From the NCBI RefSeq assembly GCF_000725425.1, contig NZ_CP006019.1, positions 558,001 through 622,000 on the forward strand: DNA of 64,000 bases. The letters are read 5' to 3'. Shown here one piece after another: positions 1 to 64,000 of the stretch (position 1 is the stretch's first letter; each line of letters opens with the position of its first letter). The notes under the pieces are model-generated. The model had not been told where the DNA came from and searched no databases. It saw only the letters and a program-made list of their open reading frames with translations. The translations under genes and the position numbers were made by a program. Origin of the DNA: Palaeococcus pacificus DY20341. Its GTDB lineage: Archaea > Methanobacteriota_B > Thermococci > Thermococcales > Thermococcaceae.

Positions 1-1
1 T

Positions 2-946
2 ATAATGCCGCCAAAGAAGTTCTTCTTCCTTCCAAGGGAGAAGCTCTTTGAGTTCAGTATTTCAAAAGCAGAGTACAAAGAAACGATTGAAAACGTTGAG
101 CCATTTGTACTCTTTGGACTTCACGCATGTGATATCTTTGGGCTGAAGATACTTGATACTGTCTATTTAGACGAATTCCCAGACAAGTACTACAAAGTAA
201 GAAGGGAAAAGGGCATCATCATCGGAATTAGCTGTATGCCTGATGAATACTGTTTCTGTAACCTCAGAGAGACAGATTTTGCGGACGATGGGTTCGATCT
301 CTTTTTACATGAGCTCCCAGATGGATGGCTCGTTAGAGTTGGCACCCCAATAGGCCACAGAATTGTGGATAAAAACATAAAGCTCTTTGAAGAAGTCACC
401 ACTCAGGACGTCTGCAACTTTAGAGACCTTGAGAAGAAGAGAGCTGAGGCATTTAAGTATCATGAAGACTGGGGCAACCTTCGCTATCTGCTCGAGCTCG
501 AAATGGAGCACCCAATATGGAATGAGCAGAGCGAGCTTTGTTTAGCCTGTGGTAACTGTAACACTACATGCCCAACTTGTAGATGTTACGAGGTTCAAGA
601 CATTCCAAGCCTTGATGGCGATACAGGATATAGGGAGAGAAGATGGGATTCCTGTCAATTAAGAAGCCACGGCTTAGTTGCTGGAAACCACAACTTCAGG
701 CCCACAAAGAAGGATCGCTTCATGAACCGCTACCTATGTAAGAACTCTTACAACGAGAAGCTCGGTATGAGCTTCTGTGTAGGATGTGGAAGGTGTACAT
801 ACTTCTGCCCTGCTGGTATAAGCTTTGTTGAGAACTTGAGGAGAATAATGGGGATTGAAGATAAGAGCTGTCCCTCAGAGATTAGTGAGGAAATTCCAAA
901 GAGGGGATTTGCTTACGCAAGTGATGTGAGAGGTGAGGACATATGA
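2..946 (+). CDS. hydB: NiFe hydrogenase I (sulfhydrogenase) beta subunit, 5' end cut by window
   Basis: Fe-S subunit of the cytosolic NADP-linked hydrogenase I; it carries electrons between the NiFe catalytic half and the flavin subunit. The visible 314 codons start inside the gene: the frame is open from base 2, and the first Met aligns with an internal residue of the roughly 367-aa Pyrococcus protein as I recall it. Two cysteine clusters near the C-terminus, [14 protein letters not shown] and [14 protein letters not shown], are typical 4Fe-4S sites. The stop overlaps the start of the gamma gene (ATGA), so the two are translationally coupled. The order beta-gamma-delta-alpha matches the Pyrococcus hyd operon. 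The promoter lies outside the window. Confidence 0.95.
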
Positions 947-1794
947 ACGACAACCCTTACGCATTAGAAAAAGCCAAAGTTTTGAAAGTTTACACTTTAA
1001 CAGAAACAGAAAAACTCTTCCTCTTTAGATTTGAAAACCCAGAGATAGCTGAGAGCTGGACATTTAAGCCCGGTCAATTCGTCCAATTAACAATCCCCGG
1101 TGTTGGAGAAGTACCAATTAGTATATGTTCTTCTCCAATGAGGAAGGGATTCTTTGAGCTCTGTATTAGAAGAATTGGAAGAGTAACTAATGTAGTTCAT
1201 AAACTAAAGCCAGGAGACACCGTCCTTGTTAGGGGGCCATATGGAAACGGTTTCCCAGTTGAGGAGTGGGAAGGCAAGGACTTACTCCTAATAGCAGCTG
1301 GTCTTGGAACAGCTCCCCTAAGAAGCGTATTCTTATACGCAGTGGACAACAGATGGAAGTTTGGAAACATCACATTCATCAACACCGCCCGTTATGGAAA
1401 GGACTTGCTCTTCTACAAGGAGCTTGAGGCTATGAAGGACTTAGCTGAGGCTGAGAACATAAAGATAATACAAAGCGTTACACGTGATAAGGAGTGGCCC
1501 GGAAGGAAGGGAAGACCTCAAAACTTCATAGTTGAGGCAAACACAAATCCAAAGAACACTATAGTGACAGTTTGTGGTCCACCAAGAATGTATAAGGCTG
1601 TATTTGAGTATCTCATCAACTATGGATACAGACCAGAGAACATCTTCGTTACACTAGAGAGAAAGATGAAGTGCGGTATTGGAAAGTGCGGGCACTGTAA
1701 CGTTGGAACAAGCACCTCATGGAAATACATATGTAAGGACGGACCTGTGTTTACATACTTCGACATAGTATCAACACCAGGGTTGTTGGACTGA
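943..1794 (+). CDS. hydG: NiFe hydrogenase I gamma subunit (FAD/NAD(P)/2Fe-2S)
   Basis: Flavin subunit that exchanges electrons with NAD(P)H. The 283-aa protein has a ferredoxin-reductase fold: a flavin-binding beta-barrel (residues about 1-100, with RGPYGNGF), a nucleotide-binding half with GLGTAPLRS (about 120-130) and CGPPRM (about 210). A C-terminal cysteine cluster from about residue 244 ([12 protein letters not shown] plus a later Cys) should hold a 2Fe-2S centre. The start ATG overlaps the beta stop by four bases, and the delta RBS begins at its own stop. Full length for the family; nothing unusual. Confidence 0.95.
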
Positions 1795-1804
1795 GGTGGT
1801 AGAA

Positions 1805-2596
1805 ATGGAGAACGGAAAAGTTAGAGTTGGATTTTACGCTCTCACATCATGCTATGGCTGTCAACTACAATTTGCCATGATGGATGAAATAATTCAGCTC
1901 CTCGATAAGGCTAACATTGAGTGCTGGTTCATGGTTGAACGCGATAGCGATGAGGATAGGGAAGTTGATATAGCGTTCATTGAGGGAAGCATTTCAACAG
2001 AGGAGGAAGTCGAGCTCGTAAAGAAGATTAGAGAGAAGGCGAAGATTGTCATAGCTGTTGGTTCATGTGCCGTCCACGGTGGAGTGCAGAGCTGGGGCAA
2101 CGACAAGGAGCTTGAAGAGCTCTGGAAGACTGTCTATGGTGATGGTAAAGTCAAATTCGAGCCAAGAATGGCAGAGCCCGTTGAGAAGTACATTAAAGTT
2201 GACTACAGGCTCTATGGTTGCCCACCGGAGAAGAAGGACTTCCTCTACGCTTTAGGAACATTCCTAATCGGTTCATGGCCTGAGGATATCGATTATCCAG
2301 TATGTGTCGAGTGTAGGCTTAAGGGCAATTCATGTATACTCATCGAAAAGGGAGAACCATGCCTTGGACCATTAACTGTTGCTGGATGTGATGCAAGATG
2401 TCCAAGCTACAACATAGCGTGCATTGGATGTAGAGGTGCTATAGGCTACGACGTTGCATGGTTCGACTCACTAGCTAAGACATTCAAAGAGAAGGGTCTA
2501 ACAAAGGAGGAAATCCTTGAGAGAATGAGAATATTCAACGCCCACAACCCGAAGCTTGAAGAGATGGTTAACAAAATCTTTGAGGAGGGAGAATGA
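1805..2596 (+). CDS. hydD: NiFe hydrogenase I delta (small) subunit
   Basis: Small electron-transfer subunit of the NiFe heterodimer. The N-terminal motif CYGCQ (about residue 15) is the proximal-cluster signature, followed by GSCAVHGG (about 80) and further cysteine groups ([39 protein letters not shown]), enough for three Fe-S clusters. The chosen ATG is six bases after GAGGTGG at 1793-1799; an in-frame GTG at 1796 lies inside that RBS and is unlikely. 263 aa, normal for the family. The stop overlaps the alpha start. Confidence 0.94.
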
Positions 2597-3876
2597 TGTA
2601 TATACCAATTACTGTTGATCACATTGCACGTGTAGAGGGAAAAGGCGGAATTGAGATAGTCATGGGCGACGAAGGCGTTAAGGAGGTCAAGCTCAACATC
2701 ATTGAAGGTCCAAGGTTCTTTGAGGCTATAACAATTGGCAAGAAGCTTGAAGAAGCCTTGGCCGTTTATCCAAGAATTTGCTCATTCTGTTCAGCAGCTC
2801 ACAAACTCACCGCCGTAGAAGCAGCTGAGAAGGCTGTTGGATTTACCCCAAGGGAAGAGATACAGGACTTGAGAGACCTCCTGTATATAGGCGACATGAT
2901 TGAAAGCCATGCACTTCACCTTTACTTGCTCGTCCTCCCGGACTACCTCGGTTACTCCAATCCACTCAGCATGCTCGACAAGTACAAGAAAGAAATCGAG
3001 TACGCGATGGCCCTAAAGAATATCGGTGCTAAGATAATGGACTATTTAGCCTCAAGACCGATCCATCAGGAGAACGCCATAATGGGAGGTTTTGGAAAGC
3101 TCCCAACAAAAGCCCAGTTTGAAGAACTTAAGAGGGAACTTAAAGAGGCTCTCCCGATGGCGGAATATACAGTGGAGCTCTTCTCAAAGCTCGAGCAGTA
3201 CAAAGAGGTCGAAGACAAGGAAATGATACATATGGCAGTTAAGCCGAGGAACGGCGTTTACGGCATCTTTGGAGATTACATTAAGGTCAGCGATGGCTTT
3301 GAGTTCCCAGTTGAGGACTATCAAAAGCACATCGTTGAGCGCGTTGTGGAGCACAGCTTTGCCAAACACTCATTCTACAAGGATAAGCCTTTCATGGTCG
3401 GTGCAATCTCAAGAATAGTTAACAATGCTGACCTGCTCTATGGTAGGGCCAAAGAACTTTATGCACAGTACAAGGATCTCCTTCGCTATGACAACTGCTT
3501 TGCCAACAACTTTGCCCAAGCACTTGAACTTGTCTACTTCATAGAGAGGGCTATAGACATAATTGATGATACTCTCGCAAAGTGGCCAATCAGGCCGAGG
3601 GACGAGGTGGAGATAAGAGATGGTCGTGGTGTCAGCATCACAGAGGCCCCGAGAGGACTCGTGGCATACACAATTGAGGTCAAAGACGGAAGGGTTGCAT
3701 ATGCAGACATAATCACACCAACAGCAATGAACTTGGCTATAATGGAGCGCCACGTTAGGATGATGGCTGAGAAGCACTACCAAGACGATCCAGAGCGCTT
3801 GAAGTATTTGACAGAGATGACAGTTAGAGCCTACGACCCATGTATCTCATGTTCAGTACACGTGGTTAAGCTCTGA
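2596..3876 (+). CDS. hydA: NiFe hydrogenase I alpha (large, catalytic) subunit
   Basis: Catalytic subunit binding the NiFe(CN)2CO centre. The N-terminal CSFC motif (PRICSFC, about residue 60) and the C-terminal DPCISCSVH supply the four cysteine ligands. The four residues VVKL after the final His form the short tail that a maturation protease would remove. Two consecutive ATGs (2593, 2596) follow GGAGGG; the second gives the better spacing. Last gene of the operon, followed by T-rich DNA and then the protease gene, which has its own TATA-like sequence. Confidence 0.95.
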   Translation: MYIPITVDHIARVEGKGGIEIVMGDEGVKEVKLNIIEGPRFFEAITIGKKLEEALAVYPRICSFCSAAHKLTAVEAAEKAVGFTPREEIQDLRDLLYIGDMIESHALHLYLLVLPDYLGYSNPLSMLDKYKKEIEYAMALKNIGAKIMDYLASRPIHQENAIMGGFGKLPTKAQFEELKRELKEALPMAEYTVELFSKLEQYKEVEDKEMIHMAVKPRNGVYGIFGDYIKVSDGFEFPVEDYQKHIVERVVEHSFAKHSFYKDKPFMVGAISRIVNNADLLYGRAKELYAQYKDLLRYDNCFANNFAQALELVYFIERAIDIIDDTLAKWPIRPRDEVEIRDGRGVSITEAPRGLVAYTIEVKDGRVAYADIITPTAMNLAIMERHVRMMAEKHYQDDPERLKYLTEMTVRAYDPCISCSVHVVKL

Positions 3877-3927
3877 CTTTACCTTTTTATATTCCTTAAC
3901 TCCCTTTTCTCTTTGGAGGTCTAGAGC

Positions 3928-4377
3928 ATGGAAACACTTATTTTAGCTTTAGGAAACGAACTCATGAAAGATGACGGTGTTGGTCTTAAAGTGGGTAGAA
4001 TCTTAGCTCAAAAAGGATACAATGTCATTGAGGTCGGCACGGACATATTCAGGCTCCAGAGGCACTACAATGGAGAAGAGCGATTAATAATCATCGACGC
4101 CATCTTGAGCGAGGAGTTCACGCCGGGTGAAGTCATTCACCTCAGCGGTGAGGAGGTTTTTGAGAAGCTGAAAGCAGAAATTAGGAGCGCTCACTTCATG
4201 GGGGCTATTGATGGTCTGAAGCTTTTGATGGCTTTAGATGAACGTTTGAAAAATGCTGAACTGCACTTCATAGGTGTTGTTGCGAAAGAAGTTGAGCTGG
4301 GGATGGAGCTTAGCGAGGAAGTTGAGAAAGCTGTGTCGGAAGTTGTGGAGCTTGTTGAGAAGATTGCTACTGCCTGA
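3928..4377 (+). CDS. hydrogenase maturation protease (HycI/HyaD family)
   Basis: Endopeptidase expected to trim the C-terminal tail of a NiFe large subunit after nickel insertion. The 149-aa sequence has the family signature GNELMKDDGVG near the N-terminus, an Asp in IIDAI (about residue 52) and a His in SAHFMG (about 90), the usual nickel-sensing positions. It lies directly downstream of hydA, whose tail VVKL is a plausible substrate. A TTTTTATATT box at about 3886-3895 suggests its own promoter; GGAGG at 3914-3918 is the RBS. Its 3' end overlaps the convergent small gene by 11 bp. Confidence 0.9.
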   Translation: METLILALGNELMKDDGVGLKVGRILAQKGYNVIEVGTDIFRLQRHYNGEERLIIIDAILSEEFTPGEVIHLSGEEVFEKLKAEIRSAHFMGAIDGLKLLMALDERLKNAELHFIGVVAKEVELGMELSEEVEKAVSEVVELVEKIATA

Positions 4378-4633
4378 TCTTATACTTCACCACATATTTT
4401 CCTTTCTCAAACGTTTCTTCGCTCTCTAAAACTTCTACAGGCTCGATATTAAGTCCAAAATCAATCGCTTCCCACTTTAAGTCATCAAAGTAGTCGTATA
4501 ACCCACAGGTTTTGCAGAATGAACCCTTGAAATCTACCAGAACTTCATTTTCACTCACTCCTACAATTCTTGCTTCGGCTTCGCTTCCATGGTATTTATT
4601 GAACTCCTCGATAACTTTTTTGAGCTTCTCCAT
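4367..4633 (-). CDS. conserved small protein with CxxC motif, function unknown
   Basis: An 88-aa soluble protein I do not recognise beyond its likely restriction to Thermococcales. It has an N-terminal helix, a central strand-rich part with CKTCGLYDYFDDL (about residues 40-52) and an acidic C-terminal half. The CxxC pair could bind metal or an Fe-S cluster, or act as a redox pair; no other cysteines are present. GGTGAGAAC precedes the ATG. It is convergent with the maturation protease and overlaps it by 11 bp, so a link to hydrogenase maturation can only be guessed. Confidence 0.75.
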   Translation of the reverse strand: MEKLKKVIEEFNKYHGSEAEARIVGVSENEVLVDFKGSFCKTCGLYDYFDDLKWEAIDFGLNIEPVEVLESEETFEKGKYVVKYKIRQ

Positions 4634-4763
4634 GTTCTCACCAAAATTAATTGGGTTTTGAAATTTAAAAAATTTGTTTCGAATTTCATACCAAAGAAAA
4701 GCTGGCTGGGAGTATGAAAATCTTTACATTTGTATAAAAATGTGCTGGAAGGGCTTAAAGCAA

Positions 4764-4776
4764 GGTTTAAATTATA
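4764..4776 (+). promoter_or_regulatory. TATA-like promoter element of glyA
   Basis: TTTAAATTATATG lies about 45-57 bases before the glyA ATG, which has a strong GAGGTGAT RBS at 4810-4817. Upstream, ACATTT (4726-4731) and AAATGT (4738-4743) form a short inverted repeat of unknown meaning. Confidence 0.5.
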
Positions 4777-4820
4777 TGAGTGTAAAACCTTTCAATGCAA
4801 GTAAACGTTGAGGTGATAAT

Positions 4821-6092
4821 ATGAGCTATGCTGAACAGAAGGATAAGATTTTGGGCTTCATTGAGGAGCACGAGAAGTGGAGAAGTTCAACAATAAACCT
4901 GATTGCAAGTGAAAACATAACTTCCCCAACTGTTACAAGGGCTGTTGCTTCTGGATTTATGCACAAGTACGCTGAAGGCTGGCCAAAGCAAAGGTATTAT
5001 CAAGGATGTAAGTTCGTCGATGAAGTCGAGCTCATTGGTATCGGTTTGTTCTGTGAGCTCTTTAAGAGTGATTTCTCTGATTTGAGGCCAATCTCAGGTA
5101 CAAACGCTAACCAAGCTGTATTCTTTGGACTAACACAGCCCGGCGACTTAATAATCTCACTCCACACATCTCACGGCGGCCACATAAGCCACGCTGGCTT
5201 TGGAAGTGCCGGTATGAGAGGCCTTAGAGTTGAGACATGGCCATTCGATAACGAGGAGTTCAACATTGATGTGGACAAAGCTGCTCAGCTCATTAGGGAG
5301 AAGGAGCCAAAGTTAGTTGTCTTTGGAGGTTCACTCTACCCATTCCCGCACCCAGTTAAGGAGCTCGCTCCAGTTGCCAAGGAAGTTGGAGCCTACGTGA
5401 TGTACGATGCCGCTCACGTTCTTGGCCTCATCGCTGGCGGTCAGTTCCAAGACCCACTTAGAGAAGGAGCCGAAATAATAACCTCATCAACCCACAAGAC
5501 ATTCCCAGGTCCCCAAGGTGGTGTCGTTATCTACAAGAACTTCGGCGAAGATGTAGCTAAGCTTCAATGGGCTATATTCCCAGGTGTCTTGAGCAACCAC
5601 CACCTCCACCACATGGCTGGAAAGGCCATAACAGCTGCTGAGATGCTTGAGTTTGGTAAAGCCTATGCTGAACAAATAGTTAAGAACGCCAAAGCCTTGG
5701 CTGAGGCAATGGCTGAGGAAGGATTCAAAGTCATAGGTGAGCACAAAGGCTACACCGAGAGCCACCAAGTAATTGTTGATGTGAGCGATCTCCACGAGGC
5801 TGGCGGCGGATGGGCTGCTCCACTCTTAGAGGAGGCTGGAATAATCCTCAACAAGAACCTCCTCCCATGGGACCCACTTGAAAAGGTCAACACACCAAGT
5901 GGTTTGAGAATCGGTGTCCAAGAGATGACAAGAGTTGGAATGAAAGAGGACGAAATGAAGGACATTGCAAGATTCATAAAGAAGGTCCTCATCGACAAGG
6001 AAGACCCCAAGAAGGTCGAGAAGGAAGTCTTCGAGTTCAGGAGCAACTACCAAAAGGTCTATTACTCATTCGACTATGGACTTCCAGAATGA
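4821..6092 (+). CDS. glyA: serine hydroxymethyltransferase
   Basis: PLP enzyme interconverting serine and glycine with transfer of a one-carbon unit to a pterin (a tetrahydromethanopterin-type carrier in these archaea). The 423-aa protein has N-terminal INLIASEN, the PLP-binding region around YDAAHVLGLIAGG (about residues 195-207) and the Schiff-base lysine in SSTHKTFPGPQGG (about 222-234). Full length, with one start downstream of GAGGTGAT. Monocistronic: its own TATA box lies upstream and a T-rich stretch follows the stop. Confidence 0.96.
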   Translation: MSYAEQKDKILGFIEEHEKWRSSTINLIASENITSPTVTRAVASGFMHKYAEGWPKQRYYQGCKFVDEVELIGIGLFCELFKSDFSDLRPISGTNANQAVFFGLTQPGDLIISLHTSHGGHISHAGFGSAGMRGLRVETWPFDNEEFNIDVDKAAQLIREKEPKLVVFGGSLYPFPHPVKELAPVAKEVGAYVMYDAAHVLGLIAGGQFQDPLREGAEIITSSTHKTFPGPQGGVVIYKNFGEDVAKLQWAIFPGVLSNHHLHHMAGKAITAAEMLEFGKAYAEQIVKNAKALAEAMAEEGFKVIGEHKGYTESHQVIVDVSDLHEAGGGWAAPLLEEAGIILNKNLLPWDPLEKVNTPSGLRIGVQEMTRVGMKEDEMKDIARFIKKVLIDKEDPKKVEKEVFEFRSNYQKVYYSFDYGLPE

Positions 6093-6097
6093 AGAAG

Positions 6098-6124
6098 TTT
6101 TCTTTTTCTCTTCGTCTTTTATTT
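6098..6124 (+). terminator. T-rich transcription terminator after glyA
   Basis: Successive T runs directly after the glyA stop fit the oligo-T termination signals of Thermococcales. No strong hairpin precedes them. Confidence 0.4.
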
Positions 6125-6204
6125 CTCCAACCGCTAAGCTTTTATTAGCGTATCACTCATCCTTTTCTTAGGCTAAAATGATTTTAGATATGGAGGTGAG
6201 AGAC

Positions 6205-6546
6205 ATGGTCAAATTTTGCTCAAAATGCGGGAGCATAATGGTTCCTAAAGTCAAAGATGGAGTAAAAATATTAGTATGCAGGCGCTGTGGTCATGAGGAG
6301 CCATTAGAAGAGGAAACAGCTAAAGCTTATCAAGTCAAGCAGAAGATTAAACACGCCCCTGATGAGGGGGTTATTGTAGTTGAGCAAGATGTTAGAACCC
6401 TGCCAATAGCTAAAGGAATTAAGTGCCCCAAATGCGACAATGAAGAAGCTTATTGGTGGGAGCTCCAAACGAGGGCTGGTGATGAGCCTTCGACTATATT
6501 CTACAAGTGTACCAAGTGTGGGCACACATGGAGGAGCTATGAGTGA
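6205..6546 (+). CDS. tfs: transcription factor S (TFIIS-like RNA cleavage factor)
   Basis: Induces RNA cleavage by backtracked RNA polymerase. The 113-aa protein has an N-terminal zinc ribbon (CSKCG ... CRRCG), a linker, and a C-terminal zinc ribbon (CPKCDNEEAYWW ... CTKCGHTWRSYE) containing the acidic hairpin RAGDEPST whose Asp-Glu pair acts in the polymerase active site. The ATG at 6205 is preceded by GGAGGTGA; an in-frame ATG at 6178 lies upstream of that RBS and is rejected. Followed by a tiny gene and pcn, an order I recall from Pyrococcus. Confidence 0.94.
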   Translation: MVKFCSKCGSIMVPKVKDGVKILVCRRCGHEEPLEEETAKAYQVKQKIKHAPDEGVIVVEQDVRTLPIAKGIKCPKCDNEEAYWWELQTRAGDEPSTIFYKCTKCGHTWRSYE

Positions 6547-6583
6547 GCTCCTTGTTTTTACTTTTCCATTTGGGTGATAGAGC

Positions 6584-6757
6584 GTGGAGGAAAAGCTTCA
6601 ACATGAAGTTTTAAAAAAATTGGCCGAGAAGGCTTTGAAAGAGTTGGAAGAGGCATATAAGAGGGTACCTGAGACGGACAATGGAAAAACTTATTTATGG
6701 AGAGGTAAAGAAAGAGTTAAATTACTGATTGACGTTCTCAATAGGATGGAGGTGTGA
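6584..6757 (+). CDS. small helical protein between tfs and pcn, unknown
   Basis: A 57-codon frame starting GTG, with GGTGAT at 6573-6578 as RBS, ends at a TGA embedded in the RBS of the PCNA gene. The product begins MEEKLQHEVLKKLAEK and is predicted to be almost wholly helical and charged, with no cysteines. RBS placement, lack of other coding in the gap and coupling to pcn argue that it is real. Function unknown; context suggests transcription or replication. Confidence 0.7.
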   Translation: MEEKLQHEVLKKLAEKALKELEEAYKRVPETDNGKTYLWRGKERVKLLIDVLNRMEV

Positions 6758-6759
6758 AG

Positions 6760-7506
6760 ATGTTCGAGATAGTTTTTGATGGTGCAAAGGATTTTGCCGA
6801 TTTAATAGCTACAGCAAGCAACTTGATTGATGAGGCAGCTTTTAAAGTGACGAATGAAGGCATTTCAATGCGCGCTATGGATCCGAGCAGGGTTGTTTTA
6901 ATTGATTTGGACTTGCCCAATACCATATTCTCAAAATATGATGTCGAAAGTACGGAAACTGTGGGAGTGAACATTGACCACTTTAAGAAGATACTCAAGA
7001 GAGCTAAGGGGAAAGATACGCTCATATTGAAAAAAGGTGAAGAGAACTACCTCGAGATAATCCTTCAAGGTACAGCCACAAGAAAGTTTAAGCTTCCACT
7101 GATTGATGTTGAGGAACTTGAGCTTGAGCTCCCAGAGCTTCCATTCACAGCTAAGGCTGTTATTTTGGGTGAAGTGATAAAGGAAGCCGTTAAGGATGCT
7201 TCACTCGTGAGTGACAGCATCAAGATTATTGCGAAGGAGAATGAGCTCATCTTTAAGGCTGAAGGGGAAATCCAAGAAGTTGAAACCAAGCTTACCCTTG
7301 AAGATGAGGGGCTTTTAGACCTCGAAGTGGAGGAAGAGACTAAGAGCGCTTATGGAATAAGCTATCTAGCAGATATGGTCAAAGGCATTGGTAAGAGCGA
7401 TGAAGTCATCTTAAGACTCGGCACGGAGATGCCACTCCAAATGGACTATCCTGTTAGAGACGAAGGGCGCTTAACATTCCTATTGGCCCCAAGAGTTGAG
7501 GATTGA
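6760..7506 (+). CDS. pcn: DNA polymerase sliding clamp (PCNA)
   Basis: Homotrimeric ring that tethers DNA polymerases, FEN-1, ligase and other partners to DNA. The 248-aa protein has two similar halves joined by a linker around residues 115-130; the N-terminus MFEIVFDGAKDFADLIATAS and the C-terminal tail LTFLLAPRVED are typical of archaeal PCNA. The ATG follows GGAGGTG by five bases; the GTG at 6754 overlaps the RBS and is unlikely. Clustered with tfs and Gins15; partners with PCNA-binding tails (EndoQ-like protein, FEN-1) are also in this window. Confidence 0.96.
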   Translation: MFEIVFDGAKDFADLIATASNLIDEAAFKVTNEGISMRAMDPSRVVLIDLDLPNTIFSKYDVESTETVGVNIDHFKKILKRAKGKDTLILKKGEENYLEIILQGTATRKFKLPLIDVEELELELPELPFTAKAVILGEVIKEAVKDASLVSDSIKIIAKENELIFKAEGEIQEVETKLTLEDEGLLDLEVEEETKSAYGISYLADMVKGIGKSDEVILRLGTEMPLQMDYPVRDEGRLTFLLAPRVED

Positions 7507-7535
7507 CTTCCTTTTACATCTTTTAGGTGATAACG

Positions 7536-8099
7536 TTGGATATATTACGGCTCAGAGAACTCTTGGAGAGGGAATTGGCAAGTAACGAGCTCGAACCATT
7601 AGATGATGAGTTTTATAAAGAATTTGACAGCCTAGTCAAAGCCTTAGAGTTTAAAGCGGATTCTTCGAAAGAGCGAGGAGACGAGATTGAAGAGAGGCTT
7701 TCTTTAGCAGAACTCAAAATTGCCAAGGAGCTTATGGGGGAGATAATTAGGATAAGGCTTCATAAGATTGTGGATCTTGCAGTTAAAGGAGTTCCTGCTT
7801 CTCTGCCTGGTGATGAGCATAAAGTGTTCAATATGCTGGTTTCATTCATAAATCGTGAGCCAGTGGCTATTCACGTGGAGGAAAAGATCGTTGAGAAAAA
7901 GTTTGAAGAGGAGAAGATTGAGGCTAAGCGTGCTGTAAGAGAAGCTTACCTCATTGAGATAGACATTCCAAAGGTGCTCGATGCGGATTTAAATGAATAC
8001 GGGCCGTTTAAAAAAGGTGATTTGGTAGTTCTTCCTTTACAAATAGCAGCTATCCTCCTCGAACGAAAAGCAGCTAAGAGGATTAGGATTTCTCCATAG
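7536..8099 (+). CDS. GINS complex subunit Gins15 (Sld5/Psf1 type)
   Basis: Component of the archaeal CMG-like replicative helicase that links MCM and the Cdc45/GAN nuclease. The 187-aa protein has the N-terminal helical A domain and a small beta B domain at the C-terminus (YGPFKKGDLVVLPLQIAAILLERKAAKRI), the order typical of Gins15. The best start is TTG at 7536, five bases after AGGTGAT, giving MDILRLRELLEREL, which resembles the Pyrococcus N-terminus. The GTG at 7527 falls inside the RBS. Follows pcn by about 30 bases, probably one operon. Confidence 0.88.
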   Translation: MDILRLRELLERELASNELEPLDDEFYKEFDSLVKALEFKADSSKERGDEIEERLSLAELKIAKELMGEIIRIRLHKIVDLAVKGVPASLPGDEHKVFNMLVSFINREPVAIHVEEKIVEKKFEEEKIEAKRAVREAYLIEIDIPKVLDADLNEYGPFKKGDLVVLPLQIAAILLERKAAKRIRISP

Positions 8100-8248
8100 C
8101 TTTATTTTAGTGCCATTGGCCGCACGGGTGAGTTCCTTTCCTTCTCTTTGTTTATCGTTTCTGAGTGTTTGAATGTTAAAACAGAGATTTCACCAAAGTT
8201 TTCAAACAAAACATAGGGGAGTTCTAAGGTAATGGCTTAAGGTAGTTT

Positions 8249-9238
8249 CTACTTAGAGGACTGCTGAGTTTTTCTGCTTGATATTCGCTCATAGGCTTTT
8301 TTTATCCTGAAAAACTCCCCCTTGAAAAAAGTACACTCTTTAATGCAGATACCACATCCAAGAGTTTTGGAAAACACTACCGCACATTTCGTATAATCTA
8401 TGTACTGTTTGCGGCCATCCTCGAGAATTTTTGGTTTTAGGTAAATAGCGTTTGCTGGGCAGGCCGAGACGCAGCGGTTGCAGACCTCGCAGAACTCAGG
8501 AATCCACGAGTAAAGATCCACCCTATCATCGGTATGGGGAAGATTCTCTATACTCGTGTATATTGCCGCTATCCTCTGGGATGGACCATTCCGTTCCGAT
8601 ATAAGGAGGGAGTGCTTCCCTATGTAGCCGAGGCCCGCCTTCTGTGCGAGGAGGGGAAAGTTGGTGCTCCCGCCTATCGGAGGGTCGGGTTGAGCGGCAT
8701 AGCCCCGTTTCCTCATGAACTCGGAGAGTTTGTAGACCACTCTGCTGAGCTCGGCGTATGTTCTCCACACTTCCATACCACCAACCAAACTCGGAGCCTT
8801 CTCTATACGCTCCTTTCTCATGTCCATTAGAAGGACAATAGCGTTCTTGAAGAGAAGGGCCCTGTTTTTGAAGATGTACTCTACCGGAACTTCAGTATAG
8901 CCGATGGCCGAGACGCCGAGCTCTTTCGCATACGCCTCAAGCTCGCGAAAAAACTCCTCATCGGCTACTCTCTTCGGATTTTTAGGGTTTTTGCAGATGC
9001 TTTTGATGCTTTTGCGTGCGTAATATGCAGTTTTGATAAGATATGGGATGACAATGAGCATCTCTAGGATGCGAATTCCGGGACGGCCATAGACAGCAAC
9101 AATTTCCGGGACAGTTCTGCCATCGAAGGAAGAAGAGGAAGGCTCAATCACCGGTGTTTCAAGAGGTACAAGCTTTCTAACGTCAGGGAGGACAAAAGAG
9201 ACGAATTTTCTGACGAGCTTGATTTTTAGACTGGTCAT
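8249..9238 (-). CDS. double 4Fe-4S protein, QueG-like reductase family
   Basis: A 329-aa protein with the layout of the epoxyqueuosine reductase/reductive dehalogenase superfamily. The N-terminal half contains IGYTEVPVEY and GGSTNFPLLAQKAGLGYIGKHSLL (about residues 195-215); then follow two cluster motifs, CEVCNRCVSACP (about 250-261) and CGICIKEC (about 296-303). Whether it binds a corrinoid cannot be seen, and substrate is unknown. Base composition looks richer in GC than the neighbours, suggesting transfer. It is divergent from a PadR gene with a perfect inverted repeat between them, so it may be a target of that regulator. Confidence 0.75.
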   Translation of the reverse strand: MTSLKIKLVRKFVSFVLPDVRKLVPLETPVIEPSSSSFDGRTVPEIVAVYGRPGIRILEMLIVIPYLIKTAYYARKSIKSICKNPKNPKRVADEEFFRELEAYAKELGVSAIGYTEVPVEYIFKNRALLFKNAIVLLMDMRKERIEKAPSLVGGMEVWRTYAELSRVVYKLSEFMRKRGYAAQPDPPIGGSTNFPLLAQKAGLGYIGKHSLLISERNGPSQRIAAIYTSIENLPHTDDRVDLYSWIPEFCEVCNRCVSACPANAIYLKPKILEDGRKQYIDYTKCAVVFSKTLGCGICIKECTFFKGEFFRIKKAYERISSRKTQQSSK

Positions 9239-9388
9239 CTCTCACACCCCTAACTCAAATAATTTGATAGGTTATGTGATTTTTGCTATTCTTTACCCTT
9301 AGCCAGTTCTTTTTATAGTCCCTGCAATCTGCTTCCCCAAACCCTTTTAAGGCCCATCGCTCAACATATTAAGGATGCATCCAAAGTC

Positions 9389-9411
9389 AATATATCTACT
9401 CTAGATATATT
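9389..9411. promoter_or_regulatory. candidate PadR operator, perfect 10-bp inverted repeat
   Basis: AATATATCTA, a 3-base spacer CTC and TAGATATATT form a perfect inverted repeat. It sits just upstream of the probable TATA box GATTATAAG (about 9418-9426) of the padR-like gene and in the intergenic region shared with the Fe-S protein gene. Position suggests autoregulation; binding by the PadR protein is inference. Confidence 0.55.
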
Positions 9412-9446
9412 TGTTTAGATTATAAGCCTTTCGGCGGGTGTTGCCC

Positions 9447-9950
9447 ATGTCATCCAAAGCGAGCGTCATGAGGAACATGTTTACGGTGCCCATGAGGAAC
9501 ATGATACTCCTGATAATTGCCCTTAAGGGGAAAGCTCATGGCTATGAGATAATCAAGGAGATAGAGAACATTACCTCCGGCGTGTGGAAGCCGAGTTATG
9601 GCAATCTCTACCCTATGCTAAACAAAATGGTTGAGGAGGGTTTTATAGAACCTCATGAAGAGTATCGGGGGAAGAGAAGGCTGGTAAAATACTCTCTAAC
9701 TGATAAAGGCTGGACATGTCTAAAAGAAGCGAACGAAATTGCACTCAGGGGCCTTTATATGGCTGTTCAGTACCTTATAATGCTGAGAGAAAAGTTAGAT
9801 ACGATGGGTTACGGACGTGAAATAGAAACTGAAATCCTAGAGGAATATCTCAAACTCCTTGAGAACATCCGCGAGACTCTAAATACACAGATAGAGGCTC
9901 TGGAGAAAAAGCTAGAGGAGAGAAGAAAAGAGCTTAAAAGTAATCCCTGA
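9447..9950 (+). CDS. PadR-family transcriptional regulator
   Basis: A 167-aa regulator. Residues about 15-95 form the PadR winged helix (MRNMILLIIALKGKAHGYEI, then WKPSYGNLYPMLNKMVEEGFI and the wing RGKRRLVKYSLTDKG). The C-terminal third is a long charged helix (ETEILEEYLKLLENIRETL...) typical of PadR dimerisation helices. The ATG at 9447 follows GGCGGGTG; a GTG at 9438 is possible. Ligand unknown. The perfect repeat at 9389-9411 is its likely operator. Confidence 0.88.
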   Translation: MSSKASVMRNMFTVPMRNMILLIIALKGKAHGYEIIKEIENITSGVWKPSYGNLYPMLNKMVEEGFIEPHEEYRGKRRLVKYSLTDKGWTCLKEANEIALRGLYMAVQYLIMLREKLDTMGYGREIETEILEEYLKLLENIRETLNTQIEALEKKLEERRKELKSNP

Positions 9951-10030
9951 ACATCCCAGTTGGGTGAATATCTTCAATCCTATTCTCTATAAGACAGGTG
10001 ATTAATAGTTACCATTAGGGATCCAAAAGA

Positions 10031-10044
10031 AAATTATATAAACC
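10031..10044 (+). promoter_or_regulatory. TATA box of the 2-oxoacid oxidoreductase operon
   Basis: AAATTATATAAACC, an excellent archaeal TATA element, lies about 55 bases before the ATG at 10098; GAGGG at 10086-10090 is the RBS. Confidence 0.6.
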
Positions 10045-10097
10045 TAATTCACAAACCTTATTATGACGAAAATCAAACTTTAGTAGAGGGATATGTT

Positions 10098-11819
10098 ATG
10101 GTTGAGTTTGAAGACGACATTTCTATTATTTTAGGTGGTGCTGCTGGTCAGGGTATTCAGACTGTTGAAGAAATTCTAACCCGTGTTCTAAAGCTTTCGG
10201 GCTACAACATCTATGCAAACAAAGAATATATGTCGCGCGTTAGGGGAGGGATAAACACAACGGAGATTAGGGTCTCTTCTGATAGGGCTAGGACTTTTGT
10301 GAGAAAAATTGACATTCTCATTCCATTCAAGCGTGGCGTTCTCCCATGGGTTGAAGGAAGAATCTCAAGGAACACTGTAGTTCTTGGCGAAAGGGAGAAT
10401 GTTGAGGAGGAATTTTTAGGAAAGGTGAACTTTATTGAAGTGCCCTTTACTAAAATGGCCAGGGAAGTTGGGAACACTCTGTACCTTAACACAATAGCCG
10501 CCGGCATAGTCGTTGGGCTTTTTTATGGGGAAGTGGAGATTCTCAAGGATTACTTGACCAAAAGGTTTGCATCAAAAGGGCAGAATGTGGTGGAGAAGAA
10601 TGTAGAAGCCGCACTCAAGGGCTACGAGTTCGGAAAGAATCTGTGTGAAGAGGGTATAATTGGTATTAGTGTCGCAAAAAAGGAAGAGGTTAAAGACGAG
10701 ATCCTCCTCAGTGGAGCGGAAGCTGTTGCTTTAGGAGCTTTAGCTGGGGGTATGAACTTCCTCAGCTTTTATCCAATGTCGCCTTCAACTGGGGTGGCGG
10801 TTTTCTTGGCCCAGCATGCTGAGGACTTTGATATAATAGTTGAGCAGGTGGAAGATGAGATTTCCGCTATAAACATGGCTTTGGGAGCATGGTTTGCTGG
10901 AGCTAGAGGAATGGTAACTACCTCTGGCGGTGGCTTCGCTTTAATGACAGAGGCAATAAGCTTGGCCGGAATGGCCGAGAATCCGGTGGTTATTCACCTC
11001 GCCCAAAGGCCTGGCCCTGCAACGGGCTTGCCTACGAGGACAATGCAGAGCGACTTAAATCTCGCTCTATATGCGGGCCACGGAGAGTTCCCAAGAATTA
11101 TATTTGCACCTGGAACGATAGAGGATGCCTTTTACTTAACGCAGATGGCGTTTAACTTGGCCGACAAATACCAAGTTCCTGTGATTATTTTAACGGATGA
11201 GTACTTAATGGACAGCTACTACAACCTGCCGGATGTTGATTTGGAGAAAATAAGGGTGGAAAAGCACATAATCAAAACTCCCAAAGATTACAAGCGCTAC
11301 GAATTAACAGAAAATGGAGTTTCTCCGAGGGGAATTCCCGGATATGGGAAGGGGATAGTTCTTGCAAACGGCAATGAGCATGATGAGTATGGGGATATAA
11401 CGGAGGATGAGGAATTAAATGCATTAATGCAGGAGAAGAGGAACAAAAAGCTCGAAGCTATAAAAAGAGAAGCAATTCCACCTGAGCTTATTGGAAGCGA
11501 GGACTATAAGTACTTGGTAATTGGGTGGGGTTCAACTTATTATGCCATTAAAGAAGCGCTGGAGAGGCTTGAAAGAGACGACGTGGCGTTTCTCCACTTC
11601 AAGCAGGTTTATCCATTGAGCGAAAAATCAAAGGAGTATTTTGAACGAGCTGAAGTTCTCATTGATGTCGAGCTAAACGTCACTGCTCAGTTTGCTCAAC
11701 TTTTAAAGAAGGAGTTTGGTATCAGCGTTGATTATACGGTTCTCAAATACAACGGAAGGCCTTTCTCCGTTGAGGAATTGGTTGAAAAGCTTAGTGCTAT
11801 TTTGGAGGGGAGAGAATGA
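10098..11819 (+). CDS. 2-oxoacid:ferredoxin oxidoreductase, fused gamma-alpha subunit
   Basis: Oxidative decarboxylation of a 2-oxoacid to its acyl-CoA with reduction of ferredoxin. The 573-aa chain fuses a gamma domain (residues about 1-190, starting IILGGAAGQGIQTVEEIL) to an alpha domain (about 200-570, with FYPMSPST in place of the YPITPST motif and GGGFALMTEA). This fused gamma-alpha plus beta architecture without a ferredoxin-like delta subunit resembles two-subunit crenarchaeal enzymes. Substrate (2-oxoglutarate, pyruvate or another acid) cannot be read from the sequence. The stop overlaps the beta start. Confidence 0.9.
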   Translation: MVEFEDDISIILGGAAGQGIQTVEEILTRVLKLSGYNIYANKEYMSRVRGGINTTEIRVSSDRARTFVRKIDILIPFKRGVLPWVEGRISRNTVVLGERENVEEEFLGKVNFIEVPFTKMAREVGNTLYLNTIAAGIVVGLFYGEVEILKDYLTKRFASKGQNVVEKNVEAALKGYEFGKNLCEEGIIGISVAKKEEVKDEILLSGAEAVALGALAGGMNFLSFYPMSPSTGVAVFLAQHAEDFDIIVEQVEDEISAINMALGAWFAGARGMVTTSGGGFALMTEAISLAGMAENPVVIHLAQRPGPATGLPTRTMQSDLNLALYAGHGEFPRIIFAPGTIEDAFYLTQMAFNLADKYQVPVIILTDEYLMDSYYNLPDVDLEKIRVEKHIIKTPKDYKRYELTENGVSPRGIPGYGKGIVLANGNEHDEYGDITEDEELNALMQEKRNKKLEAIKREAIPPELIGSEDYKYLVIGWGSTYYAIKEALERLERDDVAFLHFKQVYPLSEKSKEYFERAEVLIDVELNVTAQFAQLLKKEFGISVDYTVLKYNGRPFSVEELVEKLSAILEGRE

Positions 11820-12685
11820 AAGTTAGGTTTTTTGAGCCCCAAAGGCCGGGCTCTCAAGATGTTGCCTGGTGTCCGGGATGTGGTAACTTCGGCATTAGGA
11901 ACATCCTTATGCGCGTCTTTGAGGAGCTTAGCTTAACTCCACAGGAAGTTGTGATTATAAGTGGTATCGGCCAGGCTGCAAAAATGCCCCACTATATAAA
12001 CGTTAACGGCTATCATACGCTCCACGGAAGGTCTATACCCATAGCAACTGCTGTCAAAGCAGCGAACCCGAACCTAACAGTCATTGCTGAGGGTGGAGAT
12101 GGTGACATGTATGCTGAAGGTGGAAATCATCTCCTACACGCTATAAGAAGGAATCCAAACATAACCGTCCTCATCCACAACAATCAAATCTACGGGCTGA
12201 CCAAAGGACAAGCTTCACCGACCACAATGCTTGGAATGAAGACTCCAACTCAGCCTTGGGGAGTTTTTGAAGAACCCTTAAACTCAATAGCGATGGCAAT
12301 AGCTTTGGATGCTTCATTCGTAGCGAGGACGTTCATGGGATACTTTAAGGAATCTGTGGAGATTATAAAGAAGGCCATACAGCACAAAGGACTTGCGATC
12401 GTGGATGTCTTTCACCCCTGCGTCTCATTCAACAAAGTGAACACTTACCAATGGTATAGGAAGCATACCTACTGGCTGGAAAACCACGACCCCTACAACA
12501 GAGAAGAGGCTCTTAAGCGAGCGTTGGAGAGAGATCCCTATCCTTTGGGCATCTTCTATATCCACGAGAAACCCACATTTGAGGAGCAGGTTCCTGCTTA
12601 TAAGAAGGATAAAACACCACTGTGGCAGAGAGAACCAAAATTCGATGTTATAAAGGCATTTTTGGACGCCAAACGGAGACTTTGA
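11816..12685 (+). CDS. 2-oxoacid:ferredoxin oxidoreductase beta subunit (TPP-binding)
   Basis: Thiamine-diphosphate subunit, 289 aa. The Mg-TPP motif begins at GDGDMYAEGGNH (about residues 98-109) and ends at HNNQIYGLTKGQ. Fe-S ligands CPGC (Cys19, Cys22) and a late Cys202 (HPCVSFN) are present. The third ligand seen in relatives, a Cys in the GIGCSG-type motif, is Gln53 here (GIGQAAK); the whole protein has only three cysteines. Either the cluster has a different fourth ligand or this subfamily differs. Coupled to the alpha gene through a 4-bp overlap. Confidence 0.9.
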   Translation: MKVRFFEPQRPGSQDVAWCPGCGNFGIRNILMRVFEELSLTPQEVVIISGIGQAAKMPHYINVNGYHTLHGRSIPIATAVKAANPNLTVIAEGGDGDMYAEGGNHLLHAIRRNPNITVLIHNNQIYGLTKGQASPTTMLGMKTPTQPWGVFEEPLNSIAMAIALDASFVARTFMGYFKESVEIIKKAIQHKGLAIVDVFHPCVSFNKVNTYQWYRKHTYWLENHDPYNREEALKRALERDPYPLGIFYIHEKPTFEEQVPAYKKDKTPLWQREPKFDVIKAFLDAKRRL

Positions 12686-12689
12686 AGCT

Positions 12690-12698
12690 TTCTTTTTT
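12690..12698 (+). terminator. T-run terminator after oxidoreductase operon
   Basis: A TCTTTTTT tract follows the beta stop by a few bases, the usual oligo-T terminator form in this genome. Confidence 0.35.
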
Positions 12699-12720
12699 AA
12701 ACTTAATTAGGGTTTTGGAG

Positions 12721-12738
12721 AAAATGTGAAAACATTTT
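12721..12738. promoter_or_regulatory. inverted repeat at the flavodiiron promoter
   Basis: AAAATGT and ACATTTT flank a 4-base spacer, a perfect 7-bp inverted repeat overlapping the probable TATA region (CATTTTTATC). A repressor bound here would block TBP; the regulator is unknown. Confidence 0.4.
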
Positions 12739-12775
12739 TATCTTTGCTTTTCATACTTTTGATTAGGTGATAAAA

Positions 12776-13984
12776 ATGGGAAAGGTTTGGATAGAGGAAA
12801 TAAGTGATGGGCTTTACGTCCTGAGGGTTGATGATGACCAAACTAAATACTTCGAGGCTATGTGGGATATCCCTGAGGGAATTACTTACAATGCCTATCT
12901 CATGAAAACTGGAGATGCCGTTGTTTTGTTTGATGCTTGGAAGAAAACCTATGAAAAGGAGTTTATTGAAGCTTTGTCAAGCATAGTTGATCCCAAAGAA
13001 ATAACTCACATAGTGGTTCACCACATGGAGCCAGACCACAGCGGAGCACTGCCAAAAGTCCTCGAGCTCAATGGATACAAAGCTCAGATTTTGGGGACAA
13101 CCTTTGTAGAAAAACTAATTGAAGCGTTCTATGGGATTAAGGTGAACTTTAGGCCTGTAAAGGATGGAGAAGAAATTAAAATTGGAGAGAAAACATTCAG
13201 GTTCATCCACGTCCCGTGGCTTCACTGGCCTGACACAATGATAACTTATGTCATTGAAGACGGCATATTCTTTGGGGGAGATGTGTGTGGAGGCTATTCA
13301 ATTCCACCTGCGCTTTTTGATGACGATGAAGAAGTTGTTCAAAACTACCTTCCTCACGTTAGGAAATACATCATAAACGTGATAGGCCACTACAAGAAGT
13401 ACATTCACCAGAACATAGAGAAAATTAAAAGCTTTAATTTGGATTTAAAACTCATAGCTCCGGCCCACGGATTGATATGGAGAAAGAATCCAGCGAAAAT
13501 CATTGAATTCTATGAACAAGTTGGGAGGGGAATTCCGACAAAAGGCAAAGTTTTGGTTGTGTACTCTTCGATGTATGGCTTCGTTGAAAAAGCGGTGAGC
13601 GTTGCAGTTGATGAGGTTAAAAAGCTCGGTTACAATCCGGTAGTTTACAAGTTTACGGATACAGAAAGGGCAAACATAAGCGACATACTTGGAGATGTCC
13701 CAGACAGCGAGGCAATAATCATAGGCACGGCAACTTATGAAGCGGATATCTTTCCAATGATGCGCTTTACTCTCGATGAAATCCTTGATAAGGCCAATTA
13801 CGAAAAGCCTGTCTTGGTTTTGACCACCTTTGGATGGGGCGGCATTGCAGGTAAAAAAATTGAATCTTTGTTCTCAAAGACCAAGTTTAATGTCATAGAG
13901 ACCATGGAAATAAAGGGCCTCTTGCAGAAAGGTCTAGAAAAGAAGGTTAGAGAAGGAGTTGGAAAACTTTTGGGCATAAAATGA
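12776..13984 (+). CDS. flavodiiron protein (A-type flavoprotein; O2/NO reductase)
   Basis: Reduces O2 to water (or NO to N2O) using electrons from rubredoxin. The 402-aa protein has an N-terminal metallo-beta-lactamase-like domain with the diiron ligand set HHMEPDHSG (about residues 82-90), a later metal-ligand region FGGDVCGG and APAHG, then a C-terminal flavodoxin domain (about 255-402) with the FMN phosphate loop SSMYGFVEKA and TFGWGG. The ATG follows AGGTGATAAAA; the upstream GTG lies in the RBS. Opens the oxygen-defence island; its electron donors NROR and rubredoxin are encoded 2-4 kb downstream. Confidence 0.93.
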   Translation: MGKVWIEEISDGLYVLRVDDDQTKYFEAMWDIPEGITYNAYLMKTGDAVVLFDAWKKTYEKEFIEALSSIVDPKEITHIVVHHMEPDHSGALPKVLELNGYKAQILGTTFVEKLIEAFYGIKVNFRPVKDGEEIKIGEKTFRFIHVPWLHWPDTMITYVIEDGIFFGGDVCGGYSIPPALFDDDEEVVQNYLPHVRKYIINVIGHYKKYIHQNIEKIKSFNLDLKLIAPAHGLIWRKNPAKIIEFYEQVGRGIPTKGKVLVVYSSMYGFVEKAVSVAVDEVKKLGYNPVVYKFTDTERANISDILGDVPDSEAIIIGTATYEADIFPMMRFTLDEILDKANYEKPVLVLTTFGWGGIAGKKIESLFSKTKFNVIETMEIKGLLQKGLEKKVREGVGKLLGIK

Positions 13985-13985
13985 C

Positions 13986-14000
13986 TTCTTTTCTTTTTAT
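13986..14000 (+). terminator. T-rich terminator after flavodiiron gene
   Basis: CTTCTTTTCTTTTTAT follows the stop codon directly, an oligo-T termination signal. Confidence 0.35.
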
Positions 14001-14103
14001 GTTGTGTAATTGGTATGGATGTAGATGTATAAACTTTTCATATGAATGATATTCTTAGATAGTGTTAAATATCAATAACGAAAAAATATTTATGGTGGTT
14101 CTT

Positions 14104-14652
14104 ATGGACCAAAGTGAAATTGTTGAAAAATTAAAAAGTTTAAGCTCGAGGGAAGTTTTAGGCTATGCAATTGCTTCTGAAGAAGATGCTAAGCGCTTTT
14201 ACCTCGAGCTTGCAAAAGGTAAGGGAGAGCTTATCTCGAACTTCTTTGAAATGCTTGCAATGAGTGAAGAAGCCCATAAAAATATTCTTTTGAAACTTCA
14301 TGAGAAGCTTTTTGGGAATGTAGACTACGAGACTCCCCAAGACATTCCCTTCTCTGAAAGTATGATAAAAATAGAAACTCTGGGAAATCTTGTTGAAGCG
14401 TTAAAGACGGCTATGGCAAATGAGAGAAACGCTTACAGGGTTTATAAGATGCTGGCAGAAAAACAGCCAGATTACCGCGAAATTTTTGAGTATCTAGCCA
14501 TGCAGGAAAAGGCCCACATGGAGGCACTGAAAGTCCATAAGGACTACATGGAAACAAAGATTGAAAGCCAACCGGAACTTCATATGGCTCCTATTGAAGC
14601 CCGGATCTCCCTTGATATAGAAAAGTACCACAAGCCAGAGGTTAGGTATTAA
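14104..14652 (+). CDS. ferritin-like (rubrerythrin-fold) protein 1
   Basis: A 182-aa four-helix diiron-type protein without rubredoxin domain. Helix motifs AIASEEDAKRFY (about 23-34), MSEEAHKN (about 58-65), AMANERNAYRVY (about 103-114) and AMQEKAHMEALK (about 138-149) contain the paired Glu and ExxH ligands of two half-sites. Likely binds iron and reacts with peroxide or O2; exact role unknown. The start at 14104 follows GGTGGTT; an AAAAAATATTTAT box at about 14080-14092 makes more upstream starts implausible. The C-terminal 35 residues, rich in Pro, Glu and His, extend beyond the ferritin fold. Confidence 0.85.
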   Translation: MDQSEIVEKLKSLSSREVLGYAIASEEDAKRFYLELAKGKGELISNFFEMLAMSEEAHKNILLKLHEKLFGNVDYETPQDIPFSESMIKIETLGNLVEALKTAMANERNAYRVYKMLAEKQPDYREIFEYLAMQEKAHMEALKVHKDYMETKIESQPELHMAPIEARISLDIEKYHKPEVRY

Positions 14653-14681
14653 ACTTCATAAAGCGTTTTTGGGTGGGCTCG

Positions 14682-15776
14682 GTGAAAATTTTGGTTATTG
14701 GAAATGGTCCTGCTGGATTTACTTTGGCTAAGGAGCTCTCAAAGGACTTTGATGTGACGATAATTGAAAAAGAAAATTCTCTTTACTATAACAAACCTAT
14801 GCTGAGCCACTATATAGCAGGATTTGTTGGAGAAATGGCTCTCTTCCGGTATTCTCATGAATGGTATGACAAATACGGCATAGAATTGAACCTTGGAGTT
14901 GAGGCAGAGAGAATTGATGAAACAAGGAAAAAGCTTGTGACCACTAACGGGGAATTTGAATATGATGCTTTGGTCTTGGCTACCGGGGCAAGAGCTAGGG
15001 AGCCAGAAGTAGAGGGAAAGGAGCACCTAATGACACTCAGAACTTTTGAAGACGCAAAAAGGATTAAGGAAAGTTTGGAAAGCGAAGATGAACCTGTTAT
15101 TATCGGTGGTGGGTTTATAGGGCTGGAATTGGCATCCAATTTAGCGAAGGCTGGATTTAAACCAAGAGTAGTTCATAGAAGGGCAACGTTTCTTGGCCTC
15201 GATGAGGAGCTCAGCGGAATATTAAAGGAAAAGCTTGAGAATGCTGGGGTTTCTTTCCTTTTAAATGCGAATTTAATGAAAGCAGATGAGAAGGGGATTT
15301 TAACGGATAAAGGATATATTAAGAGCAAGACAAAGATATGTGCTATCGGCATAGTACCAAATAAGGAGATAGCAGAAAAGAGCGGAATAAAAACTAATAG
15401 AGGCGTTTTGATAGATGAGCGATTCCAAACTTCTGCAGGGGATGTCTATGCAATTGGGGACTGCGCTGAGTATGAAGGTATAATCTGCGGGACAGCCAAA
15501 ACTTCAATGGAGCACGCTAGGACTTTAGCAAATATTTTAAGGGGAAAAGAGGCTCTCTACGACTTTAACTTTCGCTCAATAGTCTTTAAGTTTGGCGACT
15601 TGCCTATAACTATAATCGGGAGAGTAAAAAATGAAAGCAGGTGGGTGGACGAAAATATAAAGGTATTTCTAGAAAACAATATGGTAGTTGGTGCAGTTGT
15701 TTTGGAGGATCTTAAAGAGGCAATGAGGCTCGAAAAACTTATAAAAAATGGTCTTTCTTTGAAAGAGTTTGGTTGA
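14682..15776 (+). CDS. NAD(P)H:rubredoxin oxidoreductase
   Basis: FAD enzyme that passes electrons from NAD(P)H to rubredoxin, feeding superoxide reductase, rubrerythrin and flavodiiron protein. 364 aa. The N-terminal FAD site is MKILVIGNGPAGF; a second nucleotide-binding motif IIGGGFIGLELA lies at about residues 137-148, and GDVYAIGDCAEY (about 258-269) is the second FAD contact. Start chosen at GTG 14682, after GGGTGGG and matching the Pyrococcus N-terminus. It follows the ferritin-like gene by 30 bases, so the two may form an operon. Confidence 0.92.
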   Translation: MKILVIGNGPAGFTLAKELSKDFDVTIIEKENSLYYNKPMLSHYIAGFVGEMALFRYSHEWYDKYGIELNLGVEAERIDETRKKLVTTNGEFEYDALVLATGARAREPEVEGKEHLMTLRTFEDAKRIKESLESEDEPVIIGGGFIGLELASNLAKAGFKPRVVHRRATFLGLDEELSGILKEKLENAGVSFLLNANLMKADEKGILTDKGYIKSKTKICAIGIVPNKEIAEKSGIKTNRGVLIDERFQTSAGDVYAIGDCAEYEGIICGTAKTSMEHARTLANILRGKEALYDFNFRSIVFKFGDLPITIIGRVKNESRWVDENIKVFLENNMVVGAVVLEDLKEAMRLEKLIKNGLSLKEFG

Positions 15777-15839
15777 ATAAGAAAACTTTTTATATTTCTT
15801 TTTCGGAATTAATATGGACAACTGTAAGGGGTGGTGTCA

Positions 15840-16356
15840 ATGGTCGTGAGGAAAAAAATGACGAAGAGGTTCTTAGAAGAGGCCTATGCTGGGGAAAGTC
15901 AGGCCCACATGAAATACCTAATTTTTGCAGATGTTGCTGAAAAAGAAGGATTTCCAAATATTGCAAAGCTTTTTAGGGCGATAGCTTTTGCTGAGCTCGT
16001 TCATGCGAAGAATCACTATCAAGCTTTAGGCAACATAAAAGATACTGTAGAAAACCTCCAAACGGCTATAGATGGAGAGACTTTTGAAGTTGAGGAGATG
16101 TATCCTGTTTACAAAGCAACAGCAGAGCTCCAAGATGAGAAAGAAGCAATAAGGAGTACGCACTATGCACTTGAAGCTGAAAAAAATCCATGCAGAGCTT
16201 TACAAGAAAGCTAAAGAGTTGGCAGAGGAAAAGAAGGATATTGATGTTAAGAAAGTCTACATATGCCCTGTTTGTGGGTACACTGCAATCGATGAAGCAC
16301 CAGAAAAGTGTCCTGTCTGTGGAGTCCCAAAAGATAAGTTTGTAATCTTTGAGTGA
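15840..16356 (+). pseudogene. rbr: rubrerythrin, reading frame broken at an A7 run
   Basis: NAD(P)H-dependent peroxide reductase of anaerobes. Residues 1-114 (from VVRKKMTKRFLEEAYAGES) form the diiron four-helix part with EExY and ExxH motifs; the C-terminus CPVCGYTAIDEAPEKCPVCG is the rubredoxin-like iron site. The two parts lie in different frames. At 16180-16186 there are seven A; with six, the frame reads ALEAEKIHAELYKK and runs on to the stop at 16356, matching the 171-aa Pyrococcus protein. As written, frame one ends at 16214 (PCRALQES). This may be a sequencing indel, a real mutation or slippage. TATA-like TTTTTATATTT at about 15786; RBS AAGGGGTGG. Confidence 0.85.
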
Positions 16357-16432
16357 ATGGTTTAATTTTCGATCTTTTATTTTTTGACATAAAACTTATA
16401 AGGTTTGATAAAAATATGTGGATGGTGGTAGT

Positions 16433-16597
16433 ATGGCAAAGTGGAAATGTATAGTTTGTGGCTATATCTACGATGAGGAAGCTGGAGATCCGGATAACGG
16501 GGTAAACCCTGGAACAAAGTTTGAGGACATCCCGGACGATTGGGTTTGCCCGCTCTGCGGTGCACCAAAAGATATGTTTGAAAAGATGGAGGAATAA
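16433..16597 (+). CDS. rubredoxin
   Basis: A 54-aa one-iron electron carrier. It starts [19 protein letters not shown] and has the second CPLCG pair near residue 40; the four cysteines (6, 9, 39, 42) coordinate a single iron. It mediates electrons from NROR to superoxide reductase, rubrerythrin and flavodiiron protein. AAACTTATAAGG (about 16392-16403) is the promoter, and GGTGG precedes the ATG. The stop lies 11 bases before the superoxide reductase start, so the two are co-transcribed. Confidence 0.95.
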
Positions 16598-16608
16598 AGG
16601 TGGTTGAT

Positions 16609-16971
16609 ATGAAGTTTGGGGAGATAATTTACACCCCTGAGGTTGAGGAAGGCCCAGCGGCTGCCAAGAAAGAGAGCCACGCACCGAAAATTGAGATCGA
16701 GAAGAAGGAGGACTACTATAAGATTAAAGTGAGTGTTGGACCTCACCCGAACACGCCGGAACACTCAATTAGGTGGATTGAGGTCTACTTTTACGAGGAA
16801 GGAAGGGCATTCAACCCAATAATCCTCTCAAGAGTCCACTTCGAGCCCGGCTATGTTGAGCCAGAAATAAAGCTCAAGATTAAGCTCCAAAAGAGTGGAA
16901 TAATCTATGCAGTTGCTTATTGTAATTTACACGGGCTTTGGGAAAACAGAAAGGAAATTAAGGTTGAGTGA
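16609..16971 (+). CDS. sor: superoxide reductase (neelaredoxin type), unusual active site
   Basis: Reduces superoxide to H2O2 at a mononuclear iron with four His and one Cys ligand. The 120-aa protein keeps SHAP (His about 28), PHPNTPEH (two His) and the C-terminal YCNLHGLWE (Cys and His). The catalytic loop normally reads GEKHVP; here it is KESHAP, so the conserved active-site Lys is Ser while the adjacent Glu remains. The N-terminus is also longer and Ala/Lys-rich. Start at ATG 16609, after AAAGGTGG; the GTG at 16600 lies within the RBS. Operon with rubredoxin. Confidence 0.92.
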   Translation: MKFGEIIYTPEVEEGPAAAKKESHAPKIEIEKKEDYYKIKVSVGPHPNTPEHSIRWIEVYFYEEGRAFNPIILSRVHFEPGYVEPEIKLKIKLQKSGIIYAVAYCNLHGLWENRKEIKVE

Positions 16972-16998
16972 GCATCTTTTATTTGAAGGGGGATGGAT

Positions 16999-17178
16999 AT
17001 GGACGCTAAAGAAATGGTTTTTGAAATTATGAAGAAGGCTGGAAAGCCATTAAAGAGTGCAGAGATAGCTGAATTGGCAGGTCTTCCGAAAAAAGATGTT
17101 GATAAAGCAATTAAAGCTCTGAAAAAAGAGGGAAAAATAACTTCTCCAAAGCGGTGCTACTACGCACCGGTTGAATGA
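16999..17178 (+). CDS. small winged-helix DNA-binding protein
   Basis: A 59-aa basic protein consisting of one winged helix: MVFEIMKKAGKPLKSAEIAELAGLPKKDVDKAIKALKKEGKI, then a short wing with KRCYYAPVE. Start at ATG 16999, because the ATG at 16993 directly abuts the GGGGG ribosome site. It follows superoxide reductase by 27 bases, probably in the same transcript, and could regulate the redox genes. Family resemblance is only to generic HTH proteins; no ligand domain is present. Confidence 0.75.
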   Translation: MDAKEMVFEIMKKAGKPLKSAEIAELAGLPKKDVDKAIKALKKEGKITSPKRCYYAPVE

Positions 17179-17258
17179 ATCTCTATTCCAACTCTTCTCT
17201 TTTTGTTTTGGAAATGATTATAACTTCTAAAGTTCACAAAACCGAAGGGGGAGATACC

Positions 17259-18347
17259 ATGGAGGACATAGTAAAGCTTGCAAGACAATTTTACGAGGAT
17301 GAGTACTCCGATTCTGTTTTGTATGCCCAGCTTGCAAGAACTGAGCAAGATGAAAAGTTGAGAGAGGAATTTCTGAGACTTTCACATATCGAATCAAAGC
17401 ATGCTAAGTTCTGGCACGACTTTTTATTGCGAAGAGGCGTTGAGGTTCCAAAGGTTAAAGTCGGGAAGATGAAACTTTTTGCGGTTAAAACACTAAGGAG
17501 AATTTTAGGGCCTGGAGCAGTGGCCTCTCTTCTGGAAATGGGAGAGAATTCTGCTATCCAGAAGTACTTTAAGTTCTTAACTGGTTATGAGTTAGGTAAA
17601 GATGAAAAAGAGGAAATTTCTAAGGTTATACTTGATGAGCTCGAGCATGAGCGCTTTTTTTATGAGAGCAAAAAGAGGTTTCATGTTGAGAATATTAGAG
17701 ACTTTGTCTTAGGAATGAACGATGGCTTAGTTGAGATACTTGGTGCTGTAACAGGTTTATCCGCTGTTTATATGTATAATCCACGGATAGTTGGAATAAG
17801 CGGCCTTATAGTGGGTGTAGCTGGAGCTTTGTCCATGGCAATTGGTTCCTTTATTTCAGTTCGCTCTCAAAGGCAAGTTAATGAAAGTCTAAAGCAGAGG
17901 ATGGAGGTTCTCTTTAGGGTTTCTCCCGAGAGAGCTAAAGATGAACTCATGGGGAAGCTCTTAGAAAGCGGAATGCCTAAGGAAATAGCGGAAGAAGCTG
18001 CGGAAAAGCTTTCAACCAAAGAAGAGGCCTTAATAAAGCTGTTGATACATGAAGAGGACGAAAACGAGATTAGAGCTGCCCTATATACGGGGTTGGCATA
18101 TTTAATGGGCGTTGCCTTTCCAGTGCTTCCCTACTTCATAGCAACATCTTCACTAAGGGCGCTCCCCTTTTCAGTCCTCTTAGCTGGAACTGCTTTAGCG
18201 GTAGTTGCGACGATGATTTCAATCCTTTCGGGAATTTCAATTAGAAAGAAGGTGTTTGAGATGGTCTCAACAGGGTTAGGAGCTGCTTTTGTGTCCTACC
18301 TCTTTGGCCGGCTCATGGAAGCAATCTTCAACATCTCTGCCATTTAG
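17259..18347 (+). CDS. ferritin-like domain fused to VIT1/CCC1 iron transporter
   Basis: A 362-aa membrane protein. Residues about 1-140 form a rubrerythrin-like four-helix domain (QFYEDEYSDSVLYAQLARTE; LSHIESKHAKFW; LDELEHERFFY). Residues about 145-362 are the VIT1/CCC1 transporter, starting at RDFVLGMNDGLVEILGAVTGLSAVYM, with about five membrane helices and a charged cytosolic insertion (SPERAKDELMGKLLES...). This Er-VIT architecture is known for iron or manganese export. Start at ATG 17259 after GGGGGAGA; in-frame sequence upstream lies between the previous stop and a GATTATAAC promoter element. Likely exports Fe(II). Confidence 0.9.
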   Translation: MEDIVKLARQFYEDEYSDSVLYAQLARTEQDEKLREEFLRLSHIESKHAKFWHDFLLRRGVEVPKVKVGKMKLFAVKTLRRILGPGAVASLLEMGENSAIQKYFKFLTGYELGKDEKEEISKVILDELEHERFFYESKKRFHVENIRDFVLGMNDGLVEILGAVTGLSAVYMYNPRIVGISGLIVGVAGALSMAIGSFISVRSQRQVNESLKQRMEVLFRVSPERAKDELMGKLLESGMPKEIAEEAAEKLSTKEEALIKLLIHEEDENEIRAALYTGLAYLMGVAFPVLPYFIATSSLRALPFSVLLAGTALAVVATMISILSGISIRKKVFEMVSTGLGAAFVSYLFGRLMEAIFNISAI

Positions 18348-18411
18348 CTTTTATCCATTTTTGTCCAAGAAGATTTTTAATAATCCATGCTGAGTTTAAA
18401 ACGGTGGTAGA

Positions 18412-18735
18412 ATGAGAATTTATGCAAAGGATAGAGAGTATCCTAAGGAGTATCAAGAGGTCTTGAGGGAGCTAGAAAAGATAATTGACCCTGTGACTGG
18501 TGGTGATATACTGGATTCGGGGGTTATAGCAGGGCTTGAGGTTAAAGAGGATACACTAAAAATATGGCTCAACTTTGAGAGCTATGCTGAATACAACATT
18601 ACGGGAAATTCTGCCATAGCATATTCGAGGATAATAGGCAATATAATGGAGCGCTTTGCGCTGGTGAAATTCGCTAATGTTTACGTTTACGATTTAAGGA
18701 ACAATATTGTTGGAAAATTTGAAAAGAAGGAATGA
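18412..18735 (+). CDS. DUF59/MIP18-like protein lacking the conserved cysteine
   Basis: A 107-aa protein of the DUF59 (SufT/MIP18) fold: IIDPVTGGDILDSGVIAGLEV matches the family's DPEIGINIVDLGLIY strand. In Fe-S assembly members a Cys follows in the next segment; here that segment reads NFESYAEYNITGNSAI, with no cysteine anywhere in the protein. It is followed after three bases by a second DUF59 gene, so the pair is probably a duplicated, diverged unit. Function is likely Fe-S or metal related, but unproven. Confidence 0.75.
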   Translation: MRIYAKDREYPKEYQEVLRELEKIIDPVTGGDILDSGVIAGLEVKEDTLKIWLNFESYAEYNITGNSAIAYSRIIGNIMERFALVKFANVYVYDLRNNIVGKFEKKE

Positions 18736-18738
18736 GCA

Positions 18739-19104
18739 ATGGCCTTTTTAGATTTTTTAAAGGATAAGAAGAGAAAGGGGGTTAATGAAAACCTGCCACC
18801 AGAGGTAAAACGGGTGGTCTCTATACTGGAGCAGGTTAAAGACCCTGAAACAGGCTTAAACATTGTGGAAGAAGGCTTGGTTTATGGTTTAACGGTTGAA
18901 GGTAAAAAGGTCATGGTGTGGCTTTTCCTTGCGAGGTCAACCCCTGAATGTCATTTTTGTCAAGCTATAGCTATGAATGTTCAAAGGAGAATTTTGAAAG
19001 ACATTATCTCGGCCCTTAAAAAGGAAGGTTTTAATAGAATCGAGGTGTATAATGAGATAGGGCTTTTGCTTGAAGAATGGGGTGAAAAATATGGTCGAAG
19101 TTGA
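18739..19104 (+). CDS. DUF59/MIP18 family Fe-S assembly-like protein
   Basis: A 121-aa protein with a basic N-terminus, the DUF59 motif KDPETGLNIVEEGLVYGL (about residues 33-50) and a TPECHFCQAIAM segment (about 73-84) that supplies the Cys typical of the family, plus an extra Cys making CHFC. Family members help load Fe-S clusters onto targets. Its 3' end overlaps the following ferritin-like gene by 14 bp, tying it to the iron island. Confidence 0.8.
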   Translation: MAFLDFLKDKKRKGVNENLPPEVKRVVSILEQVKDPETGLNIVEEGLVYGLTVEGKKVMVWLFLARSTPECHFCQAIAMNVQRRILKDIISALKKEGFNRIEVYNEIGLLLEEWGEKYGRS

Positions 19105-19609
19105 TAGGGGCTTGCCCCTTGAAAAAATTGAAGAATTTTCTTTGGAGGAGCTTTTGGGAATGGCAATTAAGGCCGAGATTGGGGCTGCAAAGTTCTATGA
19201 AAGCCTGGCGGAGAACATTGATATAGAAGTGTTAAAGGAAAAGATTAGATTTTTGGCGAAGGAAGAGAAGAAACATGAGGCTTTTTTGAGGAAGATGTAC
19301 CGCGAGACATTTCCTGATAAAGAGATTATTTTTCCAAAAGAGCATATAGGTCCAGAGCTCCAACCTGTTGCTAGGAAGCTTGAGGAGATTGAGGATGTAA
19401 TAGACTTATACAGATGGGCAATGGAAGCCGAAAAAATTGCCAACGAGTTCTATCTAAAATTGGAAGATAGAGTAGATGATGAAAAGACAAAGAGAATTCT
19501 CCGCTCCTTAGCAAATATGGAAAGTGCACACTACTTTACTCTAAAGGCAGACTATGAACTTTTGCTTGATTGGGAGATGTACTCTCAAATGATGCACATA
19601 GGTCCTTAA
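19091..19609 (+). CDS. ferritin-like protein 2
   Basis: A 172-aa four-helix diiron-type protein. Motifs AIKAEIGAAKFYE (about residues 25-37), AKEEKKHEAFL (about 57-67), AMEAEKIANEFY (about 108-119) and MESAHYFTLKADYELL (about 142-157) give the two Glu-ExxH half-sites. Start ATG 19091 follows GGGGTGA inside the previous gene. The AHYxxLKxxYE ending is shared with several neighbours, indicating paralogy. No rubredoxin domain or targeting signal. Role in iron or peroxide handling inferred. Confidence 0.85.
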   Translation: MVEVDRGLPLEKIEEFSLEELLGMAIKAEIGAAKFYESLAENIDIEVLKEKIRFLAKEEKKHEAFLRKMYRETFPDKEIIFPKEHIGPELQPVARKLEEIEDVIDLYRWAMEAEKIANEFYLKLEDRVDDEKTKRILRSLANMESAHYFTLKADYELLLDWEMYSQMMHIGP

Positions 19610-20182
19610 GATTGCTATTCTTCTTTTTTTTGAGATCTCAGTGAGCTTTTTTAATATCCTGTAGTGCTGTTCTTCATCCTTTTCTATGCAACTTAGAATA
19701 TCTCTAAAAATGGGATGTAGCTCTTTTTTAGCCAAGCTAGCATAGATTTCCTTCATTTTTTTCTCGCTTTCGAGATGAATTTGTGCTATCATCTCAAGCG
19801 CGGTGGTATACTCTTCCGAAAGAGGAGGTGCCTCCAGCGCTTCAGTGAGATACTCGTCTACCAGCTCATCGATGCCCATCTTTTTTCTGGGATCTTGGGG
19901 CATCGGGAAGATGACTTCTCCAAAACCCTTTAATATAACGAACTCTTCAGGCCCGATATATTTGTATGCTTCAATTTCTTTTACTAACCCTCTAACTTCC
20001 CTATACGACTTCAAAAGAGCTTCCATTAAATGCTTGTGTATCACGCTATCAATTGCAAGCTTGACTAAAAGGGCCCTAATTGGCCGATATTTCTCTTCGT
20101 TAAGTCTTTTGACTTCCTGCATATACTTTTTAGATGCTTTCTTTTCAAGTTCATATACCTCTAACATATCTTTTTCTACCAT
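19541..20182 (-). CDS. ferritin-like protein 3, C-terminus possibly frameshifted
   Basis: A mostly helical protein of 213 codons with ELEKKASKKYM, MIAQIHLESEKKM and EKDEEQHYRIL motifs, a divergent ferritin-like protein with a longer central region containing PPLSEEY. As written it overlaps the convergent ferritin-like gene by 69 bp and ends with a basic tail after EISKKRR. At 19624-19631 there is an eight-base T run (A8 on the coding strand); with seven, the protein would end EISKKEE at 19615, without overlap. Start at ATG 20182 after GAGGG. A CTTTTGTA inverted repeat lies in its promoter. Confidence 0.75.
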   Translation of the reverse strand: MVEKDMLEVYELEKKASKKYMQEVKRLNEEKYRPIRALLVKLAIDSVIHKHLMEALLKSYREVRGLVKEIEAYKYIGPEEFVILKGFGEVIFPMPQDPRKKMGIDELVDEYLTEALEAPPLSEEYTTALEMIAQIHLESEKKMKEIYASLAKKELHPIFRDILSCIEKDEEQHYRILKKLTEISKKRRIAILRTYVHHLRVHLPIKQKFIVCL

Positions 20183-20226
20183 TGTGATTCCCTCATTAGT
20201 AATATGTAAAGATAAAGTATATAGTA

Positions 20227-20250
20227 CTTTTGTATAATCTCTTACAAAAG
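20227..20250. promoter_or_regulatory. perfect inverted repeat CTTTTGTA-N8-TACAAAAG
   Basis: An 8-bp perfect inverted repeat with an 8-base centre lies 45 bases upstream of ferritin-like protein 3, next to the TATA-like ACTATATACTTT (minus strand). Two half-sites about 1.5 helical turns apart suggest a dimeric regulator. Confidence 0.45.
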
Positions 20251-20372
20251 AAAAAAATTTTTCGAAATTTTACTTTCTATACCTTTCTATCAGCTTGCTC
20301 AAAGTCTATGTGCTCCTTCATTTTGTACATTCACTTAAGTCAATCCATTAAATGGAGAGAAGAGAAAGAGTG

Positions 20373-20684
20373 CTACTTTTCTCCCAACTTGACCTTAATG
20401 CCGGTAAGCTCTTCAACTTCTTCAAAACCATCTTTAAGCTCGCTCACCTGCTCTGGATCTAAATGCAAGAGGAGGGCCATAAACTCGCCAACGTGGGCTT
20501 TTTCTTCTCTCGCAATATCTAAGAAGATCTTTCTGATATTCTCATCTTCGACAAACTCAGCAAACTGCTTATAGAAATTTATCGCATCCAACTCTGCCAT
20601 TATAGCCCATCTTAAAGCTTGGGCAACTTCCTCTTTAGATAGAGGCTTTTCTCTGCTTATGGAAATGGGATTTAGTCCTAACAT
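20373..20684 (-). CDS. stand-alone encapsulated-ferritin (EncFtn) domain
   Basis: A 103-aa two-helix ferritin-like protein. Residues 1-100 closely match, as I recall it, the N-terminal ferritin-like domain of the Pyrococcus furiosus encapsulin, including AELDAINFY, AREEKAHVGEFMALLL and LDPEQVSELKDGFEEVEELTGI. The iron ligands correspond to bacterial EncFtn (here Glu31, Glu61, His64). In Pyrococcus this domain continues into an HK97-fold shell; here a stop follows KLGEK, and no shell sequence lies in the next 190 bases in any frame I could read. RBS AAGGGGTGG, about eight bases before the ATG. It should form the annular decamer with ferroxidase activity. Confidence 0.85.
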   Translation of the reverse strand: MLGLNPISISREKPLSKEEVAQALRWAIMAELDAINFYKQFAEFVEDENIRKIFLDIAREEKAHVGEFMALLLHLDPEQVSELKDGFEEVEELTGIKVKLGEK

Positions 20685-20760
20685 TCAAAACCACCCCTTA
20701 ATGTTTGACTTTCATAGTAATAAAGTTTTCTAAAGAACAGAAAAAGTTTGAAAAATGTAA

Positions 20761-21243
20761 TCAATCAACTTCAAGGCTAAAATCTTGGTAATCCATCCAA
20801 ATGCCAGTCTTTGATATTGAGTCGTACTGGGCCTTAAGCAGCTCATAATGTGCTTCTTCAACCTTAGCTAACTCTCTAAAAATGTGTTTGACCTTTTCAT
20901 CCTCAGCTTCCTCTGCTGCTTTCTCATAAAACTCCCAAGTAAGCTTTTCCTGCTTCATACCAATCTCAACAGCCTTAACTTCACTTATTTCTCCTTCATA
21001 TTTTGGTGTCAGTTTTTCAAGAACCTCTTTGTTAACGTGAGGGTGTTTACACTTCTCAGTCATTTTTTCAATAAGTCTCTCTTCAAAAATATCCCAATGC
21101 TCGGCCTCTTCTCTCGCTAAAAATAGGAACATCTTTTTTGCTTTCTCGTCTTTGGCTTTTTTTGCCATGTCAATATAGAACATAAGTTCAGCTTTTTCAA
21201 CTTTTAGAGCAGTGGCCAAAGCCTCGAGTTCGCTAATCTTCAT
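20761..21243 (-). CDS. ferritin-like protein 4
   Basis: A 160-aa four-helix diiron-type protein: ALKVEKAELMFYIDMAKKA (about residues 11-29), LAREEAEHWDIFE (about 47-59), IGMKQEKLTWEFYEKAAEEA (about 99-118) and AKVEEAHYELLKAQYDSI (about 129-146) provide Glu and ExxH ligands. A tail with WMDYQDFSLEVD follows. GGTGAT lies three bases before the ATG. Divergent from the acetyltransferase gene, sharing a 100-base promoter region. Confidence 0.85.
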   Translation of the reverse strand: MKISELEALATALKVEKAELMFYIDMAKKAKDEKAKKMFLFLAREEAEHWDIFEERLIEKMTEKCKHPHVNKEVLEKLTPKYEGEISEVKAVEIGMKQEKLTWEFYEKAAEEAEDEKVKHIFRELAKVEEAHYELLKAQYDSISKTGIWMDYQDFSLEVD

Positions 21244-21347
21244 AATATCACCTAATAATACTGCGCATTTCAGGAATATAAGCCTTCCTAAGCAAGTTTG
21301 GGAAATTTTTATTAAATATTGTGCTTAAACTTAATTTTGGTGATAAG

Positions 21348-21878
21348 ATGGAGATTGTAAAGGTTGAAAGGCCTATTGAACTGAAGGACGAGCTCTTAAA
21401 GTTTGTCTTTAGAGTTTACCAAGGCACTAAAGGAGGTTATCCTGCACTGGAATGGGTGAAAAAGAAGCCGGATTTAAATGATTTTGAAGGGTTTAAGAAA
21501 GTGTATGAACCTTTTTTGGAATTCAGGCTCAGCGAAGAATTTGACGAGCTTTATTTGGGTTATGAGAATGGTAAAATAATTGGAACAATTGCATTGGTTT
21601 ACAACTTTGCTGGCAAAGAAATGCATTGGGTTCCTGAGAACCTCAGGAATGAAAAAGTAGGTTTACTCGAATTTTTCATGGTTGATCCCGAGTATAAAGG
21701 GAAAGGTTACGGCTCAAAACTTTTGGAATTCGCTATAGAAAGACTTAAAGAGCTCAAAAAGGAAGCGTATTTAATAACATTCAAGCATTTGGAAGCGTAT
21801 CAGTATTATCTCAGAAAAGGATTTAGAGAAATTCAGGAGTACAAGGAGTTTGTAGTTTTGAAGTTTAGCAAAAAGTAA
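21348..21878 (+). CDS. GNAT-family N-acetyltransferase
   Basis: A 176-aa acetyl-CoA-dependent acyltransferase. The GNAT core is clear: LYLGYENGKIIGTIALVYN, then LEFFMVDPEYKGKGYGSKLLEFAIERLKEL with the acetyl-CoA loop GKGYGS (about residues 122-127), and the terminal AYQYYLRKGFREIQEY. The acceptor substrate cannot be told. ATG after GGTGATAAG. Sits alone between ferritin-like genes; a link to them is not visible in the sequence. Confidence 0.85.
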   Translation: MEIVKVERPIELKDELLKFVFRVYQGTKGGYPALEWVKKKPDLNDFEGFKKVYEPFLEFRLSEEFDELYLGYENGKIIGTIALVYNFAGKEMHWVPENLRNEKVGLLEFFMVDPEYKGKGYGSKLLEFAIERLKELKKEAYLITFKHLEAYQYYLRKGFREIQEYKEFVVLKFSKK

Positions 21879-21894
21879 GCAAAGAACAAAGCAC

Positions 21895-22419
21895 TCAGAA
21901 GTTGAAGTTTATATCCTTCATAAGCTGCTCGTAGAACTCTCCTTTATACACATCGGGGTACTGCATCATATAGTCGTACTGCCTCTTTAGAATATTGTAA
22001 TGCGCAACCTCCATGTCAGCAAGCATATTTAAGAGAAGCTTTGTCTCTTCATTTGCAGCATAGCCAGCGAGCTCCCTATAAAGAGCTTCACTTGTCTTTT
22101 CGGCATTCATAGCAATTTCATAAACCTCATCGAGATTTAGATCTGGCTTCTCAATTATTTCCTTCATTTTTTCGGCTATAACTTTGAACTCACTTATGCT
22201 CTTAAGTTCAATCTGGACGGGCTTCCTTTCCCCTGAGCCAAACTTTTTCATCATCCTCTCAATAATCAGCCTGTGTTCATCTTCCTGTTTGGCTAAAAAG
22301 AGCAGCTCGTTTCTAATAATCTCACTCCTTGTCAGCGATGCCATTTTTTCATACGCTTCTTTTGCTTTAATCTCGGAGTTTAAAGCAATTTCAAAAACTT
22401 CTCTATCAGACACATTCAT
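21895..22419 (-). CDS. ferritin-like protein 5
   Basis: A 174-aa four-helix diiron-type protein. Motifs ALNSEIKAKEAYEKMA (about residues 12-27), LAKQEDEHRLIIE (about 43-55), AMNAEKTSEALYRELA (about 107-122) and LADMEVAHYNILKRQYDYM (about 138-156) carry the ligand residues. The Asp/Asn-rich tail ends DINFNF. GGTGAT precedes the ATG. Convergent with the acetyltransferase and divergent from gapN. Confidence 0.85.
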   Translation of the reverse strand: MNVSDREVFEIALNSEIKAKEAYEKMASLTRSEIIRNELLFLAKQEDEHRLIIERMMKKFGSGERKPVQIELKSISEFKVIAEKMKEIIEKPDLNLDEVYEIAMNAEKTSEALYRELAGYAANEETKLLLNMLADMEVAHYNILKRQYDYMMQYPDVYKGEFYEQLMKDINFNF

Positions 22420-22502
22420 AGGGAATCACCAACTGGATTATGTTTTCTTTACTTTTAATATTTTTTAACATAAATGAAGATAAAAAAGCAAATACTTTTG
22501 CA

Positions 22503-22530
22503 TTTGTTAAACAAAGAATTTATATATTGG
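22503..22530 (+). promoter_or_regulatory. palindrome and TATA box of gapN
   Basis: TTTGTTAAACAAA (22503-22515) is a perfect palindrome about one central base, placed directly against the TATA element TTTATATATTGG (about 22519-22530). The position overlaps the BRE, where a bound protein would control initiation. Similar words occur before acdA. Confidence 0.5.
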
Positions 22531-22588
22531 TAGTTGCAATTCTAAAATAGTGGACATCATTAACCAGATTTGGTTAGGAGTGGTCAAA

Positions 22589-24103
22589 ATGCTGATAAAA
22601 AGTGAAATTTTTAAAGAAATTTATGAGATTGGAGACGATGGTATCCCAGAGTTTAAAGCATATTTGGCTGGCCAATGGGTCTTTGGGGAGAGACTTACGG
22701 ATATTACAAGCCCAATCGACGGAAGAATAATTGCAAGAGTTTCAAGATTAAGCAGAGAGCAAATTGAAAAAGTCATCACAACAGTCTATGAAAAAGGAAA
22801 AGAAGAAATTAGGAACTATCCTGGAGAAAAAAGAATTGAAAGCTTTCTTAGGGCTGCTGAACTTATGAGAGAGGCTTTTGATGATTTCGTTAATGTCCTA
22901 ATCTTAGATGCAGGAAAACCAAAGGGAAATGCTAAAGGTGAAACTAAAGCCACAATTGAGCGCTTGGAAAAAACTACTGTAGAATCAAGGAGGATGCTGG
23001 GGGATTACATACCCGGTGACTGGAGTGAGGAAACTCTTGAGAGTGAAGGCATAGTTAAGAGGGAGCCGTATGGTGTCATCTTGGCAATTAGTCCCTTCAA
23101 TTATCCTCTCTTCATCTCGGCAACGAAGATAATTCCCGCTCTTTTAAGTGGAAATGCTGTAATTTTGAAGCCTGCATCAGCTGATCCGATTGCGCCTCTT
23201 TTGTTTACGAGAATACTTGAGTTAGCAGGATTCCCAAAAGAGAGCTTTGCAACGCTAACTATAAGTGGGGGAGAGACAAATACCTTGGTTGCAGATAGAA
23301 GAATAAGGGCAATAACCTTCACTGGAAGCACGGAAGTTGGGCTTCAAGTACTAAAAACTGGAGGAATAAAAGCTTACCACATGGAGCTTGGAGGTAAAGA
23401 CCCTGCCATAGTATTGGCTGATGCAGACTTAGAAATGACCATTGAAAAGCTCATAAAAGGCATGGTAAGTTATTCTGGGCAGAGATGTGACGCTATAAGG
23501 CTGATTTTGGTGGAAGAGGAGATATATGATGAGCTGAAGAAACGGTTAGCTGATGAGCTCAAAAAGATTGAGCCGAAGAATCCTCTTAAGGATGAAAATG
23601 CCGTTATGGGGCCATTGATTGACGAGAAAAGTGCAAAGTATATTGAGGAAGTTTACAAAGATGCTGTGGAAAATGGTGCAAAGCCTCTCGTTGAGCTTAA
23701 GCGCAATGGGAATTATGTATCTCCGGCTTTGCTTGAGGTTAACAAAAATATATTGCAGGGTTTGAGGGCATTTCAGGAGGATGTTTTTGGGCCTTTAACG
23801 CTTTTAATCAAAGTTAAAGACGAAGATGAAGCTGTGGAGATAGCGAATTCTTCAAGGTTTGGTCTGGATGGAGCTGTTTTTACTGAGTGCGAAATGAGGG
23901 CGAGGAAAGTTGCGAGGAAGTTGGAGGTTGGAGCTGTCTTTATAAACGAATTCCCAAGACATGGAATAGGATATTATCCCTTCGGAGGAATGAAGGACAG
24001 TGGAATGGGAAGAGAGGGGATAGGATATTCAATTGGGCAGCTAACGACGACTAAAACGATAGTCAAGAACTACAAGGGTTATGGTGTCTGGGAGTATTTG
24101 TGA
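22589..24103 (+). CDS. gapN: non-phosphorylating NADP glyceraldehyde-3-phosphate dehydrogenase
   Basis: Aldehyde dehydrogenase family enzyme oxidising glyceraldehyde-3-phosphate directly to 3-phosphoglycerate with NADPH formation in the modified Embden-Meyerhof pathway. 504 aa. Visible motifs: ISPFNYP and KPAS (cofactor), FTGSTEVG, the catalytic Glu in MELGGKDP (about residue 265), the catalytic Cys in SGQRCDA (about 300) and FGPLTLL. The GAPN assignment rests on overall similarity to Thermococcales GAPN. ATG 22589 after GGAGTGG. It sits inside the iron/oxygen island, where NADPH could feed NROR. Confidence 0.9.
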   Translation: MLIKSEIFKEIYEIGDDGIPEFKAYLAGQWVFGERLTDITSPIDGRIIARVSRLSREQIEKVITTVYEKGKEEIRNYPGEKRIESFLRAAELMREAFDDFVNVLILDAGKPKGNAKGETKATIERLEKTTVESRRMLGDYIPGDWSEETLESEGIVKREPYGVILAISPFNYPLFISATKIIPALLSGNAVILKPASADPIAPLLFTRILELAGFPKESFATLTISGGETNTLVADRRIRAITFTGSTEVGLQVLKTGGIKAYHMELGGKDPAIVLADADLEMTIEKLIKGMVSYSGQRCDAIRLILVEEEIYDELKKRLADELKKIEPKNPLKDENAVMGPLIDEKSAKYIEEVYKDAVENGAKPLVELKRNGNYVSPALLEVNKNILQGLRAFQEDVFGPLTLLIKVKDEDEAVEIANSSRFGLDGAVFTECEMRARKVARKLEVGAVFINEFPRHGIGYYPFGGMKDSGMGREGIGYSIGQLTTTKTIVKNYKGYGVWEYL

Positions 24104-24233
24104 ATGGTTTTTGTTCCTTTTAACTTTTGATATGTATTTGGAAAAAATTGCTTGAATAAGAATTATTTTGCGGATGTAAAACTTAAATGTTATATACTTT
24201 AAACGTAGAGAATATACACGAAAGTGATGTATT

Positions 24234-24938
24234 ATGAAACGTGTATCAACTGGCGTGAAGGGTTTGGATAAAATGCTGATGGGAGGTTTAATTCCCGGGA
24301 GGGCATACCTTATTAAAGGAAGTCCCGGGAGCGGAAAAACCACTCTTGCTATGCACTTTCTTATGGAAGGAGTGAGAAATGGAGAGAATGTTTTATATAT
24401 AACCCTCGAGGAACCCCTTGAGTTAATTAAAGTGGACATGGAAAAGCTCGGTTTTGATATGGAGAATCCTAAGTTGAAGACAATCGATGCGACTCCTATA
24501 GGAGAGAAAACTTACTTCTTCCAAGACACCTTTTATGAGGACTTTGGAAAGAGCTTTGAAAAGCTCACTCGAGCAATTGAAGAGCAGCTGACGATAGAAA
24601 ACTATACGAGAATTGTGATTGACCCGGTAACTATGCTCAAGCTCACAATCCCCAATGAACTTGAATATAGGAGGGTGTTTATCTCATTTTTGAAGAATCT
24701 TGCAGGTCAAAAAGCTACAGTGCTCTTAATATCTGAGATAGGAAACGCCAGCATAGAAGACTATCTCGTAAGCGGCGTGATAGAGCTCAGGAGCTTGGAT
24801 GTTAGGGGAAAGACCATTAGAGGCGTCAAAATAACAAAATTTAGGGGGAGTATGTTTGACGAACAGATGAGACCGTATAAGATTACTAAAAAAGGGATTA
24901 AAGTTTATAGTGAAGAGATTGTATTTCAAGAGGGATAG
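24234..24938 (+). CDS. KaiC-like RecA-superfamily ATPase
   Basis: A 234-aa single-domain KaiC-like protein. It begins STGVKGLDKMLMGGLIPGRAYLIKGSPGSGKTTL, with Walker A at about residues 29-37, then ITLEEP (catalytic Glu) and Walker B RIVIDPVTML (about 126-135). GSP-type KaiC proteins in archaea are signalling or assembly ATPases of largely unknown function. It is followed after three bases by a paralogue without Walker A, then by two membrane proteins, probably one operon. Confidence 0.85.
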   Translation: MKRVSTGVKGLDKMLMGGLIPGRAYLIKGSPGSGKTTLAMHFLMEGVRNGENVLYITLEEPLELIKVDMEKLGFDMENPKLKTIDATPIGEKTYFFQDTFYEDFGKSFEKLTRAIEEQLTIENYTRIVIDPVTMLKLTIPNELEYRRVFISFLKNLAGQKATVLLISEIGNASIEDYLVSGVIELRSLDVRGKTIRGVKITKFRGSMFDEQMRPYKITKKGIKVYSEEIVFQEG

Positions 24939-24941
24939 TTA

Positions 24942-25544
24942 ATGAAAACAGGTATTCCCAAGCTTGATGACCTGTTAGGGGATGTTGAGCCGGGAAGTGT
25001 AGTTTTAATCGAAACTGTTGGAGAGCTCGGAATTGAAATAATAATAAATACTCTTATAGAAAACAAGGGGAAAAGTGCCGCTTTTGTTACACCCCGACTT
25101 AAAAGACGGATGGAGAAAACACCTGCATTAAATGGCTTGATATACTTAACTTTGGGGGAGGACTTTGCTCCGCAGGAGCTTTTTAAAATAACTCACAGCG
25201 TAAGACAGTTACCAAATGATCGTTTTCTCGGCGTCTTTTTCCTCCAACCTCTTCTAGTTTTCCATCCTCCTCAAACAGTTTACCGCTTCTTCTCGGAGCT
25301 CTCTGATATTGCTAGAGAGCGCGGATTAGTTTTAATGACATTGGTAGACAAAAGGCTGGTGAGCGATAAAACCCTTGCGACCTTTGAAGACGCGTCAACT
25401 CACGTAATCGACATTGTTGAGGTTGTTGAAGGCTTCAAAATAACGAGGGGGATAAGAATAAAGAAGTCTCCAAAGGAAATCTCTGGTTACTATCATCTTG
25501 AGCTCAAAGAGGGAAAAGTTATCATAGGTGAGTCCCTTGGATGA
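24942..25544 (+). CDS. KaiC-like protein without Walker A (inactive partner)
   Basis: A 200-aa protein that keeps the KaiC-type N-terminus (TGIPKLDDLLGDVEPGSVVLIETVGELGIE) but has no GxGKT sequence where the P-loop belongs, nor an evident Walker B acidic pair. It should not bind ATP in the usual way and may form a heteromer with the active ATPase just upstream. Its end overlaps the next gene by a few bases. Similar pairs of active and degenerate KaiC proteins exist in archaea; the role is unknown. Confidence 0.75.
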   Translation: MKTGIPKLDDLLGDVEPGSVVLIETVGELGIEIIINTLIENKGKSAAFVTPRLKRRMEKTPALNGLIYLTLGEDFAPQELFKITHSVRQLPNDRFLGVFFLQPLLVFHPPQTVYRFFSELSDIARERGLVLMTLVDKRLVSDKTLATFEDASTHVIDIVEVVEGFKITRGIRIKKSPKEISGYYHLELKEGKVIIGESLG

Positions 25545-26151
25545 ATACTTCTTGATAAGGGCATTCTTAGGCAGTGTGATCATAGTTGATATTGCCTACA
25601 CTGGGAGGATATTTAACATCTTAGGTAAATACTTGAAAGGAGGTCAGAGAACAGTTTTTATCCAAACCATTGGAGGTGTTTTAGTTGCTATTGGCTTTTC
25701 TGGAATGAGCATAAATAATCACACATTAGGTATCTCTTTTGCTGTTGTTGGCATACTTGGTGCTTTTATGATGGTGTACCCCCCAATACGATATAAGCTA
25801 ATTAGTATTAACCGGATTATCCTCATTCAAGCAACTTTAGTTGTTTTGGCAAGTTTGTTCAGTTACTTTCGCAACATAACTCTTATTGGATCTCTACGGA
25901 CAATTGCCCTCTTGTCCATACTTGTTCTAATCCATTCTCTCAGTTCAATAAAAGCACTTAGTCCGTTTTTGCGCTTTACACTCAGCTTATCTTCGTGGCT
26001 TTTGGTTATTTATGCTTGGATATTGCCCCCTGTTTCTAGGGGGCCGTTGACCTGTAATTACCATCTAATCCTCATTATCTATCTCACTTTCATTCTGCTT
26101 TGGCTCTTCTCAGCTATGGTAGTTTACAACTACCTATCGAGGTGGCTGTGA
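25537..26151 (+). CDS. polytopic membrane protein, unknown
   Basis: A 204-aa hydrophobic protein with about seven predicted membrane helices. I do not recognise a family. The start is uncertain: AGGTGA at 25526-25531 best serves the TTG at 25537 (MDEYFLIRAF), while GTG 25528 lies inside it. It overlaps the end of the Walker-less KaiC gene, and its stop overlaps the next start (TGATG), so the four genes look co-translated. Probably a membrane receptor or output for the KaiC pair. Confidence 0.65.
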   Translation: MDEYFLIRAFLGSVIIVDIAYTGRIFNILGKYLKGGQRTVFIQTIGGVLVAIGFSGMSINNHTLGISFAVVGILGAFMMVYPPIRYKLISINRIILIQATLVVLASLFSYFRNITLIGSLRTIALLSILVLIHSLSSIKALSPFLRFTLSLSSWLLVIYAWILPPVSRGPLTCNYHLILIIYLTFILLWLFSAMVVYNYLSRWL

Positions 26152-26705
26152 TGGTATGCGTTGTAATACATGAAATTGTGGAAATTCTCATTGGTATCGG
26201 CTTATTATTGGGATTTTTTTCTAGAATAGTCCCCATTTTATATAAGTCTCCATTTGCTTTGATCATAGGCATATTTTTTGTGATAGAGCCTCTGGCTGAT
26301 ATCTTTATTGGGGACTTATCCAACATACTTGAATTCCTTGGAGCTTTAACTATCTTACTCATGATAGAAAAATTCATAGGTGAAAACACGAGGAAAAAAT
26401 TCAATTACTATAGCATTCTTTTAGGTGTTGTAATCGGTCTGATTTCTATACTAAGAGGGAGCTTGGAATATGCTCATGTAGGCACTCTAGCGATCTTTGC
26501 AGTAGTAACACTTAGAATTGGACAAAATGTTGGGCTTTTTGGATGGAGTCATAGAGAAATCTTTTTTACCTCCTCGATATTTATTCTTCTTAGTACAGTG
26601 GCATTTTTAGGAAGGTTATATATACTAAGCGACTTTATGTATTTCAGTGGGGTTCTCCTATTTTTTCTAGTTTCAGTTGAAGTTCTAGCAATTAAATACT
26701 TTTAA
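26151..26705 (+). CDS. polytopic membrane protein, unknown
   Basis: A 184-aa protein with about six predicted membrane helices, starting MVCVVIHEIVEILIGIGLLLGFF. A His and Glu in the first helix (HEIVEI) and Glu-Asp pairs in later helices (IEPLADIF) could be functional. It starts at the ATG overlapping the preceding stop, after GAGGTGG. No family recognised. Last gene of the KaiC-like operon. Confidence 0.65.
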   Translation: MVCVVIHEIVEILIGIGLLLGFFSRIVPILYKSPFALIIGIFFVIEPLADIFIGDLSNILEFLGALTILLMIEKFIGENTRKKFNYYSILLGVVIGLISILRGSLEYAHVGTLAIFAVVTLRIGQNVGLFGWSHREIFFTSSIFILLSTVAFLGRLYILSDFMYFSGVLLFFLVSVEVLAIKYF

Positions 26706-26764
26706 CTCGAATTAAAGTCTAACGAAGCGTTAAGTTTATTATCTCAAAGCTCCAATGTGAGTCC

Positions 26765-27010
26765 ATGAACATATTTATCCCCCTGATTGCAGGTGTACTC
26801 CTCGGCAAGCTGATACTCCAAAAAAGGCCCGAAATTAATCTTGACAGACCTATGAGTGCCACCCTCCTTCTGCTCATATTCTTTATGGGTGTTGAGGCTG
26901 GTAGGGTTGAGATTAACGCCTTAAACGTTCTAATTCTCTCGCTCCTCTTTGCGACCCTGACGATAGGCGGGAGCTTAGCCTTTGCTATCCTCCTGGGGGT
27001 GAGGAGATGA
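26765..27010 (+). CDS. LysO-type lysine exporter, N-terminal part as separate gene
   Basis: An 81-aa membrane protein with three predicted helices: MNIFIPLIAGVLLGKLI, SATLLLLIFFMGVEAGR and a third ending ILLGVRR. It matches the N-terminal segment of LysO/YbjE (DUF340) exporters. The stop overlaps the next start (ATGA), and that gene encodes the remaining domain, so a two-chain transporter is likely. GC content appears a little above the neighbours. Confidence 0.75.
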   Translation: MNIFIPLIAGVLLGKLILQKRPEINLDRPMSATLLLLIFFMGVEAGRVEINALNVLILSLLFATLTIGGSLAFAILLGVRR

Positions 27011-27591
27011 GCTTTCTTTACCTTGTATTAACGTCTCTCTTCCTCGGCCTGCTGGTAGGTAAGTATACCACGCTCGATTTTGGCAATCTCTCGAGTATAA
27101 TGCTTTACCTCCTGATTTTCATAATAGGTCTCGATGTCGGGAGGAGCAAGGGATTAAGAGAAGAAATCAAAAAGCTTGGCAGAATTGCTCTAATTCTTCC
27201 TGTAGCTACAGTATTTGGCTCACTTTTAGGGGGTCTTTTGGCTTCTCTTCTGGCTGGATTTTCCTTAAAGTGGGGGCTGGCCATCTCTGCAGGTTTTGGA
27301 TGGTACAGCTTAACTGGTCCACTATTAACTCAATACTCACCAATTTATGGAGTCATAGGTTTTCTAGCCAATTTAACAAGAGAAGTCTTGACGATAATTT
27401 TCTATCCTCTAGTGATAAAAAAAGTGCCAAAAGAGCTGGCAGTTTCGATGGGGGGAGCAACCACAATGGACTCAACGCTACCTGTGCTGGTCAAGTTTGG
27501 AGGAAGGGAAATAACGCTGATAGCCTTTGTTCATGGGTTCATCCTCACGGCATTAGCACCTTTCTTGATTTCGCTTATAATTCAGCTTTAG
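27007..27591 (+). CDS. LysO-type lysine exporter, main domain
   Basis: A 194-aa polytopic protein with SSIMLYLLIFIIGLDVGRSKG, SAGFGWYSLTGPLLTQY, ANLTREVLTIIFYPLV and GGATTMDSTLPVLVKFGG, the conserved sequence blocks of LysO family amino-acid exporters. In bacteria one polypeptide of about 300 aa carries both parts; here the first three helices are in the coupled upstream gene. Substrate lysine is inferred from the family. Its last bases overlap the convergent ferritin-like gene. Confidence 0.8.
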   Translation: MSFLYLVLTSLFLGLLVGKYTTLDFGNLSSIMLYLLIFIIGLDVGRSKGLREEIKKLGRIALILPVATVFGSLLGGLLASLLAGFSLKWGLAISAGFGWYSLTGPLLTQYSPIYGVIGFLANLTREVLTIIFYPLVIKKVPKELAVSMGGATTMDSTLPVLVKFGGREITLIAFVHGFILTALAPFLISLIIQL

Positions 27592-28180
27592 TTTTGGATT
27601 GAGCTTCCCTATCTTTTATTAGCTCCCTTATTAACTCTTGTAACTCCTTTTCAGCCTCAACCTTTGAATAGAAATCGTACTCTTTTGCAACGAAATTATA
27701 ATGTTCTCTCTCGTCATGGGCAAGCTCTAGGAAAATCTTTTTGTGGTCTGGATCGTTAACGTGTTTCTTTAAGAACATATAAACCTCCTCAGACAGCCTC
27801 TCCGCTTCCATTGCTATCTCGAGAACTTTAAGGTAATCTCTTACCGTCTTAAGCTTATGTTCTCGCTCTATGAAAATCCTGCTCCAGCTCTTAAGATCAA
27901 ACTCTCTCGGCTCTTCAGTTGGGAAGAGGGCTTTGAATATTTTGTAAATCTTTTCATCGTGGGATTTTTCAATTTCAATAAATTGTTCAAACTTTTCTTT
28001 TGCATATGACATTGGCACATTTTCATAAAGAAACATATACATTGCTGTTGCATCCTTCTCGCCTTTGAAGGTATAGCTGAGGATGTCTTTAAAAGGCAAT
28101 TTGGTCACTCTCTTCAAGTTTTCTTTCACTTTTTCTTCAATCTCAGCTCTTTTCATAAATTGCTCCAATGGACTCTCCAT
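27575..28180 (-). CDS. ferritin-like protein 6
   Basis: A 201-aa helical protein with TFKGEKDATAMYMFLYE, FIEIEKSHDEKIYKIFK, AMEAERLSEEVYMFLKK and LAHDEREHYNFVAKEYDFY: the four ligand-bearing helices of a ferritin-like diiron protein. A charged C-terminal helix of about 35 residues follows. The ATG at 28180 has GGAGGG seven bases upstream; the GTG at 28195 precedes that site. TATA-like GTTTTAAAATATG lies upstream on the minus strand. Convergent overlap of 17 bp with the exporter. Confidence 0.83.
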   Translation of the reverse strand: MESPLEQFMKRAEIEEKVKENLKRVTKLPFKDILSYTFKGEKDATAMYMFLYENVPMSYAKEKFEQFIEIEKSHDEKIYKIFKALFPTEEPREFDLKSWSRIFIEREHKLKTVRDYLKVLEIAMEAERLSEEVYMFLKKHVNDPDHKKIFLELAHDEREHYNFVAKEYDFYSKVEAEKELQELIRELIKDREAQSKTKAEL

Positions 28181-28195
28181 TCTTTTTCCCTCCAC

Positions 28196-28540
28196 TAAAT
28201 GTTAAATATTTTTCATATTTTAAAACCTTTTGGTAGATTTTATCTGGTTTAAAGACAACATTAACAAAAACTATGATTCTAAAAGTTAAAATCGATTATT
28301 AAAGATATGCAGATATTTTTTGCATGAATCACTTCTCAAGAAACTCCTTCAATTGTATAGCACCAGCAGAGCTGGATTATTGGAGTTTTACTTTATAGTT
28401 CCTTTCACTTAAATAATCTTAATTGGTCTTTATGATAACTCATCTATAAATTGTTATGCAACAGTTCACATAATCAAAAACGTTTTAAAGGGTTCAGTCT
28501 TAGGGGTTCTCGAACTATCATAAGTTCATGGCTCAGGGGT
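28196..28540. other. AT-rich intergenic region
   Basis: No convincing gene on either strand. It holds the minus-strand promoter of ferritin-like protein 6 at the left and, at about 28479-28490, a CGTTTTAAAG TATA-like element for the L44e transcript at the right. No tRNA or repeat array is visible. Confidence 0.5.
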
Positions 28541-28562
28541 GTCCGGTAGGAGCCTACTGGGC
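28541..28562 (+). promoter_or_regulatory. leader hairpin before the L44e gene
   Basis: GTCCGGTAGG and CCTACTGGGC can pair over 9-10 bp (two G-U pairs) around a short loop, ending eight bases before the GGAGGTGG ribosome site of L44e. Position suits translational autoregulation or a stable leader RNA. Confidence 0.4.
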
Positions 28563-28582
28563 TATCGGTGGAGGTGGAAAGA

Positions 28583-28867
28583 ATGAAGTTTCCAAAGCAA
28601 ATAAGGACATACTGTCCATACTGTAAGAAGCACACTGTCCACAAGGTCGAGAAGGTTAAGAAGAGACCAAGGAGCGAGCTCAAGCAAGGTCAAAGAAGAT
28701 TCAGGAGAATCATGAAGGGTTACAGAGGATTCCCAAGACCAAAGCCAGAAGGAAGAGAAAAGCCAGTCAGAAAGCTCGACTTGAGATACAGATGTACAGA
28801 GTGCGGTAAGGCCCACATAAAGGGAGAAGGATTTAGAGTTAAGAAGTTCGAGCTGGTGGAGGTGTGA
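28583..28867 (+). CDS. rpl44e: large-subunit ribosomal protein L44e
   Basis: A 94-aa zinc-binding ribosomal protein near the E site. It begins [18 protein letters not shown]; the Cys pairs CPYC and CTEC form a zinc ribbon, with a basic centre [21 protein letters not shown] after GGAGGTGG; an upstream in-frame start is rejected because it precedes the RBS. S27e follows after three bases, the usual archaeal pairing. Confidence 0.95.
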
Positions 28868-28870
28868 TGC

Positions 28871-29068
28871 ATGGAGCTTCCAAAGGGATTAATTCCAATG
28901 CCAAGCTCAAGGTTCATAAAAGTCAAGTGCATTGACTGCGGAAACGAGCAAATAGTCTTCAACAAGCCAGCCACAAAGGTTAGGTGCCACGTTTGTGGGG
29001 CTACTTTGGTTGAGCCAACAGGTGGTAAGGGAATCATCAAAGCCAAGATCGTTGAAGTCTTGGAGTGA
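28871..29068 (+). CDS. rps27e: small-subunit ribosomal protein S27e
   Basis: A 65-aa zinc-ribbon protein: [37 protein letters not shown] contains the CxxC-CxxC zinc site. Starts four bases after the L44e stop; its RBS GGAGGTG overlaps the end of L44e. Full length, archaeal type. Confidence 0.95.
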
Positions 29069-29192
29069 TTCCTTTTTTATCCTTCTTATGCGTTTCACTC
29101 TTTAATAAAGCTCATTTAACTAAATGCGATTAATTTTTAAACTCCTTTTCCATTGATACTCTTAGGACTAAAATATTAAGGAGATGGTGGAG

Positions 29193-30020
29193 ATGCCGAG
29201 GAAAAGTAGAGAGTATCCCGAAGAGGGAGAATTTGTTATTGCAACTGTTAAGAACATCCAAAACTACGGTGCATTCCTATCATTGGATGAATATCCCGGG
29301 AAAGAGGGATTCATGCACATAAGCGAAGTTGCTCCTACATGGGTTAGGAACATCAGGGATTACATAAAAGAAGGACAAAAAATTGTAGCTAAGGTCATTA
29401 GGGTTGACCCGTCGAGGGGCCACATTGATTTGAGCCTTAAGCGTGTAAATCAGCAGCAGAGAAAGGCTAAGATACAGGAGTATAAGAGAGCACAAAAAGC
29501 GGAGAAGCTCTTAGAGATGGTGGCTGAGAGAATTGGAAAAGACTTCGAGAATGCTTGGAAGGAAGTTTGGGTTCCTCTTGAGGAGGAGTATGGCGAAGTT
29601 TACGCAGCCTTTGAAGACGCTGCTCAAAATGGAAAAGAAGTTCTTGAGGATTTGATACCAAAGGAGTGGCTTGACCCATTGTATGAGGTTATAGCGAGCT
29701 ATGTTGAGGTTCCGAGGGTTACAATTGATGCGGAGCTTGAAATAACCGTGCCAACTCCAAACGGTGTAGAAGTGATTAGAGAGGCATTGATTAGGGCAAG
29801 GAACAGGATAAATGAAATTGAGGAAGTTGATGCGAAAATAACCTATGTAGGATCACCAAGATATAGAATTGACATTACAGCTCCGGATTATGTAACGGCT
29901 GAAAAGGCTATGGAGGACATAGCGAGTGAGATTCTAGGTGTCATAAAGAAAGCTGGTGGAGAGGCAACGTTCATTAGGAAGGAGAAGAGGATAAAGAAGA
30001 TAAAGAGGAGAGAAGCATGA
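29193..30020 (+). CDS. eif2a: translation initiation factor aIF2 alpha subunit
   Basis: Alpha subunit of the factor bringing initiator tRNA to the ribosome. 275 aa: N-terminal S1/OB domain (EFVIATVKNIQNYGAFLSLDEYPGKEGFMHISEV), helical middle, and a C-terminal alpha-beta domain binding gamma. The ATG at 29193 follows GGAGATGG; an ATG at 29184 is too near the RBS. Own promoter with ATTAATTTTTAAAC at about 29128. Its stop overlaps the Nop10 start. Confidence 0.95.
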   Translation: MPRKSREYPEEGEFVIATVKNIQNYGAFLSLDEYPGKEGFMHISEVAPTWVRNIRDYIKEGQKIVAKVIRVDPSRGHIDLSLKRVNQQQRKAKIQEYKRAQKAEKLLEMVAERIGKDFENAWKEVWVPLEEEYGEVYAAFEDAAQNGKEVLEDLIPKEWLDPLYEVIASYVEVPRVTIDAELEITVPTPNGVEVIREALIRARNRINEIEEVDAKITYVGSPRYRIDITAPDYVTAEKAMEDIASEILGVIKKAGGEATFIRKEKRIKKIKRREA

Positions 30021-30199
30021 GATGGCGCATTAGAAAATGTCCAGGATGTGGGCGCTATAGTCTCAAGGAGACTTGTCCCGTTTGTGGTAACGAGACTAAA
30101 ATAGCCCACCCTCCAAAGTTCTCTCCTGAAGACCCCTACGGAGAGTACAGGAGGCGGCTTAAGAGGGAACTTTTAGGCATAGGGAAGGTGAAAGCATGA
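30017..30199 (+). CDS. nop10: H/ACA ribonucleoprotein protein Nop10
   Basis: A 60-aa zinc-binding component of the H/ACA pseudouridylation RNP: MRWRIRKCPGCGRYSLKETCPVCG is the zinc ribbon, and the C-terminal HPPKFSPEDPYGEYRRRLKRE binds Cbf5. Overlaps aIF2alpha upstream and the PAC2-family gene downstream by four bases each, the classical archaeal operon. Confidence 0.95.
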   Translation: MRWRIRKCPGCGRYSLKETCPVCGNETKIAHPPKFSPEDPYGEYRRRLKRELLGIGKVKA

Positions 30200-30981
30200 A
30201 AGAAAGTATAGTTATAGTTTATGAAAGGCCTGAGCTAAATGACCCCATCTTTATCGAGGGGCTCCCGGGTATAGGGTTAGTAGGAAAGTTAGCTGCGGAT
30301 CACTTAATCAAGGAGTTAGGGGCTAAGAAGTTCGCTGATTTATACTCACCTCACTTCTTGCATCAAGTGTTGGTAAAGAAGGACTCAACGGTTGACTTAA
30401 TGAAAAACGAGTTCTACTATTGGAAGAGCCCAGATGAGGAGCACAGAGATCTAATCATTATCACAGGAGATACTCAAGTGCCCCCGACAGACAGCTACGG
30501 ACACTTTGAGGTTGTAGGAAAGATGCTTGACTTTGTAGAGCAGTTTGGGGCGAGGGAAATCATCACTATGGGTGGCTTCCAAGTTCCCGAACTCCAAGGA
30601 GAGCCTAAGGTCTTGGGTTCAGTTACACACTTAGAGCTCAAGGAGAAGTACAAGGACTTTCCAATATTCTTTAGAGAGGATGAAGGTGGAGCAATAGTGG
30701 GAGCTGCGGGCTTGTTGCTTGGCATTGGGAAGCTAAGGGGAATGAAGGGAATATGCCTTCTCGGAGAGAGCTTAGGCTACGTCGTCGATGCAAAGGCTGC
30801 AAAGGCAGTTTTAAGCGTCGTTGCTCAAATTTTGGGTCTTGAGATAGACATGAGCGATTTAGACGAGAGAGCTAAAGAGACTGAGGAAATCCTAAAGAAA
30901 GTCCAAGAGATGCAGAAGGCAATGTTTGAGCAACAGATGCCGCAACCCAGCACCGAGGAGGAAGATAGAGGGTATCTGTGA
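30196..30981 (+). CDS. PAC2-family protein (proteasome assembly chaperone-like)
   Basis: A 261-aa protein of the PAC2 superfamily: FIEGLPGIGLVGKLAADHLIKELGA near the N-terminus, GDTQVPPTDSYGHFEVVGKMLDF (about 96-118), ITMGGF and GAIVGAAGLLLGIGKLRGMKGICLLGE. Archaeal members act as chaperones in proteasome assembly or remain uncharacterised. The last 50 residues form a charged helix ending in a Gln/Met-rich tail. Co-translated with Nop10. Confidence 0.85.
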   Translation: MKESIVIVYERPELNDPIFIEGLPGIGLVGKLAADHLIKELGAKKFADLYSPHFLHQVLVKKDSTVDLMKNEFYYWKSPDEEHRDLIIITGDTQVPPTDSYGHFEVVGKMLDFVEQFGAREIITMGGFQVPELQGEPKVLGSVTHLELKEKYKDFPIFFREDEGGAIVGAAGLLLGIGKLRGMKGICLLGESLGYVVDAKAAKAVLSVVAQILGLEIDMSDLDERAKETEEILKKVQEMQKAMFEQQMPQPSTEEEDRGYL

Positions 30982-31054
30982 GTGAGCCTCCTTTTTCTTT
31001 TATCTTAGGGAATCCCTTTTAAATTAATAATACGAGCTTCTTTTTGGTGGTCTC

Positions 31055-32317
31055 ATGCTAATCGATGCTGATTTGCATATCCATTCACGGTACTCCAAAG
31101 CAGTTTCGAAGCTCATGACGATTCCAATGCTGGCTGAGAATGCAAAGTTCAAAGGTCTCCACATAGTGGGCACGGGAGACATCTTAAATCCACAATGGGA
31201 AGAAGAGCTTTTAAAATACACTCAGAGAGTTGAGGACGGCACTTATGAGCGCAAGGGAATTAGATTCCTCCTTACAGCTGAAGTTGAAGACGCTAAGAGA
31301 GTCCATCATGTGTTGATTTTCCCGAGCATTGATGCAGTTAGAGAGATGCGTGAGAGATTAAAGCGCTATTCTAGCGATATAGAAAGCGAGGGAAGGCCCC
31401 ATCTGAGCTTAACTGGGGCTGAAATTGCTGACTTAGCTAACGAGTTGGACGTTTTAATCGGTCCGGCACACGCTTTTACGCCATGGACAGCACTTTATAA
31501 GGAGTATGATTCCCTTAAGGAGTGCTATGGCAGCGCTAAAATTCATTTTCTTGAGCTTGGTCTTTCGGCTGATTCTCAAATGGCTGACAAAATTAAAGCC
31601 CACCACCGTTTAACTTATCTCTCAAACTCCGACGCCCATTCCCCCCACCCTCACCGCCTCGGAAGGGAGTTTAACCGCTTTGAAATCCAAGAGGCAACTT
31701 TTGAAGAAGTTAAAAAGGCCATTCTAAAGCGCAGCGGTAGGAAAGCGATCCTCAACGCAGGTTTAAACCCGCGCTTAGGAAAATACCACCTAACCGCATG
31801 CACTCGCTGCTACACTAAGTATAAGCTTGAAGATGCCCAAAGATTGGGGTGGAGATGCGAGCGTTGCGGCGGCATTATAAAAAAGGGCGTTCACGATAGG
31901 ATTTTGGAATTGGCTGATACTAACGAGAGGCCCAAAGACAGGCCACCCTATCTCCACCTTGCCCCTCTCGCTGAGATTATCTCAATGGTAATTGGAAAAG
32001 GCGTTGAAACGAAGAGTGTCAAAGCAATATGGGAAAGGCTTTTGAGAGAGTTCGGAAGTGAGATTAATGTTTTAGTTGATGCTCCAATTGAAGCTATAGC
32101 AAAGATAATTGGTGAGGACATCGCTAAAGCAATTTGGGCCTTTAGAAATGAGAAGCTGATTGTAATCCCTGGCGGTGGAGGAAAATATGGAGAAATAAAG
32201 CTTCCAGAAGAGATAAAGAAGGCAAAGCTTGAAGATTTGGAGAGCATTGAAGTTGAGAGTAAAGAAGTTTACTATAAGCCCAAGCAGGCTTCAATTTTGA
32301 GCTTTTTGAAGAGGTGA
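31055..32317 (+). CDS. EndoQ-like DNA repair endonuclease with PHP domain
   Basis: Endonuclease Q cleaves DNA 5' of deaminated bases (uracil, hypoxanthine) and abasic sites. The 420-aa protein has the PHP metal site DADLHIHSRYS, a central GPAHAFTPW and SNSDAHSPHPHRLG, a four-Cys zinc ribbon (CTRCYTKY ... CERCGG, about residues 250-275) and helix-hairpin-like sequence near 340-370. The C-terminus QASILSFLKR fits the PCNA-interacting consensus QxxIxxFL. Good match to Thermococcales EndoQ in layout and length. Confidence 0.88.
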   Translation: MLIDADLHIHSRYSKAVSKLMTIPMLAENAKFKGLHIVGTGDILNPQWEEELLKYTQRVEDGTYERKGIRFLLTAEVEDAKRVHHVLIFPSIDAVREMRERLKRYSSDIESEGRPHLSLTGAEIADLANELDVLIGPAHAFTPWTALYKEYDSLKECYGSAKIHFLELGLSADSQMADKIKAHHRLTYLSNSDAHSPHPHRLGREFNRFEIQEATFEEVKKAILKRSGRKAILNAGLNPRLGKYHLTACTRCYTKYKLEDAQRLGWRCERCGGIIKKGVHDRILELADTNERPKDRPPYLHLAPLAEIISMVIGKGVETKSVKAIWERLLREFGSEINVLVDAPIEAIAKIIGEDIAKAIWAFRNEKLIVIPGGGGKYGEIKLPEEIKKAKLEDLESIEVESKEVYYKPKQASILSFLKR

Positions 32318-32321
32318 TTGA

Positions 32322-33257
32322 ATGGAGCGCGAAATAATAAATCTCTTTATGAAGCATTTTAAAAATCAGGGTGATTTTCCATTGGGAGACGATACTGGAG
32401 CATTAAAGCTCGGCGATGAATGGTTGGTGGCAACTAATGACATGCTCGTGAAAAGTACGGATGTTCCGGAAATAATGACACCGGAGCAGGTCGGCTTTAA
32501 AGTTTTCACGATGAACATCAGCGACGTCGCTTCGATGGGGGCTGAGCCGATAGCATTCCTCTTTTCGCTTGGTGTTCCTAAGGACTTTGATATGGATTAT
32601 TTAGAAGGAATAGCAAAGGGCATTGCTAAAGCATCTGAGTTTTACAGTACGCCAATAATAAGTGCCGATACAAATGAGGCATGCGATTTGATAATTGACG
32701 GAATAGCTCTGGGAAAAACCAAAAGATTGCTCACAAGGAGCGGGGCAAATGCTGGCGACTTAGTTTGTGTTACGGGGGACATCGGAAGGGCTTTAGCTGG
32801 GCTTAAAGTATATTTTGAGAACCTTGAGGTGGGAGAGAGGACAAGAAAAGCGCTTTACGAGAAGCTTTTGGAGCCAAAGGCGAGAGTTAGAGAGGGAGTT
32901 GTTTTAGGGAGGTATGCAAACTCCGCTATAGACATAAGTGACGGCATGAGTAAAGAATTGCACCTGATAGCGGAGATGAGCGGCGTTAAAATTTTAATCG
33001 ATTCAGAAAAGCTGCCTATACAAAAGGAGGTCTTTGAAGTTGCTGAGCTTCTGGGATTAGACCCAATTGAGATTGCCTTAGCGTCTGGAGAAGAATTTGA
33101 GCTCATCTTTACCGTTCCTGAGGAGCACTTGGATAAGCTTGACTTTGATTTCACAGTGATTGGAAGGGTTGAAAAAGGAGAGGGGGTTTATTTAAAGCGG
33201 GACGAAGAGCTTACGAGGATGCCGGTTCTGGGATGGGAGCATCTAACGAAACCCTAA
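32322..33257 (+). CDS. thiL: thiamine-monophosphate kinase
   Basis: ATP-dependent phosphorylation of thiamine monophosphate to the diphosphate cofactor, which the 2-oxoacid oxidoreductase in this window needs. 311 aa of the AIR-synthase fold: GDDTGALKL, VATNDMLVKSTDVP, MNISDVASMGAEP, GDIGRALAGL and SAIDISDGMSKELH are conserved family blocks. It starts four bases after the EndoQ stop, with GAGGTGATT as RBS. Confidence 0.93.
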   Translation: MEREIINLFMKHFKNQGDFPLGDDTGALKLGDEWLVATNDMLVKSTDVPEIMTPEQVGFKVFTMNISDVASMGAEPIAFLFSLGVPKDFDMDYLEGIAKGIAKASEFYSTPIISADTNEACDLIIDGIALGKTKRLLTRSGANAGDLVCVTGDIGRALAGLKVYFENLEVGERTRKALYEKLLEPKARVREGVVLGRYANSAIDISDGMSKELHLIAEMSGVKILIDSEKLPIQKEVFEVAELLGLDPIEIALASGEEFELIFTVPEEHLDKLDFDFTVIGRVEKGEGVYLKRDEELTRMPVLGWEHLTKP

Positions 33258-33282
33258 TAACTTTCTGCACCAATTCTTCTTG

Positions 33283-33942
33283 ATGCGTATGAAAAGGGTA
33301 AAGATTGGGATTCCTCACAGCCATGAGCTCTTTAAAGGGTTTGAGTGGCTGGTGGAAGCGATAGAGTGGGCCTATGGGGATACCTACTTCACAATAGGCA
33401 CGGACATAGTCAAGCTCGTTGAGGTAAAGTTCAGGAAGGGCATTAATGTCGATGATATTATCGAAAAGCTTCGCGCACTGCCTGAGACAAGGGACGTTAA
33501 ATTATTTCCACGAGGTGACCACTATCTCATCTACCTTCGGGCCTCACTCGGGCCCAGGAGGGAGGAGGCGGAACGGCTCTTCGAGCTCCAGAGGAAGGGC
33601 CTGGTGATATTTGAGAGCGGAACCTTTTCGGCTGGAGAAAGTGTCTTAAGCGTTCTATGTGAAGATGGACTGGTGAGCGAGGTCATAAGGAGATTTAAGG
33701 AGGTTTACCATGCCCGCGTGATAAGCGTCGAGGATCACGCCCCCGGCAATAGCATCCTCTCAAAGCTCACCGGGAGGCAGGCGGAGGTTCTTCTTCTTGC
33801 ATATAAGAGCGGCTACTTCGATGAGCCGAGGCGTGTAACGCTTAGGGAGCTCGCCCAGATGCTTGATTTGAGCCCTTCAACGGTCAAGGAGCACTTAAGG
33901 AAGGCGCAGAGAAAAATTTTAGAAGAAACCATTGAGGGTTAA
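33283..33942 (+). CDS. HTH regulator (bacterioopsin-activator-like HTH)
   Basis: A 219-aa regulator. The N-terminal two thirds have alpha-beta character without a known ligand motif; the C-terminus (LSKLTGRQAEVLLLAYKSGYF...VTLRELAQMLDLSPSTVKEHLRKAQRKI, about residues 160-215) is an HTH of the type found in archaeal Bat-like regulators. No RBS precedes the ATG and a CTAATAAC element lies about 27 bases upstream, so the mRNA may be leaderless. It precedes the ABC exporter genes it probably controls. GC-rich for the window. Confidence 0.78.
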   Translation: MRMKRVKIGIPHSHELFKGFEWLVEAIEWAYGDTYFTIGTDIVKLVEVKFRKGINVDDIIEKLRALPETRDVKLFPRGDHYLIYLRASLGPRREEAERLFELQRKGLVIFESGTFSAGESVLSVLCEDGLVSEVIRRFKEVYHARVISVEDHAPGNSILSKLTGRQAEVLLLAYKSGYFDEPRRVTLRELAQMLDLSPSTVKEHLRKAQRKILEETIEG

Positions 33943-33943
33943 C

Positions 33944-33957
33944 CCGCACATATGCGG
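33944..33957. promoter_or_regulatory. inverted repeat before the ABC exporter promoter
   Basis: CCGCA-CATA-TGCGG directly follows the stop of the HTH regulator and sits just upstream of AGTTATAAG (about 33961-33970), the probable TATA box of the ABC operon. Candidate operator. Confidence 0.4.
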
Positions 33958-34004
33958 CATCAGTTATAAGTACATCAAGAGCTTATTTCTACTTGGGTGA
34001 AGCT

Positions 34005-34856
34005 ATGCCGGTTATTGAGGTTAAAAATGTCAAAAAGTATTATGGCGATGTCAGAGGTGTAGAGAATTTAAGCTTCGAAGTCGAGGAAGGAGAAATCTAC
34101 GGCTTCTTGGGCCCTAATGGTGCTGGAAAAACTACAACGGTGAAAATTTTAGTGAAAATAATCAAAGATTATACCGGTAATATTAAGGTCTTCGGTAAGG
34201 ATTTAAAGCAATGGGGCAAAGACTACTATCAGAAGATAGGTGTTTCCTTTGAGTTTCCTGCGGTATATTCAAAGCTCACTGCACTAGAAAACCTTGAGTT
34301 CTTTGCATCCTTCTACAAAAAGCACTTCGACCCAATAGAAGTCTTGAAGATGGTAGGTCTTGATAAAGAGGCTAATCAGTTAGTTACGGAATTCTCAAAG
34401 GGAATGAAAAAGAAACTCGATCTTGCGAGGGCATTGCTCCCGGATCCCGAGATACTCTTCCTCGATGAGCCCCTTGAAGGCCTCGACCCCGCGAGTGCAA
34501 GGAAAATTAAGGACCTGCTCCTTGAAATGCGCGAGAATGGAAAGACGATTTTCCTTACGACGCACAACATGTACGTTGCGGATGAGCTGTGTGATAGGGT
34601 AGGGTTCATCGTGGAGGGGGCTATAAGGCTCGTTGACAATCCAAAGGAGCTTAAGGTCAAGATGGGGAAGCGTCTGGTTAAAGTTGAATACGCTACCAGC
34701 GGAAGCGTTGAGGTTAAGGAATTTCCGCTCGAGGATCTTGGTAAAAACGAGGAGTTCCTCAACATAATCAAAAATCACGAGATAAGGAGGATAAACACCG
34801 AAGAGCCTACACTGGAGGAGATATTCCTCAAAGTGACGGGGAGGAGACTTGTATGA
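34005..34856 (+). CDS. ABC transporter ATP-binding protein
   Basis: A 283-aa ATPase. Walker A GPNGAGKTTT (about residues 38-47), signature FSKGMKKKLDLARALL (about 131-146), Walker B ILFLDEPLEGLDP and switch His TTHN are all intact. The C-terminal extension is typical of ABC-2 exporter ATPases. ATG after GGGTGA. Followed by two permease genes with 4-bp overlaps. Confidence 0.92.
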   Translation: MPVIEVKNVKKYYGDVRGVENLSFEVEEGEIYGFLGPNGAGKTTTVKILVKIIKDYTGNIKVFGKDLKQWGKDYYQKIGVSFEFPAVYSKLTALENLEFFASFYKKHFDPIEVLKMVGLDKEANQLVTEFSKGMKKKLDLARALLPDPEILFLDEPLEGLDPASARKIKDLLLEMRENGKTIFLTTHNMYVADELCDRVGFIVEGAIRLVDNPKELKVKMGKRLVKVEYATSGSVEVKEFPLEDLGKNEEFLNIIKNHEIRRINTEEPTLEEIFLKVTGRRLV

Positions 34857-35554
34857 TAGGTCGACTTGTTAGGACAGACTTCAAAGTCGGGACGCGGGGC
34901 TACATCTACCCGATATATCTCCTCATAGCTTTAGCCTATGGTCTTGTGGTGATGGCTTTTCCGGAGCAGTACCATCCGATAATCGTGCCTATATTCGTCC
35001 TCATTGAGCCCGGGCTGGTTGGTTTTATGTTCGTGGGGACTGGTATTTTTGCGGAGAAAAAGGATGGAACAATAGGTGCTTTAGCAGTTACACCACTCGA
35101 ATGGAGGAGCTACATCCTCGCCAAGACGCTCCTCATGGTGCTGGTTTCTCTCCCGGCGGCGGCGCTCATAATGGGAATTGGGACAAGATCCCTCAATGGG
35201 CTTTCATACGTCTTGGCCGGCACATTTCTTGTCTCCATAGTTTACACACTCCTCGGCATTGCCGTATCTTCAAAGTACCATGACTTAGATGACTACTTCG
35301 TTCCTTTGCTGGGGGTCATGGTGCTCTCGCTCCTCCCTTTTGCTCACTACCACGGCTACCTCACCAACGAGATATGGAAGGTTCTCTACGCTGTCCCAAG
35401 CTACCCGGCACTCTACTTCTTCAAAGCACCCTTCGAGGAGATTTCAATGAATACCCTGATGTGGTCTGGTTTTGCTTTGATAATCTGGAGCGGTATAGCA
35501 TATCACCTTGCTAGAATCCGCTTTTACAAATATGCGGTGGAGGGATTGAGATGA
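34853..35554 (+). CDS. ABC-2 type transporter permease 1
   Basis: A 233-aa membrane protein with about six helices. The motif FAEKKDGTIGALAVTPLEWRSYILAKTLL is the typical cytoplasmic loop of ABC-2 exporters. Coupled by ATGA overlaps to the ATPase and to a second permease, so the exporter is probably a heteromer. Substrate unknown. Confidence 0.85.
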   Translation: MIGRLVRTDFKVGTRGYIYPIYLLIALAYGLVVMAFPEQYHPIIVPIFVLIEPGLVGFMFVGTGIFAEKKDGTIGALAVTPLEWRSYILAKTLLMVLVSLPAAALIMGIGTRSLNGLSYVLAGTFLVSIVYTLLGIAVSSKYHDLDDYFVPLLGVMVLSLLPFAHYHGYLTNEIWKVLYAVPSYPALYFFKAPFEEISMNTLMWSGFALIIWSGIAYHLARIRFYKYAVEGLR

Positions 35555-36255
35555 GCTTCGTGAGAAAATTTGCCGCCATCTACAAAACGGATCTTAAGTT
35601 ATTGAGAAGGGACCCTATGCTCCTCTACAGCGTAGCAATGGCTTTGGTGCTTTTGCTCATCGTCCGCTACTTCAAGGACAGAATGGGAATACTTTATCCC
35701 GTAATGGCGCTCCTCACACTGATCTTCATACCCATGATATTCGGCATGATACCCGGCTTTATGATGGCGGACGAAAAGGAGAACAAAACTATACAGGCAC
35801 TCCAAGTTATCCCAATTTCCAGTGAGGCTTTTCTCGTGTATCGGCTTACATGGGCTTCCTTAATAACTCTAGTTCTCACGGCAATTGCTCCATATATCCT
35901 TGATGTGGAGGTCCCCCAAAAGGGTTTGCTGGCTCTCATGGTACTATTTCTCTTAGAGGTATGGATTTACGGGCTGATTATCACCGTCCTCTCGGAGTCG
36001 AGGATGCAAGCATTAACGGTCTCCAAGGTAATTGGCTGGCTCCTCATCCTGCCACCAGCGGTAAAGCTCGTTGTGCTCTGGAGGAACCTCTCAACAGACT
36101 GGAGCAAGTTCACCGCGTTTTTACCGACATACTGGGCCTACAAGATCTTTGAAGGGATTCCCTTCAATAATTACAGTGACTTTCCAACAGCACTCCTTGT
36201 CCATGTAGCGTGGCTCCTTCCGCTAGTTTTATTGTTTAGGAGAAAGATTCTCTGA
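35551..36255 (+). CDS. ABC-2 type transporter permease 2
   Basis: A 234-aa membrane protein with about six helices. It contains MMADEKENKTIQALQVIPISSEAFLVYRL, the equivalent cytoplasmic loop to that in permease 1. It ends the four-gene regulator-exporter block. Whole block looks richer in GC than flanking genes. Substrate unknown; homologues export drugs or lipids. Confidence 0.83.
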   Translation: MSFVRKFAAIYKTDLKLLRRDPMLLYSVAMALVLLLIVRYFKDRMGILYPVMALLTLIFIPMIFGMIPGFMMADEKENKTIQALQVIPISSEAFLVYRLTWASLITLVLTAIAPYILDVEVPQKGLLALMVLFLLEVWIYGLIITVLSESRMQALTVSKVIGWLLILPPAVKLVVLWRNLSTDWSKFTAFLPTYWAYKIFEGIPFNNYSDFPTALLVHVAWLLPLVLLFRRKIL

Positions 36256-36317
36256 CCTTTTCTTTTTGACCAAAAGCTTAAACTATAAGAACCTAATTTT
36301 AATATAGGTGAGAGACT

Positions 36318-37364
36318 ATGCGTGAAGCTATGTATTGGGAACCTCTTGAGAGAAAGCGCGTGAGATGCCACTTGTGCCCTTTAAACTGCATTATTGATGA
36401 AGGAAAAAGAGGGTCATGCAGAGTGAGAAAAAATATTAACGGGAAGCTTTATGCGCTTAACTATGGAAAAGTTTCTTCCATTGCATCAGATCCTATAGAG
36501 AAAAAGCCCCTCTTTCACTTCTATCCTGGGTCTTGTGCCTTCTCTATAGGCACTGTTGGATGCAACATGCACTGCAAGCACTGTCAGAACTGGGAAATAA
36601 GTCAAGCTGATGAAAGCTTTCCCTATTTACAAGATGCCACACCAGATGCGCTAGCTAGGTTGGCTAAGCACTATGAATGTGAGAGCATAGCCTACACATA
36701 TAACGAACCAATGATTTGGTATGAGTTCGTCTTTGATACAGCCAAGCTTGCTAAGAAAGCTGGACTGAACAATATTTTGGTTACTAACGGCTACATAAAT
36801 GAAGAGCCATTCAGAAAGCTTGCTCCATATATAGATGCAATGAACATAGATATCAAAGCCTTTGATGATGAGTTCTACATGAAAATTGCAAGTGTGCCCA
36901 GTGGGGAGGCGAGCAAGAGGACAGCACAAATAGCGAAAAAGGAGTTTGGCATTCATGTTGAGCTAACGTATTTGATAATTCCGACTTTCAACGACCGCGA
37001 GGAGGAATTTAGGGCATTTGCTAGATGGGTTGTTGAAGAACTTGGTGACGATACGCCGGTTCACTTCTCACGTTTCTTTCCACACTACAAGCTCTCAAAA
37101 TTGCCTCCAACCCCAATTGGGACAATAGAGAGGGCATATAGTATAGCAAAGGAAGAAGGATTGAAGTTTGTTTACATTGGAAATGTGCCCGGACATAATG
37201 GGGAAAACACCTACTGTCCGAGATGTGGAAAACCTTTAATAGTGAGGTGGGGGTTTACGATTGAGGAGTATCATATAGATGATGGAAAGTGTGAGTACTG
37301 TGGTGAACCGATTCCGATAGTTGGTGAATACAACAAAAAGCGGTATAAAAGTATGTGGTGGTAA
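36318..37364 (+). CDS. AmmeMemoRadiSam radical SAM enzyme (AmrS-like)
   Basis: A 348-aa radical SAM protein: N-terminal HLCPLNCIIDEGKRGSCRVR, then the cluster motif CNMHCKHC (about residues 76-83) with the characteristic QNWEISQ, and a C-terminal zinc-ribbon-like region (CPRCG ... CEYCG). This is the COG1180/AmrS type acting with Memo-like and AMMECR1 proteins in an uncharacterised system; neither partner gene is in the window. GGTGAGAG precedes the ATG. Confidence 0.85.
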   Translation: MREAMYWEPLERKRVRCHLCPLNCIIDEGKRGSCRVRKNINGKLYALNYGKVSSIASDPIEKKPLFHFYPGSCAFSIGTVGCNMHCKHCQNWEISQADESFPYLQDATPDALARLAKHYECESIAYTYNEPMIWYEFVFDTAKLAKKAGLNNILVTNGYINEEPFRKLAPYIDAMNIDIKAFDDEFYMKIASVPSGEASKRTAQIAKKEFGIHVELTYLIIPTFNDREEEFRAFARWVVEELGDDTPVHFSRFFPHYKLSKLPPTPIGTIERAYSIAKEEGLKFVYIGNVPGHNGENTYCPRCGKPLIVRWGFTIEEYHIDDGKCEYCGEPIPIVGEYNKKRYKSMWW

Positions 37365-37366
37365 AA

Positions 37367-38188
37367 TTGGAGAAGATTGGTGTTGTTTTCTACATTGAAG
37401 GTATGGGGAACGAGAAGAAAGCCTTAGAAAGGGCTCTAGCAAAGACTGCTGAAAACCTTAGAAACGAAAAACTTGTCAAAGTAAAGCGCGTGAGCGTTGA
37501 AGATGTTATCGAGAATGACGTTGAAGAGCTCAAATATTCTGGGATGATTGAGGCAGAGCTGGAAGGCGATTTGGAGGGAATCGTGAGGGCTGTTTTAAAA
37601 TACGCGCCAGCAGTTGTTGAAGTGCTCGGCCCAGGGAGGCTGGAGATAGATGCTAAGAGGCTCATGAAGGTGATGGGGGAGATCTCCCTGTTCATGGGAC
37701 AGCTAATGGAAAAGTTCGGAGGTTTAGTGGCGTATCCCTCACTGGAGGAGATTCCCCTGCCAAAGATAGGCTATACAGAAGAGGAGCTTGAAGACTTTAT
37801 CCTTGATGAGAGGAACATAAAGTACATGTTTATCATAGAAGCCTTCGGAGAAGATGAAGAAGAAATAAAGAAGACTATGCTGAAGGCCTTTTTCATCGAA
37901 GGATGCAAAATTAATAAAATAGCCATAAAGGGCGAGGAGAAGGATGGACGCTATTATACGCTCGTTGCCGCTGAGTTATTGTCACCTTTTGAGACGATGT
38001 TCCAGCTAAATGCCAAATATGCTCCTGTGGCTATTTCGATCGAAGAGCCCCAAATAGTGGATATAACTGCAACAGAACTTCAAAACGCTCTAACTGACTT
38101 AGCGGGCTTTGTTTACGAGCTTGTCCATAGGCCAATAAAGAAAAAGCTTATAGAGAAGGACACGTTTAGGTTTTCATTACAAAAATGA
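37367..38188 (+). CDS. conserved Thermococcales protein, unknown
   Basis: A 273-aa soluble protein without recognised motif. It looks like two alpha-beta halves: residues 1-90 (MEKIGVVFYIEGMGNEKKALERAL ... GIVRAVLKYAPAVVEVLGP) and about 145-225 (IKYMFIIEAFGEDEEEIKKTMLKAFFIEG), suggesting an internal duplication, with helices between and after. Start TTG 37367 after GTGGTGG fits the spacing used elsewhere in this genome. It overlaps nothing but directly follows AmrS. Confidence 0.65.
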   Translation: MEKIGVVFYIEGMGNEKKALERALAKTAENLRNEKLVKVKRVSVEDVIENDVEELKYSGMIEAELEGDLEGIVRAVLKYAPAVVEVLGPGRLEIDAKRLMKVMGEISLFMGQLMEKFGGLVAYPSLEEIPLPKIGYTEEELEDFILDERNIKYMFIIEAFGEDEEEIKKTMLKAFFIEGCKINKIAIKGEEKDGRYYTLVAAELLSPFETMFQLNAKYAPVAISIEEPQIVDITATELQNALTDLAGFVYELVHRPIKKKLIEKDTFRFSLQK

Positions 38189-38310
38189 GGCAATCTTTCG
38201 AGAGATATTATCGGCAAAAAGCGAATTTTGCATAGGCATTTAATTAATCCCCTTTCAATTTTTACGGCAATTATCGAGCTTTTTTAATCGTTAGAAAGGG
38301 TCTGAAAGCG

Positions 38311-38326
38311 AAAAGTATATATACCC
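38311..38326 (+). promoter_or_regulatory. strong promoter of the S-layer gene
   Basis: AAAAGTATATATACCC is a near-ideal BRE/TATA combination, about 70-84 bases before the ATG. The transcript leader should include a small hairpin TGGGC-TTT-GCCCA at 38362-38374 and a TTGGAGGTG RBS. Confidence 0.65.
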
Positions 38327-38394
38327 TAAGGTCTGATGTAGGTAGTGACAAGACTTTATTGTGGGCTTTGCCCAAAAAGTTGGAGGTGTGAAAA

Positions 38395-40107
38395 ATGAAG
38401 GTAAGGAAGATCGCGGCAATCGCTGTTGGTGCCGCAATGATTGGTGCAACCATGGGTTATGCCAGCGCACAGTTGAACGTTCCAAAGGACTTCTTTGTTA
38501 AGGACGGTGCTCCAAACGTTAAAATCGTGGTTGGAAGCAACGCTGCTGCTATGGATGTTGCCAGCGCAGCTGACATTGCTGTTGCTTTGGGAAGCATGCT
38601 CTACACCGCTGAGGAAGTTCAAGCCGATGGTGTTAGTGTAATTGTTAAGAAGGATGTTACAACTGACCCAGACGATTTGTTAGTCTACAGCAACTGGTAC
38701 ATTGACAGGAACAATACAATCCCAAGTGCCACTGACTATGACAGCCTACCAGACAACGCTTGGTACAACGGAAGCAGCTACTACAACGGTGCTTACACAG
38801 ACTGGGAAGCATACTACGCTGCTAACCCATGGATTACTGAGATTGAGGATATGGACTCAATTAAGGGCGACAAGCAAATTGATTGGGATATTACAGTTGA
38901 AGACTTGAAGATTACTGATGCTGACACTGAGGATGTTCCAACCAAGGCTCCAAAGAGTGCTACCTTAACCGCAAACGTTACAGTCGAGTTCAACTATGTT
39001 ATTAAGAAGTGGGAGGTTACAACCTCCGATACAGATGACCAATGGGGATTAACCACAACAACCACAACCACAACAATTGATGATGACCAACCCTCAGGTG
39101 GAAATTTCGTCGAGGATGTCTACAGCGGTATTACCAAAGAGATGACCTTCACACTCCTCGGAAACGAGTACTACGTCCTCGATGTTACCAACACAACCTT
39201 GACCTACGGTAACGACCACGGCGAGAACTGGTTCCACGTCGGCGATGAGATGGAGTTCGACGGCTACAAGGTCCAAGTCTTGGACATAAGCATTAACGAG
39301 AACAGAGCATTAGTTAAGGTCACTGCCCCAGATGGACAAAGCGATCTCGTAATCCTTGAGTCAACTGCTGGAGCAACAGACGTCTTTAGCGATGGTGGAA
39401 TCTTACTCACACTTGAGAACACATTCGTCGGTATCGACGGAAACTTGATCGCCCAAGTTACAATACAAACAAATGTCAAGACAATTGAAAGCGGTGGCGA
39501 GTTAGTCTCAGGCTGGACCACAACATTCGTTACAAACGCTGCTGGTGACACAATTGAGAAGATCATCTTGAAGAAGGAGCTCTCAGGAAGCACCCTTGAC
39601 ATCCTCGGCAAATACAAGATCTACTACAAGTTTGAGGGCGACACAAAGACAGCAGACTTCGACAATGATGGACAAGAAGACGACACAAGATACACAGCTA
39701 GAGCTTGGATAGTCATCGAGCCAACAGAGAAGGTCTACGACACCCAAGAGCTTAAGGTCGGCGACGAGCTTGAGGGCTGGACAATTGACCAAATCAAGGG
39801 CGACACCTACACCAAGATCACAGTCAAGCCACCAGCCGAGCCAATCACAGTGCTCGACAGCGAAGTTGACCTCAACAACGTTGACAGCAACTTGATCCTT
39901 GTTGGTGGACCAGTTGCAAACAGCGTTACAGCTTACTTGGTCGACCAAGGCGTAAGCACAATCGACTGGTACAACAGCGACGGTGACATTGAGTACCTCG
40001 AGGACGCCTTCGGCGACTACGATGTCTTAATCGTCGCCGGTAAGAACAGAGAGGCCACAAAGGCCGCTGCTGAAGAGTTAATGGCCTACCTTAAGGACTT
40101 GGCTTGA
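38395..40107 (+). CDS. S-layer protein
   Basis: A 570-aa secreted surface-array protein. A signal peptide (MKVRKIAAIAVGAAMIGATMGYASAQ) is followed by LNVPKDFFVKDGAPNVKIVVGSNAAAMDVASAADIAVALGS, the N-terminal block of Methanococcus/Thermococcus S-layer proteins. The mature chain is acidic and Thr/Asp-rich with few Lys, contains a run of eight Thr at residues 220-227, and ends with a repeat of the N-terminal type (SNLILVGGPVANSVTAYLVDQG ... VLIVAGKNREATKAAAEELMAYLKDL). Codon choice looks optimised, as expected for an abundant protein. Confidence 0.93.
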   Translation: MKVRKIAAIAVGAAMIGATMGYASAQLNVPKDFFVKDGAPNVKIVVGSNAAAMDVASAADIAVALGSMLYTAEEVQADGVSVIVKKDVTTDPDDLLVYSNWYIDRNNTIPSATDYDSLPDNAWYNGSSYYNGAYTDWEAYYAANPWITEIEDMDSIKGDKQIDWDITVEDLKITDADTEDVPTKAPKSATLTANVTVEFNYVIKKWEVTTSDTDDQWGLTTTTTTTTIDDDQPSGGNFVEDVYSGITKEMTFTLLGNEYYVLDVTNTTLTYGNDHGENWFHVGDEMEFDGYKVQVLDISINENRALVKVTAPDGQSDLVILESTAGATDVFSDGGILLTLENTFVGIDGNLIAQVTIQTNVKTIESGGELVSGWTTTFVTNAAGDTIEKIILKKELSGSTLDILGKYKIYYKFEGDTKTADFDNDGQEDDTRYTARAWIVIEPTEKVYDTQELKVGDELEGWTIDQIKGDTYTKITVKPPAEPITVLDSEVDLNNVDSNLILVGGPVANSVTAYLVDQGVSTIDWYNSDGDIEYLEDAFGDYDVLIVAGKNREATKAAAEELMAYLKDLA

Positions 40108-40151
40108 TTTCTCTTCCCTTCTTTTTAATTGCTTTTCTGGAGGTTTTGAAG

Positions 40152-40838
40152 TTGGACAAGCGTGTTTTAATTGTAGTTCTAATTGGAGTTCTAGTTCTTG
40201 CACCTGTTGGGGCATTTTCTTATGGTTATTCTAACTACTCATCACAAATCAGCCCTATAAAAAAACCTCTCTCCTCAACTCAAGTTGTAGTTCCCTATGG
40301 CGGAAATGACTACACCATAACCCTAGAGAGTTATATAACCGGAAATCCTATGGTAGATTTAAACATAACTCTGAGAAGCATTACTTACGAAAGAGCTACA
40401 CTTTTGCTGGGGGATCCAAGCTTTAAAAACTGTCAAGGAGAGGCTTGTGTTTGGAGAACCAGAACTGGTTTGGAGTTGGCTGCTACAATTGGAGCTTTAA
40501 TGGGTAGGAAGTACTACTATGAGGCTATAGTAAAGGAAGGTAAGGACAATCAAACGGCTAAGAAGATTGCTGCAAAAGAAGCCCAAGCAAGGGTCGATAC
40601 GAGTTATATAGCTTTCCTACCAAAGGCTATGATAGGTCTTGGAAGGATAGGCAATGAGAAGCATCTCCTCGTGGTACTAATTGGTCCTAAAGAAGGGGGT
40701 CAGGTAAACAGAATTTACGTACCAAAAGCGGGAATAGTGGTTTTAGAGGCAACGGATGAGCAAACGCTCTTTGTGGAGGTTTTGCTATTAAAGTCAATAA
40801 TAAACTCTCAAGTCCAGCCCGTGACTACTCAAGGCTGA
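40152..40838 (+). CDS. secreted/membrane-anchored protein, unknown
   Basis: A 228-aa protein with an N-terminal hydrophobic helix (MDKRVLIVVLIGVLVLAPVGAFS), then an extracellular domain with a Cys pair (NCQGEACVW) that could form a disulfide. TTG at 40152 is the likely start, seven bases after GGAGGT. It follows the S-layer gene by 44 bases and may be co-transcribed and act at the cell surface. No family recognised. Confidence 0.7.
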   Translation: MDKRVLIVVLIGVLVLAPVGAFSYGYSNYSSQISPIKKPLSSTQVVVPYGGNDYTITLESYITGNPMVDLNITLRSITYERATLLLGDPSFKNCQGEACVWRTRTGLELAATIGALMGRKYYYEAIVKEGKDNQTAKKIAAKEAQARVDTSYIAFLPKAMIGLGRIGNEKHLLVVLIGPKEGGQVNRIYVPKAGIVVLEATDEQTLFVEVLLLKSIINSQVQPVTTQG

Positions 40839-42576
40839 TTATATCCTTTAGCATTTCCCTATTTTTTGGATCTTCAACGATAGTCAAAACCTCGTCCTTG
40901 CTCTTAAAGGGCCTCTTTGAGAGGATTTTTACTACTCTCTTCTTTCCTATCCCCGGCAGATAACTGAGAACTTTTGAGCTCTCTTTGTTCACGTTTATAG
41001 GTATTGGAATTCCTGTTATACTCCTAAATCCATGTCCCACTATCAAGACATCATAAAAACGGTTTAGCTCGATTTCTTTTGGAATCCCCACTATTAGAGG
41101 ATAGCTCCCTATTTGACGTCCGTAAGTTAATCCGTTGTCATAAACCTCTGCTCTAACATCTCTCAAAATCGTCCCTACGGGGACTAGTCTTTTTAACATT
41201 GGAAAGTCAATCTCGTGCCTTATTTTATACTTGTAGTGTTTGGTGAGCGCTTTGTGCTTTTCGGTCTTTACTTTCTCCCTCAGGTACCACAAAGGAGTGC
41301 CCGGAAAGACTACAACCTGCCTTATGTTTATCCTTCTCACCAAGAGTCCATCATCTAAGAGGCGCTTTAAAAATTGGAACGTTATTTCATAGCTTTTCTT
41401 AGTCTCTCCTGGAAGCCCAAAGAGAATATTTATTCCCGGGAGCAGCCAGGGCATTCCATTATAGCTCCTCTTAGCCCCAACCTCGTTTAGGATTTTAACA
41501 GCTTCGTACGTCTCATCAGCGGTGGCATTAAGATTGTTCTTCTTCGCTACCTTTGGATCTGCACTCTCAAGGCCAAAGGCAACGACATTGCCAGGTGTGC
41601 CGTACTTTATGAGGGCTTTGGCTATTCTTGTGCTTTCCTCGGGATAGTTTGCTATTACCGCCGGGTTTGCGTTATCAACGTGTAGAGTTTTAACATCTGG
41701 GGCGACGCTCCTTATGCCTTTAAAGAGCTTCTCTAGTGCATCGGGATTCGGGATTGGGACTCTTCCGTTTGGTTTTGCCATATATGAAAAGATGCAGCTC
41801 TGTCTGCCGATTCTAAAGTGCACAACTCCTAACTTGTAGAGAGCTTCAACTTCTTTTACTATGTCCTCAATGGGCCTGTCCGCGATGAGTTTGTACCTCA
41901 AAGGCTCTGTACAAAAAGAGCATCCTCCAATTCCCGCCGCCTTAGGGCATCCTCTCTGAGTCTCGATTTCCACTATAACAAAGTTTGGATAATCCGGGAA
42001 CTGCTTAACCACTTCAGCTCCTAAAAGAGCATAGTCTTTAAGCTCTTCATAAGTCCTAAAGCGGAAGGGATTGGCATCTTTAGGGTTGGTTAGGTAGTCG
42101 TAGAGAAAAGCTTCCAAATCCCCATAAGCTATGTAATCGAAAATTTGATTGGCTAGCATGAGCTCTCTTGACCCTATCTTAGTTCCTCCTTCGTGAGCAG
42201 AGCCCATAAAAGCTGGCCCGCCCAAAATCTTGACGCCTTCAAAAGGTTTTAGAAACTTAGCTACCTCCTCAACTTGAGAAGGAACCGCGGATAGGTATTT
42301 CCCAGGTGTATGCAAACCTCCTATGTAAATTATCAACTCTGCTTTTTGGAGAATTTCTTTAGTTTTAAATACATTTGGAGTCTTGTTTCTCGTCTTTATC
42401 CCGTGCTCACCCTCAAACGTAAATCTCAAGTCATCAATGGTCAAATAAAAGACATTAGCCTTAGGATTAGCCTTCTTTATTGCCCCATAGGCATAGCGGG
42501 GGTATATTCCTAAGTAAGGAGGCACTCCAAGGCCAGCCGGCTCATCTGTGTAACCATCAATTATAGCGACTATCAT
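40825..42576 (-). CDS. radical SAM protein with C-terminal helix-hairpin-helix (COG1031-like)
   Basis: A 583-aa protein. Residues about 1-170 resemble a B12-binding-like Rossmann domain (GGPAFMGSAHEGG); the radical SAM region begins at IETQRGCPKAAGIGGCSFC, an unusual CX8CX2C in place of CX3CX2C; VAFGLESADPKVAKKNN and FGLPGE follow. The C-terminal about 60 residues (VLSYLPGIGKKRVVKILSKRPFKSKDEVLTI) are a helix-hairpin-helix DNA/RNA-binding motif. Role unknown; a nucleic-acid substrate is likely. Start follows GGTGATATC. Confidence 0.85.
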   Translation of the reverse strand: MIVAIIDGYTDEPAGLGVPPYLGIYPRYAYGAIKKANPKANVFYLTIDDLRFTFEGEHGIKTRNKTPNVFKTKEILQKAELIIYIGGLHTPGKYLSAVPSQVEEVAKFLKPFEGVKILGGPAFMGSAHEGGTKIGSRELMLANQIFDYIAYGDLEAFLYDYLTNPKDANPFRFRTYEELKDYALLGAEVVKQFPDYPNFVIVEIETQRGCPKAAGIGGCSFCTEPLRYKLIADRPIEDIVKEVEALYKLGVVHFRIGRQSCIFSYMAKPNGRVPIPNPDALEKLFKGIRSVAPDVKTLHVDNANPAVIANYPEESTRIAKALIKYGTPGNVVAFGLESADPKVAKKNNLNATADETYEAVKILNEVGAKRSYNGMPWLLPGINILFGLPGETKKSYEITFQFLKRLLDDGLLVRRINIRQVVVFPGTPLWYLREKVKTEKHKALTKHYKYKIRHEIDFPMLKRLVPVGTILRDVRAEVYDNGLTYGRQIGSYPLIVGIPKEIELNRFYDVLIVGHGFRSITGIPIPINVNKESSKVLSYLPGIGKKRVVKILSKRPFKSKDEVLTIVEDPKNREMLKDIISLE

Positions 42577-42634
42577 GATATCACCTTAAAGTTGGAGCTT
42601 AAAAATTCAGCGGAAATAGTTAGTGCAAAACTCT

Positions 42635-44103
<1,469 letters not shown>

Positions 44104-44190
44104 TGTCACTCCCCCAGAAAATATACCCTCTACCGCTTTTTATACTTTTGTGCTTAGAAGTGGAGCATAAAAATATAAATTAAAAGAGGG

Positions 44191-44556
44191 TCACTCCTTT
44201 TTGTATGGAGCTAAAATCTCAACAATTTTCTCTGCCTCTTCCTTTGTAGGCATGTACTCCTCTTTAGCAAAGATAACGCGAATGTCAAAGTAGTCCTCAG
44301 GCATTATGTCTAGGATTTTAGTGGCAATTCTCTCGTCCATCCATTCAAAAGCTTCCATGAGTTTTTGTTTAGCTTCGTCAGCCTTTTCGGGCTCTATCTT
44401 GGAGAACCTCTCCGTGTGCTCCAAGCTTAACTTAGCCTCATAGTTTAGAGGCTCCTCTGGGTTAATCTTGAGCCCTTCTTCAAGCTGCTTCTTTAAGATT
44501 ACCTGGGCCTCTGCAATGGTAAGATATTTTTCATTAATCTTTTTTCTCCCTATCAT
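44191..44556 (-). CDS. rpoF: RNA polymerase subunit F (Rpo4)
   Basis: A 121-aa subunit that with RpoE forms the polymerase stalk (RPB4 homologue). Helical: EKYLTIAEAQVILKKQLEE at the N-terminus, and the HRDC-like C-terminal bundle with WMDERIATKILDIMPEDYFDIRVIF. Located just after L21e, its normal archaeal place. Confidence 0.93.
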   Translation of the reverse strand: MIGRKKINEKYLTIAEAQVILKKQLEEGLKINPEEPLNYEAKLSLEHTERFSKIEPEKADEAKQKLMEAFEWMDERIATKILDIMPEDYFDIRVIFAKEEYMPTKEEAEKIVEILAPYKKE

Positions 44557-44562
44557 TTTAGG

Positions 44563-44856
44563 TCACTTTTGTGGTCTTAAGTGAATTGGGTGGATGAAAA
44601 ATGTCTTAGTCTTTCCACCATCCATTAATTGGACGACGTAAGCGTTTCCTCTCTTGCCAACTACTGTTCCTGTCCTTCCGTGGAACCTTGGGTCCGGCAT
44701 ACCCTTGTGATAGCTTGGCTCGATAACTATGTGAACCTTTTGGCCAACCTCAAACTCCTTGAGGAATCTAGTTAGTGGGGGAAGTCCTCTTCTCCTTGGG
44801 TGCTTACTGAGCTTACCCCTTGTTTTTCTCCTTATTGTGTGGGCTTTTTGCACCAT
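44563..44856 (-). CDS. rpl21e: large-subunit ribosomal protein L21e
   Basis: A 97-aa basic protein with the SH3-like fold: [43 protein letters not shown], then [23 protein letters not shown] 44856 follows GGTGATTGAAA inside the end of the Pus10 gene, giving a 44-bp same-strand overlap. Six bases precede rpoF. Confidence 0.95.
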
Positions 44857-46027
44857 TTTCAATCACCTCTACATTTATCACATCTAAAGCTTCGCAAATC
44901 GCGCGTTTACCAATTATTTCGGATACGGAAGGGGTCGTTCGCCCCATATCTCCAGATATAAGCTCTTTTATATACAATCCACCATCGCAAAATATTCTCA
45001 GCTTAATATGTTTTCCATCAATCACTTTGCCGTCCACTTTATAAACTTTTCTAACCCTCGTTAAATCGCTTCTCCTCCGTAAAACCCTTCTTGGAGTTCT
45101 TTGGTGGATGGTCGCGTTAGTAAGAGTTTTGACGATTTTATCCAAATCCTTCTCTTCAACGCCGTCTTCAACATAAACTACTGCTTCATATTCCTTCCTG
45201 TGGTTTTGAGTCAAAATCTCTTCCATAGTTTTATAGTCTACGAATCGCAGACCAAAAACCTCAACTTTTTCGCTGCTGTTTATCTCTTTAGCGAGATCTT
45301 CCAACACCGCTTTTCTCTTTATCGGGTTCTTAATTTCGACGATAAACGGTCTTCCGCTTCCAAGCATCCTCACATCGATATCTTCTCTCCCAGCACCGTG
45401 AAAAACAGCTTTTCCTCTAAATGCCTCTGCAAAGGGCCTGCATATTATTGAGGCAACGCTTTCTTTGTAGCCCTTAAAAGGTGTTTGGGGGATTCCTCTA
45501 ACAAGCTTTCTATAGCGGCCGTAAATGTAAATGGGCTTGCTTTGAATTTTGATCTCTTCGGTATATGGCTCGATTATAAAGATCACGTCTGGATTCTTTT
45601 TATTAACTGGTTTTTGGAAGAGCAATTCTAAAGCCTTGCCTACCTCACGGTTGAACTCTCTATTTATGGGCTCTGCATAGTCCAGTTCAAACTCCTCTAC
45701 AATAGCCCTTTCTTTTTCGAGTATATCTTTTGGAAAACTTGAACCAATTAAAAAGCTATCGAACTCAAGACCAAGCTTTAGCGCTTTATCATAGCACTTC
45801 TGAGCGAAATAGTCCCGTTTCTTAAATATATTGCCACACAGCTCACATGTTTGGGGCTCTTTTATTGGGGATTGTTTATTAGCCTCCCGCTCCATATTAA
45901 GGACATTCCTTATTGCCTCTCCCCTCTCGGAGTTTTTTCCTTTTCCCAACTTGGCAAAGCATCTTCCTAAGCAGTTGTTGCACAGTTCGTGATTTTCAAG
46001 TATCCTCTCGGCTTTTTCGATTATCAT
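44813..46027 (-). CDS. pus10: tRNA pseudouridine synthase Pus10
   Basis: Makes pseudouridine 54 (and 55) in the T-loop of archaeal tRNA. The 404-aa protein has an N-terminal THUMP-related domain with two zinc CxxC pairs (CNNCLGRC ... CELCG) and the catalytic domain with the nucleophilic Asp in [16 protein letters not shown] (about residues 218-233). Head of the L21e-RpoF-DUF655-KsgA block; starts head-to-head with the HTH/Zn-ribbon gene. Confidence 0.92.
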
Positions 46028-46082
46028 GCTCTCACCTCAGAGTGAAGTTTATAATCACTCTCGCAAACTAATTGTGATGCCT

Positions 46083-46376
46083 ATGATGACAAGAAGGCAG
46101 AAGATAATAAAACTTTTGGAGGAGAGGGACTACAGTGTGAGCGAGCTTGCCCTACTATTGGACATGCGGGGTAGGGGAAGCGGGAAAATTATTCTTGAAG
46201 ACCTGAGGGCAATTGCTAGGGCATTAAAGCGTGAGGGGAAAGTCCTTTTAATACAGCCGGCCCAATGTAAGAACTGCGGCTTTGTCTTTAAATCAGAAAT
46301 AAAAATCCCATCCAAATGTCCAAAGTGCCGTTCCAGCTGGATTGAGGAGCCGAGGTTTAAAATTTCGGTGAAATAG
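46083..46376 (+). CDS. HTH and zinc-ribbon predicted transcription regulator (COG3357-like)
   Basis: A protein of about 97 aa: winged helix MTRRQKIIKLLEERDYSVSELALLLDMRGRGSGKIILEDLRAIARAL, then a zinc ribbon CKNCGFVF ... CPKCRSSWIEE. Start is uncertain (ATG 46083 or 46086, after GTGAT); the longer possibility from 46026 overlaps the opposing Pus10 start and lacks an RBS. Divergent from Pus10. Target genes unknown. Confidence 0.78.
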   Translation: MMTRRQKIIKLLEERDYSVSELALLLDMRGRGSGKIILEDLRAIARALKREGKVLLIQPAQCKNCGFVFKSEIKIPSKCPKCRSSWIEEPRFKISVK

Positions 46377-46510
46377 TTTTGTCATTCTTTCAAACTATTC
46401 TCTGTTTTAACTGCAATTTTTGCCACTAATTCAACCTTAAGGTTTATATTAAATGGGCATAAACTATTGGCGGAGCACGCTAATTAGTCTCATCGATGGA
46501 GGTCAGGAAC

Positions 46511-47830
46511 ATGAGGAAAGTTGAGCGCTTTATGAAGGAGAAGGGAATTAATGTCGGTGATTACATCAGGGTTATTGAAAGGGAGAACGGGAGCACGGCA
46601 GAATACGAAGGAGTCGTGATGATGCCTTATGAACTCTCAAGTGGAGAAACCCTCACGTTAAAGCTTGATAATGGATACAACATTGGAATTCTTGTGGATC
46701 AGATAGTAGAGATTCAAATAATTGAGAAGGCAAAGCCAAAGGAGCTGAGGGAGTTTAAGGCAGTTCTCCCAAAAAAGGAAGGCCTTCCAAATGTCACTAT
46801 TTTTGGAACTGGTGGAACTATAGCCTCAAAAATAGACTACAAAACTGGTGCTGTTCATCCAGCTTTTACTGCTGAAGAGCTAGCTATGGCTGTCCCTGAG
46901 ATCTTTGATATAGCAAACATAACGCCAAAGCTCCTTTTGAACATATTGAGTGAGGACATGAAGCCGGAGTATTGGACAAAAATTGCTCATGAAGTTGCTA
47001 AAGTTTTGAACGACGGTGAAGATGGTGTTGTTATAGGGCATGGAACAGATACTATGGGTTACACAGCAGCAGCTTTGAGCTTTATGCTTAAAGATTTAGG
47101 GAAACCTGTAATTTTGGTGGGTGCTCAGAGGAGTAGTGATAGACCAAGTAGCGATGCAGCGATGAACTTGATATGCTCAACAAGAATGGCCACCGCTGAC
47201 TTTGGAGAAGTTGCGGTTGTGATGCACGGGGAGACGGGTGATACATACTGCCTTGCCCATAGGGGCACAAAAGTTAGGAAAATGCACACATCAAGAAGAG
47301 ATGCTTTTAGGAGCATAAATGACATTCCCATAGCTAAAATATGGACAAGCGGAGAAATTGAATTTTTAAGGGAAGATTACAGGAGAAGAAGTGAAAGCGA
47401 AGTCTGGGTAGATGATACAATGGAGGAGAAGGTTGCATTAATAAAATCATTTCCGGGAATGAGCGGAGAAATAATTGATTTCTTTGTAGATAAAGGCTAC
47501 AGGGGCCTTGTGATTGAAGGGACGGGTCTTGGGCACACTCCAACTTATGTAATTGAGTCCATTAGAAGGGCAATTGAAGAGGGAGTTGCAGTGTGCATGA
47601 CAAGCCAGTGCCTCTATGGGAGAGTTAACTTAAATGTGTACTCAACTGGAAGGGAACTCATTAAGGCAGGAGTTATTCCTTGTGAGGATATGCTCCCAGA
47701 AACGGCCTACGTTAAGCTAATGTGGGTTCTCGGAAAGACGCAGAACCTTGAAGAAGTCAAGAAAATGATGTTAACAAACTATGCAGGCGAGATAACACCT
47801 TACACAAGGTTTGATGCTTACCTGAGGTGA
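46511..47830 (+). CDS. gatD: glutamyl-tRNA(Gln) amidotransferase subunit D
   Basis: Asparaginase-like subunit that makes ammonia from glutamine or asparagine for archaeal Gln-tRNA synthesis. 439 aa: N-terminal GatD-specific beta domain (about 1-75), then [20 protein letters not shown] with the nucleophilic Thr (about residue 93) and [21 protein letters not shown] 46511 after GGAGG; the ATG at 46496 precedes it. Stop overlaps the GatE start region, so the heterodimer partners are coupled. Confidence 0.95.
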
Positions 47831-47835
47831 TGAAA

Positions 47836-49716
47836 ATGCCCAACTATAAAGAACTCGGACTAAAAGTAGGTTTAGAGATTCACAGACAGTTGGACACTAA
47901 AAAGCTCTTTTCACCCGTGCCAAGTGAGCTTCATGATGAAGTGAACTTCACATTCCAAAGAAAGCTTAGGCCGACGATGAGCGAACTCGGAGAGATTGAT
48001 CAAGCTGCTCTTGAGGAGTTTAAGAGAGGAAGAACGTTCGTTTACGAGGGGAACTATAAATACAGTGATTTAGTTTATATGGACGAAGAGCCTCCACACG
48101 CTCCTGATGATGAAGCCCTTAAGGTCTCACTTCAAATAGCTTACCTATTAAATGCTACTCCCGTTGATGAAGTCCACTTTATGAGAAAAATCGTCATAGA
48201 CGGCTCAAACGTTTCAGGCTTCCAGAGAACTGCTATAATAGCGATGAATGGAAAAGTTGATACGCCTTGGGGAAGCGTTGGAATCCCAACGATTTGCTTA
48301 GAGGAAGACGCTTGTAGAATTGTAGAACGTGAGAATGGGCGGGTTATCTATAGGCTGGATCGTTTGGGTATTCCTCTCATAGAGATTGCAACGACACCAG
48401 ATATTCACCACCCAGAGCAGGCTAAAGTTGTGGCTAGGTACATAGGCGATGCTTTGAGGGCAACGCGTAAAGTAAAAAGAGGTTTAGGAACAATCAGACA
48501 GGATTTGAATGTTTCAATTAGGGGCGGTGCGAGGATAGAGATTAAAGGTGTTCAAGAGCTTGACATGATTCCTCTTATCATTGAGCGCGAAGTTATAAGA
48601 CAAGTTAATCTCCTCAAGATTAAAGAAGAACTCGAGAAGAGGGGAGCAAAGGAGGAAGAGCTTAAGGAAGAGTTCTATGACGTGAGTGAGATATTCCAGA
48701 ATACGGGTTCAAAAATAATTGCCAAAACACTCAAAAAAGGCGGCAAAGTTTTGGCCGTAAAGCTCCCTAAGTTTAAAGGATTGATAGGCTTTGAGGTACA
48801 GCCGGGAAGGAGATTGGGTACCGAAATGGCGGATAGGGCTAAAAAGTATGTTAAAGGAATATTCCACATTGATGAACTGCCTAATTATGGAATTAGTGAA
48901 TTGGAGGTTAATGCAGTTATTGAAAAGCTCAACCTCAGCGAGCAAGATGCATTTGTTCTCGTTGCAGCGGAAGAGGATATAGCCAAGAAAGCGCTTCAAG
49001 AGGTCATTAAGAGGGCCAAAGAGGCTTTGCAAGGTGTTCCAGAGGAGACAAGAAAGGCTCTACCAGATGGCAACAGCCAATACATGCGCCCGCTCCCAGG
49101 AAAGGCGAGGATGTATCCTGAGACAGATATTCCGCCTATATTGGTTACACCCGAGCTTAAGGATGAAATTTTGGCAAACCTCCCAGAGCTCCCGCAGGAG
49201 AGAGTAGAGCGCTTAGCTAAAGAGTACAAGCTAGATAAAGCGTTGGTAAAAACGCTTGTGGATGATGAGAGGGATGAGCTCTTTGAGGAGCTCATTAGAA
49301 TGGGAGTTAAGCCTTCGATAGTGGCCTCCACTTTGGTAGTAGTTCTCAAGGGGCTCAAGAAGGAGGTGCCAATTGAGAACATAACCGATAAACACATAAA
49401 AGATGCTTTCAGCCTATTGCTCCAAAACAAAATTGCAAAGGAGGCCTTTGAGGAGATATTTAAAGAGCTTGCTAGAAATCCCGAGAAGTCAGCGCTTCAA
49501 GTGGCCGAGGAAAAAGGTCTGACACTTTTAAGTGAAGAGGAAGTGGAGCGCATAATTGAAGAAATTGCCCAGCAGAACATAGAGGTCATTAAAGCTAAGG
49601 GAATGGGTGCTATGGGCATGTTAATGGGAAGGGCAATGGCGAAGCTGAGAGGTAAAGCAGATGGAAAGCTTGTCAATCAGCTCGTGAGGAAAAAGATCCA
49701 AGAGTTGTCTTCTTAA
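47836..49716 (+). CDS. gatE: glutamyl-tRNA(Gln) amidotransferase subunit E
   Basis: Kinase/transamidase subunit that converts Glu-tRNA(Gln) to Gln-tRNA(Gln). 626 aa: GatB-like core ([59 protein letters not shown]), an AspRS-like insertion in the middle, and C-terminal helical and YqeY-like domains ([17 protein letters not shown]). Best start ATG 47836, six bases after GAGGTGATG. Normal length for archaeal GatE. Confidence 0.95.
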
Positions 49717-49776
49717 TTACCTTCTCCTTTCTCGATACTTTTTTAAGTAGTTTTTTCAAATTAGTTAAGAGTAAAC

Positions 49777-50382
49777 ATGACTTTTGTACCGGGCTCTATA
49801 ATAATTCCAAGAAAACATGCAAAAGAAAAGCCCAGGAAAATTGAGCGCAAAAAAGAAAAGCGATTAGTCTATGTTTTAATCAAAGTCAAAGAAAACCAAT
49901 TCATAAGTGAAAAAGCTAAAGAAGTTGAAGCTGTCTTTAGAGGGCGCACGTTTTCAAGACTCACGAATGTGGATGAGTTTTCTCTTCTGAGTCATATTAA
50001 GAACATGCTCTCCAAACACTGGAGAATTTATGTAGTGGAACTCGATGATGGGACCAGCAGATGGTTCTACATAGTACCCAGCGAGGAGAGGATTAGATTT
50101 GAGAGAAAAGATAAATTAATAGTGTTTTTACCTAAAAATGAAGATGCTTTGGAGGAGATTGTTCAGAGGATTGTAAACAAGGGTGTCAAACAAAAGAGCA
50201 GGGTGCAAAAGATTCTTGAGGTATTTCAAGGAGTTTTAGGAATTGCGGGGGGTTTTCTTGTTTATCGGTATCGAGAAGATATTTTGAGAATCTCCAATGT
50301 AATAACGATGATTTTTGCGCTGATCCTCCTAATTCAGGGCCTAAAAAAGGGATACAAGGAGAGAGAATACGAGATTGATTAA
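49777..50382 (+). CDS. protein with C-terminal membrane helices, unknown
   Basis: A 201-aa protein: basic N-terminus (residues 8-30, many Lys/Arg), an alpha-beta soluble domain (about 30-125), then two predicted membrane helices (LGIAGGFLVYRY and NVITMIFALILLIQGL). I recognise no family. No clear RBS precedes the ATG, and a TTTTTTAAG element lies about 35 bases upstream, so the mRNA may be leaderless. Overlaps the start region of the next membrane gene. Confidence 0.6.
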   Translation: MTFVPGSIIIPRKHAKEKPRKIERKKEKRLVYVLIKVKENQFISEKAKEVEAVFRGRTFSRLTNVDEFSLLSHIKNMLSKHWRIYVVELDDGTSRWFYIVPSEERIRFERKDKLIVFLPKNEDALEEIVQRIVNKGVKQKSRVQKILEVFQGVLGIAGGFLVYRYREDILRISNVITMIFALILLIQGLKKGYKEREYEID

Positions 50383-50404
50383 TACTGTATTGGAGGGAAG
50401 CTGC

Positions 50405-50740
50405 ATGCTGTGGAAGATATTCTTCTTCATGATTCTTCCAAGCTTGATTTTCGTGTTTGGAACCCTTATTGTCCTAGCGATGGATTCAAAGGACTGGTGG
50501 AAGGTTTTAGCAGTTTTGCTGCTTATATGGCTTTTCATCAATGCAGAGCACATTAAAGAGTACAAAGTTGTCAGAGAAAACCCTGCTCTCTCGAAGATTA
50601 TGAATGAGGTTGTCCGCATTAAAGCGAAGATTCTCCACTATATCCCCTCGGAGAGAGGCGAGCTTCAGATCGATGTAAAAAGCCTCAACGTGAATGAAAT
50701 AACTTCAAAGGTTGAAAATATGACGCGGGATATTGGTTAG
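50405..50740 (+). CDS. small membrane protein, unknown
   Basis: A 111-aa protein with two N-terminal membrane helices (MLWKIFFFMILPSLIFVFGTLIVLAM and WWKVLAVLLLIWLFI), followed by a soluble tail. ATG at 50405, seven bases after GGAGGG; upstream in-frame sequence overlaps the previous gene and precedes the RBS. Probably an operon with the preceding protein, whose end also carries two membrane helices. Confidence 0.65.
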   Translation: MLWKIFFFMILPSLIFVFGTLIVLAMDSKDWWKVLAVLLLIWLFINAEHIKEYKVVRENPALSKIMNEVVRIKAKILHYIPSERGELQIDVKSLNVNEITSKVENMTRDIG

Positions 50741-50857
50741 GACAACAATTAATTGAACAATTAAATAATTGGCTAAAACATTAACTCACTAACTAGTGAG
50801 AAGGAGCGGATATTGAAAGTGTAGAAAAGAGCGTCTAGAACATAAAGAGAAAGTAAG

Positions 50858-52084
50858 CTAGCGCCCCAGCTCCTTGTGGGCTTTAGCTAAGTGTTTCGCT
50901 GCTATTGCTGCTAAAAGCGAAAGCTCTCCTGCTAAAACTGTACCTGCTATAATCTCCGCGAACTTCTTGGCGTTTGTTCCTGCTGGTTCGCCTCCACCGG
51001 CGATGCCCATTATGCTCAAAGCTTCTCTTTGGGTCGGAACTCTCGTTCCTCCCCCGATTGTTCCTATCTCGAGGCTTGGCATAGTCACGCTCACGTAAAG
51101 ATCGCCTTCTTCCGTGACCTCCGCTAAAGTTATACCGTGTGAACCTTCGGTTATTTGTGCCTCATCTTGCCCCGTGGCTAAGAATATCGCGCCCACTATA
51201 TTAGCAAAGTGAGCATTAAAGCCATAACTTCCTGCCTGTGCAGAACCTACGAGGTTCTTCCTATAATTGACTTCAGCTATGAGTTCAGGCGTTGTTTTAA
51301 GCTTCTTCTCGACTATCTCTCTTGGAATCACAGCTTCGGCTATAATGGTTTTTCCCCTTCCATTTATGAAATTCATGGCATTGGGTTTCTTATCAACGCA
51401 GAGGTTCCCCGATAGGGCGAGATACTTCACATCCGGGAACTTTTCTTCAATTACTTTCATTATCTCCTCACTCGAAATCGTTACCATGTTCATACCCATT
51501 GCATCGCCCGTTTCAAACTCAAAGCGCAGGTATAAGTTGTTACCAACAATGTAGGGCGTGACTCCCTTAAGCTTTCCATGTCTCGTAACCTTTGAGACGG
51601 CGTTTTCTTGGAGATATTCAAGGTTCTCCATCACCCATTGAGCAACTTCTCTAGCTTTTCTTGCATCGGGACACTTTAATAGAGGAGCTCTCGTCATTTT
51701 ATCGCCTATGATTGTAGTCTTAACTCCGCCAGCAGCAGTTAGGGCGGAGCAACCCCTATTGACACTCGCGACTAAAGCTCCCTCCGTTGTGGCTAAGGGG
51801 ATGTAAAATTCACCCTTTGCATACTCACCATTTATCTTGAGGGGTCCAGCAATTCCCATAGGAATTTGAACGACTCCAATCATGTTCTCAATGTTCTTCC
51901 CTATAACACGGTTTGGATCAAGTGAGTAGTGGCCGATGTTTTCAAGGGTTATTCCAAATTTCTTCTCCAATGCTCTTCTTCTAATCTCAGTCGCGAGCTT
52001 TTTATCCCCGTTTGCATATTTTTCAACCTGGTGAAGCTTAATTTCTCCATTTACAACTTTCTCAATAATCTCCTCAATTTCCAT
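50858..52084 (-). CDS. hmgA: 3-hydroxy-3-methylglutaryl-CoA reductase
   Basis: NADPH-dependent reduction of HMG-CoA to mevalonate for isoprenoid ether lipids. 408 aa, class I: ENMIGVVQIPMGIAGPL, the catalytic Glu in ATTEGALVASVNRG (about 83-96), DAMGMNMV (NADPH, about residue 193), GSHGITLAEVTEEGDLYVSV and a late His in AAKHLAKAH. Normal length for archaea. It precedes nothing closely on the minus strand; the MinD-like gene lies just upstream. Confidence 0.95.
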   Translation of the reverse strand: MEIEEIIEKVVNGEIKLHQVEKYANGDKKLATEIRRRALEKKFGITLENIGHYSLDPNRVIGKNIENMIGVVQIPMGIAGPLKINGEYAKGEFYIPLATTEGALVASVNRGCSALTAAGGVKTTIIGDKMTRAPLLKCPDARKAREVAQWVMENLEYLQENAVSKVTRHGKLKGVTPYIVGNNLYLRFEFETGDAMGMNMVTISSEEIMKVIEEKFPDVKYLALSGNLCVDKKPNAMNFINGRGKTIIAEAVIPREIVEKKLKTTPELIAEVNYRKNLVGSAQAGSYGFNAHFANIVGAIFLATGQDEAQITEGSHGITLAEVTEEGDLYVSVTMPSLEIGTIGGGTRVPTQREALSIMGIAGGGEPAGTNAKKFAEIIAGTVLAGELSLLAAIAAKHLAKAHKELGR

Positions 52085-52108
52085 GACTAACCCTCCTTGC
52101 CAAAGTTA

Positions 52109-52876
52109 TCAAAAGCGGAATTTTTCTTCTTTCTTTCCAAAAATCCACTCTTCAATAATTTGACCCGTTTCTTTAAAGGCTAACGCAGCATCGCTGCGTG
52201 GCTTATACACTAATATCGGCACACCCACATTAATTGACTCAGGAACACTTTCATCAAATGGAATAACACCGAGAACTGGTATTCCAACATCTTCCTCTAT
52301 TACTTCAATTATTTTATCCACGACGTCTTCAGATTCTCTAACTTTGTTAAGAATAACTCCCTCTTGAAGGCCATATTCATCTCCCAATGCTTTTAGCTTT
52401 TCCACTTCATTTTCTACCATTGTTTCTAAAGTATAAATAGGAGATCTTTCAATCTCTACAACAATTATTTGATAGCTTGCAACTTCGAACGTTGGGAGCG
52501 TATCAAAGGGTATTCCCGTAGGTGAATCAACAAAAACCATGCCGAATTTATATTTCATGTTCTCCACAATGTCCCTTAATTGTGCAGTAGAAATCCCTAA
52601 AACATCTTGAAGGTTTGTGCTTCCAGGCATTACAAACACTCCCGAATGGGGGTGCTTATAAATTGCCCATTCTGGGTCCAAATTAGGATCCTTTAAAAGA
52701 GAGTGGAGCGTATACTTAATGTTTTCAAGGGAGAAGTGGAAGCCGAGATTTGGTAGATATAAATCACCATCAATCAGAAGGGTTCTAAACTCTCTTTGAG
52801 CAAAATAAGTACCGAGATTGGCTGTGGTGGTAGTCTTTCCTGCTCCACCCCTTCCTGTTACAACAGTCACTACCAT
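52109..52876 (-). CDS. MinD/ParA-like ATPase
   Basis: A 255-aa deviant-Walker ATPase: VTGRGGAGKTTTTANLGTYFA at the N-terminus with the signature Lys, LLIDGDLYLPNLG (switch) and FVDSPTGIPFDTLPTF. Dimerises with ATP and positions cargo or proteins; the target is unknown. ATG 52876 after GGGGTG. 24 bases before hmgA on the same strand, so the two may share a transcript. Confidence 0.88.
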   Translation of the reverse strand: MVVTVVTGRGGAGKTTTTANLGTYFAQREFRTLLIDGDLYLPNLGFHFSLENIKYTLHSLLKDPNLDPEWAIYKHPHSGVFVMPGSTNLQDVLGISTAQLRDIVENMKYKFGMVFVDSPTGIPFDTLPTFEVASYQIIVVEIERSPIYTLETMVENEVEKLKALGDEYGLQEGVILNKVRESEDVVDKIIEVIEEDVGIPVLGVIPFDESVPESINVGVPILVYKPRSDAALAFKETGQIIEEWIFGKKEEKFRF

Positions 52877-53057
52877 TAGGTGCACCCCATCGATTTGACT
52901 AAAACATTATTGCCTAAAAACTTCTTTGATTGGTTCGGAATATAAATTTTTCTAAAAATAAAGCCTTTTCACTTAGATTTTCAAAAACGGATATTTTAAT
53001 TTTACGTCAACGATTAATCTGGTAATAATTAAGGAAAAAGGGGAAACTACAAATTTT

Positions 53058-53306
53058 TCACCCAACAACTTCCCCAAAGGCAAACTTTTGTTTCACGGAA
53101 TTTATCACTATCTCTACTTCGTCCCCAACATTGGTTTTTGGGACAAAAATAACAAATCCTTTAATTCTGGCAATTCCATCTCCGCCTTTGCCGAGACTTT
53201 CAATCTTAACCTTATATCTTTCACCAACTTTTACTGGAGGTTGTGGGCCAAACCTTTTTCTTGGTCTGTCTCCAAACTTCCTATCACCAAATTTATTTCC
53301 TTCCAA
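53058..53306 (-). CDS. TRAM-domain RNA-binding protein
   Basis: An 82-aa protein: basic, Gly/Arg-rich N-terminus ([19 protein letters not shown]), then the TRAM OB-like domain [42 protein letters not shown]. Archaeal TRAM proteins act as RNA chaperones, some in cold response. TTG 53306 is preferred, following GGTGGT; GTG 53315 is the alternative. A GATTATAAACC element at about 53355-53365 (minus strand) rules out longer forms. Confidence 0.85.
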
Positions 53307-53501
53307 CTCAGACACCACCAAACGAATATTGGCAATTAAAAAATGGGAGGTGGGTTTATAATCTTTTTGGTAGCGTTTATCGTTTTTCAAAGAAAAGTGA
53401 GAATATTATAAAGGATAATATCCAATTGCCTTTGTAGCTTTCTAATTGACCATGCGAAAAAGTTATACCCTCATACAACAAAGAATAGGTATGGTGATTC
53501 T

Positions 53502-53912
53502 ATGGATGAAAATGCTCCAATTAAGGTTTATATGGTAAAAAAGCTTATCGCTGTGAATCCAGATGATTCGATCCAAGAGGCATGTAAAGTCATGGTCGAC
53601 TTTGATATAGGTTCTTTGGTGGTTGTGGATAAGAACGAGTCTGTCATTGGGTTCTTTACAAAAAGCGATATAATAAGAAGGGTAATTGTTCCAGGTCTGC
53701 CATATGAAACCCCAGTAAAAGAGATAATGACTAAGGAACTTATAACGGTTAGCTCTACTACGCCCCTTAAAGAAGTCCTAAAGATTATGGCGGAGCACAG
53801 GATAAAGCACATACTTGTAGAAGACAATAAAAAGATAATTGGAATATTCACCTTAAGCGATTTGCTTGAAGCAAGTAGAAGAAAGCTTGAAACAGCAATT
53901 GCAACAGAGTGA
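53502..53912 (+). CDS. CBS-domain pair protein
   Basis: A 136-aa protein with two CBS motifs: VYMVKKLIAVNPDDSIQEACKVMVDFDIGSLVVVD (about residues 8-42), and VKEIMTKELITVSSTTPLKEVLKIMAEHRIKHILVED (about 72-108). Such stand-alone pairs bind adenine nucleotides and act as energy sensors. ATG after GGTGATT. It overlaps the following phosphoesterase gene's RBS region, so the nucleotide sensor and the phosphoesterase may work together. Confidence 0.88.
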   Translation: MDENAPIKVYMVKKLIAVNPDDSIQEACKVMVDFDIGSLVVVDKNESVIGFFTKSDIIRRVIVPGLPYETPVKEIMTKELITVSSTTPLKEVLKIMAEHRIKHILVEDNKKIIGIFTLSDLLEASRRKLETAIATE

Positions 53913-53917
53913 TTGCC

Positions 53918-55435
53918 ATGATGAGGATAGCTCATATCAGTGATACTCACGTGACGACAGATGCTGCTTTTAAATCATATGCCTACGACTTGATAATTAA
54001 TGAGATAAATCTAAAAAAATTCGATTTTGTTATTCATACGGGAGATGTCACAAATCAGGGTCTTAGGGAAGAATACGAGCATGCAAGTTATGCCTTAAAA
54101 AGAATACAAAAGCCTTTAGTTGTGCTCCCGGGCAACCACGATGCTAGGAACGTTGGTTACGAGCTGTTTGAAAAGTATATTGGCCCTCTAAATGGGGTTT
54201 ATGAAAAAGATGATTTGGTGGTAATCTGGCTCGATTCCACGATTCCAGATTTAAGCGATGGTAGAGTAGGAGGCTACAAATTTAGATGGCTGAAGGAAAA
54301 GCTGGAAGAGTATTCACATAAAAAGGTCAAGATAGTTGCTGCTCACCATCACCTCGTACCTCTTCCGGATACTGGAAGGGAGCGAAATGTTCTCTTTAAT
54401 GCTGGTGATGTTTTAGATTTGCTTCTAAAGCATGATGTTACCCTCTACATCTGTGGACACAAGCATGTCCCAAATGTGTATAAAATCGAAAATTTGATTG
54501 TTGTAAATGCAGGATGCACTTCTTGCAGGAAGACGAGAAAGGGGGATGTAAATAGTTACAATATAATAAAGATACATGAGGATGGCAAGGTTGAGGTTAC
54601 GATAAAAAGAGTAACGGGAGACAGAGCCGAGCGCCTTTTTGAAATTCCAAAACAGAGAATATTTATTCCAAAGGGAAAGAGAATTTTAAGAATAGTTCAA
54701 CTTAGTGAAAGTAAAGTCTCTGACAGGGTTTACTTTAGGGAAAGGATTCTCGAAAATGCCATAAAAGCAATAAACGAGAAATATAAACCCGATTTAGTTA
54801 TCCACTGTGGGGATGTAGTGGATGTTGGAATAGGGCGATACTATGAACAGGCTATGGAGTTTTACGAGAAGATTAGGGGAGATAAAATTGTAATTCCCGG
54901 CCATAGTGATATTACCTACTTAGGATACGATCTCTTCAAGTCATATTTTGGAGAACCCGAGATTAAAGAGATGGGGGATTTTGTTTTTATTCCTATTTTG
55001 ACTGCACAGTATGAAACTCCCATAGGTGTGGTAGGGAGAATTGGGCAGAAGATATTAAGAGAGTACTTAGATGAGTATAGAGACAAGTTTGTAACGGTTT
55101 TGATGCATCACAACATTATTCCCATTCCCCGTAGCAGGGAGCTCGGCTTTTTAGAGGATGGGGGCAACGTCCTTAAGATCTTAACTTCCCACGAAGCTGA
55201 TTTGGTGTTAACAGGACACGGAGGAAATGCAGTGGCTATTAAAGTTGAAAATACACCAATAGTGAATTCAGGCTCAATAAGCTGGGAGCTTCATAGAAAT
55301 CCCTTTGGAAACTCCTTTAATTTGATAGACATATACCCAACAATGGTAGTTGCCTTTGAGATTCAAGCTACTTGGGGTTCAAGAAAGCTCTTAGGGATTT
55401 GGAAAATCAAAACAGAAGTTCCTTGGAAGGATTAG
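53918..55435 (+). CDS. tandem metallophosphoesterase, second domain degenerate
   Basis: A 505-aa protein of two calcineurin-like phosphoesterase domains. Domain 1 (about 1-240) has a complete metal set: ISDTH, HTGDVTNQG, PGNHDARN, AAHHHLVP, CGHKHVP. Domain 2 (about 260-500) keeps HCGDVVDVG and MHHNIIP but has LSESK in place of SDxH, PGHSDI in place of GNHD, and TGHGGN in place of GHxH, so it is probably inactive and structural or regulatory. Start ATG 53918 (or 53921). Likely co-transcribed with the CBS protein. Confidence 0.85.
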   Translation: MMRIAHISDTHVTTDAAFKSYAYDLIINEINLKKFDFVIHTGDVTNQGLREEYEHASYALKRIQKPLVVLPGNHDARNVGYELFEKYIGPLNGVYEKDDLVVIWLDSTIPDLSDGRVGGYKFRWLKEKLEEYSHKKVKIVAAHHHLVPLPDTGRERNVLFNAGDVLDLLLKHDVTLYICGHKHVPNVYKIENLIVVNAGCTSCRKTRKGDVNSYNIIKIHEDGKVEVTIKRVTGDRAERLFEIPKQRIFIPKGKRILRIVQLSESKVSDRVYFRERILENAIKAINEKYKPDLVIHCGDVVDVGIGRYYEQAMEFYEKIRGDKIVIPGHSDITYLGYDLFKSYFGEPEIKEMGDFVFIPILTAQYETPIGVVGRIGQKILREYLDEYRDKFVTVLMHHNIIPIPRSRELGFLEDGGNVLKILTSHEADLVLTGHGGNAVAIKVENTPIVNSGSISWELHRNPFGNSFNLIDIYPTMVVAFEIQATWGSRKLLGIWKIKTEVPWKD

Positions 55436-55436
55436 C

Positions 55437-55592
55437 TTACCATTCCTCCTCGTCTTCCCAGTCTTCTTCCCAATCCTCGTCCTCAAATTCGTCTTCCCAC
55501 TCCTCAAAGTCCTCCTCTTCCCATTCTTCCTCTTCTTCAAAGAACTCTTCTTCATGCTCTTCAACTTTCTTCTTTTTCTTTGGAGGTTGCAT
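55437..55592 (-). CDS. very acidic 51-aa protein, unknown
   Basis: Starts MQPPKKKKKVEEHEEEFF and continues with Glu, Asp, Trp and Phe only to the end at EEEW. ATG seven bases after GGAGGTG, and GCTTATAAACC (about 55643-55653, minus strand) is a good promoter, so expression is likely despite low complexity. A basic head and acidic aromatic tail suggest binding to a basic partner. Ends one base after the phosphoesterase stop. Confidence 0.7.
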   Translation of the reverse strand: MQPPKKKKKVEEHEEEFFEEEEEWEEEDFEEWEDEFEDEDWEEDWEDEEEW

Positions 55593-55792
55593 ATCAAAAC
55601 ACCTCCCGCCCCAGGAGAGCATTCTAGTCTTATACTCTAGGTTTATAAGCTTTATCTTAAGTGATTTAACGCAGATGAATGCGGCATTTAAGGTTTTGGA
55701 GCTTTCTTTTATTGATTTGTCTTGGGGAGGTCTTTCAATAATTCAGTGCAGCAACCAGTTACTTTTTAATATCCTGCAATATATTAAAGAAC

Positions 55793-56578
55793 ATGAGAGT
55801 TGCTATAATGACCTCTGATGCAAGGGTTTACTATATAGCTTCGAAGGTTCTTAAAGAGTATAAAATCCCCTTTCATAGTCTTAAACTTGACGATAAAATC
55901 CCCTTTGATGTTGAGGTAGTCTTAACAGGAGAGAAAGACGTAGAAGAGATTGACTTTCCTGTGAAGGTTATAGTAAGGGATGAGAATTTTATAGACGAAC
56001 TTTTAATCAGACTTGAAGGAAGAAAGAGATTTAAAACGATCTATATAGGGATAGATCCTGGGGAAAGACCGGGTGTTTCTGTGGTGGGAGACAATAGGAT
56101 TATCGAGGTTTACCACCTTAAGAACCCAAACGATGTGGATACAATTTTAGAACTTCTTGAGAAGTATCCAACAGCAAAGATTAAAATTGGGCATGGAGCA
56201 AGAAGGCACCGCATATTAACCCTAAAAGCACTTGCTCAAGTTTTGGGGGAGGATTATCCGATAATACTCGTCAATGAGAAAAGAACCACCCCAAAAATAG
56301 GCGGGGTTGAGGTTTCTCAGGTTCAGGACATAGTGGCATCGATCAACATAGCTTTAAGAGATGGAGTGGAAGTTAAAATCAGTGAGCTGTTAAAAACTAA
56401 GGAACCGAGTAAAAGAGAAATCGAGCATATAAAGCATAAGAGTAGGCAGCTCAGCGGAGGTAAAATAACGATCTCATCTGAGCTTGCTCGGGAGGTTGCT
56501 AAAGGTAATATGAGTTTAAATGAAGCTATTGAAGTTCATAAAAAGAGGATAAAGGGTGAGAAAAATGATATTTGGTAG
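55793..56578 (+). CDS. RNase H-fold (RuvC/YqgF-like) archaeal protein, unknown
   Basis: A 261-aa protein. Residues about 1-80 form an alpha-beta domain ([27 protein letters not shown]); about 84-190 begin with [19 protein letters not shown], the first strand of an RNase H-like fold with its catalytic-type Asp, and continue to an Asp in [12 protein letters not shown]; a helical C-terminus follows. Nuclease or resolvase activity is inference. No RBS; TTTTTAATATCC lies 25 bases before the ATG, which suggests a leaderless mRNA. Overlaps the CDC48 start. Confidence 0.75.
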
Positions 56579-59063
56579 AGAAGAAACCAAGGAGGAAATT
56601 AAGCTTAGGGTTGCTGAAGCACTTAAGAGAGATGTTGGAAGGGGAATAGCACGCTTTGATAGAAAATTCCAGAGACAGCTGGGTGTAGAGCCGGGGGACA
56701 TAGTGGAGCTTAGAGGGGAAAAAGTTACGGCCGCAATAGTTGCCAACCCTCACCCTGATGACAGGGGAATAGACATCATCAGGATAGACGGATATATTAG
56801 AAAAAATGCTGGCGTAAGCATAGGCGATTTTGTGACTCTTAGAAGGGCAGAAGTTCAGGAGGCTAGGAAAGTTACTCTCGCCCCAGCTCAAAAGGGAGTT
56901 TTAATCCAAATTCCAGGCGAACTTGTAAAGAACAACCTTCTTGGAAGGCCTGTTGTTAAAGGTGATTTAATCATAGCGAGCGGAAGAATTGAGGACGAGT
57001 TTTTTGCAAGCCCCTTTGAGGAAATATTTAGGAGCCTTCTTCCAGTAGGCTTTGGCGAGCTCAAATTTGTCGTTGTAAGCACTGCTCCAAAGGGAATAGT
57101 CCAAATAACGCACAACACTGAGGTAGAAGTTCTTTCCCAAGCAGTCGAGCTTAGGGAGGAAGCTCTACCAGAGGTTACATACGAAGATATAGGCGGTCTA
57201 AAAGATGCCATTCAAAAGATTAGGGAAATGGTAGAGCTTCCGCTAAAGCATCCAGAGCTCTTCGAGCGCTTAGGCATAGAGCCGCCTAAGGGCGTCCTCC
57301 TTTACGGTCCACCGGGAACGGGTAAGACTTTGCTAGCCAAAGCCGTTGCAAACGAAGCTAATGCTCACTTCATAGCCATTAACGGACCAGAGATAATGAG
57401 CAAGTTCTATGGAGAGAGTGAAGAGCGCTTAAGAGAGATATTCAAAGAGGCTGAAGAGAATGCACCGAGCATTATATTCATTGACGAGATTGATGCTATC
57501 GCTCCAAAGAGAGAAGAAGTCACAGGGGAGGTTGAAAAGAGAGTCGTCAGTCAGCTCTTAACTTTAATGGATGGACTAAAGTCAAGGGGCAAGGTAATAG
57601 TGATAGCAGCCACTAACAGACCTGATGCTCTAGACCCAGCTTTGAGGAGACCCGGTAGATTTGATAGGGAAATAGAGGTGGGAGTTCCTGACAAGCAGGG
57701 GCGCAAAGAGATCCTCCAAATCCACACAAGAGGAATGCCGTTAGAGGCCGAATACAACAGGAATGACGTCCTAAAAATCCTAAAAACTCTCTTAAAAGAA
57801 GGACGCTTTGAGAAAGAGAGAATTGAGGCTTTGATCAAAAAGGTTGAAACAGCTAAGGACGAGGAAGAGATTAAAAGCATCTTGAAAGGAGAAAGCGAAA
57901 TTTACGGGGAAGTTAAAGTTAAACTCATTGATAAGATGCTCGATGAGTTTGCGGAGAAGACGCATGGTTTTGTTGGTGCTGACTTAGCTGCCCTAGCGAG
58001 AGAAGCAGCAATGGTTGTTTTGAGACGCTTGATTAAAGAGAGAAGGATAAATCCGGAGGAAGAGAAAATCCCACCAGAAGTCCTACAAGAGCTTAAAGTA
58101 ACTAGAGATGACTTTTACGAAGCGTTGAAGATGGTTGAGCCTTCAGCACTCAGAGAAGTCATGATTGAAGTGCCCAACGTTCGCTGGGAGGACATTGGTG
58201 GCTTGGAAAATGTAAAACAGGCCTTGAAGGAGGCCGTTGAGTGGCCTCTCAAGTACCCAAAGGCATTCCAAAGGCTCGGTGTTAATCCTCCAAAGGGCAT
58301 CCTCCTTTATGGTCCACCGGGAACTGGTAAGACGCTATTAGCTAAAGCTGTTGCAAACGAGAGTGAAGCTAACTTCATTGGTATTAGAGGGCCTGAAGTT
58401 TTAAGCAAATGGGTGGGAGAAAGTGAAAAACGCGTTAGGGAGATCTTCAGGAAGGCCAGGCAAGCAGCCCCAACAGTGATATTCATTGACGAGATAGATT
58501 CAATAGCGCCGATGAGAGGTGCCATGGAAGGCGAAAGGGTTACGGATAGGCTAATTAATCAATTGCTTACGGAGATGGATGGTATTGAGGAGAACAGTGG
58601 TGTGGTGGTTATAGCGGCTACGAACAGGCCTGATATACTAGACCCTGCTTTATTAAGACCCGGAAGGTTCGATAGGCTTATTTTGGTGCCAGCACCTGAT
58701 GAGAAAGCAAGGCTTGAGATACTAAAAGTTCACACGAGGAACGTTCCATTGGCTAAAGATGTTGACCTTAAAGAACTTGCTAAGAAGACCCAAGGTTACA
58801 GCGGTGCTGATTTAGAGGCGCTGGTTAGGGAAGCAGCTTTAACGGCTTTAAGAAGATCTGTTGTATCAAAGAAAGAGCTTGAAGAGCTAAGCGAGGAGTT
58901 TTTGGAGAATCTCTATGTAACGAAGAAAGATTTTGAAGAAGCCATGAAGAAGATTAAACCTAGCATAACACAGTACATGCTCGAATACTATAAGCGCTTT
59001 GAGGAAAGCAGAAAGACTGAGAAAAAAGAAGAGTATAGGGGAATAGACTACTTTACCGGCTGA
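56565..59063 (+). CDS. CDC48/VAT-type AAA+ ATPase
   Basis: Unfoldase hexamer. 832 aa: N domain (about 1-185, double-psi barrel), D1 with Walker A GPPGTGKT and Walker [14 protein letters not shown]2 with GPPGTGKT and [12 protein letters not shown]; both domains have NRPD/arginine-finger regions. Between GMPLEAEY and the D1 lid [21 protein letters not shown] lies a charged helical insertion of about 60 residues absent from yeast Cdc48. ATG 56565 after GGGTGA; the GTG at 56556 lies in the RBS. Confidence 0.94.
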
Positions 59064-59065
59064 AC

Positions 59066-59090
59066 TTTCACATTTTTTATTTTCCTTTTT
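59066..59090 (+). terminator. T-rich terminator after CDC48 gene
   Basis: Three closely spaced T runs (ATTTTTTATTTTCCTTTTT) follow the stop directly and precede the promoter of the PRC-barrel gene. Confidence 0.4.
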
Positions 59091-59161
59091 AGGAAATGAT
59101 TTATATATGAAAAGTGGACTAAATAACTGTTAGACTAATTTAGCGATATGAGGTGGCAAAG

Positions 59162-59467
59162 ATGGTAAAGATTAAAGCTTCAAAGCTTAGGGATGTTGAA
59201 CTAATCACAGATACGGGTATAAGGCTTGGATGGGTCTATGATTTAAGCTTCGATGAGGAAACCGGTGATATCCTCGTTATTGTGGCAGAACCAGACGAGG
59301 ATTTGGATGTTAGTGAGTTTGTTACAGATCACGAGGGTCTTTTACTAATTCCAGTTAATGCAGTCAAGAGCATTGGAGAAGTTATAATCATTGACTCCAC
59401 AAAGCTCGCTGTAAAATCAAAGCTCAGAAGGGTCAGCATGATAAAAGAGAAGCTTCAGCAGGGTTGA
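59162..59467 (+). CDS. PRC-barrel domain protein
   Basis: A 101-aa beta-rich protein: MVKIKASKLRDVELITDTGIRLGWVYDLSFDEETGDILVIV is the PRC-barrel core, followed by LLLIPVNAVKSIGEVIIID. Small archaeal PRC-barrel proteins are linked to cell division (CdpB-like) and RNA processing. ATG after GAGGTGG; TTTATATATG promoter element at about 59100. Monocistronic. Confidence 0.88.
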   Translation: MVKIKASKLRDVELITDTGIRLGWVYDLSFDEETGDILVIVAEPDEDLDVSEFVTDHEGLLLIPVNAVKSIGEVIIIDSTKLAVKSKLRRVSMIKEKLQQG

Positions 59468-59477
59468 GGTTTCTATT

Positions 59478-60176
59478 TTAATACCCTTCATATAATCTGT
59501 AAGCCAAGAATTTGGGTAATCCTGCATTTATTATTTTTCTCGCGGCCTTATCCACATCATATTCTTCCCTCTCAAAATACACCTCTTTTGTTTCAGTGTC
59601 AATGAAAGCGTAGCTCGCTCTCCAATCGCCATCCCTCGGTTGCCCCACCCCACCAGGATTTATAATTCTCCTTCCTTCAATTTCCCTCAGCATAGGCATG
59701 TGAGTATGTCCCACTATTAGGTTGTCCTGCTTTATATAACTCAAAACGCTCTTAAACTCACTGTCCGGGAGCCATGGGAGGAGATACTCATCTAAAGGTG
59801 CCCTTGGAGAGCCGTGGATTAAGAGATAGCTGCTGTTTTTATTGTCAATGAAAAGCTGTCTAACAGGCAGTTGGCGCAAAAATTCCAGATTCTCTATGCT
59901 CATAACCCTTTGATGCCACTTAATCGCCTCCCTTGCATAGGGGTTGAAGCCCCAATCTATGCCAAATGCCACTGCATTGTCGTGATTGCCTCTAACACAT
60001 AAAATTTCCCTTTTTTCCATCTGCTCCTTGAAGAACTCTACAACTTCATTTGGATTAGCTCCGTAACCCACCAAATCGCCCAAGCAAAAAATTACGTCGG
60101 CTTTTTTTACCTTATGCCAAACAGCTTCGAGAGCTTCAAGGTTTGAATGAATGTCGCTTATAAGGGCTATGAGCAT
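59478..60176 (-). CDS. YfcE/MJ0936-like metallophosphoesterase
   Basis: A 232-aa single-domain phosphodiesterase with a complete active site: ISDIHSNLEALEAV, CLGDLVGYGANP, RGNHDNAVAF, LIHGSPRAPLDEYLLPW and VGHTHMPM. Likely hydrolyses phosphodiesters or nucleotides; physiological substrate unknown. Tail-to-tail with the PRC-barrel gene. Confidence 0.9.
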   Translation of the reverse strand: MLIALISDIHSNLEALEAVWHKVKKADVIFCLGDLVGYGANPNEVVEFFKEQMEKREILCVRGNHDNAVAFGIDWGFNPYAREAIKWHQRVMSIENLEFLRQLPVRQLFIDNKNSSYLLIHGSPRAPLDEYLLPWLPDSEFKSVLSYIKQDNLIVGHTHMPMLREIEGRRIINPGGVGQPRDGDWRASYAFIDTETKEVYFEREEYDVDKAARKIINAGLPKFLAYRLYEGY

Positions 60177-60241
60177 GTGGCATCAAAAGAAATATGCTGT
60201 TAAAGAGAAATAAGGATTTTGGTAGAAGAAAAAAAGAAAGC

Positions 60242-61630
60242 TCACTCCTTCTTGTGCTTCTTCTTCCAGTGCTCCCATCTGTAGAGAGCGGCTAATGATT
60301 TTATGGCCCTTTCAGGCTCTGGATATGCTGGGATACCCTTCTCGTTGAGCATATCAATGGCTTCCTTAGCCTCGACACCACCGACGATAGCTACGACGAG
60401 AGGCTTCTCCCTTCCGCTCTTTTCGTATTCGTCAATTACAATCTTTGCGAGGTCTCTTGGGTCAAGGACAGCTGTTTGACAGTAGAGCACAGCTATGGCG
60501 TGCATGTTTGGATTGGCCAAAGCATCTCTAACTGCTCCTTCGTAGCTCTCAGCACCGGCCATACCTGTTAGGTCAACCGGGTTCTTGTATGAACCAAATG
60601 GTGGCATGTGGTTGGCAAAGACCTTCAAGTCTTCAAGGTTGTCGTAGAGCTTTAATCCTTCTTCCTCAGCTGCATCTGTGGCCATAACACCTATTCCACC
60701 GCCGTTTGTGAGGATAACGATGTTATCTCCCTTCGGCTCAGGGAGGTTTGAGAGTGTTCTTGCCCAGTCAAAGGCTTCACCAATTGTTAAAGCCCTCAAA
60801 ACACCGCTTTGCTTGAATGCAGCCGTGTAAATGCTGTCAGCGCCGGCGAGAGAACCTGTGTGGGAAGCTGCAGCTTTGGCTCCTCTCTCACTCCTTCCGG
60901 CTTTAATGATGATGATTGGCTTCTTCATTGACACTTTCTTAGCGGTCTCCATGAACTTTCTACCCTCTTTAACGCCCTCCATGTAGATGAGGATTGCACC
61001 TGTGTTTTCATCATTCTCGAAGTACTCCAAGAGGTCTGCATCGTCTATGTCGCTCTTGTTTCCAATGCTAACAACTGCTGAAAGGCCAACCTTCTCGAGG
61101 ATTGTCCATCCCATCAAAGCAATTCCCAAAGCACCGCTTTGAGAGATCAAAGCCAACTTACCTGGGAGGACATCAACGGGACCAAAAGTAGCGTTCACCT
61201 TTGTTGGTGTGTAAACAACACCGAAGATGTTTGGACCAAGAATCCTAAGCCCATACTTGTGGGCGGTCTCCACTAATTGCTGCTCAACCTTCTTTCCTTC
61301 CTCGCCGACCTCTCCAAATCCAGAGCTTATGATTGGAGCCACTTTAACGCCCTTTTTACCGCACTCTTCCACAACTTGAGGAACGAACTTAGCCGGAACA
61401 ACGATAACTGCCATATCAACTTCATCAGGAATATCGAGAACGCTCTTGTAAACTTCGAACTTTCTTCCGCTTATCTCTATTTCGCCGCCTCTGACGTTTA
61501 CCGCATAAATCTTTCCTTCAAAGCCGTACTCAATAAGGTTTCTCATGATTGCGTATCCTATCTTACCCGGAGTTCCAGAAGCACCGATAACGGCAACACT
61601 CCTTGGCTTGAAAAGTGCCTCTATGCTCAT
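60242..61630 (-). CDS. acdA: ADP-forming acetyl-CoA synthetase I, alpha subunit
   Basis: Converts acetyl-CoA, ADP and Pi to acetate, CoA and ATP with the beta subunit encoded elsewhere. 462 aa: CoA-binding domain (SVAVIGASGTPGKIGYAIMRNLI), succinyl-CoA-synthetase-like domain with ILGPNIFGVVY and ISQSGALG, and the phosphorylated His in AASHTGSLAG (about residue 257). Very close in my memory to Pyrococcus ACD-I alpha. ATG 61630 after GAGGTGG. GTTATAACC (minus) is the promoter; palindromes lie upstream. Confidence 0.94.
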   Translation of the reverse strand: MSIEALFKPRSVAVIGASGTPGKIGYAIMRNLIEYGFEGKIYAVNVRGGEIEISGRKFEVYKSVLDIPDEVDMAVIVVPAKFVPQVVEECGKKGVKVAPIISSGFGEVGEEGKKVEQQLVETAHKYGLRILGPNIFGVVYTPTKVNATFGPVDVLPGKLALISQSGALGIALMGWTILEKVGLSAVVSIGNKSDIDDADLLEYFENDENTGAILIYMEGVKEGRKFMETAKKVSMKKPIIIIKAGRSERGAKAAASHTGSLAGADSIYTAAFKQSGVLRALTIGEAFDWARTLSNLPEPKGDNIVILTNGGGIGVMATDAAEEEGLKLYDNLEDLKVFANHMPPFGSYKNPVDLTGMAGAESYEGAVRDALANPNMHAIAVLYCQTAVLDPRDLAKIVIDEYEKSGREKPLVVAIVGGVEAKEAIDMLNEKGIPAYPEPERAIKSLAALYRWEHWKKKHKKE

Positions 61631-61719
61631 TTTCTCCACCTCGATAAACTTTACAAAGTTAAGTCGAAGAAGAGGGTTATAACTTTTCTCTTATCCATTT
61701 GCCGATACTACAATCGTCA

Positions 61720-61754
61720 TTTGTTAAATTAACAAAAGGTGCTTAACTTTTGTT
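61720..61754. promoter_or_regulatory. overlapping palindromes upstream of acdA
   Basis: TTTGTTAAATTAACAAA (61720-61736) is a perfect palindrome; overlapping it, AACAAAAG and CTTTTGTT form a perfect inverted repeat with an 8-base centre (61731-61754). They sit 36-78 bases upstream of the acdA TATA box, a position suiting an activator, in the region shared with the PsiE-like gene. Confidence 0.45.
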
Positions 61755-61844
61755 GAATGAGCACAGGCTGGATGTGAAATGTATTGGACCATAATCTTAA
61801 AGAATACAAAAAGAGAATAAAACTAGTGGCTTTTGGTGATAGCA

Positions 61845-62261
61845 ATGACAAAGATCGAGGAGGAAAAAATCGCCCAGTATACTCAAATCCACAGGCTTTT
61901 TAGAAGAGTGCTGGAGATTTCATTTGACTTAGTCATCATGGTATTTCTGTTCTTCATCCTATATCTCACGGTGTACTCAATCTATCTGAACTTCAAGCTG
62001 ACATACAACATTACGGAGCCCAAGCTTTTAGTTGCAAACGTTCTCGTGACGATTATCCTCATCGAGACATACCGCATCTTGATAATCTACTTAAAACAGC
62101 ACAGGGTGAGCTTAACACACATCCTTGAGGTTGGAATAGTGGCCTTAATCCAAAAACTTGTAGTTGCATCGGACTTCAAGGAGCTGGATGCCATAAAGCT
62201 TTTTGCTATAGCTGTCCTTATATTCGTTTTGGGATACTTATACATAAAGGTGGGGGAGTGA
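61845..62261 (+). CDS. PsiE-family membrane protein
   Basis: A 138-aa protein with four predicted helices: [61 protein letters not shown] and [18 protein letters not shown]. Segment [36 protein letters not shown] is typical of phosphate-starvation-inducible PsiE proteins, of unknown biochemical role. ATG after GGTGATAGC. The stop lies just before the FEN-1 start. Confidence 0.8.
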
Positions 62262-62262
62262 T

Positions 62263-63288
62263 ATGGGAGTTCAAATTGGAGAGATAATTCCGAGGAAAGA
62301 GATAGAGCTCGAAAAGCTCAACGGGAGGAAAATCGCGATAGACGCTTTCAACGCTATTTATCAATTCCTATCCACTATTAGGCAGAGGGATGGAACGCCT
62401 TTAATGGACTCGCAGGGGAGGATTACTTCCCACCTCTCGGGCTTATTCTACAGGACGATAAACCTAATGGAAAGTGGAATTAAACCTGCTTACATCTTCG
62501 ACGGAAAGCCGCCCGAACTTAAGAAGAAGGAGCTTAAAAAGAGAGCTGAAGCTAGAGAGGAGGCAAAGGAAAAGTGGCAAGCTGCCCTTGAAAGGGGCGA
62601 GCTGGAGGAGGCTAAGAAATATGCTCAAAGGGCTTCGCGCGTAAATGAGCAACTCATAAGCGATGCCAAAACCCTCCTAGAACTTATGGGCATCCCTGTT
62701 ATTCAAGCGCCGAGTGAGGGAGAAGCCCAAGCTGCTTATATGGCCGCTAAGGGCAAAGTCTGGGCTTCCGCATCTCAAGATTACGACTCACTGCTCTTCG
62801 GCGCACCGAGACTCGTGAGAAATGTAACCATAACCGGGAGGAGGAAACTTCCCGGAAAGAACATCTATGTGGAAGTTAAGCCTGAATTGATAGTCTTGGA
62901 GGAAGTGCTCAAGACCCTAAAGCTCGACAGGGAAAAGCTCATTGAGATGGCGATTCTCGTTGGCACAGACTACAACCCTGGTGGCATAAAGGGAATTGGG
63001 CCGAAAAAGGCCTTAGAACTTGTGAAGTATAAGAAAGATGTTCTAGCGAGATACAACAAAGAGAGCGATGTTGATTTGTATGAGATAAAAGAGTTCTTCC
63101 TAAATCCTCCGGTTACCGATGACTACAAGCTCGAGTGGAAGATGCCTGATGAGGAGGGCATCTTAAAGTTCCTATGCGACGAGCACGACTTCAGCGAGGA
63201 GAGAGTAAAGCACGGACTTGAAAGACTAAGGAAGGCAGTGAAAAAAGGAAAGCAAAGGACTTTGGAGAGCTGGTTTATGAAGCGCTAA
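62263..63288 (+). CDS. fen: flap endonuclease 1
   Basis: Structure-specific 5' nuclease for Okazaki fragments and repair. 341 aa: N-terminal [35 protein letters not shown] (Asp27), internal [29 protein letters not shown] (metal-binding acids) and the helix-two-turn-helix [23 protein letters not shown]-terminal QRTLESWF is a canonical PCNA-interacting motif. RBS GGGGGAG within the previous gene's end. Confidence 0.95.
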
Positions 63289-63370
63289 TAACCTTTTGAT
63301 TTTGCTATTTTTTATCTCAACTTTTCAAAAAGTTTAAGTTTTAGGAAAGCATAATCTTTGTGGTGGGAAG

Positions 63371-63847
63371 ATGCAGGAGTGGTACCAATCCAGGGCTCTT
63401 TATGAAACTATAGGTGGGCTTTTAAAGAGGGGTGATTTTGAACTGGCACTTCAAGTTGTTCGCGGAATACCTGACAAGGGAATAAAAGCCACTGCGTATT
63501 CTAAGATTGTGGTAGAGATGGCAAAGAGAGGAGTTGACTATGAGAATGCTTTTAAAGAGGCTCTTGAAGCAATTTTGGATCTCAACCCTGATGCGAGGAC
63601 TAAAACGCTAATGAGCTTAGCCTTTGATCTAATGGATCTCAATAAGTTTGAAGATGCCTTAAAGCTAAGTGAGTTTATTCTTGATGTCTCAAACCAATCA
63701 AAAATTAAAGCAGAAGTTGCTTTGAGGCTGGCCCGGCAGGGGAAGATATCTGAAGCACTAAACTTAATCAATGACATCATTGACGAGGATGTTAAAACTT
63801 GGGCAACTTCAATGCTCGTCAATGAAATGAATCAAAAAAGAGAGTAA
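63371..63847 (+). CDS. helical repeat (TPR-like) protein, unknown
   Basis: A 158-aa all-helical protein with three or four repeats of about 35 residues, each including a [LA]-x-G-[DK]-F-E-x-A-L pattern (KRGDFELALQVVRGI; DLNKFEDALKLSEFI; RQGKISEALNLINDI). This resembles TPR/SEL-like repeats used as protein scaffolds. No partner is evident. ATG after GGTGGGAAG. Abuts the convergent PRPP synthetase stop with no gap. Confidence 0.75.
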   Translation: MQEWYQSRALYETIGGLLKRGDFELALQVVRGIPDKGIKATAYSKIVVEMAKRGVDYENAFKEALEAILDLNPDARTKTLMSLAFDLMDLNKFEDALKLSEFILDVSNQSKIKAEVALRLARQGKISEALNLINDIIDEDVKTWATSMLVNEMNQKRE

Positions 63848-64000
63848 TTAAAGCTTCAAAATTTCCTCCACGAGGCTTATCTTTGAAACGGGCGTTGGAA
63901 TGCTGTTCGTCACCGCCAACTCATCGACCGCTTTACTTACCCTTTCTATCGCTCCTTCCGCAAAAACGCCGTGCGTTACTGCAACGAAGACCTTCTTTGC
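63848..64000 (-). CDS. prs: ribose-phosphate pyrophosphokinase, C-terminal end (cut by window)
   Basis: The last 50 codons, read on the minus strand from the window edge to a TAA at 63848-63850: [20 protein letters not shown], then the segment [27 protein letters not shown] and the VTNSIP region are conserved in PRPP synthetases, which make phosphoribosyl pyrophosphate for nucleotide and amino-acid synthesis. The rest of the gene lies outside the window. Confidence 0.85.

Follow-up and report, generated by a model that had tools for sequence, protein, structure and literature searches.

A free-standing encapsulin-type ferritin in Palaeococcus pacificus and its shell-less relatives in the Thermococcaceae

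Introduction

The encapsulin-type ferritin (EncFtn) has been described as requiring a shell for iron storage, and without its shell the R. rubrum protein takes about 48 Fe per decamer before precipitation sets in (PMC5012862). What, then, does such a protein do in a genome that encodes the ferritin domain alone? We study this question in a stretch of 64,000 nucleotides from Palaeococcus pacificus DY20341 (contig NZ_CP006019.1, positions 558,001 to 622,000), which we call the window; coordinates below refer to the window unless they carry a genome label of ours (G000, G001 and so on). A first-pass annotation, made from the sequence alone, had ascribed one short gene to the N-terminal ferritin-like domain of the Pyrococcus encapsulin, and had suggested that its isolation implies another iron sink, a shell encoded elsewhere, or loss of the nanocompartment.

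The gene and its product

The following two features are at issue.

20373-20684, minus strand: solo EncFtn gene, recognised by profile and structure-database matches and by its fold model
20183-20372, no strand: 190-bp intergenic gap, the position of the shell in fused relatives, without shell sequence in a six-frame search

The gene is an intact reading frame of 103 codons that starts with ATG, and the motif GGGGTGG immediately 5' of the ATG is a ribosome-binding site. Judging by how the locus tags run in the P. pacificus paper, which calls the genes of this cluster rubrerythrins (PMC6981617), the gene is probably PAP_03370. Its product shares about 70-77% identity with the Pyrococcus furiosus domain. 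It matches the solved structure of that domain, 5n5e, with E 9.4e-41 over residues 2-97; for the fused encapsulin, 2e0z, the match spans residues 1-100 with E 1.3e-40. The protein scores above the cut-off of the Pfam EncFtn-like family PF22277 (29.7 bits, cut-off 27) and under those of the two NCBIfam models for encapsulin-associated ferritin, TIGR04535 (60.8 bits, cut-off 125) and NF058679 (86.3 bits, cut-off 90), while a Pfam search finds in it no PF00210 four-helix domain of the kind seen in 24-mer ferritins and Dps. The AlphaFold model, computed as a monomer, has a mean pLDDT of 89.5 and places helices at residues 17-44, 48-75 and 77-94; that is, it has the two-helix half-ferritin fold followed by a short C-terminal helix. 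The structure closest to this model (m92757d066265) is again 5n5e (TM 0.88/0.92, 69-70% identity). The structure matches and the fold model thus bear out the identification as EncFtn, and the likeness to the Pyrococcus encapsulin N-terminal domain over essentially the full length of the protein.

Search for a shell

The chain ends at residue 103, so that no HK97-fold shell (PF04454) is fused to its C terminus, and the six-frame search agrees with the earlier claim that the stop is followed by 190 bases without capsid sequence. We extended the search to the whole P. pacificus genome, which is complete in one contig of 1,859,370 bp. The shell family PF04454 has zero matches in it at E<=10, and nothing in it matches a profile built from seven archaeal shells, the same profile that does detect a shell in the control genomes, two of fused relatives and two of Clostridia. 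Searching all six frames likewise gave no fragment of a shell near the gene or in the window, and no shell remnants were detected next to other solo EncFtns. Thus the genome holds neither a whole nor a broken shell, and no fused encapsulin elsewhere; a shell encoded elsewhere, one of the three suggestions above, is excluded for the encapsulins of Family 1. Family 1 is the scope of the search; the A-domain encapsulins of Family 4 are proteins of about 100 aa and not classical shells (PMC8346489).

A sequencing frameshift might have cut a fused gene in two, and the P. pacificus genome was indeed produced by 454 pyrosequencing (PMC4574382). Shell sequence is missing, however, downstream in all frames and throughout the genome. 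Since no broken shell pieces occur in six frames, we exclude both a frameshift and a sequencing error, and assign this explanation a negligible probability.

The protein also bears no C-terminal targeting peptide: compared by eye, its tail GIKVKLGEK does not contain the FLP-TP consensus L(F)xV(I)xxL(I) (consensus from PMC11202242).

EncFtn and shell among relatives

Is the shell-less state peculiar to this genome? We surveyed 94 genomes of Thermococcaceae, 74 of them of good quality, and found exactly one EncFtn in 85 of the 94, including all 74 of good quality, mostly in the same oxidative-stress and iron island. A shell scores above the Pfam cut-off in ten genomes only, always fused, and these same ten are the genomes whose EncFtn reading frame extends to 345-346 aa. 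The remaining EncFtns stop near residue 100 (that of G062 is interrupted by a stop in a draft assembly). Comparing fused with split forms, as the first-pass annotation had proposed, therefore gives 75 solo and ten fused among 85 EncFtn-bearing genomes: the solo form is the norm in the family, and the state of the window gene is ordinary.

Outside the Thermococcaceae, we surveyed 50 genomes that were reached via EncFtn loci and are mostly incomplete metagenome bins. A shell is present in all six genomes in which one might be expected from the EncFtn itself, namely three with a fused EncFtn (Archaeoglobales) and three with a targeting peptide (Clostridia), and in none of the other 44, whose EncFtn is short. 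Single absences in such bins mean little, but the contrast of 0/44 with 6/6 is clear. Short, shell-less EncFtns thus occur beyond the family as well, in many genomes of archaea and of candidate bacteria. Within the Archaeoglobales, solo and fused EncFtns appear as sister groups (L145 and L146 versus L139, L142 and L144).

Ferroxidase residues and subtypes

In a residue alignment of 84 Thermococcaceae EncFtns, 74 of them solo, Glu31, Tyr38, Glu61 and His64 are invariant (84/84). The ligands that had been named for the window protein, Glu31, Glu61 and His64, are among these. The sequences fall into two subtypes. The Glu63 subtype (motif EEKEH), which we call type B, comprises 70 sequences, every one of them solo; the Ala63/Gln79/Glu82 subtype comprises 14, of which ten are fused, and we refer to it as shell-associated (Fisher p 4e-10 for subtype versus fusion, with kinship ignored). 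Its four solo members are those of G079, G084 and G093 and the window EncFtn, which has the shell-associated residues Ala63, Met69, Gln79 and Glu82.

Residue 63, Ala in the one subtype and Glu in the other, adjoins the ligand His64, and its equivalent in bacterial EncFtns is a Glu that belongs to the outer C' site (PMC11202242). The Ala63/Glu63 difference may concern the exit of iron, which is a guess on our part. Beside Tyr38 of the ferroxidase centre, the window EncFtn has a private Lys39, where 83 of the 84 sequences have Glu.

A fused and a solo locus compared

The fused locus of G075 and the solo locus of G079 are collinear, with 86% identity upstream of EncFtn, 90% within it and 92% downstream. 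Only two blocks are missing from G079: a 1.08-kb block with a Fur-family regulator and DPSL (thioferritin), and the shell. The shell block is cut after EncFtn codon 101, where 170 unrelated bases stand instead; G084 lacks a longer stretch downstream, starting at the same border. Between the solo sister genomes G079 and G084, EncFtn has dN 0.0086 and dS 0.28, which shows that purifying selection acts strongly on their free protein. Informative dN/dS is limited to such close pairs, given that NG86 dS is saturated for the window EncFtn (dN 0.11-0.21 against its relatives, dS high or saturated).

The joint absence of Fur, DPSL and shell extends beyond this pair. Fur and DPSL lie upstream of EncFtn in 10/10 fused loci, in 30/70 type-B loci and, among the solo loci of the shell-associated subtype, in 0/4; the P. 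pacificus genome contains no DPSL at all. The Fur-family regulator upstream of EncFtn is divergent (loci L110-L124). Two genomes have an intact fused encapsulin together with a defective DPSL, apparently broken by a frameshift in G077 (G077:C1:1123265-1123812); in G080 (G080:C1:1701417-1701584) just the C-terminal part of DPSL appears to be left.

Trees and the direction of change

The EncFtn trees rest on 100 columns and give weak support for deep forks. They contain a shell-associated clade (100/99) of 15 rows, made up of all 11 fused thermococcal sequences and four solo ones, among them the window EncFtn. A tree that unites all the fused rows in a single clade is rejected by the AU test (p=2e-5), and so the fused or solo state has changed repeatedly. 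For example, the solo EncFtn of G093 is nested in the P. furiosus group (100/100), and those of G079 and G084 are adjacent to the fused one of G075 (88/92). In a wider tree that includes the Archaeoglobales, the type-B solo group is placed inside the fused rows (87/85), which makes loss the likelier direction, but horizontal transfer is also at work: between G001 and G068 the identity is 94-97% for DPSL, EncFtn and shell and 77-78% for the flanking GNAT and FLP3 genes, so the cassette is mobile.

How did the P. pacificus lineage come to be without a shell? It may have split off before the fusion arose, the others having gained the shell later, perhaps when a DPSL-EncFtn-shell cassette recombined into their locus. 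This account is consistent with a placement of the window EncFtn basal to all other members of its subtype, which the AU test does not reject (p=0.115), with the mobility of the cassette in G001 and G068, and with the solo, shell-less EncFtns of distant archaea. It is opposed by the shell-associated residues of the window protein, and also by the wider tree, which suggests that loss is common in the family, if with the weak support that 100 columns afford. We regard a primitive solo state as possible and somewhat doubtful, and judge from these sequence comparisons that loss of a shell is likely in this lineage. The suggested loss of the nanocompartment fits the tree and the subtype, but the window EncFtn may sit either inside the fused clade or at its base.

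Relation to known systems

In fold, ligands, sequence and island make-up, the window EncFtn resembles the P. furiosus fusion-FLP/encapsulin PF1192 (PFC_05175; the source of 5n5e and 2e0z), from which it differs in having no HK97 shell after residue 100 and neither Fur nor DPSL alongside. In kind it is close to the s-FLPs, such as Nitrosomonas europaea NE0167 (3k6c), which are short EncFtns of about 95-100 aa without a targeting peptide, first classed as non-encapsulated by Giessen and Silver 2017, as cited in PMC11202242. It is nearer in sequence to the fusion-FLP, being 22-26% identical to 3k6c in a structure alignment and lacking the s-FLP tail LFTD(E/N)KPIAHE. The FLP-TP cargo proteins (R. 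rubrum 5da5, M. xanthus EncB and EncC) have in common with it the two-helix EncFtn fold and the E/E/H centre, and differ by their C-terminal targeting peptide and by a shell, both absent here. Archaeoferritin PF1196, from the same kind of island, handles iron without a cage (PMC3401498); it is a longer ferritin-like protein (about 21 kDa) of another branch.

Non-encapsulated FLPs were thus known already, and what is new is the family-wide pattern and the repeated uncoupling of shell from cargo. In the open-licence literature we found no biochemistry of a solo archaeal EncFtn and, on non-encapsulated EncFtn in Thermococcales, nothing beyond the s-FLP review, which is weak as an absence. A shell-less EncFtn that is kept throughout a family and elsewhere, and is under selection in close solo pairs, calls for a function independent of the shell. 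It also means that a virus-derived capsid has been uncoupled from its cargo several times, and the genomes G075 versus G079 and G084 offer natural pairs, with and without, for asking what the nanocompartment adds. As a tentative generalisation, archaeal EncFtn might be primarily a free cytosolic ferroxidase, for which the shell is optional, gained and lost at a fixed locus in one cassette with Fur and DPSL, the residues beside the di-iron centre (Ala63 versus Glu63) being tuned to the encapsulated or the free state.

The island and a proposed function

The genes around the window EncFtn bear upon what a free EncFtn might do.

15831 onwards: rubrerythrin
16418-16597: rubredoxin
16600-16971, plus strand: superoxide reductase (desulfoferrodoxin), in the cluster named in PMC6981617
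17175-18347, plus strand: VIT-type iron/manganese transporter (PF01988, E 1.6e-49), its true start probably 3' of 17175
19070-19609, plus strand: FLP1, close homologue of P. furiosus PF1190 (2fzf; E 5.6e-78)
19541-20182, minus strand: FLP2, ferritin-like protein adjoining EncFtn on the same strand, with a homologue after EncFtn in most fused genomes
20761-21243, minus strand: FLP3, ferritin-like protein upstream of EncFtn, placed relative to Fur, DPSL and EncFtn as is P. furiosus PF1196 (archaeoferritin), of which it may be an orthologue
21895-22419, minus strand: FLP4, a further ferritin-like protein

FLP3, FLP2, FLP1, superoxide reductase, rubredoxin and rubrerythrin are kept around EncFtn with or without a fused shell. 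We think it fairly probable that the window gene encodes a functional ferroxidase, free in the cytosol, which probably passes its iron on, and whose lineage most likely was once fused. By analogy with its P. furiosus counterpart, for which a D5 decamer with an intersubunit di-iron centre is known (5n5e; PMC11202242), the protein would probably assemble into a decamer, and would oxidise Fe(II) at a centre to which two chains contribute Glu31, Glu61 and His64. The oxidant would most likely be the peroxide or the traces of O2 handled by the neighbouring superoxide reductase, rubredoxin and rubrerythrin; peroxide is plausible because the island encodes these three proteins along with ferritin-like proteins and a VIT transporter. 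The private Lys39 and the chance that the lineage never had a shell weigh against this reading, as does the low capacity of free R. rubrum EncFtn, given above, by which the free window protein may do something else. With neither cavity nor shell, and since free R. rubrum EncFtn holds no mineral (PMC5012862), the Fe(III) would go elsewhere, probably to a 24-mer-type ferritin or to the archaeoferritin-like proteins of the island, archaeoferritin in P. furiosus being able to form an iron core with no cage in place beforehand (PMC3401498). A 24-mer-type ferritin gene is found elsewhere in the P. pacificus genome, at G000:C1:1596863-1597267 (PF00210, E 2.4e-49), and the notion of another iron sink holds to this extent, that candidate stores exist there and in the island. 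The ancestor was most likely shell-fused, and its chain would have been severed near codon 100, where the two domains meet.

Two other readings of the solo gene deserve to be weighed against a free ferroxidase. The protein might work only in a mixed complex with FLP2 and FLP3, which would serve as scaffold or iron store in place of the shell. Its adjacency and common strand with both are conserved, and P. furiosus archaeoferritin does assemble around iron, and mineralise it, without a preformed cage (PMC3401498). Yet the same neighbours stand beside fused EncFtns, so that they are no substitute specific to the solo state, and FLP2 was not seen adjoining EncFtn in several solo loci; we consider such a complex unlikely. 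Alternatively, the gene might be a decaying relic of the lost nanocompartment, as the absence of shell and DPSL from the genome and the private change of Glu39 to Lys might suggest. A relic would hardly be expected to retain an intact reading frame, a ribosome-binding site and all ligands, nor would the family keep one EncFtn in every genome of good quality, with purifying selection acting strongly in two further solo genomes, and we find decay very improbable.

Two minor features of the island complete the description of the locus. The convergent genes of FLP1 (plus strand) and FLP2 (minus strand) overlap at their 3' ends by about 69 bp (19541-19609). The VIT-type transporter lies here within the SOR-DUF59 part of the island; in relatives, where seen, it is on the opposite side, beside GNAT.
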